Origin: Bacteroidota bacterium
GTDB taxonomy: Bacteria; Bacteroidota; Bacteroidia; Chitinophagales; Chitinophagaceae
NCBI GenBank assembly: GCA_028876495.1
Contig: JAGWRO010000090.1
Span: 92,557 to 139,201, forward strand
Reading direction: 5' to 3'
DNA length: 46,645 nt
The position numbers were made by a program, and so were the translations under genes. The notes below the pieces were generated by a model. The model saw nothing but the letters and a program-made list of their open reading frames with translations. It searched no databases and was not told the origin of the DNA. The stretch's first letter is position 1, and every line of letters starts with the position of its first letter. This document shows positions 1-46,645 of the stretch, piece by piece.

Positions 1-1032
1 CAGATAATCAATAATGATTAAACCTACATCGTGTTTGTTTTTTAGTCTTCTGCATTTTGCACGTAATTCGAAGATGTTTAAAGCGGCCGTATCATCAATA
101 TGAATAGGAGCTGAAGACAGACGATTAATTCCTTTTTTATACAACTCTTCCATCTCGTGCTGTTCCAGTCTTCCTCGTGCTATTTTTTCCAGCAAAATAC
201 CGCTTTCAGCACTTAAAATTCTTTGTACCAACTGGCTGGCACTCATTTCTAAGGAGAAGAAACCTACCGCGGTTGGTTTGGTAGGATGAAGCGCGGCATT
301 ACGCGCCAGATTGAGGGCAAATGCAGTTTTACCAACTGAAGGGCGGGCAGCAAGTACAATTAAATCGCTTTGTTGCCATCCATAAGTTACCCGGTCTATA
401 CCTTCAAAACCGGTTGGAACACCGGTAATTTCATCCTGGCGTGTTCTCAGGTCTTCTATTCTTTGGATGGTCTTTACCAGCACAGATTCAATACTTGCAT
501 AATCTCTTTTTAAATGCTTGTTGGTGATATCAAAAAGTTTTGATTCTGCCATATCAAGTAATTCAAAAACATCGGTGCTGTCTTCATAGGCATCGCCAAT
601 GATCTCGCTGCTAATTTTTATTAATTCTCTTTGAATAAATTTCTGTAGGATAATTCTCGCATGAATTTCAATGTTTGCAGAAGAAAATACAGCATTGGTT
701 AATTTGGTGATATAAAAAGGACCACCAACCAAATCAAGTTCTTCTCTGAATTTCAGTTCTTCTACCACTGTCAACAGATCAATAGGTGAATTTTTTTGTT
801 GCAATCCTTGCATCGAACGAAAAATCCGTTGATGGGCTTCGATATAGAAACATTCAGGAGTTAAAATTTCAACAATAATGTCAAAGGCGTTTTTTTCAAG
901 CATGATTGCACCAAGTACTGCTTCTTCCAACTCTTTGGCCTGGGGGGGTACTTTTCCAAATGCCATTGTTCCTAATTCCAGAGACCCCGTTTTTCTTCTT
1001 TTTCTGTCTTTATTGATATTAGTTAGATCCAT
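1..1032 (-). CDS. dnaB: Replicative DNA helicase DnaB, 3' part beyond window
   Basis: Replicative hexameric helicase that unwinds DNA ahead of the fork and recruits primase. Translating leftward from the ATG at 1032 gives 344 open codons running off the window, so the C-terminal third is missing. Residues about 27-130 form the DnaB N-terminal helical domain (KVPPQAKELEEAVLGAI). The RecA-like ATPase domain follows, with Walker A ARPSVGKT at 229-236 and Walker B LIIIDYL at 338-344, exactly at the edge. The product starts with a basic tail (KDRKRRK). It diverges from pheT across a 460-base spacer. The family call is firm; only the missing end is unknown. Confidence 0.95.
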   Translation of the reverse strand, partial: MDLTNINKDRKRRKTGSLELGTMAFGKVPPQAKELEEAVLGAIMLEKNAFDIIVEILTPECFYIEAHQRIFRSMQGLQQKNSPIDLLTVVEELKFREELDLVGGPFYITKLTNAVFSSANIEIHARIILQKFIQRELIKISSEIIGDAYEDSTDVFELLDMAESKLFDITNKHLKRDYASIESVLVKTIQRIEDLRTRQDEITGVPTGFEGIDRVTYGWQQSDLIVLAARPSVGKTAFALNLARNAALHPTKPTAVGFFSLEMSASQLVQRILSAESGILLEKIARGRLEQHEMEELYKKGINRLSSAPIHIDDTAALNIFELRAKCRRLKNKHDVGLIIIDYL

Positions 1033-1492
1033 TTTTTATTTTCTCAGTCAGAGCAATTTGTTTTAATTTTTATTTAATGTTTGCTGGCATTTTCATAAGT
1101 GGGGGGCTAAGGTAAAGTATCAAAAGCTATTTTAAGAAATTGTTAAGCCCTTATATTTATACATACAAAGTACACACTGAAATCCACAGATATTATGTCC
1201 TTATCAACATTATTTATGCCATTTTCCACAATCTAAAAAAAAAATCCCATTTTTTACATTACTAATTCACAATTCACTGTGTAGAAAAAAAATGAGATTT
1301 TCTGTCGATATTTCGTTTAAAAAGAGTAGTAATTTTTTTAATCAATTTTCCATTTTATCGTAACAAAAAAATTGATTTTTCCTGAAAATCACGCCTGTCA
1401 ATTCTTTCAGAAAAAGAGAAACCTGATTCCTATCTACTTCTTTCTTATTTTTGGGACTCTTAAAAATTAATACAAGATTTTAGAATAAAAAC
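1033..1492. other. dnaB-pheT divergent intergenic region
   Basis: About 460 bases without a credible ORF on either strand, very AT-rich with many A and T runs. It must hold the divergent promoters of dnaB and pheT, but I see no clean TTTG/TAnnTTTG pair for either. The only notable structure is an imperfect inverted repeat, 1241-1255 against 1287-1301 (one mismatch in 15, loop about 31 bases). Confidence 0.6.
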
Positions 1493-3946
1493 ATGAAGAT
1501 TAGTTATAATTGGTTAGTGGAATATTTGCCGATAGATGAGGCTACTTTGAAAATTACGGGTAATCCTCAGAAGATTGCAGAAATATTGACATCAGTGGGT
1601 CTTGAGGTGGAAAGCCTGGAAAAATATGAGCAGGTTAAAAACGGATTAGAAGGATTGATTATAGGGGAGGTAATCACTTGTGAAAAACACCCGGATGCAG
1701 ATAAATTAAAAATAACTACTGTTAATAACGGTAAGGGTGAAACGCTTCAAATTGTATGCGGTGCGCCAAATGTTGCAGCCGGACAAAAGGTGATTTTAGC
1801 ACCTGTTGGTTCCACACTTTATCCGTTAAAAGGGGACCCTTTTTCGATAAAAAAAGCAAAAATTCGCGGGGTGGAAAGTAATGGAATGTTATGCGCTGAA
1901 GATGAAATTGGCCTCGGACATAGTCATGCCGGAATTATGGTTTTGTCGGACAATGCGATTCCCGGTACCCCCTTAAAGAATTATTTCAATTTATACTCTG
2001 ACTGGGTTTTTGAAATTGGACTAACTCCTAACCGGATGGATGCAATGAGCCACCTGGGTGTTGCAAAAGACGTATGCGCTTACATATCCCATCATCTTAA
2101 AAAGACTACTAAAGTAATTTATCCTTTTAAAAATAATTTTAAAGCAGATAACCAGTCAAAGCCTGTTGAAGTTGAAATAAAAAATCCGCAGGATTGTGAA
2201 CGTTACGCAGGCGTCAGTATCTCAGGAATAAAAGTGGAAGAATCGCCGCAATGGCTTCAAAATAAATTGAAAAGTATCGGCCTTCGTCCATTGAACAATA
2301 TTGTAGATATTACTAATTTTATTTTACATGAAACCGGGCAGCCCCTGCACGCATTTGATCTTGATAAAATAAAAGGCAAAAAAATTATTGTTGAAACACT
2401 TCCTGATGGAACTTCTTTTATTACCCTGGATGAAAAGGAAAGAAAATTGAGCAGTAAAGATATTATGATTGGTAATGGTGAAAATGAACCGATGTGTTTT
2501 GCAGGTGTATTTGGAGGCCTGGATTCAGGCGTTTCAGTTCAAACAACAAACCTCTTCCTTGAAAGTGCTGTTTTTAACCCTTCTTCTATTCGAAAAACAA
2601 TGTTGTCTCATAACCTCAGAACAGAGGCCGCTGTAAGGTTTGAAAAAGGAATTAATATCGGGAATACAGTAGAAGTATTAAAACATGCGGCAATGATGAT
2701 CAAAGAAATTGCAGGGGGGAAAATTTCTTCTGAGGTAATTGATGTTTATCCTGTTCCACGGGAGAAGAAGGAAATAACCTTATCCAATTTTTATCTAAAA
2801 AAAATAAGCGGGAAAAATTATCATCCTGATACGGTAAAAAGTATTTTAACTTCTCTGAATTTTACCATTTTAAGAGAAGGAATTGATAATATTATGGTAG
2901 AAGTGCCTTATAGCAATCCGGACATTACTATTCCGGCAGATATTATTGAAGAGATTATGCGAATTGATGGACTGGATAATATTGAAATTCCTTCTTCTAT
3001 TACTATTACTCCATCTATCGATGCAGCGTTAATTCCTGCAGCGCAAAAAGAAAAGGTAACAGGATGGCTTATTGGAAATGGCTTCCATGAAATTTTCACC
3101 AATTCCATCACCAACAGTCAATATTTTAGGAAAGAAACACTTGCAACAACTGTTTCAATTATCAATAGTTTAAGTGAAGGATTAAATGTAATGCGGCCTT
3201 CAATGTTACCAACAGGATTGGAAACGGTTTCTTATAACCTAAACAGGAAAAACAACGATCTGCTGCTTTTTGAATTTGGAAAAACTTATTCAATAGTTGA
3301 AGGTTTTTACAGGGAAAATCAAAATCTCGCAATTTATCTCACAGGAAATGTTAATGAAACAAGCTGGAGTGGACAAACAAAAAAGGCAGATTTTTATTTT
3401 GCAAAAGGAATTGTTGATGCTGTTTTTTCATTAACCGGTGTTCAGAATTATCAATTTGAGGTTTCAGTAAGTAATGAGTTAGACGAAAGTTTAACCGCTT
3501 CTGTGAAAGGTAAAAATTTGGCGGTGTTTGGATCTGTTAATAAATCAGAACTGGAAAAATTTTCGATAAAGCAGCCTGTCTATTTTATTTGCTTCGATTG
3601 GGAAAACCTGATGTCTTTCAATAAAAAAGCAGAAATTACCTTTGAACCGGTTTCGAAATTTCCACAGGTTCAACGCGATCTTTCAATTTTAGCGGGTAAA
3701 GATCTGACTTACCGGGAAATTGAAGAATTGGTAAAATCTTTGCATCTTAAAAAGCTACAAAAAGTTCAGTTGTTTGATGTTTTTGAAAATGAAAAATTAG
3801 GAGAAAATAAGAAATCATTGGCAATTAATTTTACTTTCCTGGATAAAGAAAAAACAATGACAGACGAGGAAATTGAAACAATGATGAATAAAATCATTTT
3901 CAATCTTGAAAATAAATTGAATGCTGTAATAAGGCGGAATGGCTGA
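1493..3946 (+). CDS. pheT: Phenylalanine--tRNA ligase beta subunit
   Basis: Beta chain of the (alpha-beta)2 PheRS that charges tRNA-Phe. At 817 residues it has the usual bacterial length. In order: N-terminal segment, EMAP-type tRNA-binding domain (about 40-150, with GEVITCEKHPDADKL), B3/B4 editing region (about 210-400), B5 domain (about 405-475), a degenerate synthetase-like core, and the C-terminal FDX-ACB anticodon-binding domain from about 725 (VSKFPQVQRDLSILA). pheS is not in the window. The last 8 bases overlap the next gene in the motif ATGGCTGA, implying translational coupling to the coiled-coil gene and zapA. Confidence 0.97.
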   Translation: MKISYNWLVEYLPIDEATLKITGNPQKIAEILTSVGLEVESLEKYEQVKNGLEGLIIGEVITCEKHPDADKLKITTVNNGKGETLQIVCGAPNVAAGQKVILAPVGSTLYPLKGDPFSIKKAKIRGVESNGMLCAEDEIGLGHSHAGIMVLSDNAIPGTPLKNYFNLYSDWVFEIGLTPNRMDAMSHLGVAKDVCAYISHHLKKTTKVIYPFKNNFKADNQSKPVEVEIKNPQDCERYAGVSISGIKVEESPQWLQNKLKSIGLRPLNNIVDITNFILHETGQPLHAFDLDKIKGKKIIVETLPDGTSFITLDEKERKLSSKDIMIGNGENEPMCFAGVFGGLDSGVSVQTTNLFLESAVFNPSSIRKTMLSHNLRTEAAVRFEKGINIGNTVEVLKHAAMMIKEIAGGKISSEVIDVYPVPREKKEITLSNFYLKKISGKNYHPDTVKSILTSLNFTILREGIDNIMVEVPYSNPDITIPADIIEEIMRIDGLDNIEIPSSITITPSIDAALIPAAQKEKVTGWLIGNGFHEIFTNSITNSQYFRKETLATTVSIINSLSEGLNVMRPSMLPTGLETVSYNLNRKNNDLLLFEFGKTYSIVEGFYRENQNLAIYLTGNVNETSWSGQTKKADFYFAKGIVDAVFSLTGVQNYQFEVSVSNELDESLTASVKGKNLAVFGSVNKSELEKFSIKQPVYFICFDWENLMSFNKKAEITFEPVSKFPQVQRDLSILAGKDLTYREIEELVKSLHLKKLQKVQLFDVFENEKLGENKKSLAINFTFLDKEKTMTDEEIETMMNKIIFNLENKLNAVIRRNG

Positions 3947-4229
3947 AAACATTGACATCCATATAAAAAATCTTCAATCTAAAGTGCAATTGCTTTTGAA
4001 GAAGTATGCTTTGTTGCAAAAGGAAAATGACCAGCTTGAGAAAGAAAATGTGAATATGAATCTGAAAGTTAAGTCATTGCATGAAAAAAATGCGCAGCTC
4101 GAAATGCAATTGAATATTTTGAAAACATCGGCAGGTCAACTGGAAGGAAAAGAGAAATTGGATTTTGAAAAAAGTATCAATAGTTATATCCGCACGCTCG
4201 ATAAATGCATATCCATTTTAAATAAATAA
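3939..4229 (+). CDS. Small coiled-coil protein between pheT and zapA
   Basis: A 96-residue protein that is almost wholly heptad-rich: residues 8-75 contain repeated Leu/Ile at coiled-coil spacing mixed with Lys, Glu and Asn. No signal peptide or membrane segment is seen. It overlaps pheT by 8 bases, and its stop shares one base with the ATG of zapA. A short coiled coil beside zapA suggests a cell-division accessory role comparable to ZapB, but that is inference from context. Coiled coils are compositionally similar, so homology to ZapB should not be assumed. Confidence 0.8.
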   Translation: MAENIDIHIKNLQSKVQLLLKKYALLQKENDQLEKENVNMNLKVKSLHEKNAQLEMQLNILKTSAGQLEGKEKLDFEKSINSYIRTLDKCISILNK

Positions 4230-4519
4230 TGATGGCAAACGATCAGCTGATTCCGCTCAATATTATAATAGCCGACAGGAGTTATCGTATTAAGATATTA
4301 GCTTCTGATGAGGAAACGATAAGAAAAGTTTTGAAAACAATAAATGAAAAAATTCTCGAATTCAAAACACAGTTTGCAGGAAAAGACATGCAGGATTATG
4401 TTTCCATGGTTTTAATATGGTATGCAACGCAGGCCAAAGAAAACACTTCTGAAATATTAAGTGAAGATTTGGTTCAATCTTTATTAAAAATGGAAAAGCA
4501 ATTGGATGAAGTAATTTGA
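4229..4519 (+). CDS. zapA: Cell division protein ZapA
   Basis: ZapA binds FtsZ and bundles its protofilaments at the division ring. The 96-residue product fits the family: an N-terminal beta-rich domain (IPLNIIIADRSYRIKI, then the DEETIRKVLKTINEKI helix) and a C-terminal helix that dimerises. The phrase GKDMQDYVSMVLIWYA is typical of Bacteroidota ZapA. The start is the first of two consecutive ATGs; the first overlaps the previous stop by one base (TAATG), so reinitiation is likely. In many relatives the RNase Y gene (rny) follows zapA. Here it does not, and an unrelated leftward gene comes next. Confidence 0.9.
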   Translation: MMANDQLIPLNIIIADRSYRIKILASDEETIRKVLKTINEKILEFKTQFAGKDMQDYVSMVLIWYATQAKENTSEILSEDLVQSLLKMEKQLDEVI

Positions 4520-4551
4520 AAATTTAAAATTTTCCCAATTACCGAATTTTA

Positions 4552-4860
4552 TTAACTATATCCAGTTCGCCTTTTGACAGTGCTTCCCCACCATTCATCA
4601 GTAACATCTTCAAGGCGGTATTCTGTATCCACATCATAATCACCGTTTTCGTCTATTTGATAAAAACAATTATTGAGCGTATCTAAAACACTATTTACTG
4701 ATTTTAACTCAACAAATAAGAGACGGCTTACCAGTTTTTTGTTTGCTTTTAGTTCAAGAAATTGGGTAAAGGCATTACTGCACTTTGTGCGAGTCTTTCG
4801 CTTGTTTGTTCTAGAAGCTTCTTTGCCTTGCTTGTCTTGTAGGGCTTCGGTGTGCAGGAA
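4552..4860 (-). pseudogene. Open frame without a start codon, possible detached tail of the upstream membrane-protein gene
   Basis: A leftward frame between a TAG at 4861-4863 and a TAA at 4552-4554 is open for 102 codons but contains no ATG, GTG or TTG. It overlaps the last 37 codons of the 194-residue membrane protein in the -1 frame and runs 195 bases past that gene's stop. The non-overlapping part reads like real protein (CFYQIDENGDYDVDTEYRL, then DEWWGSTVKRR). The simplest reading is a 3' portion separated by a one-base indel, either true decay or a sequencing error. Programmed frameshifting is possible, but no convincing slippery heptamer was found. Confidence 0.35.
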
Positions 4861-5333
4861 CTAAAATATGCAACAAGGAACATCAACGTACCGAATAAAT
4901 CCCAGAAGAAATCCTTGCATTGGTCTAACTGATCCGCGTAGTTTATAGAAGGGTTTACTATATAGTAAAGATGTTTTATTAAAAAACCAAAGGCTGCAAC
5001 CCCTACGAATTGAATCAGTATCCTGGTAACAGCGTATTCGCTAACTATTGGATTTTTGAATGCAGGATTATTCTGTAAGCTTTGTTGTGCCCTGCGTAAT
5101 ATAAAATCCATTTTAATAATAACCATAATTGAACAGGCCATAACAATAATTTCAGAACTGTCTATTCCCTTAAGAAACGAAAGAACTTCTCTTATAACAA
5201 ATGAAATTATCATTGCAATCCGCAGGAACCTCGCAATGGCGAAATTATTATATCCAAAATTGTCCTGCATCCAGTCAGATACTTTTTGAAATTTATTCAA
5301 TAAGATTAAGTCAACTGAAGATCCTGATTTCAT
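4749..5333 (-). CDS. Unrecognised membrane protein with four hydrophobic segments
   Basis: I do not recognise this 194-residue family. Hydrophobic stretches lie near residues 31-49, 62-77, 104-125 and 141-158, so it is probably a four-span inner-membrane protein. The N-terminal 30 residues are soluble and no signal peptide is evident. The C-terminus is basic (PKPYKTSKAKK). It stands alone between convergent zapA and a gene-poor stretch. A second open frame overlaps its 3' end at -1 and continues beyond its stop, so the annotated C-terminus may be wrong or truncated. Function unknown. Confidence 0.65.
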   Translation of the reverse strand: MKSGSSVDLILLNKFQKVSDWMQDNFGYNNFAIARFLRIAMIISFVIREVLSFLKGIDSSEIIVMACSIMVIIKMDFILRRAQQSLQNNPAFKNPIVSEYAVTRILIQFVGVAAFGFLIKHLYYIVNPSINYADQLDQCKDFFWDLFGTLMFLVAYFSSCTPKPYKTSKAKKLLEQTSERLAQSAVMPLPNFLN

Positions 5334-6250
5334 TTTCTGTTATTTTATAATTTAGTCAAAAGAAATACCTTAATTAAATATACAGAACAAATATATGATA
5401 TTTATTTGTTTAAATCATATTATTATGCATAATAATCGTAAAAAAAGTCTAATTTTTTTCTTATAATTTATTTTATTTTGATAATTTAATTAAAAAAATA
5501 TATATATAAATATTACTAATGCAATAAAAGAACTGTTTATCTGCTTTAAACAAGTTGATTTTCTTTCACTATTTCTTGGCATCCACTCCCACAGATAAAT
5601 TGAAAATAAGGCTTTCGTTTTTCTGAAAAAAATTAAATTTTAACGTCTGAAGGGGCTTTCGATGCAATGTAGGTTAAAGGAATATGCTTCCAAAATAACG
5701 AAGCAACTCCTAAAGAAAATGGCATCAGGAAATCATTAATCCATTTTAGAAGAGATGTTGTTAGATTTTATAATTTCTAAAAAATGAAAATCATAAATTC
5801 AAATGTAACAATATAAGATTTTAATTGAAGAATTAGATAATGTCAACGATATAATAACAGCTTAGAAAAGTAAGAAAATACTAATGGGGTGGCTATCGTG
5901 AATAAAAAAGGTTACAGGTGAAAGTATTCTCTTCAAAAGAGTTTTTACTTACAGTGTTGGTCTTTTAATAATTCTTTCTATGAAAAAAATAAAAATGTGG
6001 ATAACTTTTTTATTTAATTGCAATTACAAAAAATGAATGAAATATTCTAAAATAACAATCAAATTAAGGGCTTGCTGTATCAAAAGGTTTAATAACACTT
6101 CCTATAAGTCCGATTAATAAATCAAGAGTAAAAAATATTTAATATTATAGTTTATTATAATTATTATGGCCTTATTTTTAAGCTTGGATATCTCAATTTA
6201 AAGGGGCAATTTTACTTTCTAAAATAATAAATTACCTAAAATAAATTAAA
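5334..6250. other. Gene-poor AT-rich stretch
   Basis: Over 900 bases with no ORF of believable length or composition on either strand, and dense A/T runs. I looked for tRNA-like cloverleafs, transposon ends and long inverted repeats and saw none I would defend. It may contain decayed sequence, the promoter of the leftward membrane-protein gene near 5334-5450, or the promoter of the 27-codon gene that follows. No clean Bacteroidota promoter is visible before that small gene. Confidence 0.5.
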
Positions 6251-6334
6251 ATGACAATCGTATTATCAGTAATCGCAGTAATAGCATTCATCGTTGTTCC
6301 AGCTTTCAGAGGTGCTAAAAGAGTAAATTCTTAA
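6251..6334 (+). CDS. 27-residue single-span membrane peptide
   Basis: A tiny ORF of 27 codons from ATG 6251 to TAA 6332-6334. Residues 3-19 are almost all Val, Ile, Leu, Ala and Phe, long enough to span a membrane. A positively charged tail follows (RGAKRVNS), the expected topology signal for a cytoplasmic C-terminus. It is isolated from other genes and is followed after 54 bases by a strong intrinsic terminator, so it sits in a short dedicated transcription unit. Peptides of this size include transporter accessory subunits such as KdpF and toxic or signalling peptides. I cannot assign it to any of these. The downstream ammonium channel is on the other strand. Confidence 0.5.
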   Translation: MTIVLSVIAVIAFIVVPAFRGAKRVNS

Positions 6335-6388
6335 GAAGTAATTTTTCTATTTCTATTATAAGTACTCTATCTATCCCTTAATTAATTG

Positions 6389-6412
6389 ATCGTCTCAAAT
6401 TTTTGAGACGAT
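6389..6412 (+). terminator. Intrinsic terminator after the 27-codon gene
   Basis: A perfect 11-bp stem (ATCGTCTCAAA pairing with TTTGAGACGAT) with a 2-base nominal loop, followed by TTTTATTTTAG. The U-rich tail lies on the plus strand, matching the direction of the small gene at 6251-6334. Confidence 0.85.
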
Positions 6413-6551
6413 TTTTATTTTAGCCGGAATTTTATGATGAACTAATTTCTTTGCTAAGAAATATAAAATAATGAAAATGATGAAGTCCATTTGATAATAA
6501 GTTTAAAAAAAATCTTCTAGTAAAAGAAAAAAGCGACTTTTAAAATAAATC

Positions 6552-6587
6552 AAAATCCTCCAGGCTTATAAATACCTGAAGGATTTT
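6552..6587 (-). terminator. Terminator at the end of the ammonium-channel operon
   Basis: A 13-bp stem with one G-T wobble (AAAATCCTCCAGG at 6552-6564 with CCTGAAGGATTTT at 6575-6587) lies 13 bases past the stop of the second ammonium channel. Read leftward it is followed by an AT-rich tail. It could also stop rightward transcription. Confidence 0.75.
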
Positions 6588-6600
6588 TAATTGATAATAC

Positions 6601-8175
6601 TTAATCCATTACGTAAGCTTCCACTCCATGCTCATACATATCAAGGCCTCCAGGATTTGTTTCACCTTCCGGAGCAACTCTCAATCTCCATGGATGAGGC
6701 AATTTATTAATTACATACATTAAAATAAGTGCAACACTAAATGTAGCAATGGTGATAGTAAGGCTACCTACTATTTGTGCTTTCAAAATTTGTGTGCCGC
6801 CTCCATAAAAGAAACCAGTAACAGGAGATGAATTATCAGCACCTGTAGGACCTGTAGCACCATATTTTCCACAAGCAAATAATCCCAATGACAAAGTACC
6901 CCAAATTCCTGCAAATCCATGAACTGGAACAGCCCCAATAGGATCGTCAATGCGAAGCCATTCAAGAAATATTATTCCGAAATATACTATTAAACCGGCT
7001 ATTAATCCCAGCATTACTGCACCAAAAGGAGAAACCCAATAACATGGACAGGTAATGGCAACCAGCCCTGCCAGAAATCCATTGGTAGTAAAGCCCACAT
7101 CGAATTTATTGCTTTTACCAAACCAAAGTGCAGCATACATTGCCCCAATACCCCCTGCACATGCGGCAAGTGTTGTATTGGCAGCAACTCTGCCTATACC
7201 TTGCATATCTACTGCGGATAAAGTGCTACCTGGATTGAAACCGTACCAGCCAAACCACAAAATAAAACCTCCTACAACTGCAAGATTTAAATTATGAGCA
7301 GGTGGCATTCCTCCACCGTCCCGCTTAAATACTCTCCCCAAACGAGGCCCGAGTACAATAGCACCTGCTAATGAAACCATGCCTCCAATTGTATGAACCA
7401 CTGTGGAACCAGCAAAATCTCTGAACCCGGTTCCTAAAGACGGAAACAAATGCCCTGGTGTACCCATTAATGCTAAAAAACCATCGGGTCCCCAGGCCCA
7501 ATGTCCGATAATAGGATATATAAATCCTGTTACTGCAATACTATAAAGTATATCACCCCTGAAACCTGTACGGCCGATCATAGCGCCGGAAGTTACTGTT
7601 GAAGTGGTATCAGCAAATGCAAACTGAAATATCCAATGTGCAAGAACAGGAACTCCTGTTGCAGCATATGTGTCGGGGATATTTTGCAGGAAGAACCAGT
7701 TCTCTTTTACTCCTCCGGCTAAATCTCCACCTCCCCATCCGATAAAGCCATTTCCCTGACCAAACATAAAGGCGTAACCCACAGCCCAAAATAAAATACC
7801 GCAAATAGCTGTATCAAAAACACATTCCATTAAAATGTTAACGGATTCCTTTTTGCGTGCAAAGCCTGCTTCAAGAAAAGTAAATCCAGGTTGCATTCCA
7901 AATACTAAAAATGCAGCCACTAATGTCCAAATAGTATTGGCAGTATTCATAAGGGTTGTTTCATGTACAGTATATTTATCCTGTGCATGTGCAGAAATAC
8001 CGCCAAGGATAATTGGCAAAAAGCCCATTGCTATTAAAACGATAGCTAACCCAATCATTTTACCGGCAAATTTAAAGCCTGCAATGCGCCATTTTTCCGA
8101 AGTCGTCAATTCCACCATTACATCAGATGAGTTGTCTCCTTTCCCAAAGAGACTCATTAATTTTTTAAGTAGCAT
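6601..8175 (-). CDS. amt: Ammonium transporter, Amt family (second channel)
   Basis: Inner-membrane Amt/Mep/Rh channel that takes up ammonium. The 524 residues are longer than the usual 400-450 because of an N-terminal extension of about 75 residues with a hydrophobic segment (about 41-62). The conserved core follows: the twin pore histidines lie in FAGSTVVHTIGG and in VPVHGFAGIWGTLS, and FGWYGFNPGS is an Amt signature. The C-terminus (GLDMYEHGVEAYVMD) differs in type from that of the other channel at 9441-10901. It is the last gene of a leftward group and lies 42 bases after the porin-like gene. No glnK/PII gene is present in the window. Confidence 0.95.
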   Translation of the reverse strand: MLLKKLMSLFGKGDNSSDVMVELTTSEKWRIAGFKFAGKMIGLAIVLIAMGFLPIILGGISAHAQDKYTVHETTLMNTANTIWTLVAAFLVFGMQPGFTFLEAGFARKKESVNILMECVFDTAICGILFWAVGYAFMFGQGNGFIGWGGGDLAGGVKENWFFLQNIPDTYAATGVPVLAHWIFQFAFADTTSTVTSGAMIGRTGFRGDILYSIAVTGFIYPIIGHWAWGPDGFLALMGTPGHLFPSLGTGFRDFAGSTVVHTIGGMVSLAGAIVLGPRLGRVFKRDGGGMPPAHNLNLAVVGGFILWFGWYGFNPGSTLSAVDMQGIGRVAANTTLAACAGGIGAMYAALWFGKSNKFDVGFTTNGFLAGLVAITCPCYWVSPFGAVMLGLIAGLIVYFGIIFLEWLRIDDPIGAVPVHGFAGIWGTLSLGLFACGKYGATGPTGADNSSPVTGFFYGGGTQILKAQIVGSLTITIATFSVALILMYVINKLPHPWRLRVAPEGETNPGGLDMYEHGVEAYVMD

Positions 8176-8217
8176 AAGTTGTGAAGTTTAGTAGATTTAC
8201 AATTTGTTTAGTTTTTC

Positions 8218-9261
8218 TTAAAAGTGGTAGGTAGCAGCAAGGATGCCGGTAAATGTTGATTTGGTTGGCGAAGTATCGTTCTTTTCAAAAACAGGATCTT
8301 TCGCTGCATCTAACCTTAATTCAGGAATGATAGTGAGATTTCCTACTTTGAAATTAGGTGAAAGTGTAACATCGAAAATGCCTGTTGGAGGAGCAGAAAC
8401 TACCGCTTTTTTGTTGTCAAAGTATTCAGTTCTCAGCGTGATACCGAATGTGCTTGTTGGATCAACAGTAAAGTATAAAGCCGATCCCCACCAGCTGTTG
8501 CTTGAACTGCCTTTAGGTTTTACTGATTGCACAGTACCGTTGTAGCCCAAGGTGAATTTACTGGTTACTGCATCAGTAAGTACTACATCAAATTGAGTAA
8601 CACCAAAGGAACCACCATATGATCCCTGGTAATTTATATAAGCTACAAACTTACCATCTTTAGTTGCTGTACTATACTGGGCTATAGCATATCTTCTCGA
8701 GCCTGCTTCAGCAACCACGTCAGTAGCATTAGCCACGCCAATCATTAAAGCGCTTTTTGCTCCAAGACCAATATCGGCCTTTAAACCAGTGTGAGAGAAC
8801 GGCCCGTAAGAAAACATGTAGTCCATGCTGTAATTGCGGTTGAGATACGCATCCGTTAATTCATAACCAATATGCGTCATCCATTTTCCCATAGTTAGTT
8901 TGAACTTATCGCTGATAGCATAACTTAAATAAACTTGCTTTACTGCAAATAGTGTTGGATGGTTTGGGTCGCCATAAGAAAATTCTTCTGCTCTTGGGCC
9001 AAATCCCAAATCTACAGTAGCACTTGCTTTTCCAAAAGTATGGTCAGCCCTTACGCTGGCCATACCAAGTTGAAATGAATTTTGAGAATTAGTAAAACTG
9101 GTAAAGTTGTTAGTCTTTCCATCGCTCGGGTTAGCGAAGTTATACCTGAAATAAGTGTCTACTGATCCGGTAATGGTTGGAGCTGGAATTGAGTCAGTTT
9201 GTGCATGGGCAGAATTAATTGTGCCCACAATGACACATGATGTCAAAATTTTTCTTAACAT
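8218..9261 (-). CDS. Outer-membrane beta-barrel porin-like protein between two ammonium channels
   Basis: A 347-residue secreted protein. Residues 1-20 form a signal peptide ending in SAHA before QTDS. The rest alternates polar and aromatic residues like a beta-barrel and ends in the C-terminal phenylalanine typical of outer-membrane proteins (AATYHF). It resembles the OmpL-like barrel families (BBP2 type) found in Bacteroidota, which I judge from overall pattern only. Its position between two ammonium channels suggests it lets ammonium or another nitrogen source cross the outer membrane; that is inference. Confidence 0.8.
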   Translation of the reverse strand: MLRKILTSCVIVGTINSAHAQTDSIPAPTITGSVDTYFRYNFANPSDGKTNNFTSFTNSQNSFQLGMASVRADHTFGKASATVDLGFGPRAEEFSYGDPNHPTLFAVKQVYLSYAISDKFKLTMGKWMTHIGYELTDAYLNRNYSMDYMFSYGPFSHTGLKADIGLGAKSALMIGVANATDVVAEAGSRRYAIAQYSTATKDGKFVAYINYQGSYGGSFGVTQFDVVLTDAVTSKFTLGYNGTVQSVKPKGSSSNSWWGSALYFTVDPTSTFGITLRTEYFDNKKAVVSAPPTGIFDVTLSPNFKVGNLTIIPELRLDAAKDPVFEKNDTSPTKSTFTGILAATYHF

Positions 9262-9440
9262 TGTTCTAGAATTAAAGGTTAAAAATGGAAAGGGTGTAGC
9301 AGTTAACTTTTCACAGAAGTTAATATTATAGCTATTCCCTTTCTTGTTTATTATATATTAGAGTCATAAGTTTTGTAATGTCTGTTTATAATTTAGATGC
9401 AAGAATATTTATGATTGTTGTGTTTCTTATTTTACTTTTA

Positions 9441-10901
9441 TTAGTTTTTAAGAAAAGTGTCATTCCGTTTTGATAATACAGAAGCCTGTATAGCTTTTTC
9501 ATTATGCTGTGGCGAATCAAATGGTAATTCTTGTTCAATAACAGCCCCCGGGTTCCTTAATAATAAAGTTCCCTGTAAATATTTTTCATCGTGCTGTGAT
9601 GCATCTAATCCCATTTCTTCATCTGCCTCGCTTACCCTCATTGGCATTACCCAATTGATGAATTTGAAAATTCCATAAGAAACAGAAAAACTATAAGCCA
9701 CTACAATTCCCAAACCTTTTAATTGTGTAAAAAAGAAAGCAGGGTTACCGTAAAATAATCCGTCGTTTCCACCTGCATTAATGGTTTTTGTAGCAAAAAC
9801 TCCTGTAAGGATCATCCCAACAATACCACCAATACCATGGCATGGAAAAACATCTAAAGTATCGTCTAAAGGAGATTTTGATTTGTAATAAACGGCAAGG
9901 TTAGAAATTATTGCAGCTACCACGCCGATAAAAATGCTTTGTGGAATTGCAACAAAACCAGAAGCAGGTGTAATGGCAACAAGACCGACAACGGCTCCAA
10001 TACAAAAACCAAGAACCGAAGGTTTTTTGCCTCTTAATAAATCAAAAAACATCCATGCCAGCCCTGCAGCAGCAGCAGCTGTATTAGTAGTGGCGAAAGC
10101 GGAAACAGCTAAAGAGTTAGCAGCTAATGCAGAACCTGCATTGAAGCCAAACCACCCAAACCAAAGTAAACCGGTGCCGATAAGTACGTAGGGGATATTT
10201 GCAGGTGGAATTTCTTTGTGTTCCCTATGAACTTTTCTTCTTTTTAAAACAATCGCTCCTGCAAGTGCAGCACAACCTGCAGAAATATGAACAACAGTTC
10301 CTCCTGCAAAATCCAGTATGCCCATTTTAAACAAAAATCCTTTTGGATTCCATGTCCAATGGGCGATAGGTGCATATACCAAAAGACTAAACATAACTAT
10401 AAAAAGGACGTATGAAGAAAAACGGGTTCTTTCAGCAACTGCTCCTACAACAAGGCTAGGAGTTATTATGGCAAACATTAATTGAAATAAGGCAAATAAT
10501 AAAAGTGGTATTGAAGGTGCCAGGCTCCATGGAGCACCTGAATTTACCCCTTTAAAAAAAAGATGCGTAAGCGGGTTTCCAATAAAGCCTCCAATTGAAT
10601 CTCCAAAAGCCAAACTATATCCTACGGTGATCCACAAAATGCTCACGATGCCTGCGGCTACAAAACTTTTGATCATGGTGGAGAGAACATTTTTTCTATG
10701 AACCATTCCTCCATAAAAAAAAGCAAGACCCGGTGTCATCAAAAAAACCAACGCAGTAGCAACAAGTATCCATGTAATATCTGCTGTATTATATTTGCCT
10801 GCATCATTGAAATTTGCTAATGATGGGACAAATAATGCCAGAATTGCAACAAGTACTAAAATTAGGAAAGGAGCCGCTCTGTTTAAATTAATATTTTTCA
10901 T
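9441..10901 (-). CDS. amtB: Ammonium transporter AmtB type (first channel)
   Basis: Ammonium channel of 486 residues with about eleven membrane spans after an N-terminal hydrophobic leader. Pore histidines lie in FAGGTVVHISAG and FPCHGIGGIVG; the Amt signature FGWFGFNAGSALA is intact. The cytoplasmic tail includes MRVSEADEEMGLDASQHDEKY, the region where GlnK binds in the well-studied family members, followed by about 40 further residues of unknown role. Those contain DSPQHNEKA, reminiscent of the preceding SQHDEK segment. It has a good promoter just upstream and is probably the first gene of the amtB-porin-amt group. Confidence 0.95.
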   Translation of the reverse strand: MKNINLNRAAPFLILVLVAILALFVPSLANFNDAGKYNTADITWILVATALVFLMTPGLAFFYGGMVHRKNVLSTMIKSFVAAGIVSILWITVGYSLAFGDSIGGFIGNPLTHLFFKGVNSGAPWSLAPSIPLLLFALFQLMFAIITPSLVVGAVAERTRFSSYVLFIVMFSLLVYAPIAHWTWNPKGFLFKMGILDFAGGTVVHISAGCAALAGAIVLKRRKVHREHKEIPPANIPYVLIGTGLLWFGWFGFNAGSALAANSLAVSAFATTNTAAAAAGLAWMFFDLLRGKKPSVLGFCIGAVVGLVAITPASGFVAIPQSIFIGVVAAIISNLAVYYKSKSPLDDTLDVFPCHGIGGIVGMILTGVFATKTINAGGNDGLFYGNPAFFFTQLKGLGIVVAYSFSVSYGIFKFINWVMPMRVSEADEEMGLDASQHDEKYLQGTLLLRNPGAVIEQELPFDSPQHNEKAIQASVLSKRNDTFLKN

Positions 10902-10918
10902 ATTCTTAAAAAATTAGT

Positions 10919-10952
10919 CAAATCTATTTATTATTTCGATAAGTTGCTAAAA
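10919..10952 (-). promoter_or_regulatory. Promoter of amtB
   Basis: Reading leftward, TAGATTTG at 10926-10919 matches the Bacteroidota -7 consensus TAnnTTTG exactly. About 20 bases upstream lies TTTTAG, an imperfect -33 element. Transcription would start near 10913, giving a leader of roughly 12 bases before the ATG at 10901. Confidence 0.65.
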
Positions 10953-11127
10953 TAATTTAAAATATTTATTTTAATAATATGAAAGATACATTAAAATTTG
11001 CTTAAGAAAAACCTGAAATCAATGAAAAAAGTTAAAGGAAAGGTGAAGAAAATCGAATTATATAAAATCTAAATGTAACAGTAAACAGAGAAATACTAAA
11101 GATTTTTATTTTGTTCAGTAATAAAAT

Positions 11128-11415
11128 TTAAGGGGTAAGATAGCTTTGTAGTGCCTTTACATAATTTTCGAATGCTTCAATGCCCACAGAAGTGATTTTG
11201 CAAATTGTTTGTGGGTAATTGTTGTTGAACTGCTTGGTAATATCAATATACCCGACTTCTTTTAATTTGCTTATCTGTACACTTAAATTTCCGGAAGTTG
11301 CATTTGTTTTTTCTTTTAAAAATGTGAACTCTGCCTCTTTAACGCTTATTACTAGTGACATAACAGCAAGCCTCAGCTGTGAATGTAATATCGGGTCCAG
11401 TTCTTTAAACTGCAT
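11128..11415 (-). CDS. Small winged-helix regulator, HTH_34 type
   Basis: A 95-residue DNA-binding protein of the MarR/ArsR-like winged-helix kind. It starts with FKELDPILHSQLRLAVMSL, typical of HTH_34 proteins. The recognition helix region is TNATSGNLSVQISKLKEVGY (about 38-57), followed by the wing and a C-terminal helix for dimerisation. It follows the 2TM gene on the same strand after 128 bases, a pairing that recurs in Bacteroidota. The promoter of amtB lies downstream of its stop. Whether it regulates the ammonium genes is unknown. Confidence 0.85.
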   Translation of the reverse strand: MQFKELDPILHSQLRLAVMSLVISVKEAEFTFLKEKTNATSGNLSVQISKLKEVGYIDITKQFNNNYPQTICKITSVGIEAFENYVKALQSYLTP

Positions 11416-11543
11416 TATTTTGGTTTACTTTTTTTAAATATTTTTTGGTTTGATTTTATTTCTGCATCCATCAATTGTAAATTCCCATGAAAAAAAGATT
11501 CAAAAAAATTATTCTTTATTTTTAAATTATTTCTACTTTATTC

Positions 11544-11798
11544 TTACCCGGGCTTGTCTTTTTTGTAGGCAGATGTATAATTTATATAAAGTGCTACACC
11601 CCATCCCAGCATTACCCAAACAGGCCAGGGAACTGGAAATTTTTCAGGGTCAGATCCCGGATTGTTTTTGAAGGTAATATACCACATCGTCCAAAAAAGT
11701 AAATTCATTACAAAGTAAATAAGTGCATGATATTTGAAAACAGTTTTTCTTCTTAACCTCTTTTGTAATTCAGGGTTCTTGTTTTTTTCTGCCATCAT
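11544..11798 (-). CDS. 2TM domain protein
   Basis: An 84-residue membrane protein with two hydrophobic spans (about 24-42 and 57-74). A basic N-terminal segment (LQKRLRRKTVFKYHALIY) and the motif WPVWVMLGWGVALY are both characteristic of the Bacteroidota 2TM family. Two adjacent ATGs could start it; 11795 is as likely as 11798. It lies upstream of the HTH_34 regulator and probably shares its transcript. In other proteins the domain is found attached to LytTR or HTH regulators, which suggests a membrane partner for a regulator; this is inferred. Confidence 0.8.
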   Translation of the reverse strand: MMAEKNKNPELQKRLRRKTVFKYHALIYFVMNLLFWTMWYITFKNNPGSDPEKFPVPWPVWVMLGWGVALYINYTSAYKKDKPG

Positions 11799-12174
11799 AG
11801 TTTTTATTTTTAATGATTTAGATAAACCGTGTTACTTTAATTTAGCAGGTACTGTTGTCAATGCTAATAACATTGTCACCTGTTAATTGTATTTGCTAAC
11901 ATTCATTTTCAATTTAATTTTTGCATAGGTAACTTTTAAAGCAATGCCCAAAAAGCAGGCCCAAAAAACTGAGCTGGATCCCATTCAAATAAAATTTAAA
12001 TGTAAATTAGTTTATTTTGTAAATAAAATATTTATTGAAAATAATTTCTGGTAGGAAAAGAATTTAACCCATTTTTGGCATAACTAATTATAAATCAATT
12101 ATTAATAAATTTATAGTTGTATTTGCCCTTATATGTGGAGTAAGAGAAAATTTATTCACATCCCCGAAAATTAA

Positions 12175-12205
12175 TTTGTTTATCTGCCTGCAATTTGTAA
12201 TTTAG
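12175..12205 (+). promoter_or_regulatory. Strong Bacteroidota-type promoter
   Basis: TTTG at 12175-12178, a 19-base spacer, then TAATTTAG at 12198-12205, seven of eight matches to TAnnTTTG. This is the best complete promoter I see in the window. It points rightward, with a start expected near 12210-12212, towards a terminator only about 25 bases further on. Confidence 0.65.
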
Positions 12206-12210
12206 CAATA

Positions 12211-12270
12211 GAATTTAATGGGTTAGTAAGTACAAAGAGCTGGTAGTAATACCGGCTCTTTTACTTTTCG
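12211..12270 (+). ncRNA. Candidate very short RNA or radA leader
   Basis: The segment between the promoter at 12175-12205 and the terminator at 12234-12262 would give a transcript of about 55-60 bases, mostly hairpin. There is no ORF in it. It could be a small RNA in its own right or an attenuated leader of radA, whose ATG is 130 bases beyond the terminator. I do not recognise a known RNA family. Confidence 0.35.
12234..12262 (+). terminator. Terminator-like hairpin upstream of radA
   Basis: AAAGAGCTGGTA pairs with TACCGGCTCTTT (12 bp, one G-T wobble) around a GTAA loop of the stable tetraloop kind. It is followed by TTACTTTTCGGGCTTTTTAC. Confidence 0.75.
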
Positions 12271-12400
12271 GGCTTTTTACTTTTTGCTTTTCTACATAAC
12301 TTCTTTTTTCTACAACACTTTACTTTTTTATTTTTCTATACATTTTTTTTGCTCTTCATTACAATGATTGTTTAATTTCATTTCTTTCAAAAAAAATTAA

Positions 12401-13774
12401 ATGAGTAAAACCAAGACCGCTTTTTTTTGCAGCAATTGTGGACAGGAAAGTACCAAGTGGGTAGGCAAGTGTCCTTCATGTAATGAATGGAATACGTTTG
12501 TGGAAGAAATCATTGTAAGGGGAAATGAAAAACAGGAAAGTGAATGGAAAGAATTTTCAGGATTGAGTGGCGGATTAAAAACTATTTCATTACAGGATGT
12601 AACCAGTGGTGAAGAAAAAAGAATCGTAACCGAAGATGCAGAACTCAATCGTGTGCTTGGAGGAGGAATCGTACCAGGAAGCATTGTGTTAATTGCAGGA
12701 GAGCCGGGCATCGGTAAATCAACCCTTTTTTTGCAAGCTACTTTACAACTTAAAAACATTGTTACCTTATATATAAGTGGCGAAGAAAGTGAACAGCAAA
12801 TAAAAATGCGTGCCGACAGAATTGGAATCAGTAATGACAAATTCTTTCTGCTGACTGAAACCAACACCCAAACTATCTTTAAAGAAATAAAAAAATTAAA
12901 ACCTCAGTTGGTTATTGTAGATTCTATTCAAACACTGCAATCTCCTTATATAGAATCTGCAGCAGGCAGTGTGTCGCAAATAAGAGAAAGCGCTGCAGAG
13001 TTACAAAGATTTGCAAAAGAAAGTAACACACCGGTTTTTTTGATAGGGCATATTACCAAAGACGGAAGTATTGCTGGTCCAAAAATTTTGGAACACATGG
13101 TTGATACTGTTTTACAATTTGAGGGCGACAGGCATTATGCATATCGCATTTTACGTACTTTAAAAAATCGTTTTGGTTCCACATCCGAATTAGGAATTTA
13201 TGAGATGAGTAGTGAAGGAATGAAAGAAGTTACAAACCCTTCTGAAATATTAATCACCCAAAAAGAAGAACAATTGAGCGGCGTGGCGATAGCTGCTACT
13301 ATGGAAGGAATTCGTCCTTTATTAATTGAAGTTCAAGCGTTGGTTACGCAAAGCGTTTATGGAACGCCGCAAAGAACCAACACCGGTTTTGACTTGCGAA
13401 GATTACAACTGCTGCTGGCGGTTTTGGAAAAACGTGGCGGTTTTCATTTTGGGGTAAAAGATGTTTTCATCAATATTGCCGGCGGCTTAAAAGTAGAAGA
13501 TCCTTCTATTGATTTGGCCGTTTTAAGTGCACTGCTTTCTTCTTATGAAGACGTGGCTTTGCCGATGCAACTTTGTTTTTCAGGTGAAGTAGGATTGAGT
13601 GGAGAAATAAGAGCAGTTAACCGGATTGAACAACGAATAGCTGAAGCGGAAAAATTAGGTTTTGAAAAAATAATTGTTAGTAAATACAACACCAAAGGCT
13701 TGGGAAAAAATAAATTTAATATTGAAGTGGTGCCTTTGGGTAAAGTAGAGGAATTGTACAGGTATTTATTTTAA
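12401..13774 (+). CDS. radA: DNA repair protein RadA
   Basis: RadA (Sms) is a RecA-like ATPase that promotes branch migration during recombination and repair. The 457 residues show the full architecture: an N-terminal C4 zinc finger (Cys10, 13, 24, 27 in CSNCG and CPSC), Walker A GEPGIGKST at 100-108, Walker B LVIVDSIQTL, the RadA-specific KNRFG motif (LKNRFGSTSELG), and a Lon-like C-terminal domain with GGLKVEDPSIDLAVLSALLSS reading. comF follows after 19 bases in the same direction, so the two are likely cotranscribed. Confidence 0.97.
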   Translation: MSKTKTAFFCSNCGQESTKWVGKCPSCNEWNTFVEEIIVRGNEKQESEWKEFSGLSGGLKTISLQDVTSGEEKRIVTEDAELNRVLGGGIVPGSIVLIAGEPGIGKSTLFLQATLQLKNIVTLYISGEESEQQIKMRADRIGISNDKFFLLTETNTQTIFKEIKKLKPQLVIVDSIQTLQSPYIESAAGSVSQIRESAAELQRFAKESNTPVFLIGHITKDGSIAGPKILEHMVDTVLQFEGDRHYAYRILRTLKNRFGSTSELGIYEMSSEGMKEVTNPSEILITQKEEQLSGVAIAATMEGIRPLLIEVQALVTQSVYGTPQRTNTGFDLRRLQLLLAVLEKRGGFHFGVKDVFINIAGGLKVEDPSIDLAVLSALLSSYEDVALPMQLCFSGEVGLSGEIRAVNRIEQRIAEAEKLGFEKIIVSKYNTKGLGKNKFNIEVVPLGKVEELYRYLF

Positions 13775-13793
13775 ACCTTAAAATATCAATTTA

Positions 13794-14486
13794 TTGAAAA
13801 CGACATTTCTGACTTCATCGCCACTCTTCCATTTATTTTATCCGCATACTTGTATCGGTTGTGGAAGCGATGTAATTAATGATGAAAATTTCCTTTGTCT
13901 TCAATGTATCAACGAGCTACCTCATACTAATTTTGCTATACATAAAAATAACCCGGTTGAAAAACTCTTTTGGGGAAGAATTGCTTTGTCATCCGCAATG
14001 AGTGAATTTTATTTTTCAAAGGGATCAATTGTTCAGAATATGATTCACGAATTTAAATATCGTGGAAATAAAAAGGCAGGTCACTACTTCGGGAAGTTGA
14101 TGGGAAAAAGTTTACTCGAAAGCGATCGTTTTAATGTGAACATTATTGTCCCTCTTCCTCTTTTTGAAAAAAAGGAAAAGCTGCGCGGATTTAACCAGGC
14201 AGAAATTCTTTGCAACGGCATTTCTGAAATAATCAATAAACCTGTGATCAGGAAAAATGTGATCAGAAAAATATTTACCGAAACTCAAACCAAAAAGCAC
14301 CGGCTTGAAAGATGGAAGAATGTTGAGGGGATTTTTTTTGTAAAAGATCCTGAAGAGCTGGAAGGTAAACACATTTTGCTGGTGGATGATGTAATAACTA
14401 CAGGAGCTACCATTGATGCCTGCGGAAGTGAAATTTTAAAGATTAAAAATGCAACACTTAGTGTAGCTTCCTTCGCAATAGCATAA
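13794..14486 (+). CDS. comF: ComF family phosphoribosyltransferase-like protein
   Basis: ComF proteins carry a zinc finger and a type I PRTase domain and take part in natural DNA uptake in competent bacteria. The 230-residue product has CIGCG and CLQC zinc-ligand pairs near residues 20-36, the EFKYRGNKKAG segment, and the phosphoribosyl-binding loop ILLVDDVITTGAT near 195-208. I use a TTG start at 13794 because the zinc finger begins at residue 20 and no ATG lies between. It follows radA closely. The reaction, if any, is unknown for this family. Confidence 0.9.
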   Translation: MKTTFLTSSPLFHLFYPHTCIGCGSDVINDENFLCLQCINELPHTNFAIHKNNPVEKLFWGRIALSSAMSEFYFSKGSIVQNMIHEFKYRGNKKAGHYFGKLMGKSLLESDRFNVNIIVPLPLFEKKEKLRGFNQAEILCNGISEIINKPVIRKNVIRKIFTETQTKKHRLERWKNVEGIFFVKDPEELEGKHILLVDDVITTGATIDACGSEILKIKNATLSVASFAIA

Positions 14487-14576
14487 AGAAGCAGATGCCA
14501 AATGAAATACTCTTAGCAAACCAACAAATAATCCGGATTTTTATTTTAAGCTTTGCATGCCGCTATCTTTAAAAAA

Positions 14577-14604
14577 AAAGAGAACTGCTTTCGCAATTCT
14601 CTTT
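14577..14604. terminator. Bidirectional terminator between comF and the dksA/traR gene
   Basis: AAAGAGAA at 14577-14584 pairs with TTCTCTTT at 14597-14604, with an inner TGC/GCA and one C-A mismatch around a TTTC loop. Leftward it is followed by a run of nine T, an excellent tail for the ileS operon. Rightward the tail is TTTCTTAAAATTTTT, usable for radA-comF. Confidence 0.85.
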
Positions 14605-14625
14605 CTTAAAATTTTTAAATTTAAT

Positions 14626-15621
14626 TTACCTGGAAGTTCCCATTTTTGCTTCAATGGAAAGCGTAGCATGTGGAACGGCTCTTAATCGTGCTTTATCGAT
14701 CAATTTTCCGGTTACACGACAAATACCGTAGGTTTTATTTTCGATACGCATCATCGCTTTTTCCAAATGGTCGATAAAAGTGATCTGGCGACTTGCCATT
14801 TGGCTCAATTGTTCTCTTTCCATGCTCAGGCTTCCATCTTCCATTGTCATATAACGATTATCACTTTCATCACCACCCATTTGATCTTTGCGTGTGATAA
14901 GACCTTGTAAATATCCAAGTTCTTTTTTAGCTGTTTCAAGTTTTCGTGTGATCAATTCCCTAAATTCTACTAATTCGTTATCACTGTATCTCATCGAAGG
15001 CCCGTTGTTTTCGGCAGGCGTTTGGTCGAGTACTGATTTAGTAAATTCCGGTTCATATTTTCTAGCTTTTTCAGTATTTGTTTTCGGCATTACGAAGGCT
15101 TTTTTGGGTTTTTTCTCTTCTTTTTTCACTTTTACTTTAGCTATCGCTTTTTTCAATTCTGCTTTATGATTATTAGCAATTGCTTTCGAGGCTGCTTTCT
15201 CAGAAGATTTTTGTTTTATTGGGTTAACTTCCTGTTTTTTATTACCAGGAACAGATTTTTTTTCTGAAATCTTTTCTTTTTTAGGTGTATTTTTTTTGGT
15301 GTTCACAACAGGTTTTTTTACTGCTAATTTTTTGGGAGCTGCTTTCTTAGTTTCAGTTTTGGCAGCTTTTTTAACAGGCGATTTTTTATTATTAGTCAAT
15401 TTCGATGCCGCTTTTTTTGAAGTGACTGTTTTTACAGCTTTCTTTGATTTTGCGGTTACTTTGCTGGCTGAAGCTTTTTTGGCAATAACTTTTTTGGATG
15501 CAGCTTTTTTAGTAACAGTTGGTTTTCCTACTGTTTTTTTTGTGATAGCAGACTTTTTGGCTGATGATTTGCCAGCTTTAGATTTGGATGCAACAGTTGT
15601 TGCTTTTTTCTTTGTTGCCAT
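14626..15621 (-). CDS. DksA/TraR-type regulator with histone H1-like Lys/Ala tail
   Basis: A 331-residue protein in two parts. Residues 1-200 are low-complexity Lys, Ala, Ser, Thr and Val with repeated KKA and KKS units, like bacterial histone H1-type tails, and should bind nucleic acid nonspecifically. Residues 205-331 are a DksA/TraR coiled coil (FRELITRKLETAKKELGYL) and globular end (YGICRVTGKLIDKARLRAVP). DksA binds the RNA polymerase secondary channel. Only one of the four canonical zinc-finger cysteines remains (Cys301), so zinc is probably not bound. It starts 4 bases after the ileS stop, so it is cotranscribed with ileS. Confidence 0.85.
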   Translation of the reverse strand: MATKKKATTVASKSKAGKSSAKKSAITKKTVGKPTVTKKAASKKVIAKKASASKVTAKSKKAVKTVTSKKAASKLTNNKKSPVKKAAKTETKKAAPKKLAVKKPVVNTKKNTPKKEKISEKKSVPGNKKQEVNPIKQKSSEKAASKAIANNHKAELKKAIAKVKVKKEEKKPKKAFVMPKTNTEKARKYEPEFTKSVLDQTPAENNGPSMRYSDNELVEFRELITRKLETAKKELGYLQGLITRKDQMGGDESDNRYMTMEDGSLSMEREQLSQMASRQITFIDHLEKAMMRIENKTYGICRVTGKLIDKARLRAVPHATLSIEAKMGTSR

Positions 15622-15625
15622 AAGT

Positions 15626-18600
15626 TTAATAGCTTTTTTTCGTAATTTTTACTGTAAAAGTTTCATTGTTGACATCGATATCCACACCTTCAGAAACCTG
15701 GCTTAAAAATTCAATTTTTTCTGCCAAAATTTCGGCGCAAATATACTCATTAAATTCTGTAATTATATCTATAACGCTGTCTTTTTGTTGTACAATTAGC
15801 AGTATTTTATCAGTTAGTTCAAAATCCTTTTCTTTTCGTAAATTTTGAATACGGTTGATAAACTCACGGGCGAACCCTTCTTTTTTCAATTGGTCAGATA
15901 TAACAAGGTCTAACGCTACTGTCAGGTTACCTTTTACGGCTATTTCAAAACCCGGAATTTCGTTGGTGCTCACTTCAATATCTTCAGCAGAAATAACGAT
16001 TGGCTCTTCATCCTCACCAGGATTGAGTACAAATTCTCCTTCCTGTATTTGGTTGATGGCCGTATCATTAAGATCTTGTATCCAGGCTGCCGCCCATTTC
16101 ATCCTGCCACCTAATTTTTTACCAAGAGTTTTAAAGTTGGCTTTTGCTTTCTTTTTGATAAAATTATTATCTGTGGGCAAAATTTCTACTTCCTTAATAT
16201 TTGTCTCTGATTTTATAATATTTTCCACCTGCCTTATTTTTTTCTCAAAATCATTATCTATGGCGGGGATAATTACTTTTTGCAAAGGTTGCCTTACCTT
16301 AATATTCACTTTTTTTCGCAATGATAAAATAAGTGAAGAAATATCCTGGGCAAGTTGCATCCTGTCTTCAAGCGCTTTGTTGATCAATGCATTGTCGTAT
16401 TCAGGGAAATCTGTCAAATGAACAGATTTGGCCTTGTTTTTTTCAGTTACGCTATTAAGGTTATTGAAGAGCCAGTCTGCAAAAAAAGGGGCAATTGGTG
16501 CAATTAAACCGCTAATTGATACCAAACATTGATACAGGGTTTGATAAGCAGAAATCTTATCATTTTCTCCAATATTGCTGCTCTTATCTACTGGTTTCCA
16601 AAACCTGCGACGCGAAAGCCTTACATACCAGTTGCTTAAATGTTCATCCAAAAAATATTCAATAGCTCTTCCCGCCTGTGTAGGTTCGTAATCATCCAAA
16701 GCTTGCGTTACCTCTTTTATTAAGGAATTTAAAGAAGATAAAATCCATTGATCCAGTTCGGGCCTTTCATTTATGGGGATGGGATTTTCTTCAAAAGAAA
16801 AACCGTCAACATTGGCATACAGGGCAAAAAACTGGTAAGTATTGTAAAGGGTGCCAAAAAATTTTCGTTGAACTTCCTTAATTCCTTCGGTATCAAATTT
16901 TAAATTATCCCACGGAGAAGCATTGGTGATCAAATACCAGCGTGTGGCATCCGGGCCAAAAACTTCCAATGTCTCAAACGGATCAACTACATTACCCACA
17001 CGCTTGCTCATTTTGTTCCCGTTTTTATCCAGCACAAGGCCATTGCTAACTACGGTTTTATAAGCTACACTGTCGAACAATAAAACCCCCAAAGCATGCA
17101 AAGTATAAAACCAGCCGCGGGTTTGATCTACACCTTCAGCAATAAAATCTGCCGGAAAATTTTTCTCGAACGTTTCTTTATTTTCAAAAGGGAAATGCCA
17201 TTGTGCATAAGGCATTGCTCCGCTGTCAAACCAAACATCAATCAAATCCGGAACCCGTTTCATTGGTTTTCCTTCAGAAGAAGTAAGGATGATATTATCT
17301 ACAAATGGTTTATGCAGATCAGAAACTAATTTTTCTACCTGGCTTTCATCAGATTTCAAATTTCCTTCTTCAATTGAGTTTTTAATTTCAGCTTTCAATT
17401 CATCTATTGAACCGATACATTTTTCTTCACTTCCATCTTCAGTACGCCAGATCGGCAAAGGAGTTCCCCAAAAACGGCTGCGGCTCAGGTTCCAATCTAC
17501 CATATTTTCCAGCCAGTTTCCAAATCTTCCGGTTCCGGTTGAAGCTGGTTTCCAGTTGATGGTATTGTTCAATTCAATCATCCGGTCTTTTACTGCGGTG
17601 GTTTTTATAAACCATGCATCCAACGGATAATATATAATGGGTTTGTCTGTACGCCAGCAATGAGGATAATTATGTTCATACTTTTCAACTTTGAAAGCAC
17701 GATTGTCTTTCTTTAATTTTACCGAGATGTCAACATTTACATCTACATAATGTGGATCATCTTTGTAATTTTTTACAAAGCGGCCGCTAAATTCGCCAAC
17801 GCCCTTAATGAATTTGCCTTCCCTGTCAACCAGGGTTAAAATCCCAAGGTTATTTTTCTTCCCAACTTTAAAGTCATCGGCGCCAAAAGCAGGAGCCGTA
17901 TGCACAATTCCGGTTCCGTCTTCTGTAGTCACAAAATCTCCCAAAACCACTTTAAAGGGAGATGCCTCCGGAGTTATTTCCTGAATTTTTCCTAAAGAGT
18001 TGGCTTCGAAGGACATTAATTGTTCGTATTGCAATCCTTCTATTTGTGAGCCAGTGAATTCCTCTATTATTGACCAAACACTAATCTTATTCTTTTGTAA
18101 ACCTTCTCCTATAACTGAAAATCCTTTTTTTATTGATTCAGATTCAACTCCACTTAAATCAAAATATTTATCTAATAATGTTTTAGCTAGAACAACATAA
18201 ATAGTATTATGTAAATAAGGATTGATTGTCTTTACAAGCACATAATAAATATTTCCCCCTACCGTCAAGCCTAAATTTGATGGCAAAGTCCAAGGGGTAG
18301 TAGTCCAGGCTAAAAAGAAAATTTCATTCGTAAAATCAGGACCTTCTGAAGCCTCAAATAAAAATTCAGATTTTTCATTTCTATCTACCTTGAACATTAC
18401 CGTCGCACTCGTATCTTTCACATCTTTATACGTTCCGGGTTGATTGAGTTCATGCGAACTTAATCCCGTTCCCGCCGCCGGCGAATAGGGCTGAATGCTT
18501 ACGCTTTCATACAGATAACCTTTCTTATATAATTCTTTAAGGCACCACCAAAGTGTTTCAATATAATTGTTTTCAAAAGTGATGTAGGGATTTTCCAAAT

Positions 18601-19033
18601 CTACCCAATAACCCATCTTTTGAGTTACTTCATCCCATTTGTCTTTGAATTTTAAAACTTCTCTACGGCAGGTGGCATTGTATTCTTCAATCGAGATGGA
18701 TTTGCCAATATCTTCTTTCGTAATTCCCAATAACTTTTCAACCCCCAATTCTACCGGCAAACCGTGCGTATCCCAACCACCTTTGCGGTTCACCTGGAAA
18801 CCTTGCATGGTTTTGTAGCGGCAAACCAAATCTTTTAATGTCCTGGAAATTACATGGTGAATGCCGGGCATTCCATTGGCACTTGGTGGCCCTTCATAAA
18901 AAACAAAAGGCGTTTTCCCCTCACGATTCGTAATGCTTTTTTCAAAGGCATTTTCTTCTTGCCACGATTTCTGTACTTCCTCAGCGATTTCAGTAAGATT
19001 CAACTGCTTATATTCACGATATTTTTGCTTCAT
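15626..19033 (-). CDS. ileS: Isoleucine--tRNA ligase, KMSKR type
   Basis: Charges tRNA-Ile and hydrolyses mischarged Val-tRNA. The product has 1135 residues from the ATG at 19033. A TTG 36 bases further upstream would also be in frame, but it lies inside the -7 promoter box, so ATG is preferred. The HIGH-like motif is in SANGMPGIHHVISRTLKD, the CP1 editing domain includes AWTTTPWTLPSNLG, and the catalytic loop reads GNKMSKRVGNVVDP. KMSKR with a long C-terminus marks the eukaryote-like second class of IleRS, in which known members tolerate mupirocin. The C-terminal third is the anticodon-binding region. The dksA/traR gene follows in the same operon. Confidence 0.96.
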   Translation of the reverse strand: MKQKYREYKQLNLTEIAEEVQKSWQEENAFEKSITNREGKTPFVFYEGPPSANGMPGIHHVISRTLKDLVCRYKTMQGFQVNRKGGWDTHGLPVELGVEKLLGITKEDIGKSISIEEYNATCRREVLKFKDKWDEVTQKMGYWVDLENPYITFENNYIETLWWCLKELYKKGYLYESVSIQPYSPAAGTGLSSHELNQPGTYKDVKDTSATVMFKVDRNEKSEFLFEASEGPDFTNEIFFLAWTTTPWTLPSNLGLTVGGNIYYVLVKTINPYLHNTIYVVLAKTLLDKYFDLSGVESESIKKGFSVIGEGLQKNKISVWSIIEEFTGSQIEGLQYEQLMSFEANSLGKIQEITPEASPFKVVLGDFVTTEDGTGIVHTAPAFGADDFKVGKKNNLGILTLVDREGKFIKGVGEFSGRFVKNYKDDPHYVDVNVDISVKLKKDNRAFKVEKYEHNYPHCWRTDKPIIYYPLDAWFIKTTAVKDRMIELNNTINWKPASTGTGRFGNWLENMVDWNLSRSRFWGTPLPIWRTEDGSEEKCIGSIDELKAEIKNSIEEGNLKSDESQVEKLVSDLHKPFVDNIILTSSEGKPMKRVPDLIDVWFDSGAMPYAQWHFPFENKETFEKNFPADFIAEGVDQTRGWFYTLHALGVLLFDSVAYKTVVSNGLVLDKNGNKMSKRVGNVVDPFETLEVFGPDATRWYLITNASPWDNLKFDTEGIKEVQRKFFGTLYNTYQFFALYANVDGFSFEENPIPINERPELDQWILSSLNSLIKEVTQALDDYEPTQAGRAIEYFLDEHLSNWYVRLSRRRFWKPVDKSSNIGENDKISAYQTLYQCLVSISGLIAPIAPFFADWLFNNLNSVTEKNKAKSVHLTDFPEYDNALINKALEDRMQLAQDISSLILSLRKKVNIKVRQPLQKVIIPAIDNDFEKKIRQVENIIKSETNIKEVEILPTDNNFIKKKAKANFKTLGKKLGGRMKWAAAWIQDLNDTAINQIQEGEFVLNPGEDEEPIVISAEDIEVSTNEIPGFEIAVKGNLTVALDLVISDQLKKEGFAREFINRIQNLRKEKDFELTDKILLIVQQKDSVIDIITEFNEYICAEILAEKIEFLSQVSEGVDIDVNNETFTVKITKKSY

Positions 19034-19066
19034 TACTTGTAAACCTTCAGTTAAAATAAAAGGAGG

Positions 19067-19074
19067 CAAAGGTA
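19067..19074 (-). promoter_or_regulatory. -7 box of the ileS promoter
   Basis: Leftward TACCTTTG is an exact match to TAnnTTTG. No good -33 element is visible 19-20 bases upstream. The predicted start gives a leader of about 27 bases to ATG 19033, which supports that start over the in-frame TTG that forms part of this box. Confidence 0.5.
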
Positions 19075-19322
19075 AAGATTTTTATAAGTGGTTTTTACCC
19101 TTTTCTAGGCTCAAATGATATTGTTTACTTAAATATTCATTAATTGATCAATTTGTTAAGAATGAATAAAACTGATTTGATTTTGGAATTTTTTATTCAC
19201 ATTATTTCGCTTTGGCACTGTATTTATAATATAACAGGTAAGCCGTTGCAAATATGAAAAACACTGATTTTATGTATTGAAAATTAAAACCTATGCATAT
19301 TAACAGGCGCAGTGGAAAATCG

Positions 19323-19349
19323 GGAAGGCGAAGGTTTCCTTCGTCTTCC
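19323..19349 (+). terminator. Orphan rightward terminator
   Basis: GGAAGGCGAAGG pairs with CCTTCGTCTTCC (12 bp, one G-T wobble) around a TTT loop, followed by TTTTATATATAAG. The T tract is on the plus strand, but both flanking genes run leftward. It may end a small RNA starting near 19200-19260. Read leftward it could weakly serve the AraC gene. Confidence 0.6.
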
Positions 19350-19433
19350 TTTTATATATAAGTCCGGCAATGAAGTTTCCTTTATCTGGTAGTAAAGCAA
19401 CAAATACTGAAGTTTTTTATTTTAATTTAAAAA

Positions 19434-20369
19434 TCAACGAAATAACAATTCGCAAGGTTTAATTCCGGTGTGTTTTTTAAATGCAGTAGAAAAGTGAGAG
19501 ATGGATGAATAACCAAGTGAATCAGAAACTTCTGTTACCGTTAATCCTTTTTCATATAATAAATATTTGGCGTGTTCCATTCGCTGGCTTTGGAAGAAAT
19601 CAAAAATCGTGGTGCCGAACATTTCTTTAAATCCTTTTTTTAAATAACACTCATTAATCGCAGCTTTAAGGCTTAATTCTTTAATGGTAAGCGGCTCGCC
19701 AATATGTTCGAGCAAAATGTTTCTGGCCAAAGCTATTTTTTCCCGATCGGCTTCGTTTGTCAGAAATTTACACGAAAAGCTTTCCTCGTTATCACCAAAC
19801 ATGCATTCAATATTACATAATAACAGCATTTGAGTTTGGGCATTAATGAAAATATTTTCAAGGCTGTCTGTATAATGGTGGTTCATCAGCTCTTCTAAAA
19901 TACTTCTGGTTCTGCTACAAAGCGGAAGCGATTTGCTGAATGAAGAAGTATGCTTAAAGGCTAAAACGTTTTCAGAAAGAGAAGTGGTTTTTAAGCCTTT
20001 TACAAATTGCGAAAGATGGTATGCATTAAAACGAAAACAACCAACATCGATCGTATCTACGAGCTCCTCACAATGATGTGATTGGGAATGTTTACAGAAA
20101 TTGCATTCATTATCTTTTTTCTTGCAATAGCGGTTTCCTTCCATGCAAAAAACCAGTTCGAGATGCCGTGATTTATCATCTTCTTTATGATAGTTGTAAA
20201 TCAACATTCCGGTCTCTTCAAAAATTATCCCCGGAGATTTTCGATAACGGTTGATAACATATTGAACTGAACCGGGAATTTTTTGAGAATTATGCTGCAC
20301 CAATTCCATTTCCTTCTCCATCAGGGGCTGCTTTAAAGCGGTAGAAAGTATATCAATGGCAGATTGCAT
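19434..20369 (-). CDS. AraC family transcriptional regulator with N-terminal cysteine cluster
   Basis: A 311-residue regulator. The C-terminal 100 residues are an AraC/XylS double helix-turn-helix: first helix pair around LTIKELSLKAAINECYLKKG, second around LTVTEVSDSLGYSSISHFST, ending FKKHTGIKPCELLFR. The N-terminal 200 residues form the sensing domain and hold six cysteines within 37 positions (Cys75, 82, 89, 92, 100, 111) plus His98-His99. This could bind metal or sense redox state; it is inference. It follows murF on the same strand after 41 bases, so the two may be cotranscribed. The ligand is unknown. Confidence 0.88.
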   Translation of the reverse strand: MQSAIDILSTALKQPLMEKEMELVQHNSQKIPGSVQYVINRYRKSPGIIFEETGMLIYNYHKEDDKSRHLELVFCMEGNRYCKKKDNECNFCKHSQSHHCEELVDTIDVGCFRFNAYHLSQFVKGLKTTSLSENVLAFKHTSSFSKSLPLCSRTRSILEELMNHHYTDSLENIFINAQTQMLLLCNIECMFGDNEESFSCKFLTNEADREKIALARNILLEHIGEPLTIKELSLKAAINECYLKKGFKEMFGTTIFDFFQSQRMEHAKYLLYEKGLTVTEVSDSLGYSSISHFSTAFKKHTGIKPCELLFR

Positions 20370-20410
20370 TATTCAAAATTTGAAAAGAACAAATTTACGA
20401 CTTTGTATTT

Positions 20411-21688
20411 TTATATCGAAAGCACGTTTTCCATTTGCATGCTTCGTGATCCTTTAATAAGTATCAACGATTTTTTTGGATCTTCTTTTTTTAACCAATC
20501 CCTTGCTTCAGTAGAATTTTCCAGATTGATGTAATTGTTTTTGATTTCCCTGAAATTCTTGCCGACGAGCACAACTGCATTCCATTTATATTGATCAATT
20601 AAAGAAATAATTGCTTTATGTTCTTTTTCGCTGTCAATTCCTAACTCCATCATACTACCCAAAAGCAGAATTTTTTTATTCCCTTCCATATTGGCAAAAT
20701 TTTCAATCGCAGCTTTCATGCTTCCTGGATTAGCATTGTAGGCATCGAGAATAATGGTATTGGAATCTTTTTGGATGAGTTGCGAACGGCTGTTGGAAGG
20801 ATGATAATTTTCTATTGCCTTTTTAATGTTTTCGTCATTCACTTTAAAATATTTTCCGATACAGGTAGCCGCCAAAATATTGGGCAAATTATAAGCACCC
20901 ACCAAATTGGTTTTTAGGTTGAAAGAGGATTGTCCTTCAATTTCTACTTCAATAAAAGGGTCGTTCTTTACAATTTTTCCTTTTATGTTTTCACTGTTAC
21001 TTCCATAATAAATCGCATTTTTAATGTGGCTTCCCAATTCAAAAACTGCTTTATCATCCGTATTTACAAATGCAGTTCCATCATGTGCTTTTAAATATTC
21101 AAAAAGCTCTCCTTTTCCTTTCTTTACATTTTCAACGCCTCCAAATCCTTCCAAATGTGCTTTGCCGATATTGGTTATTAAACCATATAACGGTTTTGCA
21201 TAGATGCAATAACCTGCAATTTCACGAAGATGGTTAGCGCCCATTTCAATCACTGCGACTTCTGCGTCTGGTTTTATTTTTAAAATAGTGAGCGGAATCC
21301 CGATGTGATTATTTAAGTTTCCTTTCGTCGTATAGGTTTTATAGGTTGTTGAAAGTACTTCGTGAATCAATTCTTTTGTTGTTGTTTTTCCATTACTACC
21401 TGTGATAGCGATGAAAGGGATATCAAATTGTTCACGATGATACTTTGCCAATTGTTGCAATGTTTCCAAAACATCATCAACTTTGATAATTCTTTCATCA
21501 TCAATTTTTACCGGCTCATCCACTACAACATAGGTTGCACCAAGTTCAAGTGCTTTCTTCGCAAAATCATTGCCGTTAAAATTGGGACCTTTCAATGCAA
21601 AGAAAATTTCATTTTTCTGCACCTTTCTTGAATCTGTTTGAACGAAAGGATGCTGCTGATAAATTTTATAAATCTCTTCAATGTTCAT
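20411..21688 (-). CDS. murF: UDP-N-acetylmuramoyl-tripeptide--D-alanyl-D-alanine ligase
   Basis: MurF adds D-Ala-D-Ala to the UDP-MurNAc-tripeptide, the last cytoplasmic step of the peptidoglycan precursor pathway. At 425 residues it has the three Mur ligase domains: N-terminal UDP-binding (about 1-90, TDSRKVQKNEIFFALKG), central ATPase with TGSNGKTTT at 96-104 and EMGANHLREI, and C-terminal substrate domain with DAYNANPGSMKAAI. It stands apart from the usual mur/fts cluster. The ATG lies only five bases after an exact -7 promoter box, so the mRNA may be leaderless. Confidence 0.95.
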   Translation of the reverse strand: MNIEEIYKIYQQHPFVQTDSRKVQKNEIFFALKGPNFNGNDFAKKALELGATYVVVDEPVKIDDERIIKVDDVLETLQQLAKYHREQFDIPFIAITGSNGKTTTKELIHEVLSTTYKTYTTKGNLNNHIGIPLTILKIKPDAEVAVIEMGANHLREIAGYCIYAKPLYGLITNIGKAHLEGFGGVENVKKGKGELFEYLKAHDGTAFVNTDDKAVFELGSHIKNAIYYGSNSENIKGKIVKNDPFIEVEIEGQSSFNLKTNLVGAYNLPNILAATCIGKYFKVNDENIKKAIENYHPSNSRSQLIQKDSNTIILDAYNANPGSMKAAIENFANMEGNKKILLLGSMMELGIDSEKEHKAIISLIDQYKWNAVVLVGKNFREIKNNYINLENSTEARDWLKKEDPKKSLILIKGSRSMQMENVLSI

Positions 21689-21692
21689 TTAA

Positions 21693-21700
21693 CAAATGTA
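21693..21700 (-). promoter_or_regulatory. -7 box of a probably leaderless murF promoter
   Basis: Leftward TACATTTG matches TAnnTTTG exactly and is followed by TTAA and then the murF ATG at 21688-21686. With starts usually 4-7 bases after this box, transcription would begin at or beside the ATG. The -33 element is poor (T-rich only). Confidence 0.45.
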
Positions 21701-21829
21701 TGTTTTAGGTTTTGCCATTTAAAAATAAATAAGAATTTATTGTGAAATCACTTTTCTTTTTTCAAAATTCCAAAAGAAAAAAAGTTTATTCTTTAACTTG
21801 TGTGCCATTCTCAAAAACTATTTATTCTG

Positions 21830-24829
21830 ATGAAAAGAACCCTGATTACTTTTTTTCTGCTAACCTCTTTAAAATTCATTGCTTTATCTCAGACAACAAA
21901 CACTGCTGCAAAACATTGGGCCGATAGTGTTTTTAATTCTTTGAATGATGATCAAAGAATTGCCCAGTTGATGATTTTGCGCGAAAGTAGTTATACCCCT
22001 AACGGGCCTGTTTATTACGATTCAGCAATTGTCGATGCGATTCAAAAATATAATATTGGAGGCATTTGTCTTTTCCAGGGAACACCTGTGAAGCAAGCGA
22101 ATTTTATAAATTATTTTCAAAGTATTGCCAAAACGCCTTTGATGGTAACCATGGATGCGGAATGGGGAGTGGGTATGCGTTTGGATAGCGTAATGCCCCT
22201 TAATCATCAAATGATGATTGGAGCCATTAATGATTCATCCTTGGTTTATCAATATGGGAAATTGGTAGGCCGGCATTGCAAAAGGATGGGAATACAGGTA
22301 GATTTTGCGCCTGTAGTAGATATTAATAATAACCCTGATAACCCGGTGATCAACGACCGTTCTTTTGGGGAAGATAAATATAAAGTAGCGCGATACGGAA
22401 TTGCGTATATGAAAGGCTTGCAGGATGAAGGAGTAATGGCTTGTGCCAAACATTTTCCGGGCCATGGTGATGTAAATGTAGATTCTCATCTTGATCTTCC
22501 GGTTATCAATAAATCAATGGCTCAATTGGATTCTTTGGAATTATATCCATTTAAAAGGATGTTTAAAGCGGGCGTGGCAAGCGTGATGATTGCTCATCTT
22601 TATATTCCTGCGATAGATAATACACCCAATACTGCCACCTCTTTATCAAAGAAAAATGTTACCGGTTTATTACGTGAAAAGCTTGGGTTTAACGGGCTTA
22701 CTTTTACCGATGCTTTGGGTATGAAAGGAGTTGCAAAATTTTTCCCCGGGGGGCAGATAGCTGCCCAATCGTTGATTGCGGGAAATGATATGCTTTCGCT
22801 TCCTGAAGATGTGCCCACAGCCATTGCCAAAATCAGGGAAGCAATTGACAGTAATAAATTGAGCTGGAATGATATTTATGAAAAGTGCAAAAAAGTGCTT
22901 GAATATAAATATAGGTATGGGGTGGCAAAAGTGCAACCAATAAACACCGAAAATCTTACAGAAGATTTGAATAATGGAATTCCGGAAATGAAAAAATTGA
23001 TTGCAGAAAATGCCATCACTATATTAAGTAATAAAGACAAAGAATTTTTTCCGCTTACTGATGAAAACAAAAAGATTGCTTATATCGGTATTGGAATTGA
23101 TAGTGCGAACACTTTTTCTACAAGATTGCAAAAAGATTTGAAAGCCGATGCATTTTATTTTGATTACCAGGAAAATGCTTTAAGGATATTATCTACAGTT
23201 CAGTTGCTTAAAAGCCGTTACAGTGCAGTAGTGATCGGGGTTCATAATTACAACCGTTATCCGGCAAACCAATTCGGCATTAGTAATTATGCATTGGAAA
23301 TCATTAAACAAATTCAACAAAATAATAAAACCATTTTGTTTGATTTTGGAAATCCGTATGCAATCAAAAACTTTTGCATTGCTGATAATTTGGTGGCTTG
23401 TTATGAGGATGATTCTATCACGCAAAATGCGGCTGCAGATATTCTCGAAGGAAAAATTTTGGCCAAAGGAACTTTGCCCGTTACCGTTTGTCCTAAGTAT
23501 AAATATGGAAGTGGGATTTTGCCTAAAAGGATTTTGCCACTTTCAACACCTGATGAGGAAGGGCTTAACGGTTTGCAAATGACGCATGATATTGATTCAA
23601 TTGCCCTTGCCGGAATTGAAGGACAAGCTTATCCTGGATGCGTGGTTTTAATTGCACGGCACGGAAAGATTGTATTTGAAAAAGCTTACGGAACATACAA
23701 TTATGATACACCGGAGCCTGTTAACCTGAATTCCATTTATGATATGGCATCGGTAACCAAAATTTGTGCTACGACGTTGGGCGTTATGAAATTATATGAC
23801 CAGGGAAAACTCAGTCTCGATAAAACGTTGGGCACTTACCTTCCGTGGACTAGAAAAAGTGATAAAAAGAACCTGAATATTGAAAAAATATTACTTCACC
23901 AGGCACGGCTGGTTCCTGATGTTGTTTTCTACAAAAAAACGGTTGATCCGATTACAGGAGAGCCTTTGCCCCGATATTTCAGGCCCGATTCCTCCAGGAG
24001 ATTTAATGTAAGAGTTGCGCAGCATTTGTATTTGCGAAGAGATTACGCGGACTCAATGAATCAAAGTATTCTTGACAGCAAACTTCTTCCGAAAGAAAAA
24101 TATGTTTATAGCGATAATGATTTTATTTTTATGGCAGATGTAGTTCGCGCTATTTCAGGATTGAGAATTGATAAGTATGCCGATAAATATTTTTACAAAC
24201 CCATGGGGCTTCATTCCATAGGTTTTAATCCAAGAAACCGGTTCGATACCAATTTGGTTGCGCCCACAGAATTGGATCAATATTTTAGATTTCAACATTT
24301 ACATGCAGACGTTCATGATGAGGGAAGTGCCATGTTTGGTGGTGATGCAGGACATGCAGGCTTGTTCAGCAATGCAGAAGATATCGGAGCGATACTTCAA
24401 ATGTTTTTAAACGGTGGAACTTTCAAGGGCAAACGATATATAAAATCTTCTACCTTGAATTTATTTACTGCCTACAATTCAAGCATCAGCAGGCGCGGTA
24501 TCGCTTTTGATAAGCCTCAAAAAGATAATTACACCACTACAGATCCTCATCCTTATCCTTCAAGATTTGCATCGCCACTCACGTTTGGACACACAGGATA
24601 CACGGGAACCGCCATTTGGGTTGACCCGAAATATGATTTGGTTTACGTATTTTTAAGCAATCGTGTCGATCCGATAAGAAGTGATAATCTATATAAATTA
24701 AATATAAGAGGATCTATTGAAGATGCAGTTTACAAAGCAATGGTTCCGGCAATTCCTGAAGTATTGAAAAGAGAGGAGTTTGAACAACAACAGAAATCAA
24801 AGCAAGAGGAATTGGAGAACAATCAGTAA
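21830..24829 (+). CDS. Secreted GH3 glycosidase fused to a serine beta-lactamase-like domain
   Basis: A 999-residue two-enzyme protein. I start at ATG 21830 because it opens a clean signal peptide (about 20 residues, ending IALSQ); an in-frame GTG at 21800 would bury it. Residues 30-370 are a glycoside hydrolase family 3 domain of the NagZ (beta-N-acetylhexosaminidase) kind: catalytic loop KHFPGHGDVNVDSH at 207-220 and nucleophile Asp294 in TFTDALGMKG. Residues 400-560 form a GH3 C-terminal-like domain. Residues 580-999 are a class C beta-lactamase/DD-peptidase-type fold with SVTK at 641-644, a YSDND motif and HTGYTG. It probably trims cell-wall material in the periplasm. Confidence 0.92.
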   Translation: MKRTLITFFLLTSLKFIALSQTTNTAAKHWADSVFNSLNDDQRIAQLMILRESSYTPNGPVYYDSAIVDAIQKYNIGGICLFQGTPVKQANFINYFQSIAKTPLMVTMDAEWGVGMRLDSVMPLNHQMMIGAINDSSLVYQYGKLVGRHCKRMGIQVDFAPVVDINNNPDNPVINDRSFGEDKYKVARYGIAYMKGLQDEGVMACAKHFPGHGDVNVDSHLDLPVINKSMAQLDSLELYPFKRMFKAGVASVMIAHLYIPAIDNTPNTATSLSKKNVTGLLREKLGFNGLTFTDALGMKGVAKFFPGGQIAAQSLIAGNDMLSLPEDVPTAIAKIREAIDSNKLSWNDIYEKCKKVLEYKYRYGVAKVQPINTENLTEDLNNGIPEMKKLIAENAITILSNKDKEFFPLTDENKKIAYIGIGIDSANTFSTRLQKDLKADAFYFDYQENALRILSTVQLLKSRYSAVVIGVHNYNRYPANQFGISNYALEIIKQIQQNNKTILFDFGNPYAIKNFCIADNLVACYEDDSITQNAAADILEGKILAKGTLPVTVCPKYKYGSGILPKRILPLSTPDEEGLNGLQMTHDIDSIALAGIEGQAYPGCVVLIARHGKIVFEKAYGTYNYDTPEPVNLNSIYDMASVTKICATTLGVMKLYDQGKLSLDKTLGTYLPWTRKSDKKNLNIEKILLHQARLVPDVVFYKKTVDPITGEPLPRYFRPDSSRRFNVRVAQHLYLRRDYADSMNQSILDSKLLPKEKYVYSDNDFIFMADVVRAISGLRIDKYADKYFYKPMGLHSIGFNPRNRFDTNLVAPTELDQYFRFQHLHADVHDEGSAMFGGDAGHAGLFSNAEDIGAILQMFLNGGTFKGKRYIKSSTLNLFTAYNSSISRRGIAFDKPQKDNYTTTDPHPYPSRFASPLTFGHTGYTGTAIWVDPKYDLVYVFLSNRVDPIRSDNLYKLNIRGSIEDAVYKAMVPAIPEVLKREEFEQQQKSKQEELENNQ

Positions 24830-24869
24830 ACAAATAAATAATGCAGAATCTTATTTTGCTTGCCATTTT

Positions 24870-24910
24870 AATTAACGTATTAACTATATAAACCAATTAA
24901 CGTATAAACC
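24870..24910. repeat. Short direct repeats just upstream of acs
   Basis: AATTAACGTAT occurs at 24870-24880 and again at 24895-24905; TATAAACC occurs at 24887-24894 and 24903-24910. They fill the last 60 bases before the acs ATG and could be regulator sites or simple slippage products. Confidence 0.6.
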
Positions 24911-24926
24911 AAAAAACATTCTAATC

Positions 24927-26864
<1,938 letters not shown>

Positions 26865-26890
26865 GATATCATTTTAAATAAGGTAGTAAA

Positions 26891-26922
26891 CAAACAATAA
26901 AACCGGATTTTTATTTTGTTTG
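26891..26922. terminator. Probable bidirectional terminator between acs and the AI-2E family gene
   Basis: CAAACAATAAAA at 26891-26902 pairs imperfectly with TTTATTTTGTTTG at 26910-26922 in the gap between two convergent genes. The stem is AT-rich with a bulge, so the call is moderate. Confidence 0.45.
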
Positions 26923-26927
26923 GAGAA

Positions 26928-28034
26928 TTACAATTTGGTTGCTTCTGTAGTTTTTTTATTTTTTAAGCGTAGATTTTTGGGAGGCTTTTCTTCATCGCCC
27001 AACAATATTCCCAGCGATTGAAGGTTTTTGATCCTGTCAAAAATTACTTTGGCTATTGCCAGGTAGGGGATGGATAAAAACATTCCGGGTATTCCCCACA
27101 AAAGTTCTCCGGCAACTACACCTAATATTACCATAAAAGGATTTATTTTAACCTGTGAACCAACAATTTTCGGCATTAAAAAATTACTGTCAATTAGGTG
27201 GATAGATACAATAGTAATAGCAACATACAATGCGTGTGAGGCATCAACGGTAGCAAAAGTAATAGCAGTACTTATGGCGAGCGCCGTAAATATTCCCACA
27301 TAAGGTATTAAATTAAAAACACCTACAATAAGCCCGAGCAGGAAAACATATTTGATCCCTAATATCCAAAATACCAAACAGGAAACTGCTACCAAAATCG
27401 CCATTTCAAAAAATAAACCGGCAATATATTTACGGATGATATTTTTTATATGTTCTGAAATGTCATAAATAACTTCTTTATGTTTTTCAGTAAAAGCTGC
27501 AACCACAAAACGCATCCAATGCCGGCGATAGATCAAAATAAATAAAGTGTAGATGATAATGAATACAAGGATCAGCACAATTGAAGAAATAGACAAAACG
27601 GTTTTTTCAATAATGCTGCCACCGGAACTGATTACACTTTGAGTGCTTTTATTTAAGTACTCTGTTTGTTTTTGCAGATTCAAATGAAAGGTATTTGAAA
27701 GCCAGTGTTGCGTATCATTAAATAAGCTAGTAAGCTGCATTTTTAATAATGGCCATTCATTTCCTAAATTAGCTATTTGCGAACCCAGGGCATAAAAAAT
27801 CAATGAAACTGACAGGAGTAAAAATAATACTGATATAACGGCGGCCAGTAACCTGGAAAAATGCAATTTATTTTCCATAAAATTGGAAAAGGGCAAAAGC
27901 AGCAAGGAAAGTAAAAAGGCAAAAGATAATGGCATCAAAATCTCTTTACCTAATATGACTAAATAACCACCACCAATTAAAATGATAATAATACAGGCAA
28001 GTTTAAGATATGCCGAAAGCACCACATTTTTCAT
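26928..28034 (-). CDS. AI-2E family transporter (PerM-like permease)
   Basis: A 368-residue inner-membrane protein of the AI-2 exporter/PerM family. About eight hydrophobic segments are visible: two near 10-50, one at 63-84, one at 143-168, and several from 208 to 330. Family-typical sequences include GLIVGVFNLIPYVGIFTALA and the end segment PFMVILGVVAGELLWGIPGM. The C-terminal tail is basic and soluble (LRLKNKKTTEATKL). Family members export signals or act in ion homeostasis; the substrate cannot be told here. It diverges from queA. Confidence 0.92.
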   Translation of the reverse strand: MKNVVLSAYLKLACIIIILIGGGYLVILGKEILMPLSFAFLLSLLLLPFSNFMENKLHFSRLLAAVISVLFLLLSVSLIFYALGSQIANLGNEWPLLKMQLTSLFNDTQHWLSNTFHLNLQKQTEYLNKSTQSVISSGGSIIEKTVLSISSIVLILVFIIIYTLFILIYRRHWMRFVVAAFTEKHKEVIYDISEHIKNIIRKYIAGLFFEMAILVAVSCLVFWILGIKYVFLLGLIVGVFNLIPYVGIFTALAISTAITFATVDASHALYVAITIVSIHLIDSNFLMPKIVGSQVKINPFMVILGVVAGELLWGIPGMFLSIPYLAIAKVIFDRIKNLQSLGILLGDEEKPPKNLRLKNKKTTEATKL

Positions 28035-28155
28035 AAATAAAATATTGATTAAAATTATTAACTGCTTTTCAGCCCATATGCAATTTAAGCCTTGAGTACC
28101 TCTTTTTAAAATACATTCTCAAACATCAGACCGATGTTTTTCTTTTCTTTGCAAC

Positions 28156-29412
28156 ATGCATCCGAAAAACTTGTCTATCAACGATTTTAATTATGATCTT
28201 CCTGAAGAAAAAATCGCTGTCTATCCTTTGCCCGAAAGAGATCAATCGAAATTATTGATCTATCAAAACGGAAATATTTCAGAAGACATTTACAGGAATA
28301 TTGCCGATCATTTGCCCGAAAACTCTTTCCTGGTTTTTAATGACACCAAAGTAATAAAAGCGCGCATTTTATTTCAAAAACCAACTGGTGCTATTATAGA
28401 AATATTTTGCCTTGAGCCTCATGAAAAAATAAATGATTATGCCGTGGTACTTCAGCAAAAAAATTCAACGCGGTGGAAATGCATGATTGGCGGCGCAGGA
28501 AAATGGAAAGAAAAATATCTTGAAAAAACACTTACCATAAACGGTGAAGAAATTATTTTGAAGGCAGAGTTAGTCGAAAAATTGAGCGATGCTTATGTGG
28601 TAGAACTAACATGGAATCCCGGCCATTTTTCTTTTGCTGAAATTATTGACCATGCCGGCGAAACGCCTTTACCGCCTTACATCAAAAGAAAAGCAGAAGA
28701 AAATGATGAGGAAAGATATCAAAGTATTTATTCTCATTACGAAGGCTCGGTTGCTGCTCCGACTGCAGGGTTGCATTTCACTGAACACATATTTTCTTCT
28801 CTAAAGAATAAAAATATTGAAACCGGATTTGTAACACTGCACGTTGGCGCGGGCACTTTTAAACCCGTAAAATCTGAAAATATGGAAGGTCATGAAATGC
28901 ATTCGGAGTGGATTGATGTTTCCACAAAATTTATTGAACAACTGATTCAAAATATTTTGAATGGAGTGTTTTGTGTGGGAACCACATCGGTAAGAACTGT
29001 TGAAAGCCTTTACTGGATGGGGTTAAAGGCTTTTATTAATCCGAAGATTAATTTTGAAGATTTAAAAATAAATCAATGGGAAGTGTATGAAGATCAATTT
29101 TTGAAAACAAATCTTTCACCTAAAGAATCATTGACATCTTTATTGGAATATTTAAACAAGAAAAATTTAAACCGGCTTTTTATTCAAACGCAAATTATTA
29201 TTGCGCCTGGTTACGAGTTTAAAATAACGAAAGGAATCATTACTAATTTTCATCAGCCAAAATCTACCTTGCTGCTTTTAGTATCCGCAATGATCGGTGA
29301 AAAATGGAGAGATGTTTATAACTACGCATTAAACCACCAATTCAGATTTTTGAGTTATGGTGATGGTTGTTTGATCTTTAGTAGTCAGAATCCTTTAAAA
29401 AAATTTTTCTGA
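28156..29412 (+). CDS. queA: S-adenosylmethionine:tRNA ribosyltransferase-isomerase QueA
   Basis: QueA transfers and rearranges the ribosyl group of SAM onto 7-deaza-guanine in tRNA to make epoxyqueuosine, the penultimate step of queuosine synthesis. Hallmarks are FNDTKVIKARI, the VAAPTAGLHFTEHIFSSL segment, GAGTFKPVKSENMEGHEMH, and the C-terminal NFHQPKSTLLLLVSA. At 418 residues it is longer than the E. coli enzyme because of insertions in the central part, as in other Bacteroidota. Its last 35 bases overlap the convergent small membrane-protein gene. Confidence 0.96.
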   Translation: MHPKNLSINDFNYDLPEEKIAVYPLPERDQSKLLIYQNGNISEDIYRNIADHLPENSFLVFNDTKVIKARILFQKPTGAIIEIFCLEPHEKINDYAVVLQQKNSTRWKCMIGGAGKWKEKYLEKTLTINGEEIILKAELVEKLSDAYVVELTWNPGHFSFAEIIDHAGETPLPPYIKRKAEENDEERYQSIYSHYEGSVAAPTAGLHFTEHIFSSLKNKNIETGFVTLHVGAGTFKPVKSENMEGHEMHSEWIDVSTKFIEQLIQNILNGVFCVGTTSVRTVESLYWMGLKAFINPKINFEDLKINQWEVYEDQFLKTNLSPKESLTSLLEYLNKKNLNRLFIQTQIIIAPGYEFKITKGIITNFHQPKSTLLLLVSAMIGEKWRDVYNYALNHQFRFLSYGDGCLIFSSQNPLKKFF

Positions 29413-29644
29413 ATCGATAGAAGAAATAGACAAGTGAACCCCCAAAAATGGCACCAATTAAAACATTCTGTGGCATGTTAAAATTCGGTTTGATAAAAAA
29501 GAAAGTCCCGATACAAATTAAGAGCCAGGCGAATTGTATTAACAATAAACCCTTTGAATTTCGATGGTTTCTCTTCCATCTATTCACCAAAACTAACGAT
29601 GGAATTAGTAACAAAAGACAAAGTAATAAGGCAATTTTATCCAT
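29378..29644 (-). CDS. Small two- or three-span membrane protein
   Basis: An 88-residue protein with hydrophobic segments at about 4-20, 31-50 and 58-76 and basic loops between them (NRWKRNHRNSKG). No family recognised. The ATG at 29644 is clear. The 3' end overlaps that of queA by 35 bases in convergent orientation, unusual but harmless. It lies 64 bases downstream of the YkuK-like gene on the same strand, so cotranscription is possible. Confidence 0.6.
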   Translation of the reverse strand: MDKIALLLCLLLLIPSLVLVNRWKRNHRNSKGLLLIQFAWLLICIGTFFFIKPNFNMPQNVLIGAIFGGSLVYFFYRFRKIFLKDSDY

Positions 29645-29708
29645 AAAAGATTATTAAATAGCTCCTCTTTATTACTAAGCTACTAAACAATTCTAAACAC
29701 GCCAAACC

Positions 29709-30182
29709 CTAATTCACCATTTTATCAGCGCAGCAACTGCTGGCAAAGGCTTCTGGCTTGGCTTTGAAAGCAAAGCCCATTCCCAAAATATATCCCATCG
29801 CTTCGCGCAAAGCTTCATTGCTTCTGAAGTGTGGATTGGTATTGATATCCGCGTGCACTTCCATGTCTACATCATAGGTTGTAAATAAAACGCAGAGTTC
29901 ATAAGCGATCTCAATGCTCTTGGCTACTTCAACCAACATCCTTTCCTTGATGCTGTATTTTTGGATTGTTTTTTCATTATGAATAAACATAAATCCTCCG
30001 CGGCCTTCACGAAGAAAAACAATTACCGTTGCAAATTCGGTGTCTTTGCCTTTTACCTGGCTATCGGTGCCAATGCAGACTTTTAATTTGTTACCTTCTT
30101 CGGTTTCTTTTTGGATAGCCTTTTCTACAGCAGCTTTGATGGGAAGTTCGATGGGTTCGCCGTTAAATTTTCTCCATAACAT
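29709..30182 (-). CDS. RNase H-like protein, YkuK family
   Basis: A 157-residue cytoplasmic protein of the YkuK/DUF458 RNase H-like family. Acidic residues occur at the positions expected for an RNase H fold: CIGTDSQVKG near the first strand, VEVAKSIEIAYEL in the central helix, and DVDMEVHADINTNPHFRSN near the third strand. The end AMGYILGMGFAFKAKPEA is also family-like. The biological role is not established for this family. Confidence 0.85.
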   Translation of the reverse strand: MLWRKFNGEPIELPIKAAVEKAIQKETEEGNKLKVCIGTDSQVKGKDTEFATVIVFLREGRGGFMFIHNEKTIQKYSIKERMLVEVAKSIEIAYELCVLFTTYDVDMEVHADINTNPHFRSNEALREAMGYILGMGFAFKAKPEAFASSCCADKMVN

Positions 30183-30368
30183 AAAATAAGGTTTTTTAAA
30201 ATTACCGATATTTTAGAAATGTGAAGTAATTTTTTAGCAACCTGGAAAAAGATAACAAATAGATAATTTTCCGGATATTTTTTACAGTAAAGAAATAAAT
30301 AATGAAGATTCTTGTTTTCTTTTGACTTTTTCAAAGGAAGAAAATGATCTCAATTTTGTAAAAAAAAA

Positions 30369-30393
30369 GGGGACAGCCCCTAACGCTGCCCCC
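30369..30393 (-). terminator. Terminator of the secreted protease gene
   Basis: Leftward, GGGGGCAGC pairs with GCTGTCCCC (9 bp, one G-T) around a 7-base loop, then a run of eight or nine T. GC-rich stem plus T tract make this one of the strongest terminators in the window. Confidence 0.9.
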
Positions 30394-30414
30394 TAACTTA
30401 CACATGAATCTACC

Positions 30415-32007
30415 TTACAGTTTTACAATTCTTTGAGTTGTTCTTTGGCTGTTACAAATGATTTGCATGATATAAATTCCGTTAGGAGAATTATTGATAT
30501 TGATATTGTTTAACCCCGCATCAGCGCTTCCTGTTTTCACGATCCTTCCGCTCATGTCGGCTAATTGGTATTTGTAATTCTGAGAAGCATTTATAGTTAT
30601 TTCAGAATTAACGATGCTGGTTATAGTAAAAGCTTTACTTCTTTCCTCTATAGGTTTTAATGGAATTACATTGGAATAACTTACCTGCCCGGTTACAGAA
30701 GTTACTTTTAGCCTGTAAAAAATATTTTCACTTAAAAGTGGTGTATAGCTGAAGTTTTTATCAAGTACAGAAAGTTGGGTAAGAGTAGTAAAGATGGAGC
30801 CATTAAAAGAACTTTCGATTGATAAATTTTTAATCGGCTCGTCAGAAATTATACTCCAGCTTAGGTTGTGTTTCCCTTTGTCACTTTCTCCTGAAAGTAG
30901 TACCTGGCTTATTGGTGTAACAGATAATTGTGAAAAAGTACCGGCAATCCTGTATGATCCAAGGCTTCCATAATTACTTGTATTTGCATTTCCTGATCCG
31001 TTTACAACCATGTAATAATCGCCTGCCATTAAAGTAGTGTCAATAGTGGCGTTCAGTTTGTCCGTAGGGTTATAAACTTTTACTGTGTCCATGTTGCTGT
31101 TGAGCAATGTTACCTGCATATCAAGGTCAGCGCCTTCATTATCGGGCCCAACTGAATATGGAGTTGCATCAACTTGAAGGATTCCGTTTTGTGGCAGATT
31201 TATTTTGAATGCATCTTTATCAGTATTGGTAGTAATAATACCATCAACAGAAAAGTTGGTATTGGTAATACTTATCGGAGCCGGATTTTTTTTCGGATCA
31301 TCACTATAATCGTCAGGCCTGTAAGTAAACCCGTTCCGGCTTGTAATAATAGAAAGATTATCCTGGTCTGCGGTGCATCCGCTTGGGGTAGGCCCGTTGT
31401 TCCATCCGGATAAATTTCTATAGTAACTGTTCCCCATTACAGGAGCCCAGCTTGTTTCCCCAATTCCTGCGCCATCATTGTAAGTTGAAATCAGGCTGCA
31501 GGTTCCACTATATTTTGACTGGTGCGAAAGGCCCACAGTATGGCCGCTTTCGTGGGTGCAACATTCTGCGATAAGTTTGGTACTGTAGCCTAACCTATCC
31601 GGGAAAACAAATGCAGGTGTATCATCGCCCCATATAAAAGAACCGGTATATGCAACACCGCCAACTCCGGGGTACCACCCACTGGTGGGGGTAATGATAA
31701 TTCTGGTTCTTTGTGTTAAAGGTGCTGCTAAAAATACTGTCGAATCAGTGGTGATATTAATATTAAACGGGCGATAATCTTCAGAAACGCGGTCAAAAAT
31801 TTCAGTGATCTGCGCATCGGTTAAACCGGCAGGAGTACAATAAAATGTTGCACCTCCGTTCCACGACGTTCCGCTCACGGTTTGCCCGTCGAAATCAAGA
31901 AAAATGGTTGCTTTCGCTGAAGGAAAACTGCTGAGTTTGGGCAGCGAATATGTTTTAAATGAAACCAACAGCAGAAGCGTTAAAATAACAGATAGAATCT
32001 TTTTCAT
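30415..32007 (-). CDS. Secreted zinc metalloprotease with type IX secretion C-terminal domain
   Basis: A 530-residue exoprotein. Signal peptide at 1-21. The catalytic domain (about 30-240) has the extended zinc motif HESGHTVGLSH at 152-162 (ligands His152, His156, His162; Glu153 as base), followed by a Met-turn-like segment near APVMGNSYY, placing it with the metzincins (reprolysin-like). Residues 250-355 look like a PPC-type domain. The last 80 residues end SPNGIYIMQIICNSQRTTQRI, the type A sorting domain cleaved on export by the type IX system. A small secreted protein gene lies 52 bases upstream, cotranscribed. Confidence 0.92.
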   Translation of the reverse strand: MKKILSVILTLLLLVSFKTYSLPKLSSFPSAKATIFLDFDGQTVSGTSWNGGATFYCTPAGLTDAQITEIFDRVSEDYRPFNINITTDSTVFLAAPLTQRTRIIITPTSGWYPGVGGVAYTGSFIWGDDTPAFVFPDRLGYSTKLIAECCTHESGHTVGLSHQSKYSGTCSLISTYNDGAGIGETSWAPVMGNSYYRNLSGWNNGPTPSGCTADQDNLSIITSRNGFTYRPDDYSDDPKKNPAPISITNTNFSVDGIITTNTDKDAFKINLPQNGILQVDATPYSVGPDNEGADLDMQVTLLNSNMDTVKVYNPTDKLNATIDTTLMAGDYYMVVNGSGNANTSNYGSLGSYRIAGTFSQLSVTPISQVLLSGESDKGKHNLSWSIISDEPIKNLSIESSFNGSIFTTLTQLSVLDKNFSYTPLLSENIFYRLKVTSVTGQVSYSNVIPLKPIEERSKAFTITSIVNSEITINASQNYKYQLADMSGRIVKTGSADAGLNNININNSPNGIYIMQIICNSQRTTQRIVKL

Positions 32008-32059
32008 GGTATGGTGAATTTTGGATGGTTGCCGTTTTTAGGGAAACGGTTTTGGTGGA

Positions 32060-32506
32060 TTAATAATCCTCCACCAAGTCATCGGTTTTTATTTTATTCA
32101 TAGCATAGGAGCCGTTCTTTTCTTTTTTTAATTCAAAGCCATCAGCATATTTATCATTGATGATCCTTCCCACATAGGTGATGGATTTATCATCATTGAT
32201 CCTTTTTGAAATGGTCAGTATAGTGTTGTTTAAGTCTGGAGATTTTACAATTACCGCGTATAAATTATCGTATCGTTTTATAGAAGAAGTAACGATTCCG
32301 TTAAAAGAGAAATTTCCAAAATTGATTTTTACTTTTCCACCTTCAGGAACGCTGAATGCTTTACTCAACTCGCTTTCGGGCGTTGGCAGTATTGCCGCGT
32401 ATTTATCAAAATGATTTTGCCTGTTGGAAGTGAGAATTTGTGCATGGGCCGTATATGAAAATAAAATGATCATACATAGGACCGCCATTTTGTGCATGAT
32501 TTTCAT
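32060..32506 (-). CDS. Small secreted protein paired with the metalloprotease
   Basis: A 148-residue protein with a signal peptide (about 1-22, ending AHAQ) and a soluble, beta-rich remainder (GGKVKINFGNFSFNGIV, ITYVGRIINDKYADGFEL). No cysteine lies in the mature part and there is no lipobox. I do not recognise a named family. The ATG at 32506 and one at 32494 are both usable. It is directly upstream of the metalloprotease gene in one transcript. A chaperone, propeptide-like inhibitor or substrate partner for the protease are reasonable hypotheses; none is shown by sequence. Confidence 0.75.
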   Translation of the reverse strand: MKIMHKMAVLCMIILFSYTAHAQILTSNRQNHFDKYAAILPTPESELSKAFSVPEGGKVKINFGNFSFNGIVTSSIKRYDNLYAVIVKSPDLNNTILTISKRINDDKSITYVGRIINDKYADGFELKKEKNGSYAMNKIKTDDLVEDY

Positions 32507-32635
32507 AGATAGGATATTTAGGTTTTATAAATCTTGGACGACTATAAAACGGCAATCCAATTAAAATATTTCACCGTTTGATGAAAAATCGTTGATCTAT
32601 GGAAAGTTGCGGAAAAGTACGCTGCGAAAAAAGTA

Positions 32636-33001
32636 TTAATACTGATTGGTGCTTAGTAAAACCAACGTACATGCATGTTGCGTGGCAATGTTCTTCTCTT
32701 TGGCGAGGCGCTCGAGTTCTTCATTTTCTGCACCGGGATTGAAAATGATTCGTTTTGGTTTTTGCTCAAAAATATAATTGTAGTAAGCTTTTTGATTGTT
32801 GGCGTTCAGGTAGAGAGTAACAGTATCGAGATCTTCAATAGGCTTTTTTTCTGAAACTACTTCTACATCTTTTACTTTACCTGTATGGGTGCCTATAGCC
32901 ACAACATCGTGCCCGTTTTCGCGAAGTTTATGAATCGCTAAATAACTATATCGGGCTGGATTGGTAGTAGCACCTAAAACCAATGTCATTTTGTTTTTCA
33001 T
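32636..33001 (-). CDS. CoA-binding domain protein
   Basis: A 121-residue single-domain Rossmann-like protein of the CoA-binding (YccU) family: LVLGATTNPARYSYLAIHKL near the N-terminus is the nucleotide loop, and the C-terminal segment has RIIFNPGAENEELERLAKE and Cys111 in QHACTLVLL. The ATG at 33001 overlaps the stop of the DCC gene by 4 bases (ATGA); an ATG at 32989 is an alternative. It is the last gene of the polyketide/prenyltransferase operon by position, but family members are widely scattered, so its part in that pathway is doubtful. Confidence 0.88.
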   Translation of the reverse strand: MKNKMTLVLGATTNPARYSYLAIHKLRENGHDVVAIGTHTGKVKDVEVVSEKKPIEDLDTVTLYLNANNQKAYYNYIFEQKPKRIIFNPGAENEELERLAKEKNIATQHACTLVLLSTNQY

Positions 33002-33408
33002 ATATTTTCATTTAAAAACCTTGATCGTACCTCGGGTGTTGGTATCATGCAAACTTCTTTTTTGCCAAACCACCGATATCTGTTTTTGGCGATCCAATTA
33101 TAGATCCCGTCTCTTAAAAATTTTGGAACAATAATAAAGCCATACATTAATGGCCATAAACTATTTAAATACCTGCAAACTTTTAATGCTGCAGTTGACC
33201 TGGTATAACTTCTGCCGTTTTCTATAAAAACAAAAGACTTCATATCTACAGATGGCAAATCATAAGAAGCGAGCAATGCATGTGCTTCGGCACTTTGCAA
33301 AGGAGCAAATTTTAAGGTAGATTTTTTATCTCTTTTTATTGCAAAATTTACAGCGCTGTTGCAGAAATTGCAAACGCCATCAAATAATATTACCCGCTGC
33401 TGAGACAT
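32998..33408 (-). CDS. DCC family thiol-disulfide oxidoreductase-like protein
   Basis: A 136-residue DUF393/DCC protein with the defining DGVCNFC motif (Asp10, Cys13, Cys16) close to the N-terminus. Further along are KFAPLQSAEAHALL and the FIIVPKFLRDGIYNWIAKNRYRW segment. The two cysteines suggest a thioredoxin-like redox role, but the family's reaction is not established. It starts 12 bases after the stop of the FAD oxidoreductase gene and overlaps the CoA-binding gene by 4 bases, so it is in the operon. Confidence 0.9.
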   Translation of the reverse strand: MSQQRVILFDGVCNFCNSAVNFAIKRDKKSTLKFAPLQSAEAHALLASYDLPSVDMKSFVFIENGRSYTRSTAALKVCRYLNSLWPLMYGFIIVPKFLRDGIYNWIAKNRYRWFGKKEVCMIPTPEVRSRFLNENI

Positions 33409-33420
33409 ATTGCAAATTTA

Positions 33421-34590
33421 CTAAAACTCTTTCCCATGCGTTGATTTTACCAATTGATTAATGATAAAAGGAAAAGGTTTTAAGCTTCGGATAAATAAAT
33501 TGGTAACGAATTCTCTTCCAAAAAATGACTGAATAATTCTTCCATTCTTTAAACGTGAGCCGAATTCTTTTTGCCATTTTTCGCAATAGTTGTTTTCCAT
33601 TTTTTCTCGGCTAATGTTGCTTTTGAAAAAAGAATCAATATTTTCAAAAGCAATTTTAGAAGAATGAAAAGCCATACTCATGCCGTTTCCACAAAGAGGT
33701 GTTATCATTCCGGCAGCATCTCCCAACATCAGCACGTGATCTGCAACCTGGTTTTTTTTATCAAAGCTGATCTGTGAAATAGTAACAGGCTCATGAAATA
33801 AAAATTCAGATTCAGTAAATATTTTTTTAAGAAATGGATTTTTAAACAAAACATTTTCTTCCATTTCCTTAATTGAATTGTGGTTGTCTTTTAAATTTTT
33901 AGCAGTAGTAAGGTAACACAAACAATATTCCTCATTTTCAACTTTTGAAATACCGCAATAACCGTTTTTGAAATTATGAAGCTCGATAGTGTCTGACAGA
34001 ACATCTGCTCTTACGTGATATTTTACACCGATGTAGTTATTTAATTTTCCCGGTTTTTGTTGTACAAAATCCCGCTTCCATTTTACATCAAGATTGCTTC
34101 TTTTTCCAAAAGCTCCCGCCACTATTTTAGAAGAAACTTCACCACTGTTATATTTTATACAAAAGGTTTCGGTATCAAAATTTACTTCAGTTACTTTTGA
34201 TTCTTCCAAAAGAGTAACGCCATTTTCAATCGCTATTTCTTTCAATTTGTTATCGAGCAAATACCGGCTGATACCAAAACCACCCAAATCAAGTTTCGTG
34301 TGGATTGCGTTTCCATTCGGAGAGGAAACAACTAAATTTTTTATAAGAGGCAAATGCAGATCAGAAAGATTCAATCCTAGACTTTCTATAAAATGCCAGC
34401 TTTCCATGCTGATGTATTCCCCACAAACTTTATGAATCGGATACTTTTCTTTTTCGAACAAGATGGTTTTATATCCTGCTTTTGCAAGTAGAATAGAAAG
34501 TGAAAGCCCCGCCAGGCCGCCACCGACAATAGCTGCAGTAAAGTAAGAAATTTCTTCTTTTTTTATTTTATCGTTTAAAGCTTCAGCCAT
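33421..34590 (-). CDS. FAD-dependent oxidoreductase of the polyketide operon
   Basis: A 389-residue flavoprotein related to geranylgeranyl reductases and aromatic hydroxylases. The FAD-binding GxGxxG is in AAIVGGGLAGLSLS near the N-terminus, the family CGEY motif follows the first strand, and the second FAD motif reads VLMLGDAAGMITPLCGNGMS around 275-294. I start at ATG 34590, which overlaps the methyltransferase stop in ATGGCTGA; a TTG 24 bases upstream is less likely. In this operon it probably oxidises or hydroxylates the ring made by the type III polyketide synthase, or reduces a prenyl chain; which one is undecided. Confidence 0.88.
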   Translation of the reverse strand: MAEALNDKIKKEEISYFTAAIVGGGLAGLSLSILLAKAGYKTILFEKEKYPIHKVCGEYISMESWHFIESLGLNLSDLHLPLIKNLVVSSPNGNAIHTKLDLGGFGISRYLLDNKLKEIAIENGVTLLEESKVTEVNFDTETFCIKYNSGEVSSKIVAGAFGKRSNLDVKWKRDFVQQKPGKLNNYIGVKYHVRADVLSDTIELHNFKNGYCGISKVENEEYCLCYLTTAKNLKDNHNSIKEMEENVLFKNPFLKKIFTESEFLFHEPVTISQISFDKKNQVADHVLMLGDAAGMITPLCGNGMSMAFHSSKIAFENIDSFFKSNISREKMENNYCEKWQKEFGSRLKNGRIIQSFFGREFVTNLFIRSLKPFPFIINQLVKSTHGKEF

Positions 34591-35293
34591 GTTGTGCAGA
34601 ATTGAAAACAACAATTAAATACCTGAAAGCCCATTTCCATTTTATTGAATAATTTTTAACTCCTGCTTTTTGAAAAATATTTTTCCAGTCACTTTTTTTA
34701 AATCCTCTTAACACAGAAATCGGCGCATCATTTTTTACCAGGTAAGATTTTGAAAATACTCTTATGGCGATTTTTATAAAATGATAAGCTAAAGGATACC
34801 GGTGCAAATCATTAATAAAAAAACCAATATTGGAATTACTTTTCATCCATTTTATCATTTCCACTAATTCATCGTCGGTAAAATGGTGGCAAAAAAGAGA
34901 AGAGAAAATGATATCAGGTTTATTGTTTTCAAAGGTTACTTCTTTGTAATCAGAAACAATAAAAGCTACCTTTTCAATCTTTGAATTTTCTTTTGCAAAA
35001 GCAATGCAATTCTTGTTGATATCAATACCAGTAAAGCTTGCATCAATATTATGTCTTGTACAATAGGGAAAGATGGCACTTAAATTATCACCGCCGCCAC
35101 AACCGATTTCACAAACCGAAACTTCTTTTTTTTCTTTCAATAATTCTTTAAATCCTTTAATTGTGATTGAATGACCTCCGAGTTTCGAATTAATAAACTC
35201 AAGTTCTTTCATATTCAAAGCAATATCCGCAAAGGCGATATCATTTTGATCAAGTATTTCTTTTTGTAAGGAGCGCTTTTTATAATCAATCAT
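34583..35293 (-). CDS. SAM-dependent methyltransferase of the polyketide operon
   Basis: A 236-residue class I methyltransferase. SAM-binding motif I is CEIGCGGGDNLSAIF near 61-75, the acidic residue after strand 2 is in FTGIDINKNCIAFA, and IIFSSLFCHHFTDDELVEMI is the motif IV region. No membrane segment. It overlaps the polyketide synthase gene by 8 bases and the oxidoreductase gene by 8. Its position between them suggests methylation of the phenolic product, as O- or C-methyltransferases do in other type III polyketide operons. Confidence 0.88.
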   Translation of the reverse strand: MIDYKKRSLQKEILDQNDIAFADIALNMKELEFINSKLGGHSITIKGFKELLKEKKEVSVCEIGCGGGDNLSAIFPYCTRHNIDASFTGIDINKNCIAFAKENSKIEKVAFIVSDYKEVTFENNKPDIIFSSLFCHHFTDDELVEMIKWMKSNSNIGFFINDLHRYPLAYHFIKIAIRVFSKSYLVKNDAPISVLRGFKKSDWKNIFQKAGVKNYSIKWKWAFRYLIVVFNSAQHG

Positions 35294-36383
35294 TCGATAA
35301 AATGAATGTTTCCATTGTTAATCCGGGACCAAATGCAGCGCCAAAAATATTGGCCTTTTTATCTTTCTCATGTTCCAAAGAATTCATGATTTCTTTTAGC
35401 ACAAATAAAATCGTGGGCGAAGACATATTGCCATAATCATTCAAAACTTTATATGAAAATTCTAAATCATTTGCAGAAACAATAGTGCATTTTTCAATTG
35501 AAGTTAAAATTCTTTTTCCGCCCGGATGAATACACCAGTGTGAAATGTGGTCCTCATTCATATGGGCATTTTGCAAAGCATTTTGCAGAAGGTGATTAAA
35601 ATCCTGTTCAATTAATTCGGGCACATAGCCGGAAAGTTGCATCAAAAAGCCGGAAGAAGAAAGCTGCCAGCTCATGTGCTCTTTGCCATTAAAACCCACT
35701 TCGCTGTAAAAACTTTTAATCTTTAATCCTTCTGACTTTGCATCGTCATGCATAACTAAAATAGCCGCCGATCCATCGCCGAATAAAAGACTTGCAGCAA
35801 TATTATCTGCAGTAGTTTCTTTTTGAAAATGCAGGGTACAAAGCTCTGTACACACAATAACCACTTTTGCATTGGTGTCACTTTTGCAAAATGAATCAGC
35901 GAGTTTCATTGCATGAATGGCGGCGTAACAACCCATAAAATTGATAGAAGTGCGGAAAATATTTTTAGGCAAATTCATCAATTCCATTATTTGCAAATCC
36001 AAACCCGGAGCGCTCATTCCGGTACAGCTTACTGTTATCAAATGCGTAATTTCTTCCTTTTTTATTTTTTGACCGATACATTTTTCTACCGCAGTTACAG
36101 ATAAGCCAGGAGCTGTTTTGTTGTACCAATCCATTCTCAGTTCCAGGTTCGGAAAGGGTTCTAAATTTTCAGAAGCCGGATAGAATTGCCATTCGCCGGC
36201 ATCAAGACTATAATCGGGCAAAACAGAATACCTTTTTTTGATCGCGCTTTGATGATATAAAAATTTAAGTTTCCGTTTTTCAACCTCATCCATGGCGTAA
36301 ACGTTCTGCATAAAATGCAGAATATCATTTTGTTCATGCCTGTAAGCCGGAAGTGCGGTTGATATGGAAACAATTTTACTCAA
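35286..36383 (-). CDS. Type III polyketide synthase (chalcone synthase-like)
   Basis: A 365-residue homodimeric ketosynthase that condenses malonyl-CoA units on an acyl starter and cyclises the chain to a phloroglucinol, resorcinol or pyrone. The catalytic triad is present: Cys152 in NFMGCYAAIHAMK, His286 in WCIHPGGKRIL, and Asn319 in YGNMSSPTILFVL. The N-terminal segment with SCTGMSAPGLDL is also typical. Its ATG overlaps the stop of the UbiA gene by 4 bases. The starter and number of extensions cannot be read from these residues. Confidence 0.95.
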   Translation of the reverse strand: MSKIVSISTALPAYRHEQNDILHFMQNVYAMDEVEKRKLKFLYHQSAIKKRYSVLPDYSLDAGEWQFYPASENLEPFPNLELRMDWYNKTAPGLSVTAVEKCIGQKIKKEEITHLITVSCTGMSAPGLDLQIMELMNLPKNIFRTSINFMGCYAAIHAMKLADSFCKSDTNAKVVIVCTELCTLHFQKETTADNIAASLLFGDGSAAILVMHDDAKSEGLKIKSFYSEVGFNGKEHMSWQLSSSGFLMQLSGYVPELIEQDFNHLLQNALQNAHMNEDHISHWCIHPGGKRILTSIEKCTIVSANDLEFSYKVLNDYGNMSSPTILFVLKEIMNSLEHEKDKKANIFGAAFGPGLTMETFILSND

Positions 36384-37246
36384 ATGAATTTTAAAATTAA
36401 GAGTGTGATAAATGCCAGGTTTGTAAACACAGAAGCGATTACATTCATTCGCATGGTATTCTTAAAATTTGCTTCACTGTTACTCTTTAAAACTTTTGCA
36501 AACCAGTTAAAAAAATATACGATAATTGGAAGCATAAAGATTTGAAGAATAATAAATTTGAAAATTGCTGCCTTTAAATAAAAATACCAACCTAATGTAA
36601 CAAAAGCCAAAGCATATACAATGCCAGTAAAAATAAAAGTGCCCTTATAGCCCAATTTATAGCTGATCGTGATTACACCATCTTCGTAATCCTCCTTATG
36701 CTGGTAAATTTGTGTAAGCGGATAAAAACCCCCGATGAGCAAGCTAGAAGCTATCAATGCCAAAACGGGAATTTGTAAAGAAAGGTTGCTGCTGGTTCCT
36801 TGATACACTAAAAAAAAAGTTACTGCTCCCTGGAAGATAATTACGATTAGATAACCGATGACAGGATATTTTTTTAGCCGGATCTTTCTATAACTATAAG
36901 CCCTTGAAGCCAGAATGTAGAAAAAAATTCCTATAGAAAAGATGGGCGAAATTGTGAAACTTAACAAAAGCGCCGCCGCATCCATAAAAAGTGTGGTATA
37001 AAACAAAAGCTTTGCAGGCTGCATCGGATTTTGTATGCCACCAACCGGAGTTGTGTCGCGGTCCATATAACTATTGTAACCATTGCTGGCAGGGTAAACC
37101 AATAAATGCAAAATAACGAATACCAGCAGCGCATTCATCCAATTGATATTTTTTACCTGGCTTACCGCAAACCAATACACGGGCATTAAAAAAAAAGAGA
37201 AATGAAAGCGAAGAAGTTGTAAAGTGGATTGAATGTTTTTATTCAC
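36380..37246 (-). CDS. UbiA family prenyltransferase, first gene of the polyketide operon
   Basis: A 288-residue membrane enzyme with about eight or nine hydrophobic spans. It has the first prenyl-diphosphate motif as NGYNSYMDRD (Asn58, Asp62, Asp64) and the second as YQHKEDYEDG near 180-190. UbiA enzymes attach prenyl chains to aromatic or lipid acceptors. The start is GTG at 37246; no ATG is available before the first motif. It begins about 45 bases after the terminator of the pyruvate dehydrogenase E2 gene and opens a chain of overlapping genes, so the aromatic acceptor is probably the polyketide made downstream. Confidence 0.9.
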   Translation of the reverse strand: MNKNIQSTLQLLRFHFSFFLMPVYWFAVSQVKNINWMNALLVFVILHLLVYPASNGYNSYMDRDTTPVGGIQNPMQPAKLLFYTTLFMDAAALLLSFTISPIFSIGIFFYILASRAYSYRKIRLKKYPVIGYLIVIIFQGAVTFFLVYQGTSSNLSLQIPVLALIASSLLIGGFYPLTQIYQHKEDYEDGVITISYKLGYKGTFIFTGIVYALAFVTLGWYFYLKAAIFKFIILQIFMLPIIVYFFNWFAKVLKSNSEANFKNTMRMNVIASVFTNLAFITLLILKFI

Positions 37247-37255
37247 TATTAAATT

Positions 37256-37263
37256 TAAAACTA
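37256..37263 (-). promoter_or_regulatory. Weak -7 box before the prenyltransferase-polyketide operon
   Basis: Leftward TAGTTTTA matches TAnnTTTG in seven of eight positions and ends 10 bases before the GTG start. It sits between the E2-gene terminator and the operon, the only place a promoter fits. The -33 element is just T-rich. Confidence 0.35.
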
Positions 37264-37292
37264 TTTTGTAACACTTATTGTAAATAAAAAAA

Positions 37293-37314
37293 GGTTTACT
37301 GCTTCCAGTAAACC
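37293..37314 (-). terminator. Terminator of the pyruvate dehydrogenase E2 gene
   Basis: GGTTTACTG at 37293-37301 and CAGTAAACC at 37306-37314 form a perfect 9-bp stem with a 4-base loop. Leftward it runs straight into seven T, just after the E2 stop. It separates that gene from the UbiA operon. Confidence 0.88.
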
Positions 37315-37343
37315 CATAAATATTTATGATTTTTATTTTCTAA

Positions 37344-39035
37344 TTACACCAACATCGTAACCGGATTTTCCAAATACTTTTTCACGGTTTGAAGGAAAGC
37401 GGCTCCTACAGCGCCGTCAATGCTCCTGTGATCGCAACTCATCGTTACTTTCATTACATTGGTAACAGCGAAGCCATCGCCTTTTTTCACTACTTTTTCT
37501 TTAATGGCGCCTACCGCAAGTATTGCGCTATCCGGCGGATTGATGATTGCGGTAAATTCATCAATATCCATCATACCGAGATTAGAAATTGTAAATGTAT
37601 TTCCGGTGAATTCTTCCGGCTGAATTTTTTTATTTCTCACTTTCTCATACAACTGGCTTGCATCAGCAGCAATCTGGGAAAGAGATTTTTGATCGGCAAA
37701 ACGAATTACCGGAACAATTAATCCATCAGGAACGGCAACTGCTGATCCAATATGAATATGCTTATTCTGCCGGATAAAATCACCTCTCCAACTGCTGTTT
37801 ACAGCAGGATGCTGGCGAAGCGCCATCGCGCAGGCTTTTATTACCAAATCGTTGAATGAAACTTTTACCGGACTTACTTCATTGATTGCCTTCCGTGAAG
37901 TAATTGAATTGTCCATGTTGATTTCCATCGTCAGATAGAAATGCGGTGCCTGGAATTTGCTTTCTCCCAAACGGCGTGCAATGGTTTTGCGCATTTGCGA
38001 ATTCGGAATGTCCTCATAGCTTTCCTGGCCTATTTGAGTAAAAGGCTGAAGTGGTTTAGCTTCTGCTGCAGCTTTTTTCGTTTCTGCAGGTTTAGGTGCA
38101 GCTGAAGGAACATAAGAATCTACATCTCTTTTTACGATTCTTCCTCCGTCGCCACTACCCTGAACCTGTGATATATCAATTCCTTTTTCTTCTGCTAATT
38201 TTTTAGCGAGAGGTGAAGCTTTTACTCTTCCGCCTTCTGAAGAAGCTTGTGGTGTTACATTATTTTGAGCAGCAGGTTGTGGAGTTGTTTGTTGTGATGG
38301 TGTTTCTTCTGCTTTTTCTTCAGATTTTTGTGGTGTATGTTTTTGAGCTTCTACAAAAGCTTTTACATCTGTTCCGGGTTTTCCAACAATTGCGATAATG
38401 TCGTTTACTTTAGCGGCTTTTCCTGCTTCTACGCCGATGTATAAAAGTGTTCCTTCTTCATAGCCTACTACATCCATAGTGGCTTTATCAGTTTCAACTT
38501 CGGCCAGTGAATCATCTGCATTTACTTTATCACCTACTTTCTTGTTCCATTGAATTATTTTTCCCTCGGTCATGGTGTCGCTCATCAAAGGCATGCGGAT
38601 GACTTTGGCATCCTTGGGCAATTCGGCACTTTTTCCAACTTCAGCAGGTTTATTATCAGATTGTTTTTCCTGGCTTTCAGCAATCGCTTTTTCTTCATTC
38701 TCGTCTTTTTTAGGAAAAACTTCTGAATTCGCTTGCTGGTTATCTCCTGACGGAGTTTTCTTTTTTTCTTCTGCCAACAGGGATTTATAATCTTCTCCTT
38801 TTTTACCTACGATGGCCAGAATTCCTTCAACCGGCACAGCTTTCCCTTTGTCAACACCAATATATAAAAGTGTTCCTTCATTATAACTTTCCAGTTCCAT
38901 CGTTGCTTTGTCTGTTTCCACATCGGCTAAAAGGTCGCCGGGTTTAATTTGATCACCTACTTTCTTGTGCCATTCCACTATCACGCCTTCTGTCATGGTA
39001 TCGCTCATTCGTGGCATTCTAATCGCTTCCGCCAT
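37344..39035 (-). CDS. Pyruvate dehydrogenase E2, dihydrolipoamide acetyltransferase
   Basis: E2 core of the pyruvate dehydrogenase complex, transferring the acetyl group from lipoate to CoA. The 563 residues contain two lipoyl domains with lipoylated Lys43 and Lys184 in matching ETDKATM sequences, each preceded by MSDTMTEG. Pro/Ala/Gln-rich linkers flank an E3-binding domain at about 272-305 (ASPLAKKLAEEKGIDISQV). The catalytic domain ends SCDHRSIDGAVGAAFLQ, with the active His and Asp there. The E1 and E3 genes are not in the window. It is monocistronic by context, with a terminator directly after. Confidence 0.95.
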   Translation of the reverse strand: MAEAIRMPRMSDTMTEGVIVEWHKKVGDQIKPGDLLADVETDKATMELESYNEGTLLYIGVDKGKAVPVEGILAIVGKKGEDYKSLLAEEKKKTPSGDNQQANSEVFPKKDENEEKAIAESQEKQSDNKPAEVGKSAELPKDAKVIRMPLMSDTMTEGKIIQWNKKVGDKVNADDSLAEVETDKATMDVVGYEEGTLLYIGVEAGKAAKVNDIIAIVGKPGTDVKAFVEAQKHTPQKSEEKAEETPSQQTTPQPAAQNNVTPQASSEGGRVKASPLAKKLAEEKGIDISQVQGSGDGGRIVKRDVDSYVPSAAPKPAETKKAAAEAKPLQPFTQIGQESYEDIPNSQMRKTIARRLGESKFQAPHFYLTMEINMDNSITSRKAINEVSPVKVSFNDLVIKACAMALRQHPAVNSSWRGDFIRQNKHIHIGSAVAVPDGLIVPVIRFADQKSLSQIAADASQLYEKVRNKKIQPEEFTGNTFTISNLGMMDIDEFTAIINPPDSAILAVGAIKEKVVKKGDGFAVTNVMKVTMSCDHRSIDGAVGAAFLQTVKKYLENPVTMLV

Positions 39036-39199
39036 AGTATTAATACAGTTTTTATTTGAGAATTGAGCCGTGAAATTAATGCAAAATCACGAAATGGATT
39101 GTATGGGATTTTTTTTCGGATGCATTTTTAAGTCAAAAAGCGAAACCTTTTTTGTCCTTTTAAAACTTAAAATAGAAATCTTATAAAAAAGTTCGTTTA

Positions 39200-40924
39200 C
39201 TATTCTTCCACTTTTTCCAATTCATCCTTTACAAATTCCATCAGGCTTTTTATATTTTCAGGAGAAAAATCAAACTTTAATCCCGCCGCTTTATATAATT
39301 CAGGTAAAGTTTTCGTTCCCCCAAGACTTAAGGCGTTCACATAATTATCTAATGCTTTTTCAGGATTGTTTTTGTATTGCATCCAAAGCCCGATTGCGCC
39401 TAACTGCGCAATTCCATATTCAATATAATAAAACGGAACTTCGTATAAATGCAATTGCTTTTGCCAGCCATTTTCAACATATTTTTCCAAACCTGAGTAA
39501 TCAATAACGCCATCGGAAAATTCTTTGAATATCTCCATCCAACTTTTGGATCTTTCTTCTAAAGTATGATTTGGGTTTTCGTAAATCCAATGTTGAAACT
39601 TATCAATCATTGCAATCCAGGGGAAAAGAGTGATCACACGCTCCAGCTGATGTTCTTTTGCTCTTTTAAGATCTTCTTTATTATCAAAGAAAACATCCCA
39701 ATGGTCCATGGTAAATAGTTCCATAGCCATACTGGCAACTTCGGCAATTTCCATCGGGTAATCTTTAAAAGAACTTAACTCAAGCGAATGGGAAAGAAAT
39801 GATTGAATAGCGTGGCCGCCTTCGTGAACCATAGTAGTAACGTCGTGCATTGATTGGGCGGCATTCATAAAAATAAACGGAGCTCCGGTTTCGACAAGTG
39901 GCATGCTGTAGCCACCAGGCGCTTTGCCGCTCCTGCTTTCCAGGTCAAGATGCTTCATTTCATTCATCTTACGCAGGCAATCGCCAAAAAACGGCCGAAG
40001 CTTTGTAAAGCACTCAATCGTTTTGTCCAACAATTCTTTACCAGTTTCAAAAGGCGTTAATGGTTTTGTGCCTTCAGGCTCGGCCTCCAAATCCCAGGGA
40101 CGAAGATGATCTAATTTTAATTTTTCTTTTTTTCGGACATGAATTTTATTAACCAGGGGAATCACGTGAAGTTTTACCGATTCATGAAAACGAAAAGTAT
40201 CCTCTTTAGTATAATCAAATCTACCGAGTTGTTTGAATTTAAAATCGCGGTAATTTTCAAAACCGGCATTTAGCGCTTCCTGGTTTCTTTTATTGACTAA
40301 TTGTGAGAAAAGGTCATTTAACTGATCTTTATCCTGGTACCTCCTTTCAGCTATTTTTTTATAAACTTCTTCACGCAGTTGCCGGTCGTGGCTTTCAAAA
40401 AATTTAGAAGCGTGTTGTAATGTATACGTCTTGCCATTAACATCAACTGCCATCTGGCCGGTAATCATTCCATATTTTTGTTGTAATACAGCAATTTCTG
40501 ATTCGATCGGAATATTTTCTTCCCGGAAAAGCTCAATGCTTTTTTTGATCGAGCGCAGGTAAGTAAAATATTTTTCCTTATCTAACTCATTTATATAAGG
40601 CGAGTTTACCAGTTTTTTATTCAGTTCAAAAGCATAGGGTTGAATGTGCGGCTGTATTTCAAGTACAAAAAAATTGAAAGATTCTTCGAGTTCTTTATTG
40701 GTCGTGTCACAGGTCATTCTTATCTGGCGCCAGCAAATATCTTCGCTCACAGCGGCTTCCATCTCACTAATGTCTTTAAACCATTGCTCAAGTTCTTCCT
40801 TTGAATTGATGGGTCTCTCTAAAAGTTCTTTAAAGTAGGGCTCGATAGTTTTCCAATCGGTAATAGTAAGATCCTGTGGTATATAATGCCTTTCTAATTT
40901 TTGTATGTCGGCAGACTCGTTCAT
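39200..40924 (-). CDS. M3 family oligoendopeptidase (PepF-like)
   Basis: A 574-residue cytoplasmic zinc metallopeptidase of family M3. The catalytic motif HEGGH is at 367-371 in TTMVHEGGHAIQSFLSH; the third zinc ligand is a Glu in MEIAEVASMAMEL near 392-395. Long helical stretches before the motif are the M3 lid. Such enzymes cut short peptides of roughly 5-20 residues. No signal peptide is seen. It lies alone, with a short heptamer repeat in its upstream region. Confidence 0.93.
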   Translation of the reverse strand: MNESADIQKLERHYIPQDLTITDWKTIEPYFKELLERPINSKEELEQWFKDISEMEAAVSEDICWRQIRMTCDTTNKELEESFNFFVLEIQPHIQPYAFELNKKLVNSPYINELDKEKYFTYLRSIKKSIELFREENIPIESEIAVLQQKYGMITGQMAVDVNGKTYTLQHASKFFESHDRQLREEVYKKIAERRYQDKDQLNDLFSQLVNKRNQEALNAGFENYRDFKFKQLGRFDYTKEDTFRFHESVKLHVIPLVNKIHVRKKEKLKLDHLRPWDLEAEPEGTKPLTPFETGKELLDKTIECFTKLRPFFGDCLRKMNEMKHLDLESRSGKAPGGYSMPLVETGAPFIFMNAAQSMHDVTTMVHEGGHAIQSFLSHSLELSSFKDYPMEIAEVASMAMELFTMDHWDVFFDNKEDLKRAKEHQLERVITLFPWIAMIDKFQHWIYENPNHTLEERSKSWMEIFKEFSDGVIDYSGLEKYVENGWQKQLHLYEVPFYYIEYGIAQLGAIGLWMQYKNNPEKALDNYVNALSLGGTKTLPELYKAAGLKFDFSPENIKSLMEFVKDELEKVEE

Positions 40925-40974
40925 TTTTATTGAATATTTAGAAATACAGATTTTATAAATTGCTCAATCCTCTC

Positions 40975-40995
40975 CTGATACCCGATACCTGATAC
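40975..40995. repeat. Three tandem 7-base units between the DUF5606 and M3 genes
   Basis: Three head-to-tail copies of a 7-base unit (CTGATAC, CCGATAC, CTGATAC) occur at 40975-40995, between the stop of the DUF5606 gene and the M3 peptidase start. Such heptamer runs can be slippage products. Confidence 0.7.
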
Positions 40996-40998
40996 TTT

Positions 40999-41508
40999 CT
41001 ACTTCACACCTCTGCTTTCAATTTTGCGGGGTTTTGCCTGTTGAGGTTTGGCTGTTTTTACATTTTCCACATGAGCAGGTTTTGTGGATTTGGCTTCAGG
41101 TGCTGCTTCCTTCTCTTCTTCTGTTTTTACTTTAATATCAATTTTATTTTTGTCGATGATATGAAACCATTTTATCATCTTTTTCATATCACTCACATAT
41201 ACCCTGTCAAAATCAAGATCAGGATAAACTTTTTCAAAATAAGCTTTTAATATTTTTCCATCAGCATTGGCTTCAGGTACTTTTTCTTTACTTTCTTTCA
41301 TTGCTTCAAATAATTCTGCAAGCGTGGTATTATCTTTTGTGGTATATACTTCAATACTTTCAAGGTGCGAAAAATTGTGCTGCCGACTGCTTACGAATTT
41401 GGTGATATTATCTTCTAAAGATCTTACTACCGCTCCATCAGATTTTGATGATAATAATTCAAACAAACCCGGTAATCCTGTTACTGAAACTAACTTATTA
41501 TACTCCAT
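40999..41508 (-). CDS. DUF5606 family protein
   Basis: A 169-residue soluble protein of a family typical of Bacteroidota. Residues 1-58 form a small SH3-like start (LVSVTGLPGLFELLSSKSDG), residues 60-125 a helical part (TLAELFEAMKESKEKV, SDMKKMIKWFHII), and the C-terminal 40 residues are a Lys/Pro/Ala-rich tail (KPAHVENVKTAKPQQAKPRK). The tail is compatible with RNA or protein binding; function unknown. It is divergent from the outer-membrane barrel gene at 41656. Confidence 0.85.
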   Translation of the reverse strand: MEYNKLVSVTGLPGLFELLSSKSDGAVVRSLEDNITKFVSSRQHNFSHLESIEVYTTKDNTTLAELFEAMKESKEKVPEANADGKILKAYFEKVYPDLDFDRVYVSDMKKMIKWFHIIDKNKIDIKVKTEEEKEAAPEAKSTKPAHVENVKTAKPQQAKPRKIESRGVK

Positions 41509-41601
41509 AATATTATTTTAATTTTTGGGAGTGCAAGATAATTGAAATGATTTTTAGTTTCCGTTAACAAAAAATAAAAGTCGTTTTCTAAAAAGTGATG
41601 A

Positions 41602-41629
41602 ACGGTACGCAGGTTTCCTATAATACCGT
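41602..41629. promoter_or_regulatory. Inverted repeat between divergent DUF5606 and barrel genes
   Basis: ACGGTA at 41602-41607 and TACCGT at 41624-41629 are inverted with a 16-base gap, about two helical turns centre to centre. This arrangement could be a dimer operator for the rightward sigma-factor operon, or chance. Confidence 0.35.
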
Positions 41630-41655
41630 CGTCCAATATTTAATTAATCATTTTT

Positions 41656-44529
41656 ATGTTCAGAAATTTATTCGTTTGTTTTTTTGCCCTCTTCCTTTCA
41701 TTCGGTTTGAGTGCGCAATCCGTAACAGGAATAGTAGAGGACGCAGCAACCAATATGCCTGTTTCTAATGCAACCATAAAACTGGCAGGCGCTGATTCAT
41801 CAGAAGCCCCCATGTTAACGGTAAGCGGTGCAAAAGGCAATTTTACTTTTGATGGTGTTTCTAATGGAACCTATACTTTAACGGTTACTTCTGTAGGTTA
41901 TGCTGCTCAAAACAAGCCTGTTACAGTAATTGATCAAAATGTAAATCTCAAAATCAATATTTCAAAAAGAGCTGAAACATTATCAACTGTTTTCATTAAC
42001 GGCGCTCCTCCTCCTGTAAAACAAAATGGCGATACACTTGATTATGCAGCAAATCAGTATAAAGTGAATCCCGATGCTACCAGCGAAGATCTGATAAAAA
42101 AAATGCCAGGCATTACCGTAGATAAACAAACCGGGGCAGTTACTGCGCAAGGTGAAACTGTGCAAAAAGTAACCGTTGATGGAAGGGATTTCTTTGGAAA
42201 TGATGCCACTGCCACTTTACGAAACCTGCCTGCTGAAGTGGTTGATAAAATCCAGGTATTTGATAAGTTAAGCGATCAGGCGCAGCTTACAGGCTTCGAT
42301 GATGGGAATACTACCAAAGCGATTAATATAGTTACCAAAAAAGATATGCGTAACGGAAACTTTGGACGTATTTATGGAGGCTATGGAACAGATGACAGGT
42401 ACAGCGGTGGAGGAAATGTGAGTTTTTTCAACAATGACAGGAGGATTTCTTTGCTAGGGTTATTTAATAATGTAAATCAACAAAATTTTTCTTCACAGGA
42501 TTTGATTGGCGCCACAAACGGTGGCGGCAGACGTGGTGGTGGCGGAGGCGGAAATTTCAGGGGCGGATCTTCTTCTAATTTTATGGTTGGCCCTCAAAGC
42601 GGAATTGCCAAAACAAATGCCTTTGGCGTAAATTATAGTGATGCCTGGGGAAAGAAAATTGATGTGACCGGAAGTTATTTTTTTAATAACAGCAATACCA
42701 CTAACAATCAAACCATTAATCAGCAGAATTTTATTACAAAAGATTCTTCTCAATACTATGATGAGAATACCATTTCTGATACAAAAAATTATAATAACCG
42801 CGTAAATTTCCGGCTTACTTATCGGATCGATTCAAGTAATACAATTATTGCCACCTCCAATCTGAATTTTCAGAAAAACAATTCTATCAATTTGGTGAAG
42901 GGGGTTAATTACCTGGACGAATTAAAGCAAAATATTTTAAGCAAAACTGAAAATGATTTAAATAGTAACACCGATGGTAATAGTTTAAGTAACATGTTGT
43001 TGATTCGGCATGCCTTCTCAAAAAGGGGCAGAAGTATTTCATTGGGTATTTTTCAATCTTCCAATAACAGGAACGGCCAAAACTTTTTAGATGCATATAA
43101 CAGTTATTATAAACCTACTCTCAGAGAGGACACAGTAAAACAACTTTCTAACCAGAAAAGTCTTACGAATCAATATAGGTTTAGTTTGGAATATACAGAA
43201 CCAATTGCTGCGAAAACCCAAATGCAAATCAACTACAGCCCGTCTTTTCAAACCAGCAGGGCAGACCAGGAAACTTCCGGTTTTGATAATGGTTCTTCAA
43301 AATATTCTATATTGGATACAAGTCTTAGTAACAAATTTGATAATACTTACAATACGCAAAATGCAGGCGTTACTTTTCGGCATGGCGACAGGAATAATAT
43401 GATTGCAGGCGGCATATCTTACCAATACAGTGAATTAAAAAGCGACCAGGTTTTTCCTCAAACGTCCCGTATTGATAATACATACAGCAATTTCCTGGCG
43501 CATGTATTTTCAAGATTTAAACTATCTTCAAAAAGTAACCTTAGGATTATTTATCGTGGTTCTGTAAGTCCACCTTCTGTAAACCAATTGCAGAATGTGA
43601 TCAATAATACCAGCCAGTTTTTTTACACAACTGGAAATCCTGATCTACAGCAACAATACACCAACAATCTTATTACCCGTTATACATACACGAACAGTGT
43701 GAAAGGTCAAAGTTTTTTCGCAAATATTTTTCTGCAGAACATTAATAACTATGTAACTAACGCCACTTACACAGCGGCCCATGATTCAGCCCTTACCAAT
43801 TCTGTTATATTGTACAAAGGGTCTCAACTATCAAAACCGGTAAACATGAACGGTTATGTGAATGCCCGTTCGTTCTTTACTTTTGGGATGCCACTTAAGT
43901 TTATAAAATCAAATATAAATCTGAATGCAGGCCTGAGCTATGCTAAACAACCTGGGTTGATCAATAATGTTGAAAATATTTCCAATGCTTATAATTATAA
44001 TTTAGGTGCGGTTTTTTCGAGCAATATCAGCGAGTACATTGACTTTGACTTATCCTATTCAGCCAATATTAACACGGTAAAAAATACCATTCAGCCCAAT
44101 TTGAATAACAATTATTTTACTCAATCAATCGGAATTAACACCAACTTTTTAACCAAAAAGGGGTTGTTTTTAAATAATGATATTTCCAATGAATCTTACA
44201 AAGGATTAACCGATGGGTTTAATCAGAATTATTGGTTGTGGAATATCGCGATCGGTCAAAAATTTTTAAAGAACCAGGATGGCGAATTAAAATTATCAGT
44301 GTTTGATCTTTTGAAACAAAATAAAAGTATTACCAGAGATGTAACTGAATCTTATGTGCAGGATCAGACAAACCAGGTGTTGCAACAATATTTTATGCTG
44401 ACATTTACTTACAAATTGAAGACTTTTGGGAAAGGGAAGCCGGTAAATAATGCTGAAAGAGAACGGGACTTCCATAGATTTGGGGGCTTTGGCGGGCCTC
44501 CTCGTGGCCCTGGTGGACCTCAACTTTAG
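41656..44529 (+). CDS. Outer-membrane beta-barrel protein with carboxypeptidase-regulatory-like and plug-like domains
   Basis: A 957-residue outer-membrane protein. Signal peptide at 1-20. Residues 21-110 are a CarboxypepD_reg-like beta sandwich (VTGIVEDAATNMPVSNATI). Residues 120-230 resemble the TonB-receptor plug (SEDLIKKMPGITV, VTVDGRDFFGNDA). The rest is a barrel of the OMP_b-brl_3 kind. A glycine-rich loop near 289-306 (GGGRRGGGGGGNFRGG) and a Gly/Pro-rich end (GGFGGPPRGPGG) are unusual. No clear TonB box. Eighteen bases separate it from the ECF sigma gene, so the two probably form one operon; substrate unknown. Confidence 0.9.
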   Translation: MFRNLFVCFFALFLSFGLSAQSVTGIVEDAATNMPVSNATIKLAGADSSEAPMLTVSGAKGNFTFDGVSNGTYTLTVTSVGYAAQNKPVTVIDQNVNLKINISKRAETLSTVFINGAPPPVKQNGDTLDYAANQYKVNPDATSEDLIKKMPGITVDKQTGAVTAQGETVQKVTVDGRDFFGNDATATLRNLPAEVVDKIQVFDKLSDQAQLTGFDDGNTTKAINIVTKKDMRNGNFGRIYGGYGTDDRYSGGGNVSFFNNDRRISLLGLFNNVNQQNFSSQDLIGATNGGGRRGGGGGGNFRGGSSSNFMVGPQSGIAKTNAFGVNYSDAWGKKIDVTGSYFFNNSNTTNNQTINQQNFITKDSSQYYDENTISDTKNYNNRVNFRLTYRIDSSNTIIATSNLNFQKNNSINLVKGVNYLDELKQNILSKTENDLNSNTDGNSLSNMLLIRHAFSKRGRSISLGIFQSSNNRNGQNFLDAYNSYYKPTLREDTVKQLSNQKSLTNQYRFSLEYTEPIAAKTQMQINYSPSFQTSRADQETSGFDNGSSKYSILDTSLSNKFDNTYNTQNAGVTFRHGDRNNMIAGGISYQYSELKSDQVFPQTSRIDNTYSNFLAHVFSRFKLSSKSNLRIIYRGSVSPPSVNQLQNVINNTSQFFYTTGNPDLQQQYTNNLITRYTYTNSVKGQSFFANIFLQNINNYVTNATYTAAHDSALTNSVILYKGSQLSKPVNMNGYVNARSFFTFGMPLKFIKSNINLNAGLSYAKQPGLINNVENISNAYNYNLGAVFSSNISEYIDFDLSYSANINTVKNTIQPNLNNNYFTQSIGINTNFLTKKGLFLNNDISNESYKGLTDGFNQNYWLWNIAIGQKFLKNQDGELKLSVFDLLKQNKSITRDVTESYVQDQTNQVLQQYFMLTFTYKLKTFGKGKPVNNAERERDFHRFGGFGGPPRGPGGPQL

Positions 44530-44547
44530 CATTTAAATATTTTTGCT

Positions 44548-45123
44548 TTGAATGAAAGTGAATTGATTGCCCTGGTTAAAAAAAAAGACAGGGAAGCTTT
44601 TAAGGTAATTGTAGAAACATGGCAGAATATGGTTTTTAATACTGCTATCGGTTTTTTACAAAATGCAGAAGATGCTGAAGATACAGCACAGGAAGTTTTT
44701 ATGCAGGTATTTGAATCAGTTTCTTCGTTTAAAGAAGAATCCAAAATTTCTACATGGATCTACAGGATAACTGTTTCAAAATGCTTGGATCATCTGAGAA
44801 AGAAAAAAAGAAAAAAACGTTTTGCTTTTATCCAGAGTTTGTATGGTAAAAATGATAGTTTGATGATTGATCCTCCTGATTTTTTTCATCCGGGGGTGAA
44901 GGTCGAAAACAAAGAAAACGCCGCACTTCTTTTTAAAGCGATTGAAAAATTACCGGTAAATCAAAAAATGGCTTTTGTGCTTAATAAAATTGAAAATTTA
45001 AGTTATCGTGAAATAGGAGAAATTATGAATTCAAGTGAATCGGCGGTAGATTCACTTTTGCAACGCGCAAAAAAAAATCTGCAATCAACATTGAAAGAGT
45101 ATTATTTGTTATTGGATTCATAA
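44548..45123 (+). CDS. ECF-type RNA polymerase sigma factor
   Basis: A 191-residue sigma-70 factor of the extracytoplasmic function class. Region 2 spans about 10-90 with DAEDTAQEVFMQVFESVSSF and STWIYRITVSKCLDHLRKKK; region 4 spans 130-180 with LPVNQKMAFVLNKIENLSYR and GEIMNSSESAVDSLLQRAK, the latter being the -35 binding helix-turn-helix. I use the TTG at 44548; no in-frame ATG precedes region 2. It is followed by a membrane gene placed like an anti-sigma factor. Confidence 0.93.
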   Translation: MNESELIALVKKKDREAFKVIVETWQNMVFNTAIGFLQNAEDAEDTAQEVFMQVFESVSSFKEESKISTWIYRITVSKCLDHLRKKKRKKRFAFIQSLYGKNDSLMIDPPDFFHPGVKVENKENAALLFKAIEKLPVNQKMAFVLNKIENLSYREIGEIMNSSESAVDSLLQRAKKNLQSTLKEYYLLLDS

Positions 45124-45258
45124 ATGCTACAAATAAGTACCCCGGCAGCAGGGTTTTTAATAAAAAAGCGTCTAAGATTAGTGATGGATTTGAGAAAGAA
45201 CAAGAAATAAAACTTAAAAACAAAGTACATTACAGTAGTATTTTTAAATAGAAAAGCG

Positions 45259-45588
45259 ATGGATCAACATTTGGATAAGAAAATCGATGAAGCGATGCAA
45301 AGCCTTGATGGTATAGAAAAAGCATCGCCGCGCCCATTTTTCTTTACACGCCTGGAAGCGCGAATGCAAAGAGAGAAAAGCAGGTGGGAAGTCATTTCTT
45401 CTTTTGTAGCAAAACCTATTGTTGCATTTGCCTGCATTTGTTTAATTATCATGATTAATGTAGCCGTAATTCTTTCTTCGGCCAATTCTAAAAATTTAAC
45501 CGATCAGCAAAATAGTGAACAGGCAACTGCCGATGAATATAATTCTTTAAGTGCTCCATTGTATGAATTTGTAAATTCAACTCCATAA
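45259..45588 (+). CDS. Single-span membrane protein in the anti-sigma position
   Basis: A 109-residue protein with a cytoplasmic N-terminal half of about 50 residues (DKKIDEAMQSLDGIEKASPR), one membrane segment at about 53-75, and a short periplasmic end of about 35 residues. Its size and layout resemble small anti-sigma factors such as CnrY-type proteins, in which the N-terminal helix clamps the sigma factor. There is no detectable zinc anti-sigma motif (HxxxCxxC). The assignment rests on position and shape, not similarity. It overlaps the next ATG by one base. Confidence 0.75.
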   Translation: MDQHLDKKIDEAMQSLDGIEKASPRPFFFTRLEARMQREKSRWEVISSFVAKPIVAFACICLIIMINVAVILSSANSKNLTDQQNSEQATADEYNSLSAPLYEFVNSTP

Positions 45589-46076
45589 TGAACAGCCAAC
45601 AAAAAACCAAGTCACTTATTACGATCATTATTTTTCTATTGATCACCAATATTACCATGTTGATATTTTTTGTACTGCTTGGGAAGCCTGCAGAAAGAAG
45701 ACAAAGGAACCATGAACCAAACGGAATGTACAACAGTCTTCAAAATGAAGTAGGTTTTTCTAAAGATCAGTTGGATCAATACAAGGCATTGAGAGAAGAA
45801 CAAATGAAGAAAGTGCACCCGTTATTTACTGAGGTAAGAAGTGCGAAGAAGGATTTTTATGAATTAATTAATTCAAACCAGGTTTCAGATTCCCTACTCA
45901 ATGCTGATGCTGATTCTATTGCGCAAAAACAAAAAAATCTTGACATGCACATTTTCCGGTATTTTAAAAAAGTAAGAGGAATCTGCACAGACTCGCAGAC
46001 ACAAAAGTTTGATTCTTTAATGAAAAAAGTAGTTGTTCGTATGATTGGCCGCCCGGGGCAACCACATAAAAAGTAA
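45588..46076 (+). CDS. Membrane-anchored periplasmic sensor-like protein (CnrX/CpxP/Spy-like)
   Basis: A 162-residue protein with an N-terminal anchor (about 10-31) and a helical periplasmic domain. The sequence pattern (VGFSKDQLDQYKALREEQMK, VRSAKKDFYELINS, IFRYFKKVRGICTDSQTQKF) resembles the LTxEQ-type helical hairpins of Spy/CpxP and the periplasmic heavy-metal sensor CnrX. Cys144 is the only cysteine of the periplasmic part. No metal-binding His/Met cluster is obvious. Translation is coupled to the preceding gene (TAATG). It probably senses envelope conditions together with the anti-sigma-like protein. Confidence 0.78.
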   Translation: MNSQQKTKSLITIIIFLLITNITMLIFFVLLGKPAERRQRNHEPNGMYNSLQNEVGFSKDQLDQYKALREEQMKKVHPLFTEVRSAKKDFYELINSNQVSDSLLNADADSIAQKQKNLDMHIFRYFKKVRGICTDSQTQKFDSLMKKVVVRMIGRPGQPHKK

Positions 46077-46123
46077 CAGTTACAAACGCTTTTAAAAAAT
46101 ATAAAAATCAAAAACAAAAATTA

Positions 46124-46501
46124 ATGAAAACAAAGTTCACCATGTTGATTGCATTTATATTAATTGCAACAACCGGCATTTACGCACAGGGAATGCAACG
46201 TATGACCGTGCCTGAAAGAGTAAAAATGACGATGGACAAAATTACACCTGCATTGAATCTTGATGCAACACAGCAAAACAGCACAGAAAAGGTTTTTACC
46301 GATTTTTACACAGCCCAAATGAAAATGTTCCAGGATGCAAGAGCTTCAGGCGAGAGACCTGACCGCAGCCAATTTCAAAAATTAATGGATGACAGGGATG
46401 CAAAACTGAAAGGGATTTTTACTGCTGACCAGTACACAAAATTTAAAAGCGAAGTAGAAGCCAGTCTTCGTCCACAAAGGCAGCAACAAAATTCTAATTA
46501 A
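46124..46501 (+). CDS. Secreted Spy-like small periplasmic protein
   Basis: A 125-residue protein with a signal peptide (1-21, TGIYAQ end) and a helical mature part (MTMDKITPALNLDATQQNST, then DDRDAKLKGIFTADQYTKFK) of the Spy/DUF4890-like kind. It ends in a Gln/Asn/Arg-rich tail (RPQRQQQNSN). It lies 47 bases after the CnrX-like gene and is likely the last gene of the sigma operon, possibly the product the sigma factor protects the cell with. No cysteines. Confidence 0.8.
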   Translation: MKTKFTMLIAFILIATTGIYAQGMQRMTVPERVKMTMDKITPALNLDATQQNSTEKVFTDFYTAQMKMFQDARASGERPDRSQFQKLMDDRDAKLKGIFTADQYTKFKSEVEASLRPQRQQQNSN

Positions 46502-46521
46502 CTCAAGTTGCTAGTTAAAAA

Positions 46522-46580
46522 GAGCATCGGAATAAAGAATAATTTTGAGTTACCCACTTAAAATTATTTTACCGATGCTC
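46522..46580 (+). repeat. Long inverted repeat covering the transposase start codon
   Basis: GAGCATCGG at 46522-46530 pairs with CCGATGCTC at 46572-46580, and inside it AATAATTTTGAGT at 46538-46550 pairs with ACTTAAAATTATT at 46556-46568 (one mismatch). The transposase ATG (46575-46577) is inside the outer stem. The sequence ACCCACTTAAAATTATTTT from 46552 may be the left terminal repeat of the element. Confidence 0.75.
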
Positions 46581-46645
46581 AATGAAGATAAAATTATATC
46601 AATTTATTGTTTTGTAGATGATCTGCTCAAGAATTTTGGATGGAA
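46575..46645 (+). CDS. Transposase N-terminus, probably IS982 family, cut by window edge
   Basis: From ATG 46575 the frame is open for 23 codons to the edge and reads MLNEDKIISIYCFVDDLLKN and onward, which resembles the start of IS982-family transposases of Bacteroidota as I remember them. The short fragment and lack of the DDE core make the family call tentative. The start codon is held in the inverted repeat at 46522-46580. It comes after the end of the sigma-factor operon with no gene between. Confidence 0.5.
   Translation, partial: MLNEDKIISIYCFVDDLLKNFGW

Follow-up and report, generated by a model that had tools for sequence, protein, structure and literature searches.

Introduction

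The srsABC operon of Streptomyces griseus consists of a trio of genes, for a type III polyketide synthase (PKS), a methyltransferase and an FAD oxidoreductase, while in the agq cluster of Actinoplanes missouriensis, the PKS gene is joined by three others, which encode a UbiA-like enzyme, a methyltransferase and a flavin monooxygenase. Awakawa et al. (2011, ChemBioChem 12:439) are said to have described agqABCD of A. missouriensis together with alkyl-O-dihydrogeranyl-methoxyhydroquinones. According to the excerpts of the literature that we have used, the type III PKS AgqA produces alkylresorcinols, which are then prenylated and hydroxylated (PMC10896814), and agqA-D are credited with the same alkyl-O-dihydrogeranyl-methoxyhydroquinones (PMC7692728).

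Excerpts of this kind also describe the los cluster of Micromonospora endolithica, where genes for UbiA, a methyltransferase, an acyl-CoA dehydrogenase and a PKS lie in a row (PMC7587189), and a type III PKS region of Gephyromycinifex, where the genes for UbiA, the PKS, an isoprenylcysteine carboxyl methyltransferase (ICMT) and an FAD oxygenase lie together (PMC8779670). Decorated phenolic lipids are attributed, likewise in excerpt, to operons of a PKS, a methyltransferase and an oxidoreductase, namely hidABC of the hierridins and a planctomycete operon (PMC10896814). In the Bacteroidota, a UbiA protein (Ubi-297) is described as part of a conserved operon, the ebo cluster (PMC9235831, in part).

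Here, we have analysed positions 32636..37246 of a 46,645-nt stretch of contig JAGWRO010000090.1 (the window), where a UbiA gene, a type III PKS gene, a methyltransferase gene and a flavoenzyme gene adjoin. The initial annotation had regarded this exact four-gene set as being without a characterised precedent; in the literature as excerpted above, the agq cluster is such a precedent, and the two other actinobacterial sets are similar to it in containing UbiA. Like agq, the locus combines one type III PKS gene with three more, for the same four activities; unlike agq, it belongs to the Bacteroidota and not to the actinobacteria, and the comparison of the two is one of described gene roles. As far as the excerpts go, los and the Gephyromycinifex region share with it adjoining UbiA, methyltransferase, oxidoreductase and type III PKS genes, but both are actinobacterial, the oxidoreductase of los being annotated as an acyl-CoA dehydrogenase and the methyltransferase of Gephyromycinifex being of the isoprenylcysteine carboxyl type. 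The trio of PKS, methyltransferase and FAD enzyme is common to the srsABC, hidABC and planctomycete operons and to the Bacteroidota block, which differs from these three-gene operons, as described, in having a UbiA gene. Several UbiA-less Bacteroidota loci resemble the srsABC-type trio.

By analogy with the agq, los and Gephyromycinifex gene sets, the Bacteroidota system would work like a known kind, and its four genes look like an agq-type pathway for prenylated alkylresorcinols. New is the Bacteroidota version of this pathway, with altered acidic motifs in its UbiA protein and strong genetic coupling. We have found no description of the Bacteroidota set in the titles and abstract openings among the matches listed, subscription journals and supplements lying outside this scope, and the main text of a survey of Bacteroidetes natural products does not contain any of the terms T3PKS, type III, resorcinol, prenyl, UbiA and phenolic lipid.

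Organisation of the locus

The region holds six open reading frames (ORFs) on the minus strand, all leftward; rechecking of the coordinates has confirmed the junctions listed in the initial annotation, i.e. from the UbiA end onward, overlaps of 4, 8 and 8 bases, a gap of 12 bases and an overlap of 4 bases. The first gene (37246-36380, minus strand, GTG start) encodes a UbiA-superfamily prenyltransferase of 288 residues, with a Pfam UbiA match of 47.8 bits and the motifs NSxxDxD and YPxTQxYQxxxD; it is followed on the same strand by the type III PKS gene (36383-35286, TTG start, 365 residues; Pfam chalcone/stilbene synthase N and C domains), by the gene of a SAM-dependent methyltransferase (35293-34583, 236 residues; Pfam Methyltransf_31/25), which is part of the conserved block, and by that of an FAD-dependent oxidoreductase of the geranylgeranyl-reductase/monooxygenase superfamily (34590-33421, 389 residues from the ATG; Pfam FAD-binding), for which an alternative TTG, 24 bases upstream of the ATG, would give 397 residues. 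The TTG start of the PKS and the GTG start of UbiA are matched in the closest relative (L037), where the ORFs, taken from the first start after a stop, open with the same residues.

The last two minus-strand genes are a DCC1-like thiol-disulfide oxidoreductase gene (33408-32998, 136 residues; Pfam DCC1-like) and a CoA-binding gene (33001-32636, 121 residues; Pfam CoA_binding_2). In a sample of 40 family loci, with PKS identity from 76 down to about 30 %, the former is present once (L037) and the latter is close by in 20 loci, frequently with intervening genes; moreover, of three further congeneric genomes, two (G134, G198) lack the operon and yet keep the two genes as a pair (L270, L272). The unit is therefore one of four genes, and the DCC1-like gene and the CoA-binding gene are each probably a neighbour outside the pathway. 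On these grounds we have rejected a pathway of six genes, the last two having the look of passengers, and the initial view of the operon as one pathway stands for UbiA, PKS, methyltransferase and FAD enzyme, while it falls for the two genes that persist without them.

A terminator-like hairpin followed by a T run (37315-37292, minus strand; 10-pair stem, pattern match only) separates the UbiA gene from the pdhC-like gene that precedes it, so that the operon may start between these two genes. The pdhC-like gene is also near 15 of the 40 family loci; this suggests that the arrangement is an old one and that the block has since been lost repeatedly, loss in preference to gain being our interpretation.

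Proposed pathway and the tailoring enzymes

Our preferred reading, which we hold to be probable though well short of assured, is that the four genes make up an Agq-type operon whose product is a prenylated phenolic lipid. The PKS would take a long-chain acyl starter out of general fatty-acid metabolism, extend it with malonyl-CoA and cyclise the chain to an alkylresorcinol (or a resorcylic acid or pyrone); the methyltransferase would methylate and the flavoenzyme would hydroxylate the ring, in either order, towards an alkyl methoxy-hydroquinone or quinone; and the membrane-bound UbiA protein would attach an isoprenyl group, donated by an allylic diphosphate, to a ring carbon or oxygen. The end product would be an amphiphilic membrane lipid, most likely a methylated, hydroxylated alkylphenol that bears a prenyl group.

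The initial annotation had described intact active-site motifs throughout, and this holds for the PKS triad, for the SAM motif of the methyltransferase (EIGCGGG) and for the two motifs of the FAD enzyme (GGGLAG and GDAAG), the last three read from the translations; it does not hold for UbiA, where the residues T66, Y175 and Q182 are non-acidic. The methyltransferase is predicted to act by O- or C-methylation of the phenol. With regard to the FAD enzyme, its match to the geranylgeranyl reductase family TIGR02032 (103.4 bits) lies below the cut-off of 158.8, outside that family, and among solved structures, flavin halogenases and a 4-hydroxybenzoate monooxygenase come closest to it. The enzyme is retained beside a PKS in five loci whose genomes are without this UbiA, which points to oxidation of the ring as its probable role, i.e. 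that of a ring hydroxylase; the reduction of a prenyl chain, which the name of the superfamily would suggest, is less likely for the same reason.

Starter choice of the polyketide synthase

All 28 homologues in the alignment share the catalytic triad C152-H286-N319, and the protein belongs to the type III PKS. Residues T121, A125 and C182 align to positions of Pks18, with three residues in common that presumably line its long-chain tunnel. Loading of a long-chain acyl starter is predicted for the PKS. Against the preferred reading count the presence of these Pks18-type residues in PKS rows that have no UbiA beside them (L118, L123, L125, L131) and the absence of an acyl-loading gene from the operon block.

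The foremost alternative, which we consider rather unlikely, is that the PKS makes a small aromatic compound (phloroglucinol, resorcinol or DPA-like), to which UbiA would add a long polyprenyl chain, resulting in a polyketide-derived quinone with the isoprenoid as its lipid tail, which could function alongside menaquinone. It draws on DpgA (NF042429), the NCBIfam model that the PKS matches best, and on the presence in the operon of the set used for tailoring ubiquinone, i.e. a membrane UbiA, a methyltransferase and a flavin hydroxylase. However, the DpgA match, at 147.3 bits, is far under the cut-off of 425, outside the DpgA family, the PKS has the Pks18 residues, and the source genome already has an MqnP-like enzyme; in addition, 138 of 244 sampled family genomes have neither the UbiA nor the PKS gene, and the product would therefore be no essential carrier.

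The UbiA protein

The UbiA fold spans nearly the full length of the operon protein, which belongs to the UbiA superfamily. The canonical motifs of this superfamily are Asp-rich, of the NDxxDxxxD and DxxxD type; they are absent from the operon protein, with NSxxDxD and YQxxxD in their place. In the alignment with the Aeropyrum UbiA structure 4od4 and with the MqnP-like paralogue encoded by the same genome, three acidic positions have changed, to T66, Y175 and Q182, while N58, D62, D64 and D186 are retained, as are two basic residues, R123 and K125. Across 55 family UbiA sequences, Y175, Q182, N58, S59, D62, D64 and D186 are invariant, and so are Y117, S118, R123 and K125; position 66 is non-acidic in all 20 operon UbiA rows listed. 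The operon UbiA proteins are, by their sequences, a subfamily with an altered acidic motif, in which the loss of three acidic positions could reflect a different donor or a different chemistry.

The replaced positions, two of them fixed as Y175 and Q182 throughout the subfamily, lend themselves to a second alternative, in which UbiA does not prenylate the polyketide and instead uses another donor, cyclises a terpene, or serves as a scaffold or in transport. We regard this as quite unlikely: eight further residues of the site (N58, D62, D64, D186, Y117, S118, R123 and K125) are invariant in the 55 rows, so that the site is conserved and not decayed, and the fold covers almost the entire protein.

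The source genome has six UbiA genes including that of the operon, and the other five, all separate, encode an MqnP-like enzyme, heme O synthase, a DGGGP-synthase-like protein, EboC and one further paralogue. The possibility that the operon gene is the genome's sole menaquinone or heme enzyme, raised by the initial annotation, is thus contradicted, and the MqnP-like and CyoE enzymes fall apart from the operon UbiA proteins in the tree; roles in menaquinone (MenA/MqnP) or heme (CyoE) synthesis have been rejected. The role of EboC has been rejected as well: the genome's own EboC is a different gene (407.7 bits), the EboC/Ubi-297 model NF035940 is not among the matches of the operon UbiA at E up to 0.01, and the UbiA of the ebo cluster, as described in part of its source, is EboC. 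On plasmids, no UbiA homologues were found at E 0.01.

Conservation and co-occurrence of the four genes

In 35 of the 40 family loci UbiA adjoins the PKS, mostly in the order UbiA-PKS-methyltransferase-FAD enzyme; among these, L063-L065 have a divergent UbiA and L062 is without the FAD enzyme. The other five (L066-L069, L075) are UbiA-less. A scan of named relatives with the UbiA alignment, one genome per species, gave at least 594 candidate stretches, 577 of them confirmed, of which the best 80 are close relatives, with records from Ginsengibacter, Niastella, Segetibacter, Ferruginibacter, Flavitalea and Puia and many Chitinophagaceae MAGs. In all of these 80 best-matching loci the PKS gene is directly downstream of UbiA, with an overlap or a spacing of no more than 9 bases in 68 of them (first-start ORFs), and in 71 all four genes are in order, bearing out the expectation that they stay together across genera; eight of the nine incomplete loci run off a contig end, and the ninth (L222) has other genes after the PKS.

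In the family sample of 244 genomes, 103 have both PKS and UbiA, two have the PKS alone (G062, G069) and one has UbiA alone (G165). The PKS search matched 139 genomes, of which 105 were counted, namely those at E 2e-73 or better plus three with a fragmented gene (G030, G033 and G208). Excluded were 14 genomes with divergent PKS-like matches only, at E about 1e-44 to 1e-13 (G001, G005, G006, G044, G075, G082, G089, G101, G105, G159, G166, G174, G177 and G218), none of which is UbiA-positive, and a further 20 genomes with matches only at E about 1e-5 to 1e-3. Of the 103 genomes with the pair, 102 have its genes next to each other, no more than 500 bases apart, the exception being G144, where they are on two contigs; adjacency peculiar to the source genome, which would have spoken against the initial annotation, is thereby contradicted. 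By the 244-genome counts, the association of UbiA with the PKS is beyond chance; Fisher's test gives 7e-66, a value that, with related genomes, is a description and not a probability. The pairwise distances of the four proteins correlate across 69 loci (r 0.44 to 0.76), a weak result that lacks a control gene and is not counted as support. The four genes are a single conserved, co-inherited unit in this family.

Across the phylum (392 genomes; thresholds of E up to 1e-20 for PKS-like matches and up to 1e-25 for UbiA), 179 genomes have a PKS-like match and 61 have UbiA, all 61 within the 179, and in 41 of the 61 the two genes are not neighbours. The 26 best UbiA genomes fall within the 27 best PKS genomes, the 27th (G553) having a weaker UbiA; the genes are within 1 kb in 20 of these 26 and both present but apart in six. 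The remaining 35 UbiA genomes are all in one family, f24, whose UbiA is a more remote member (E 1e-34 to 1e-45), with similar motifs in the four that were inspected, and by the match positions listed is beside the PKS in none; 11 of the 46 PKS genomes of f24 are without UbiA at this threshold, and in the inspected loci (L118, L119, L122) the PKS-adjacent methyltransferase (66-84 bits) and FAD enzyme (28-37 bits) are weak matches, so that the complete four-gene set is not in evidence there. There is good support for co-selection of UbiA and the PKS. An assembly of unrelated genes by chance or by position alone, for which the two downstream genes might serve as an example of neighbours carried along, is hardly credible against these neighbourhood and co-occurrence counts and the retention of both genes even where they are not neighbours.

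Implications

If the operon does specify a prenylated phenolic lipid, about two fifths of the sampled family genomes (103 of 244) carry a pathway for a probable meroterpenoid-like membrane lipid, and the gene set offers a testable link from ubiA and pks to a phenolic lipid. A bolder proposal, improbable as it stands, is that the operon would yield a polyketide-derived isoprenylated hydroquinone or quinone, which would serve the Bacteroidota under particular conditions as a membrane redox lipid in addition to menaquinone, and that it would be built by a UbiA subfamily with an unusual metal site that prenylates a type III PKS product. In plants, phenolic meroterpenoids are made by the logic of a PKS combined with UbiA, and the Bacteroidota operon would be a bacterial counterpart to it.

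Other genes of the window and relatives of the operon genes

In the window itself, a BBP2-type porin gene is located between two ammonium transporter genes (6601-10901), and a fusion of 1009 aa (21800-24829) joins a glycoside hydrolase family 3 domain to a serine hydrolase domain of the beta-lactamase type. In a same-genus genome that lacks the operon, the DCC and CoA-binding genes apparently form a single fused ORF (locus L270, 7592-8356).

Homologues of the FAD enzyme, with 41-44 % identity, are borne by plasmids of Bernardetia and Hymenobacter (L256, L257); no annotated PKS occurs near either homologue, and on the Hymenobacter plasmid an isonitrile synthase gene is located close by. A distant member of the operon's UbiA subfamily, carrying the motifs NSWWDKDEG and YPVSQxYQTxED, is found in family f24, away from the PKS; it is flanked by the same two other genes in all four loci inspected (L251-L254).

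Type III PKS at the comparison loci

At L135, L137, L141, L142, L143 and L279, a different, divergent type III PKS adjoins a gene for a small membrane protein (160-180 aa) that by eye is isoprenylcysteine methyltransferase-like, a pairing that resembles bpsAB.

At L136, L138, L139, L140 and L144, the FAD-methyltransferase-type III PKS trio is present, UbiA is absent, and the trio adjoins members of gene clusters D7-D10, which by eye are putative ketosynthase, FabZ-like, SDR and PPTase genes; not every one of these occurs at each locus. Such loci may represent a second system for phenolic lipids, one that carries a dedicated fatty-acid set.
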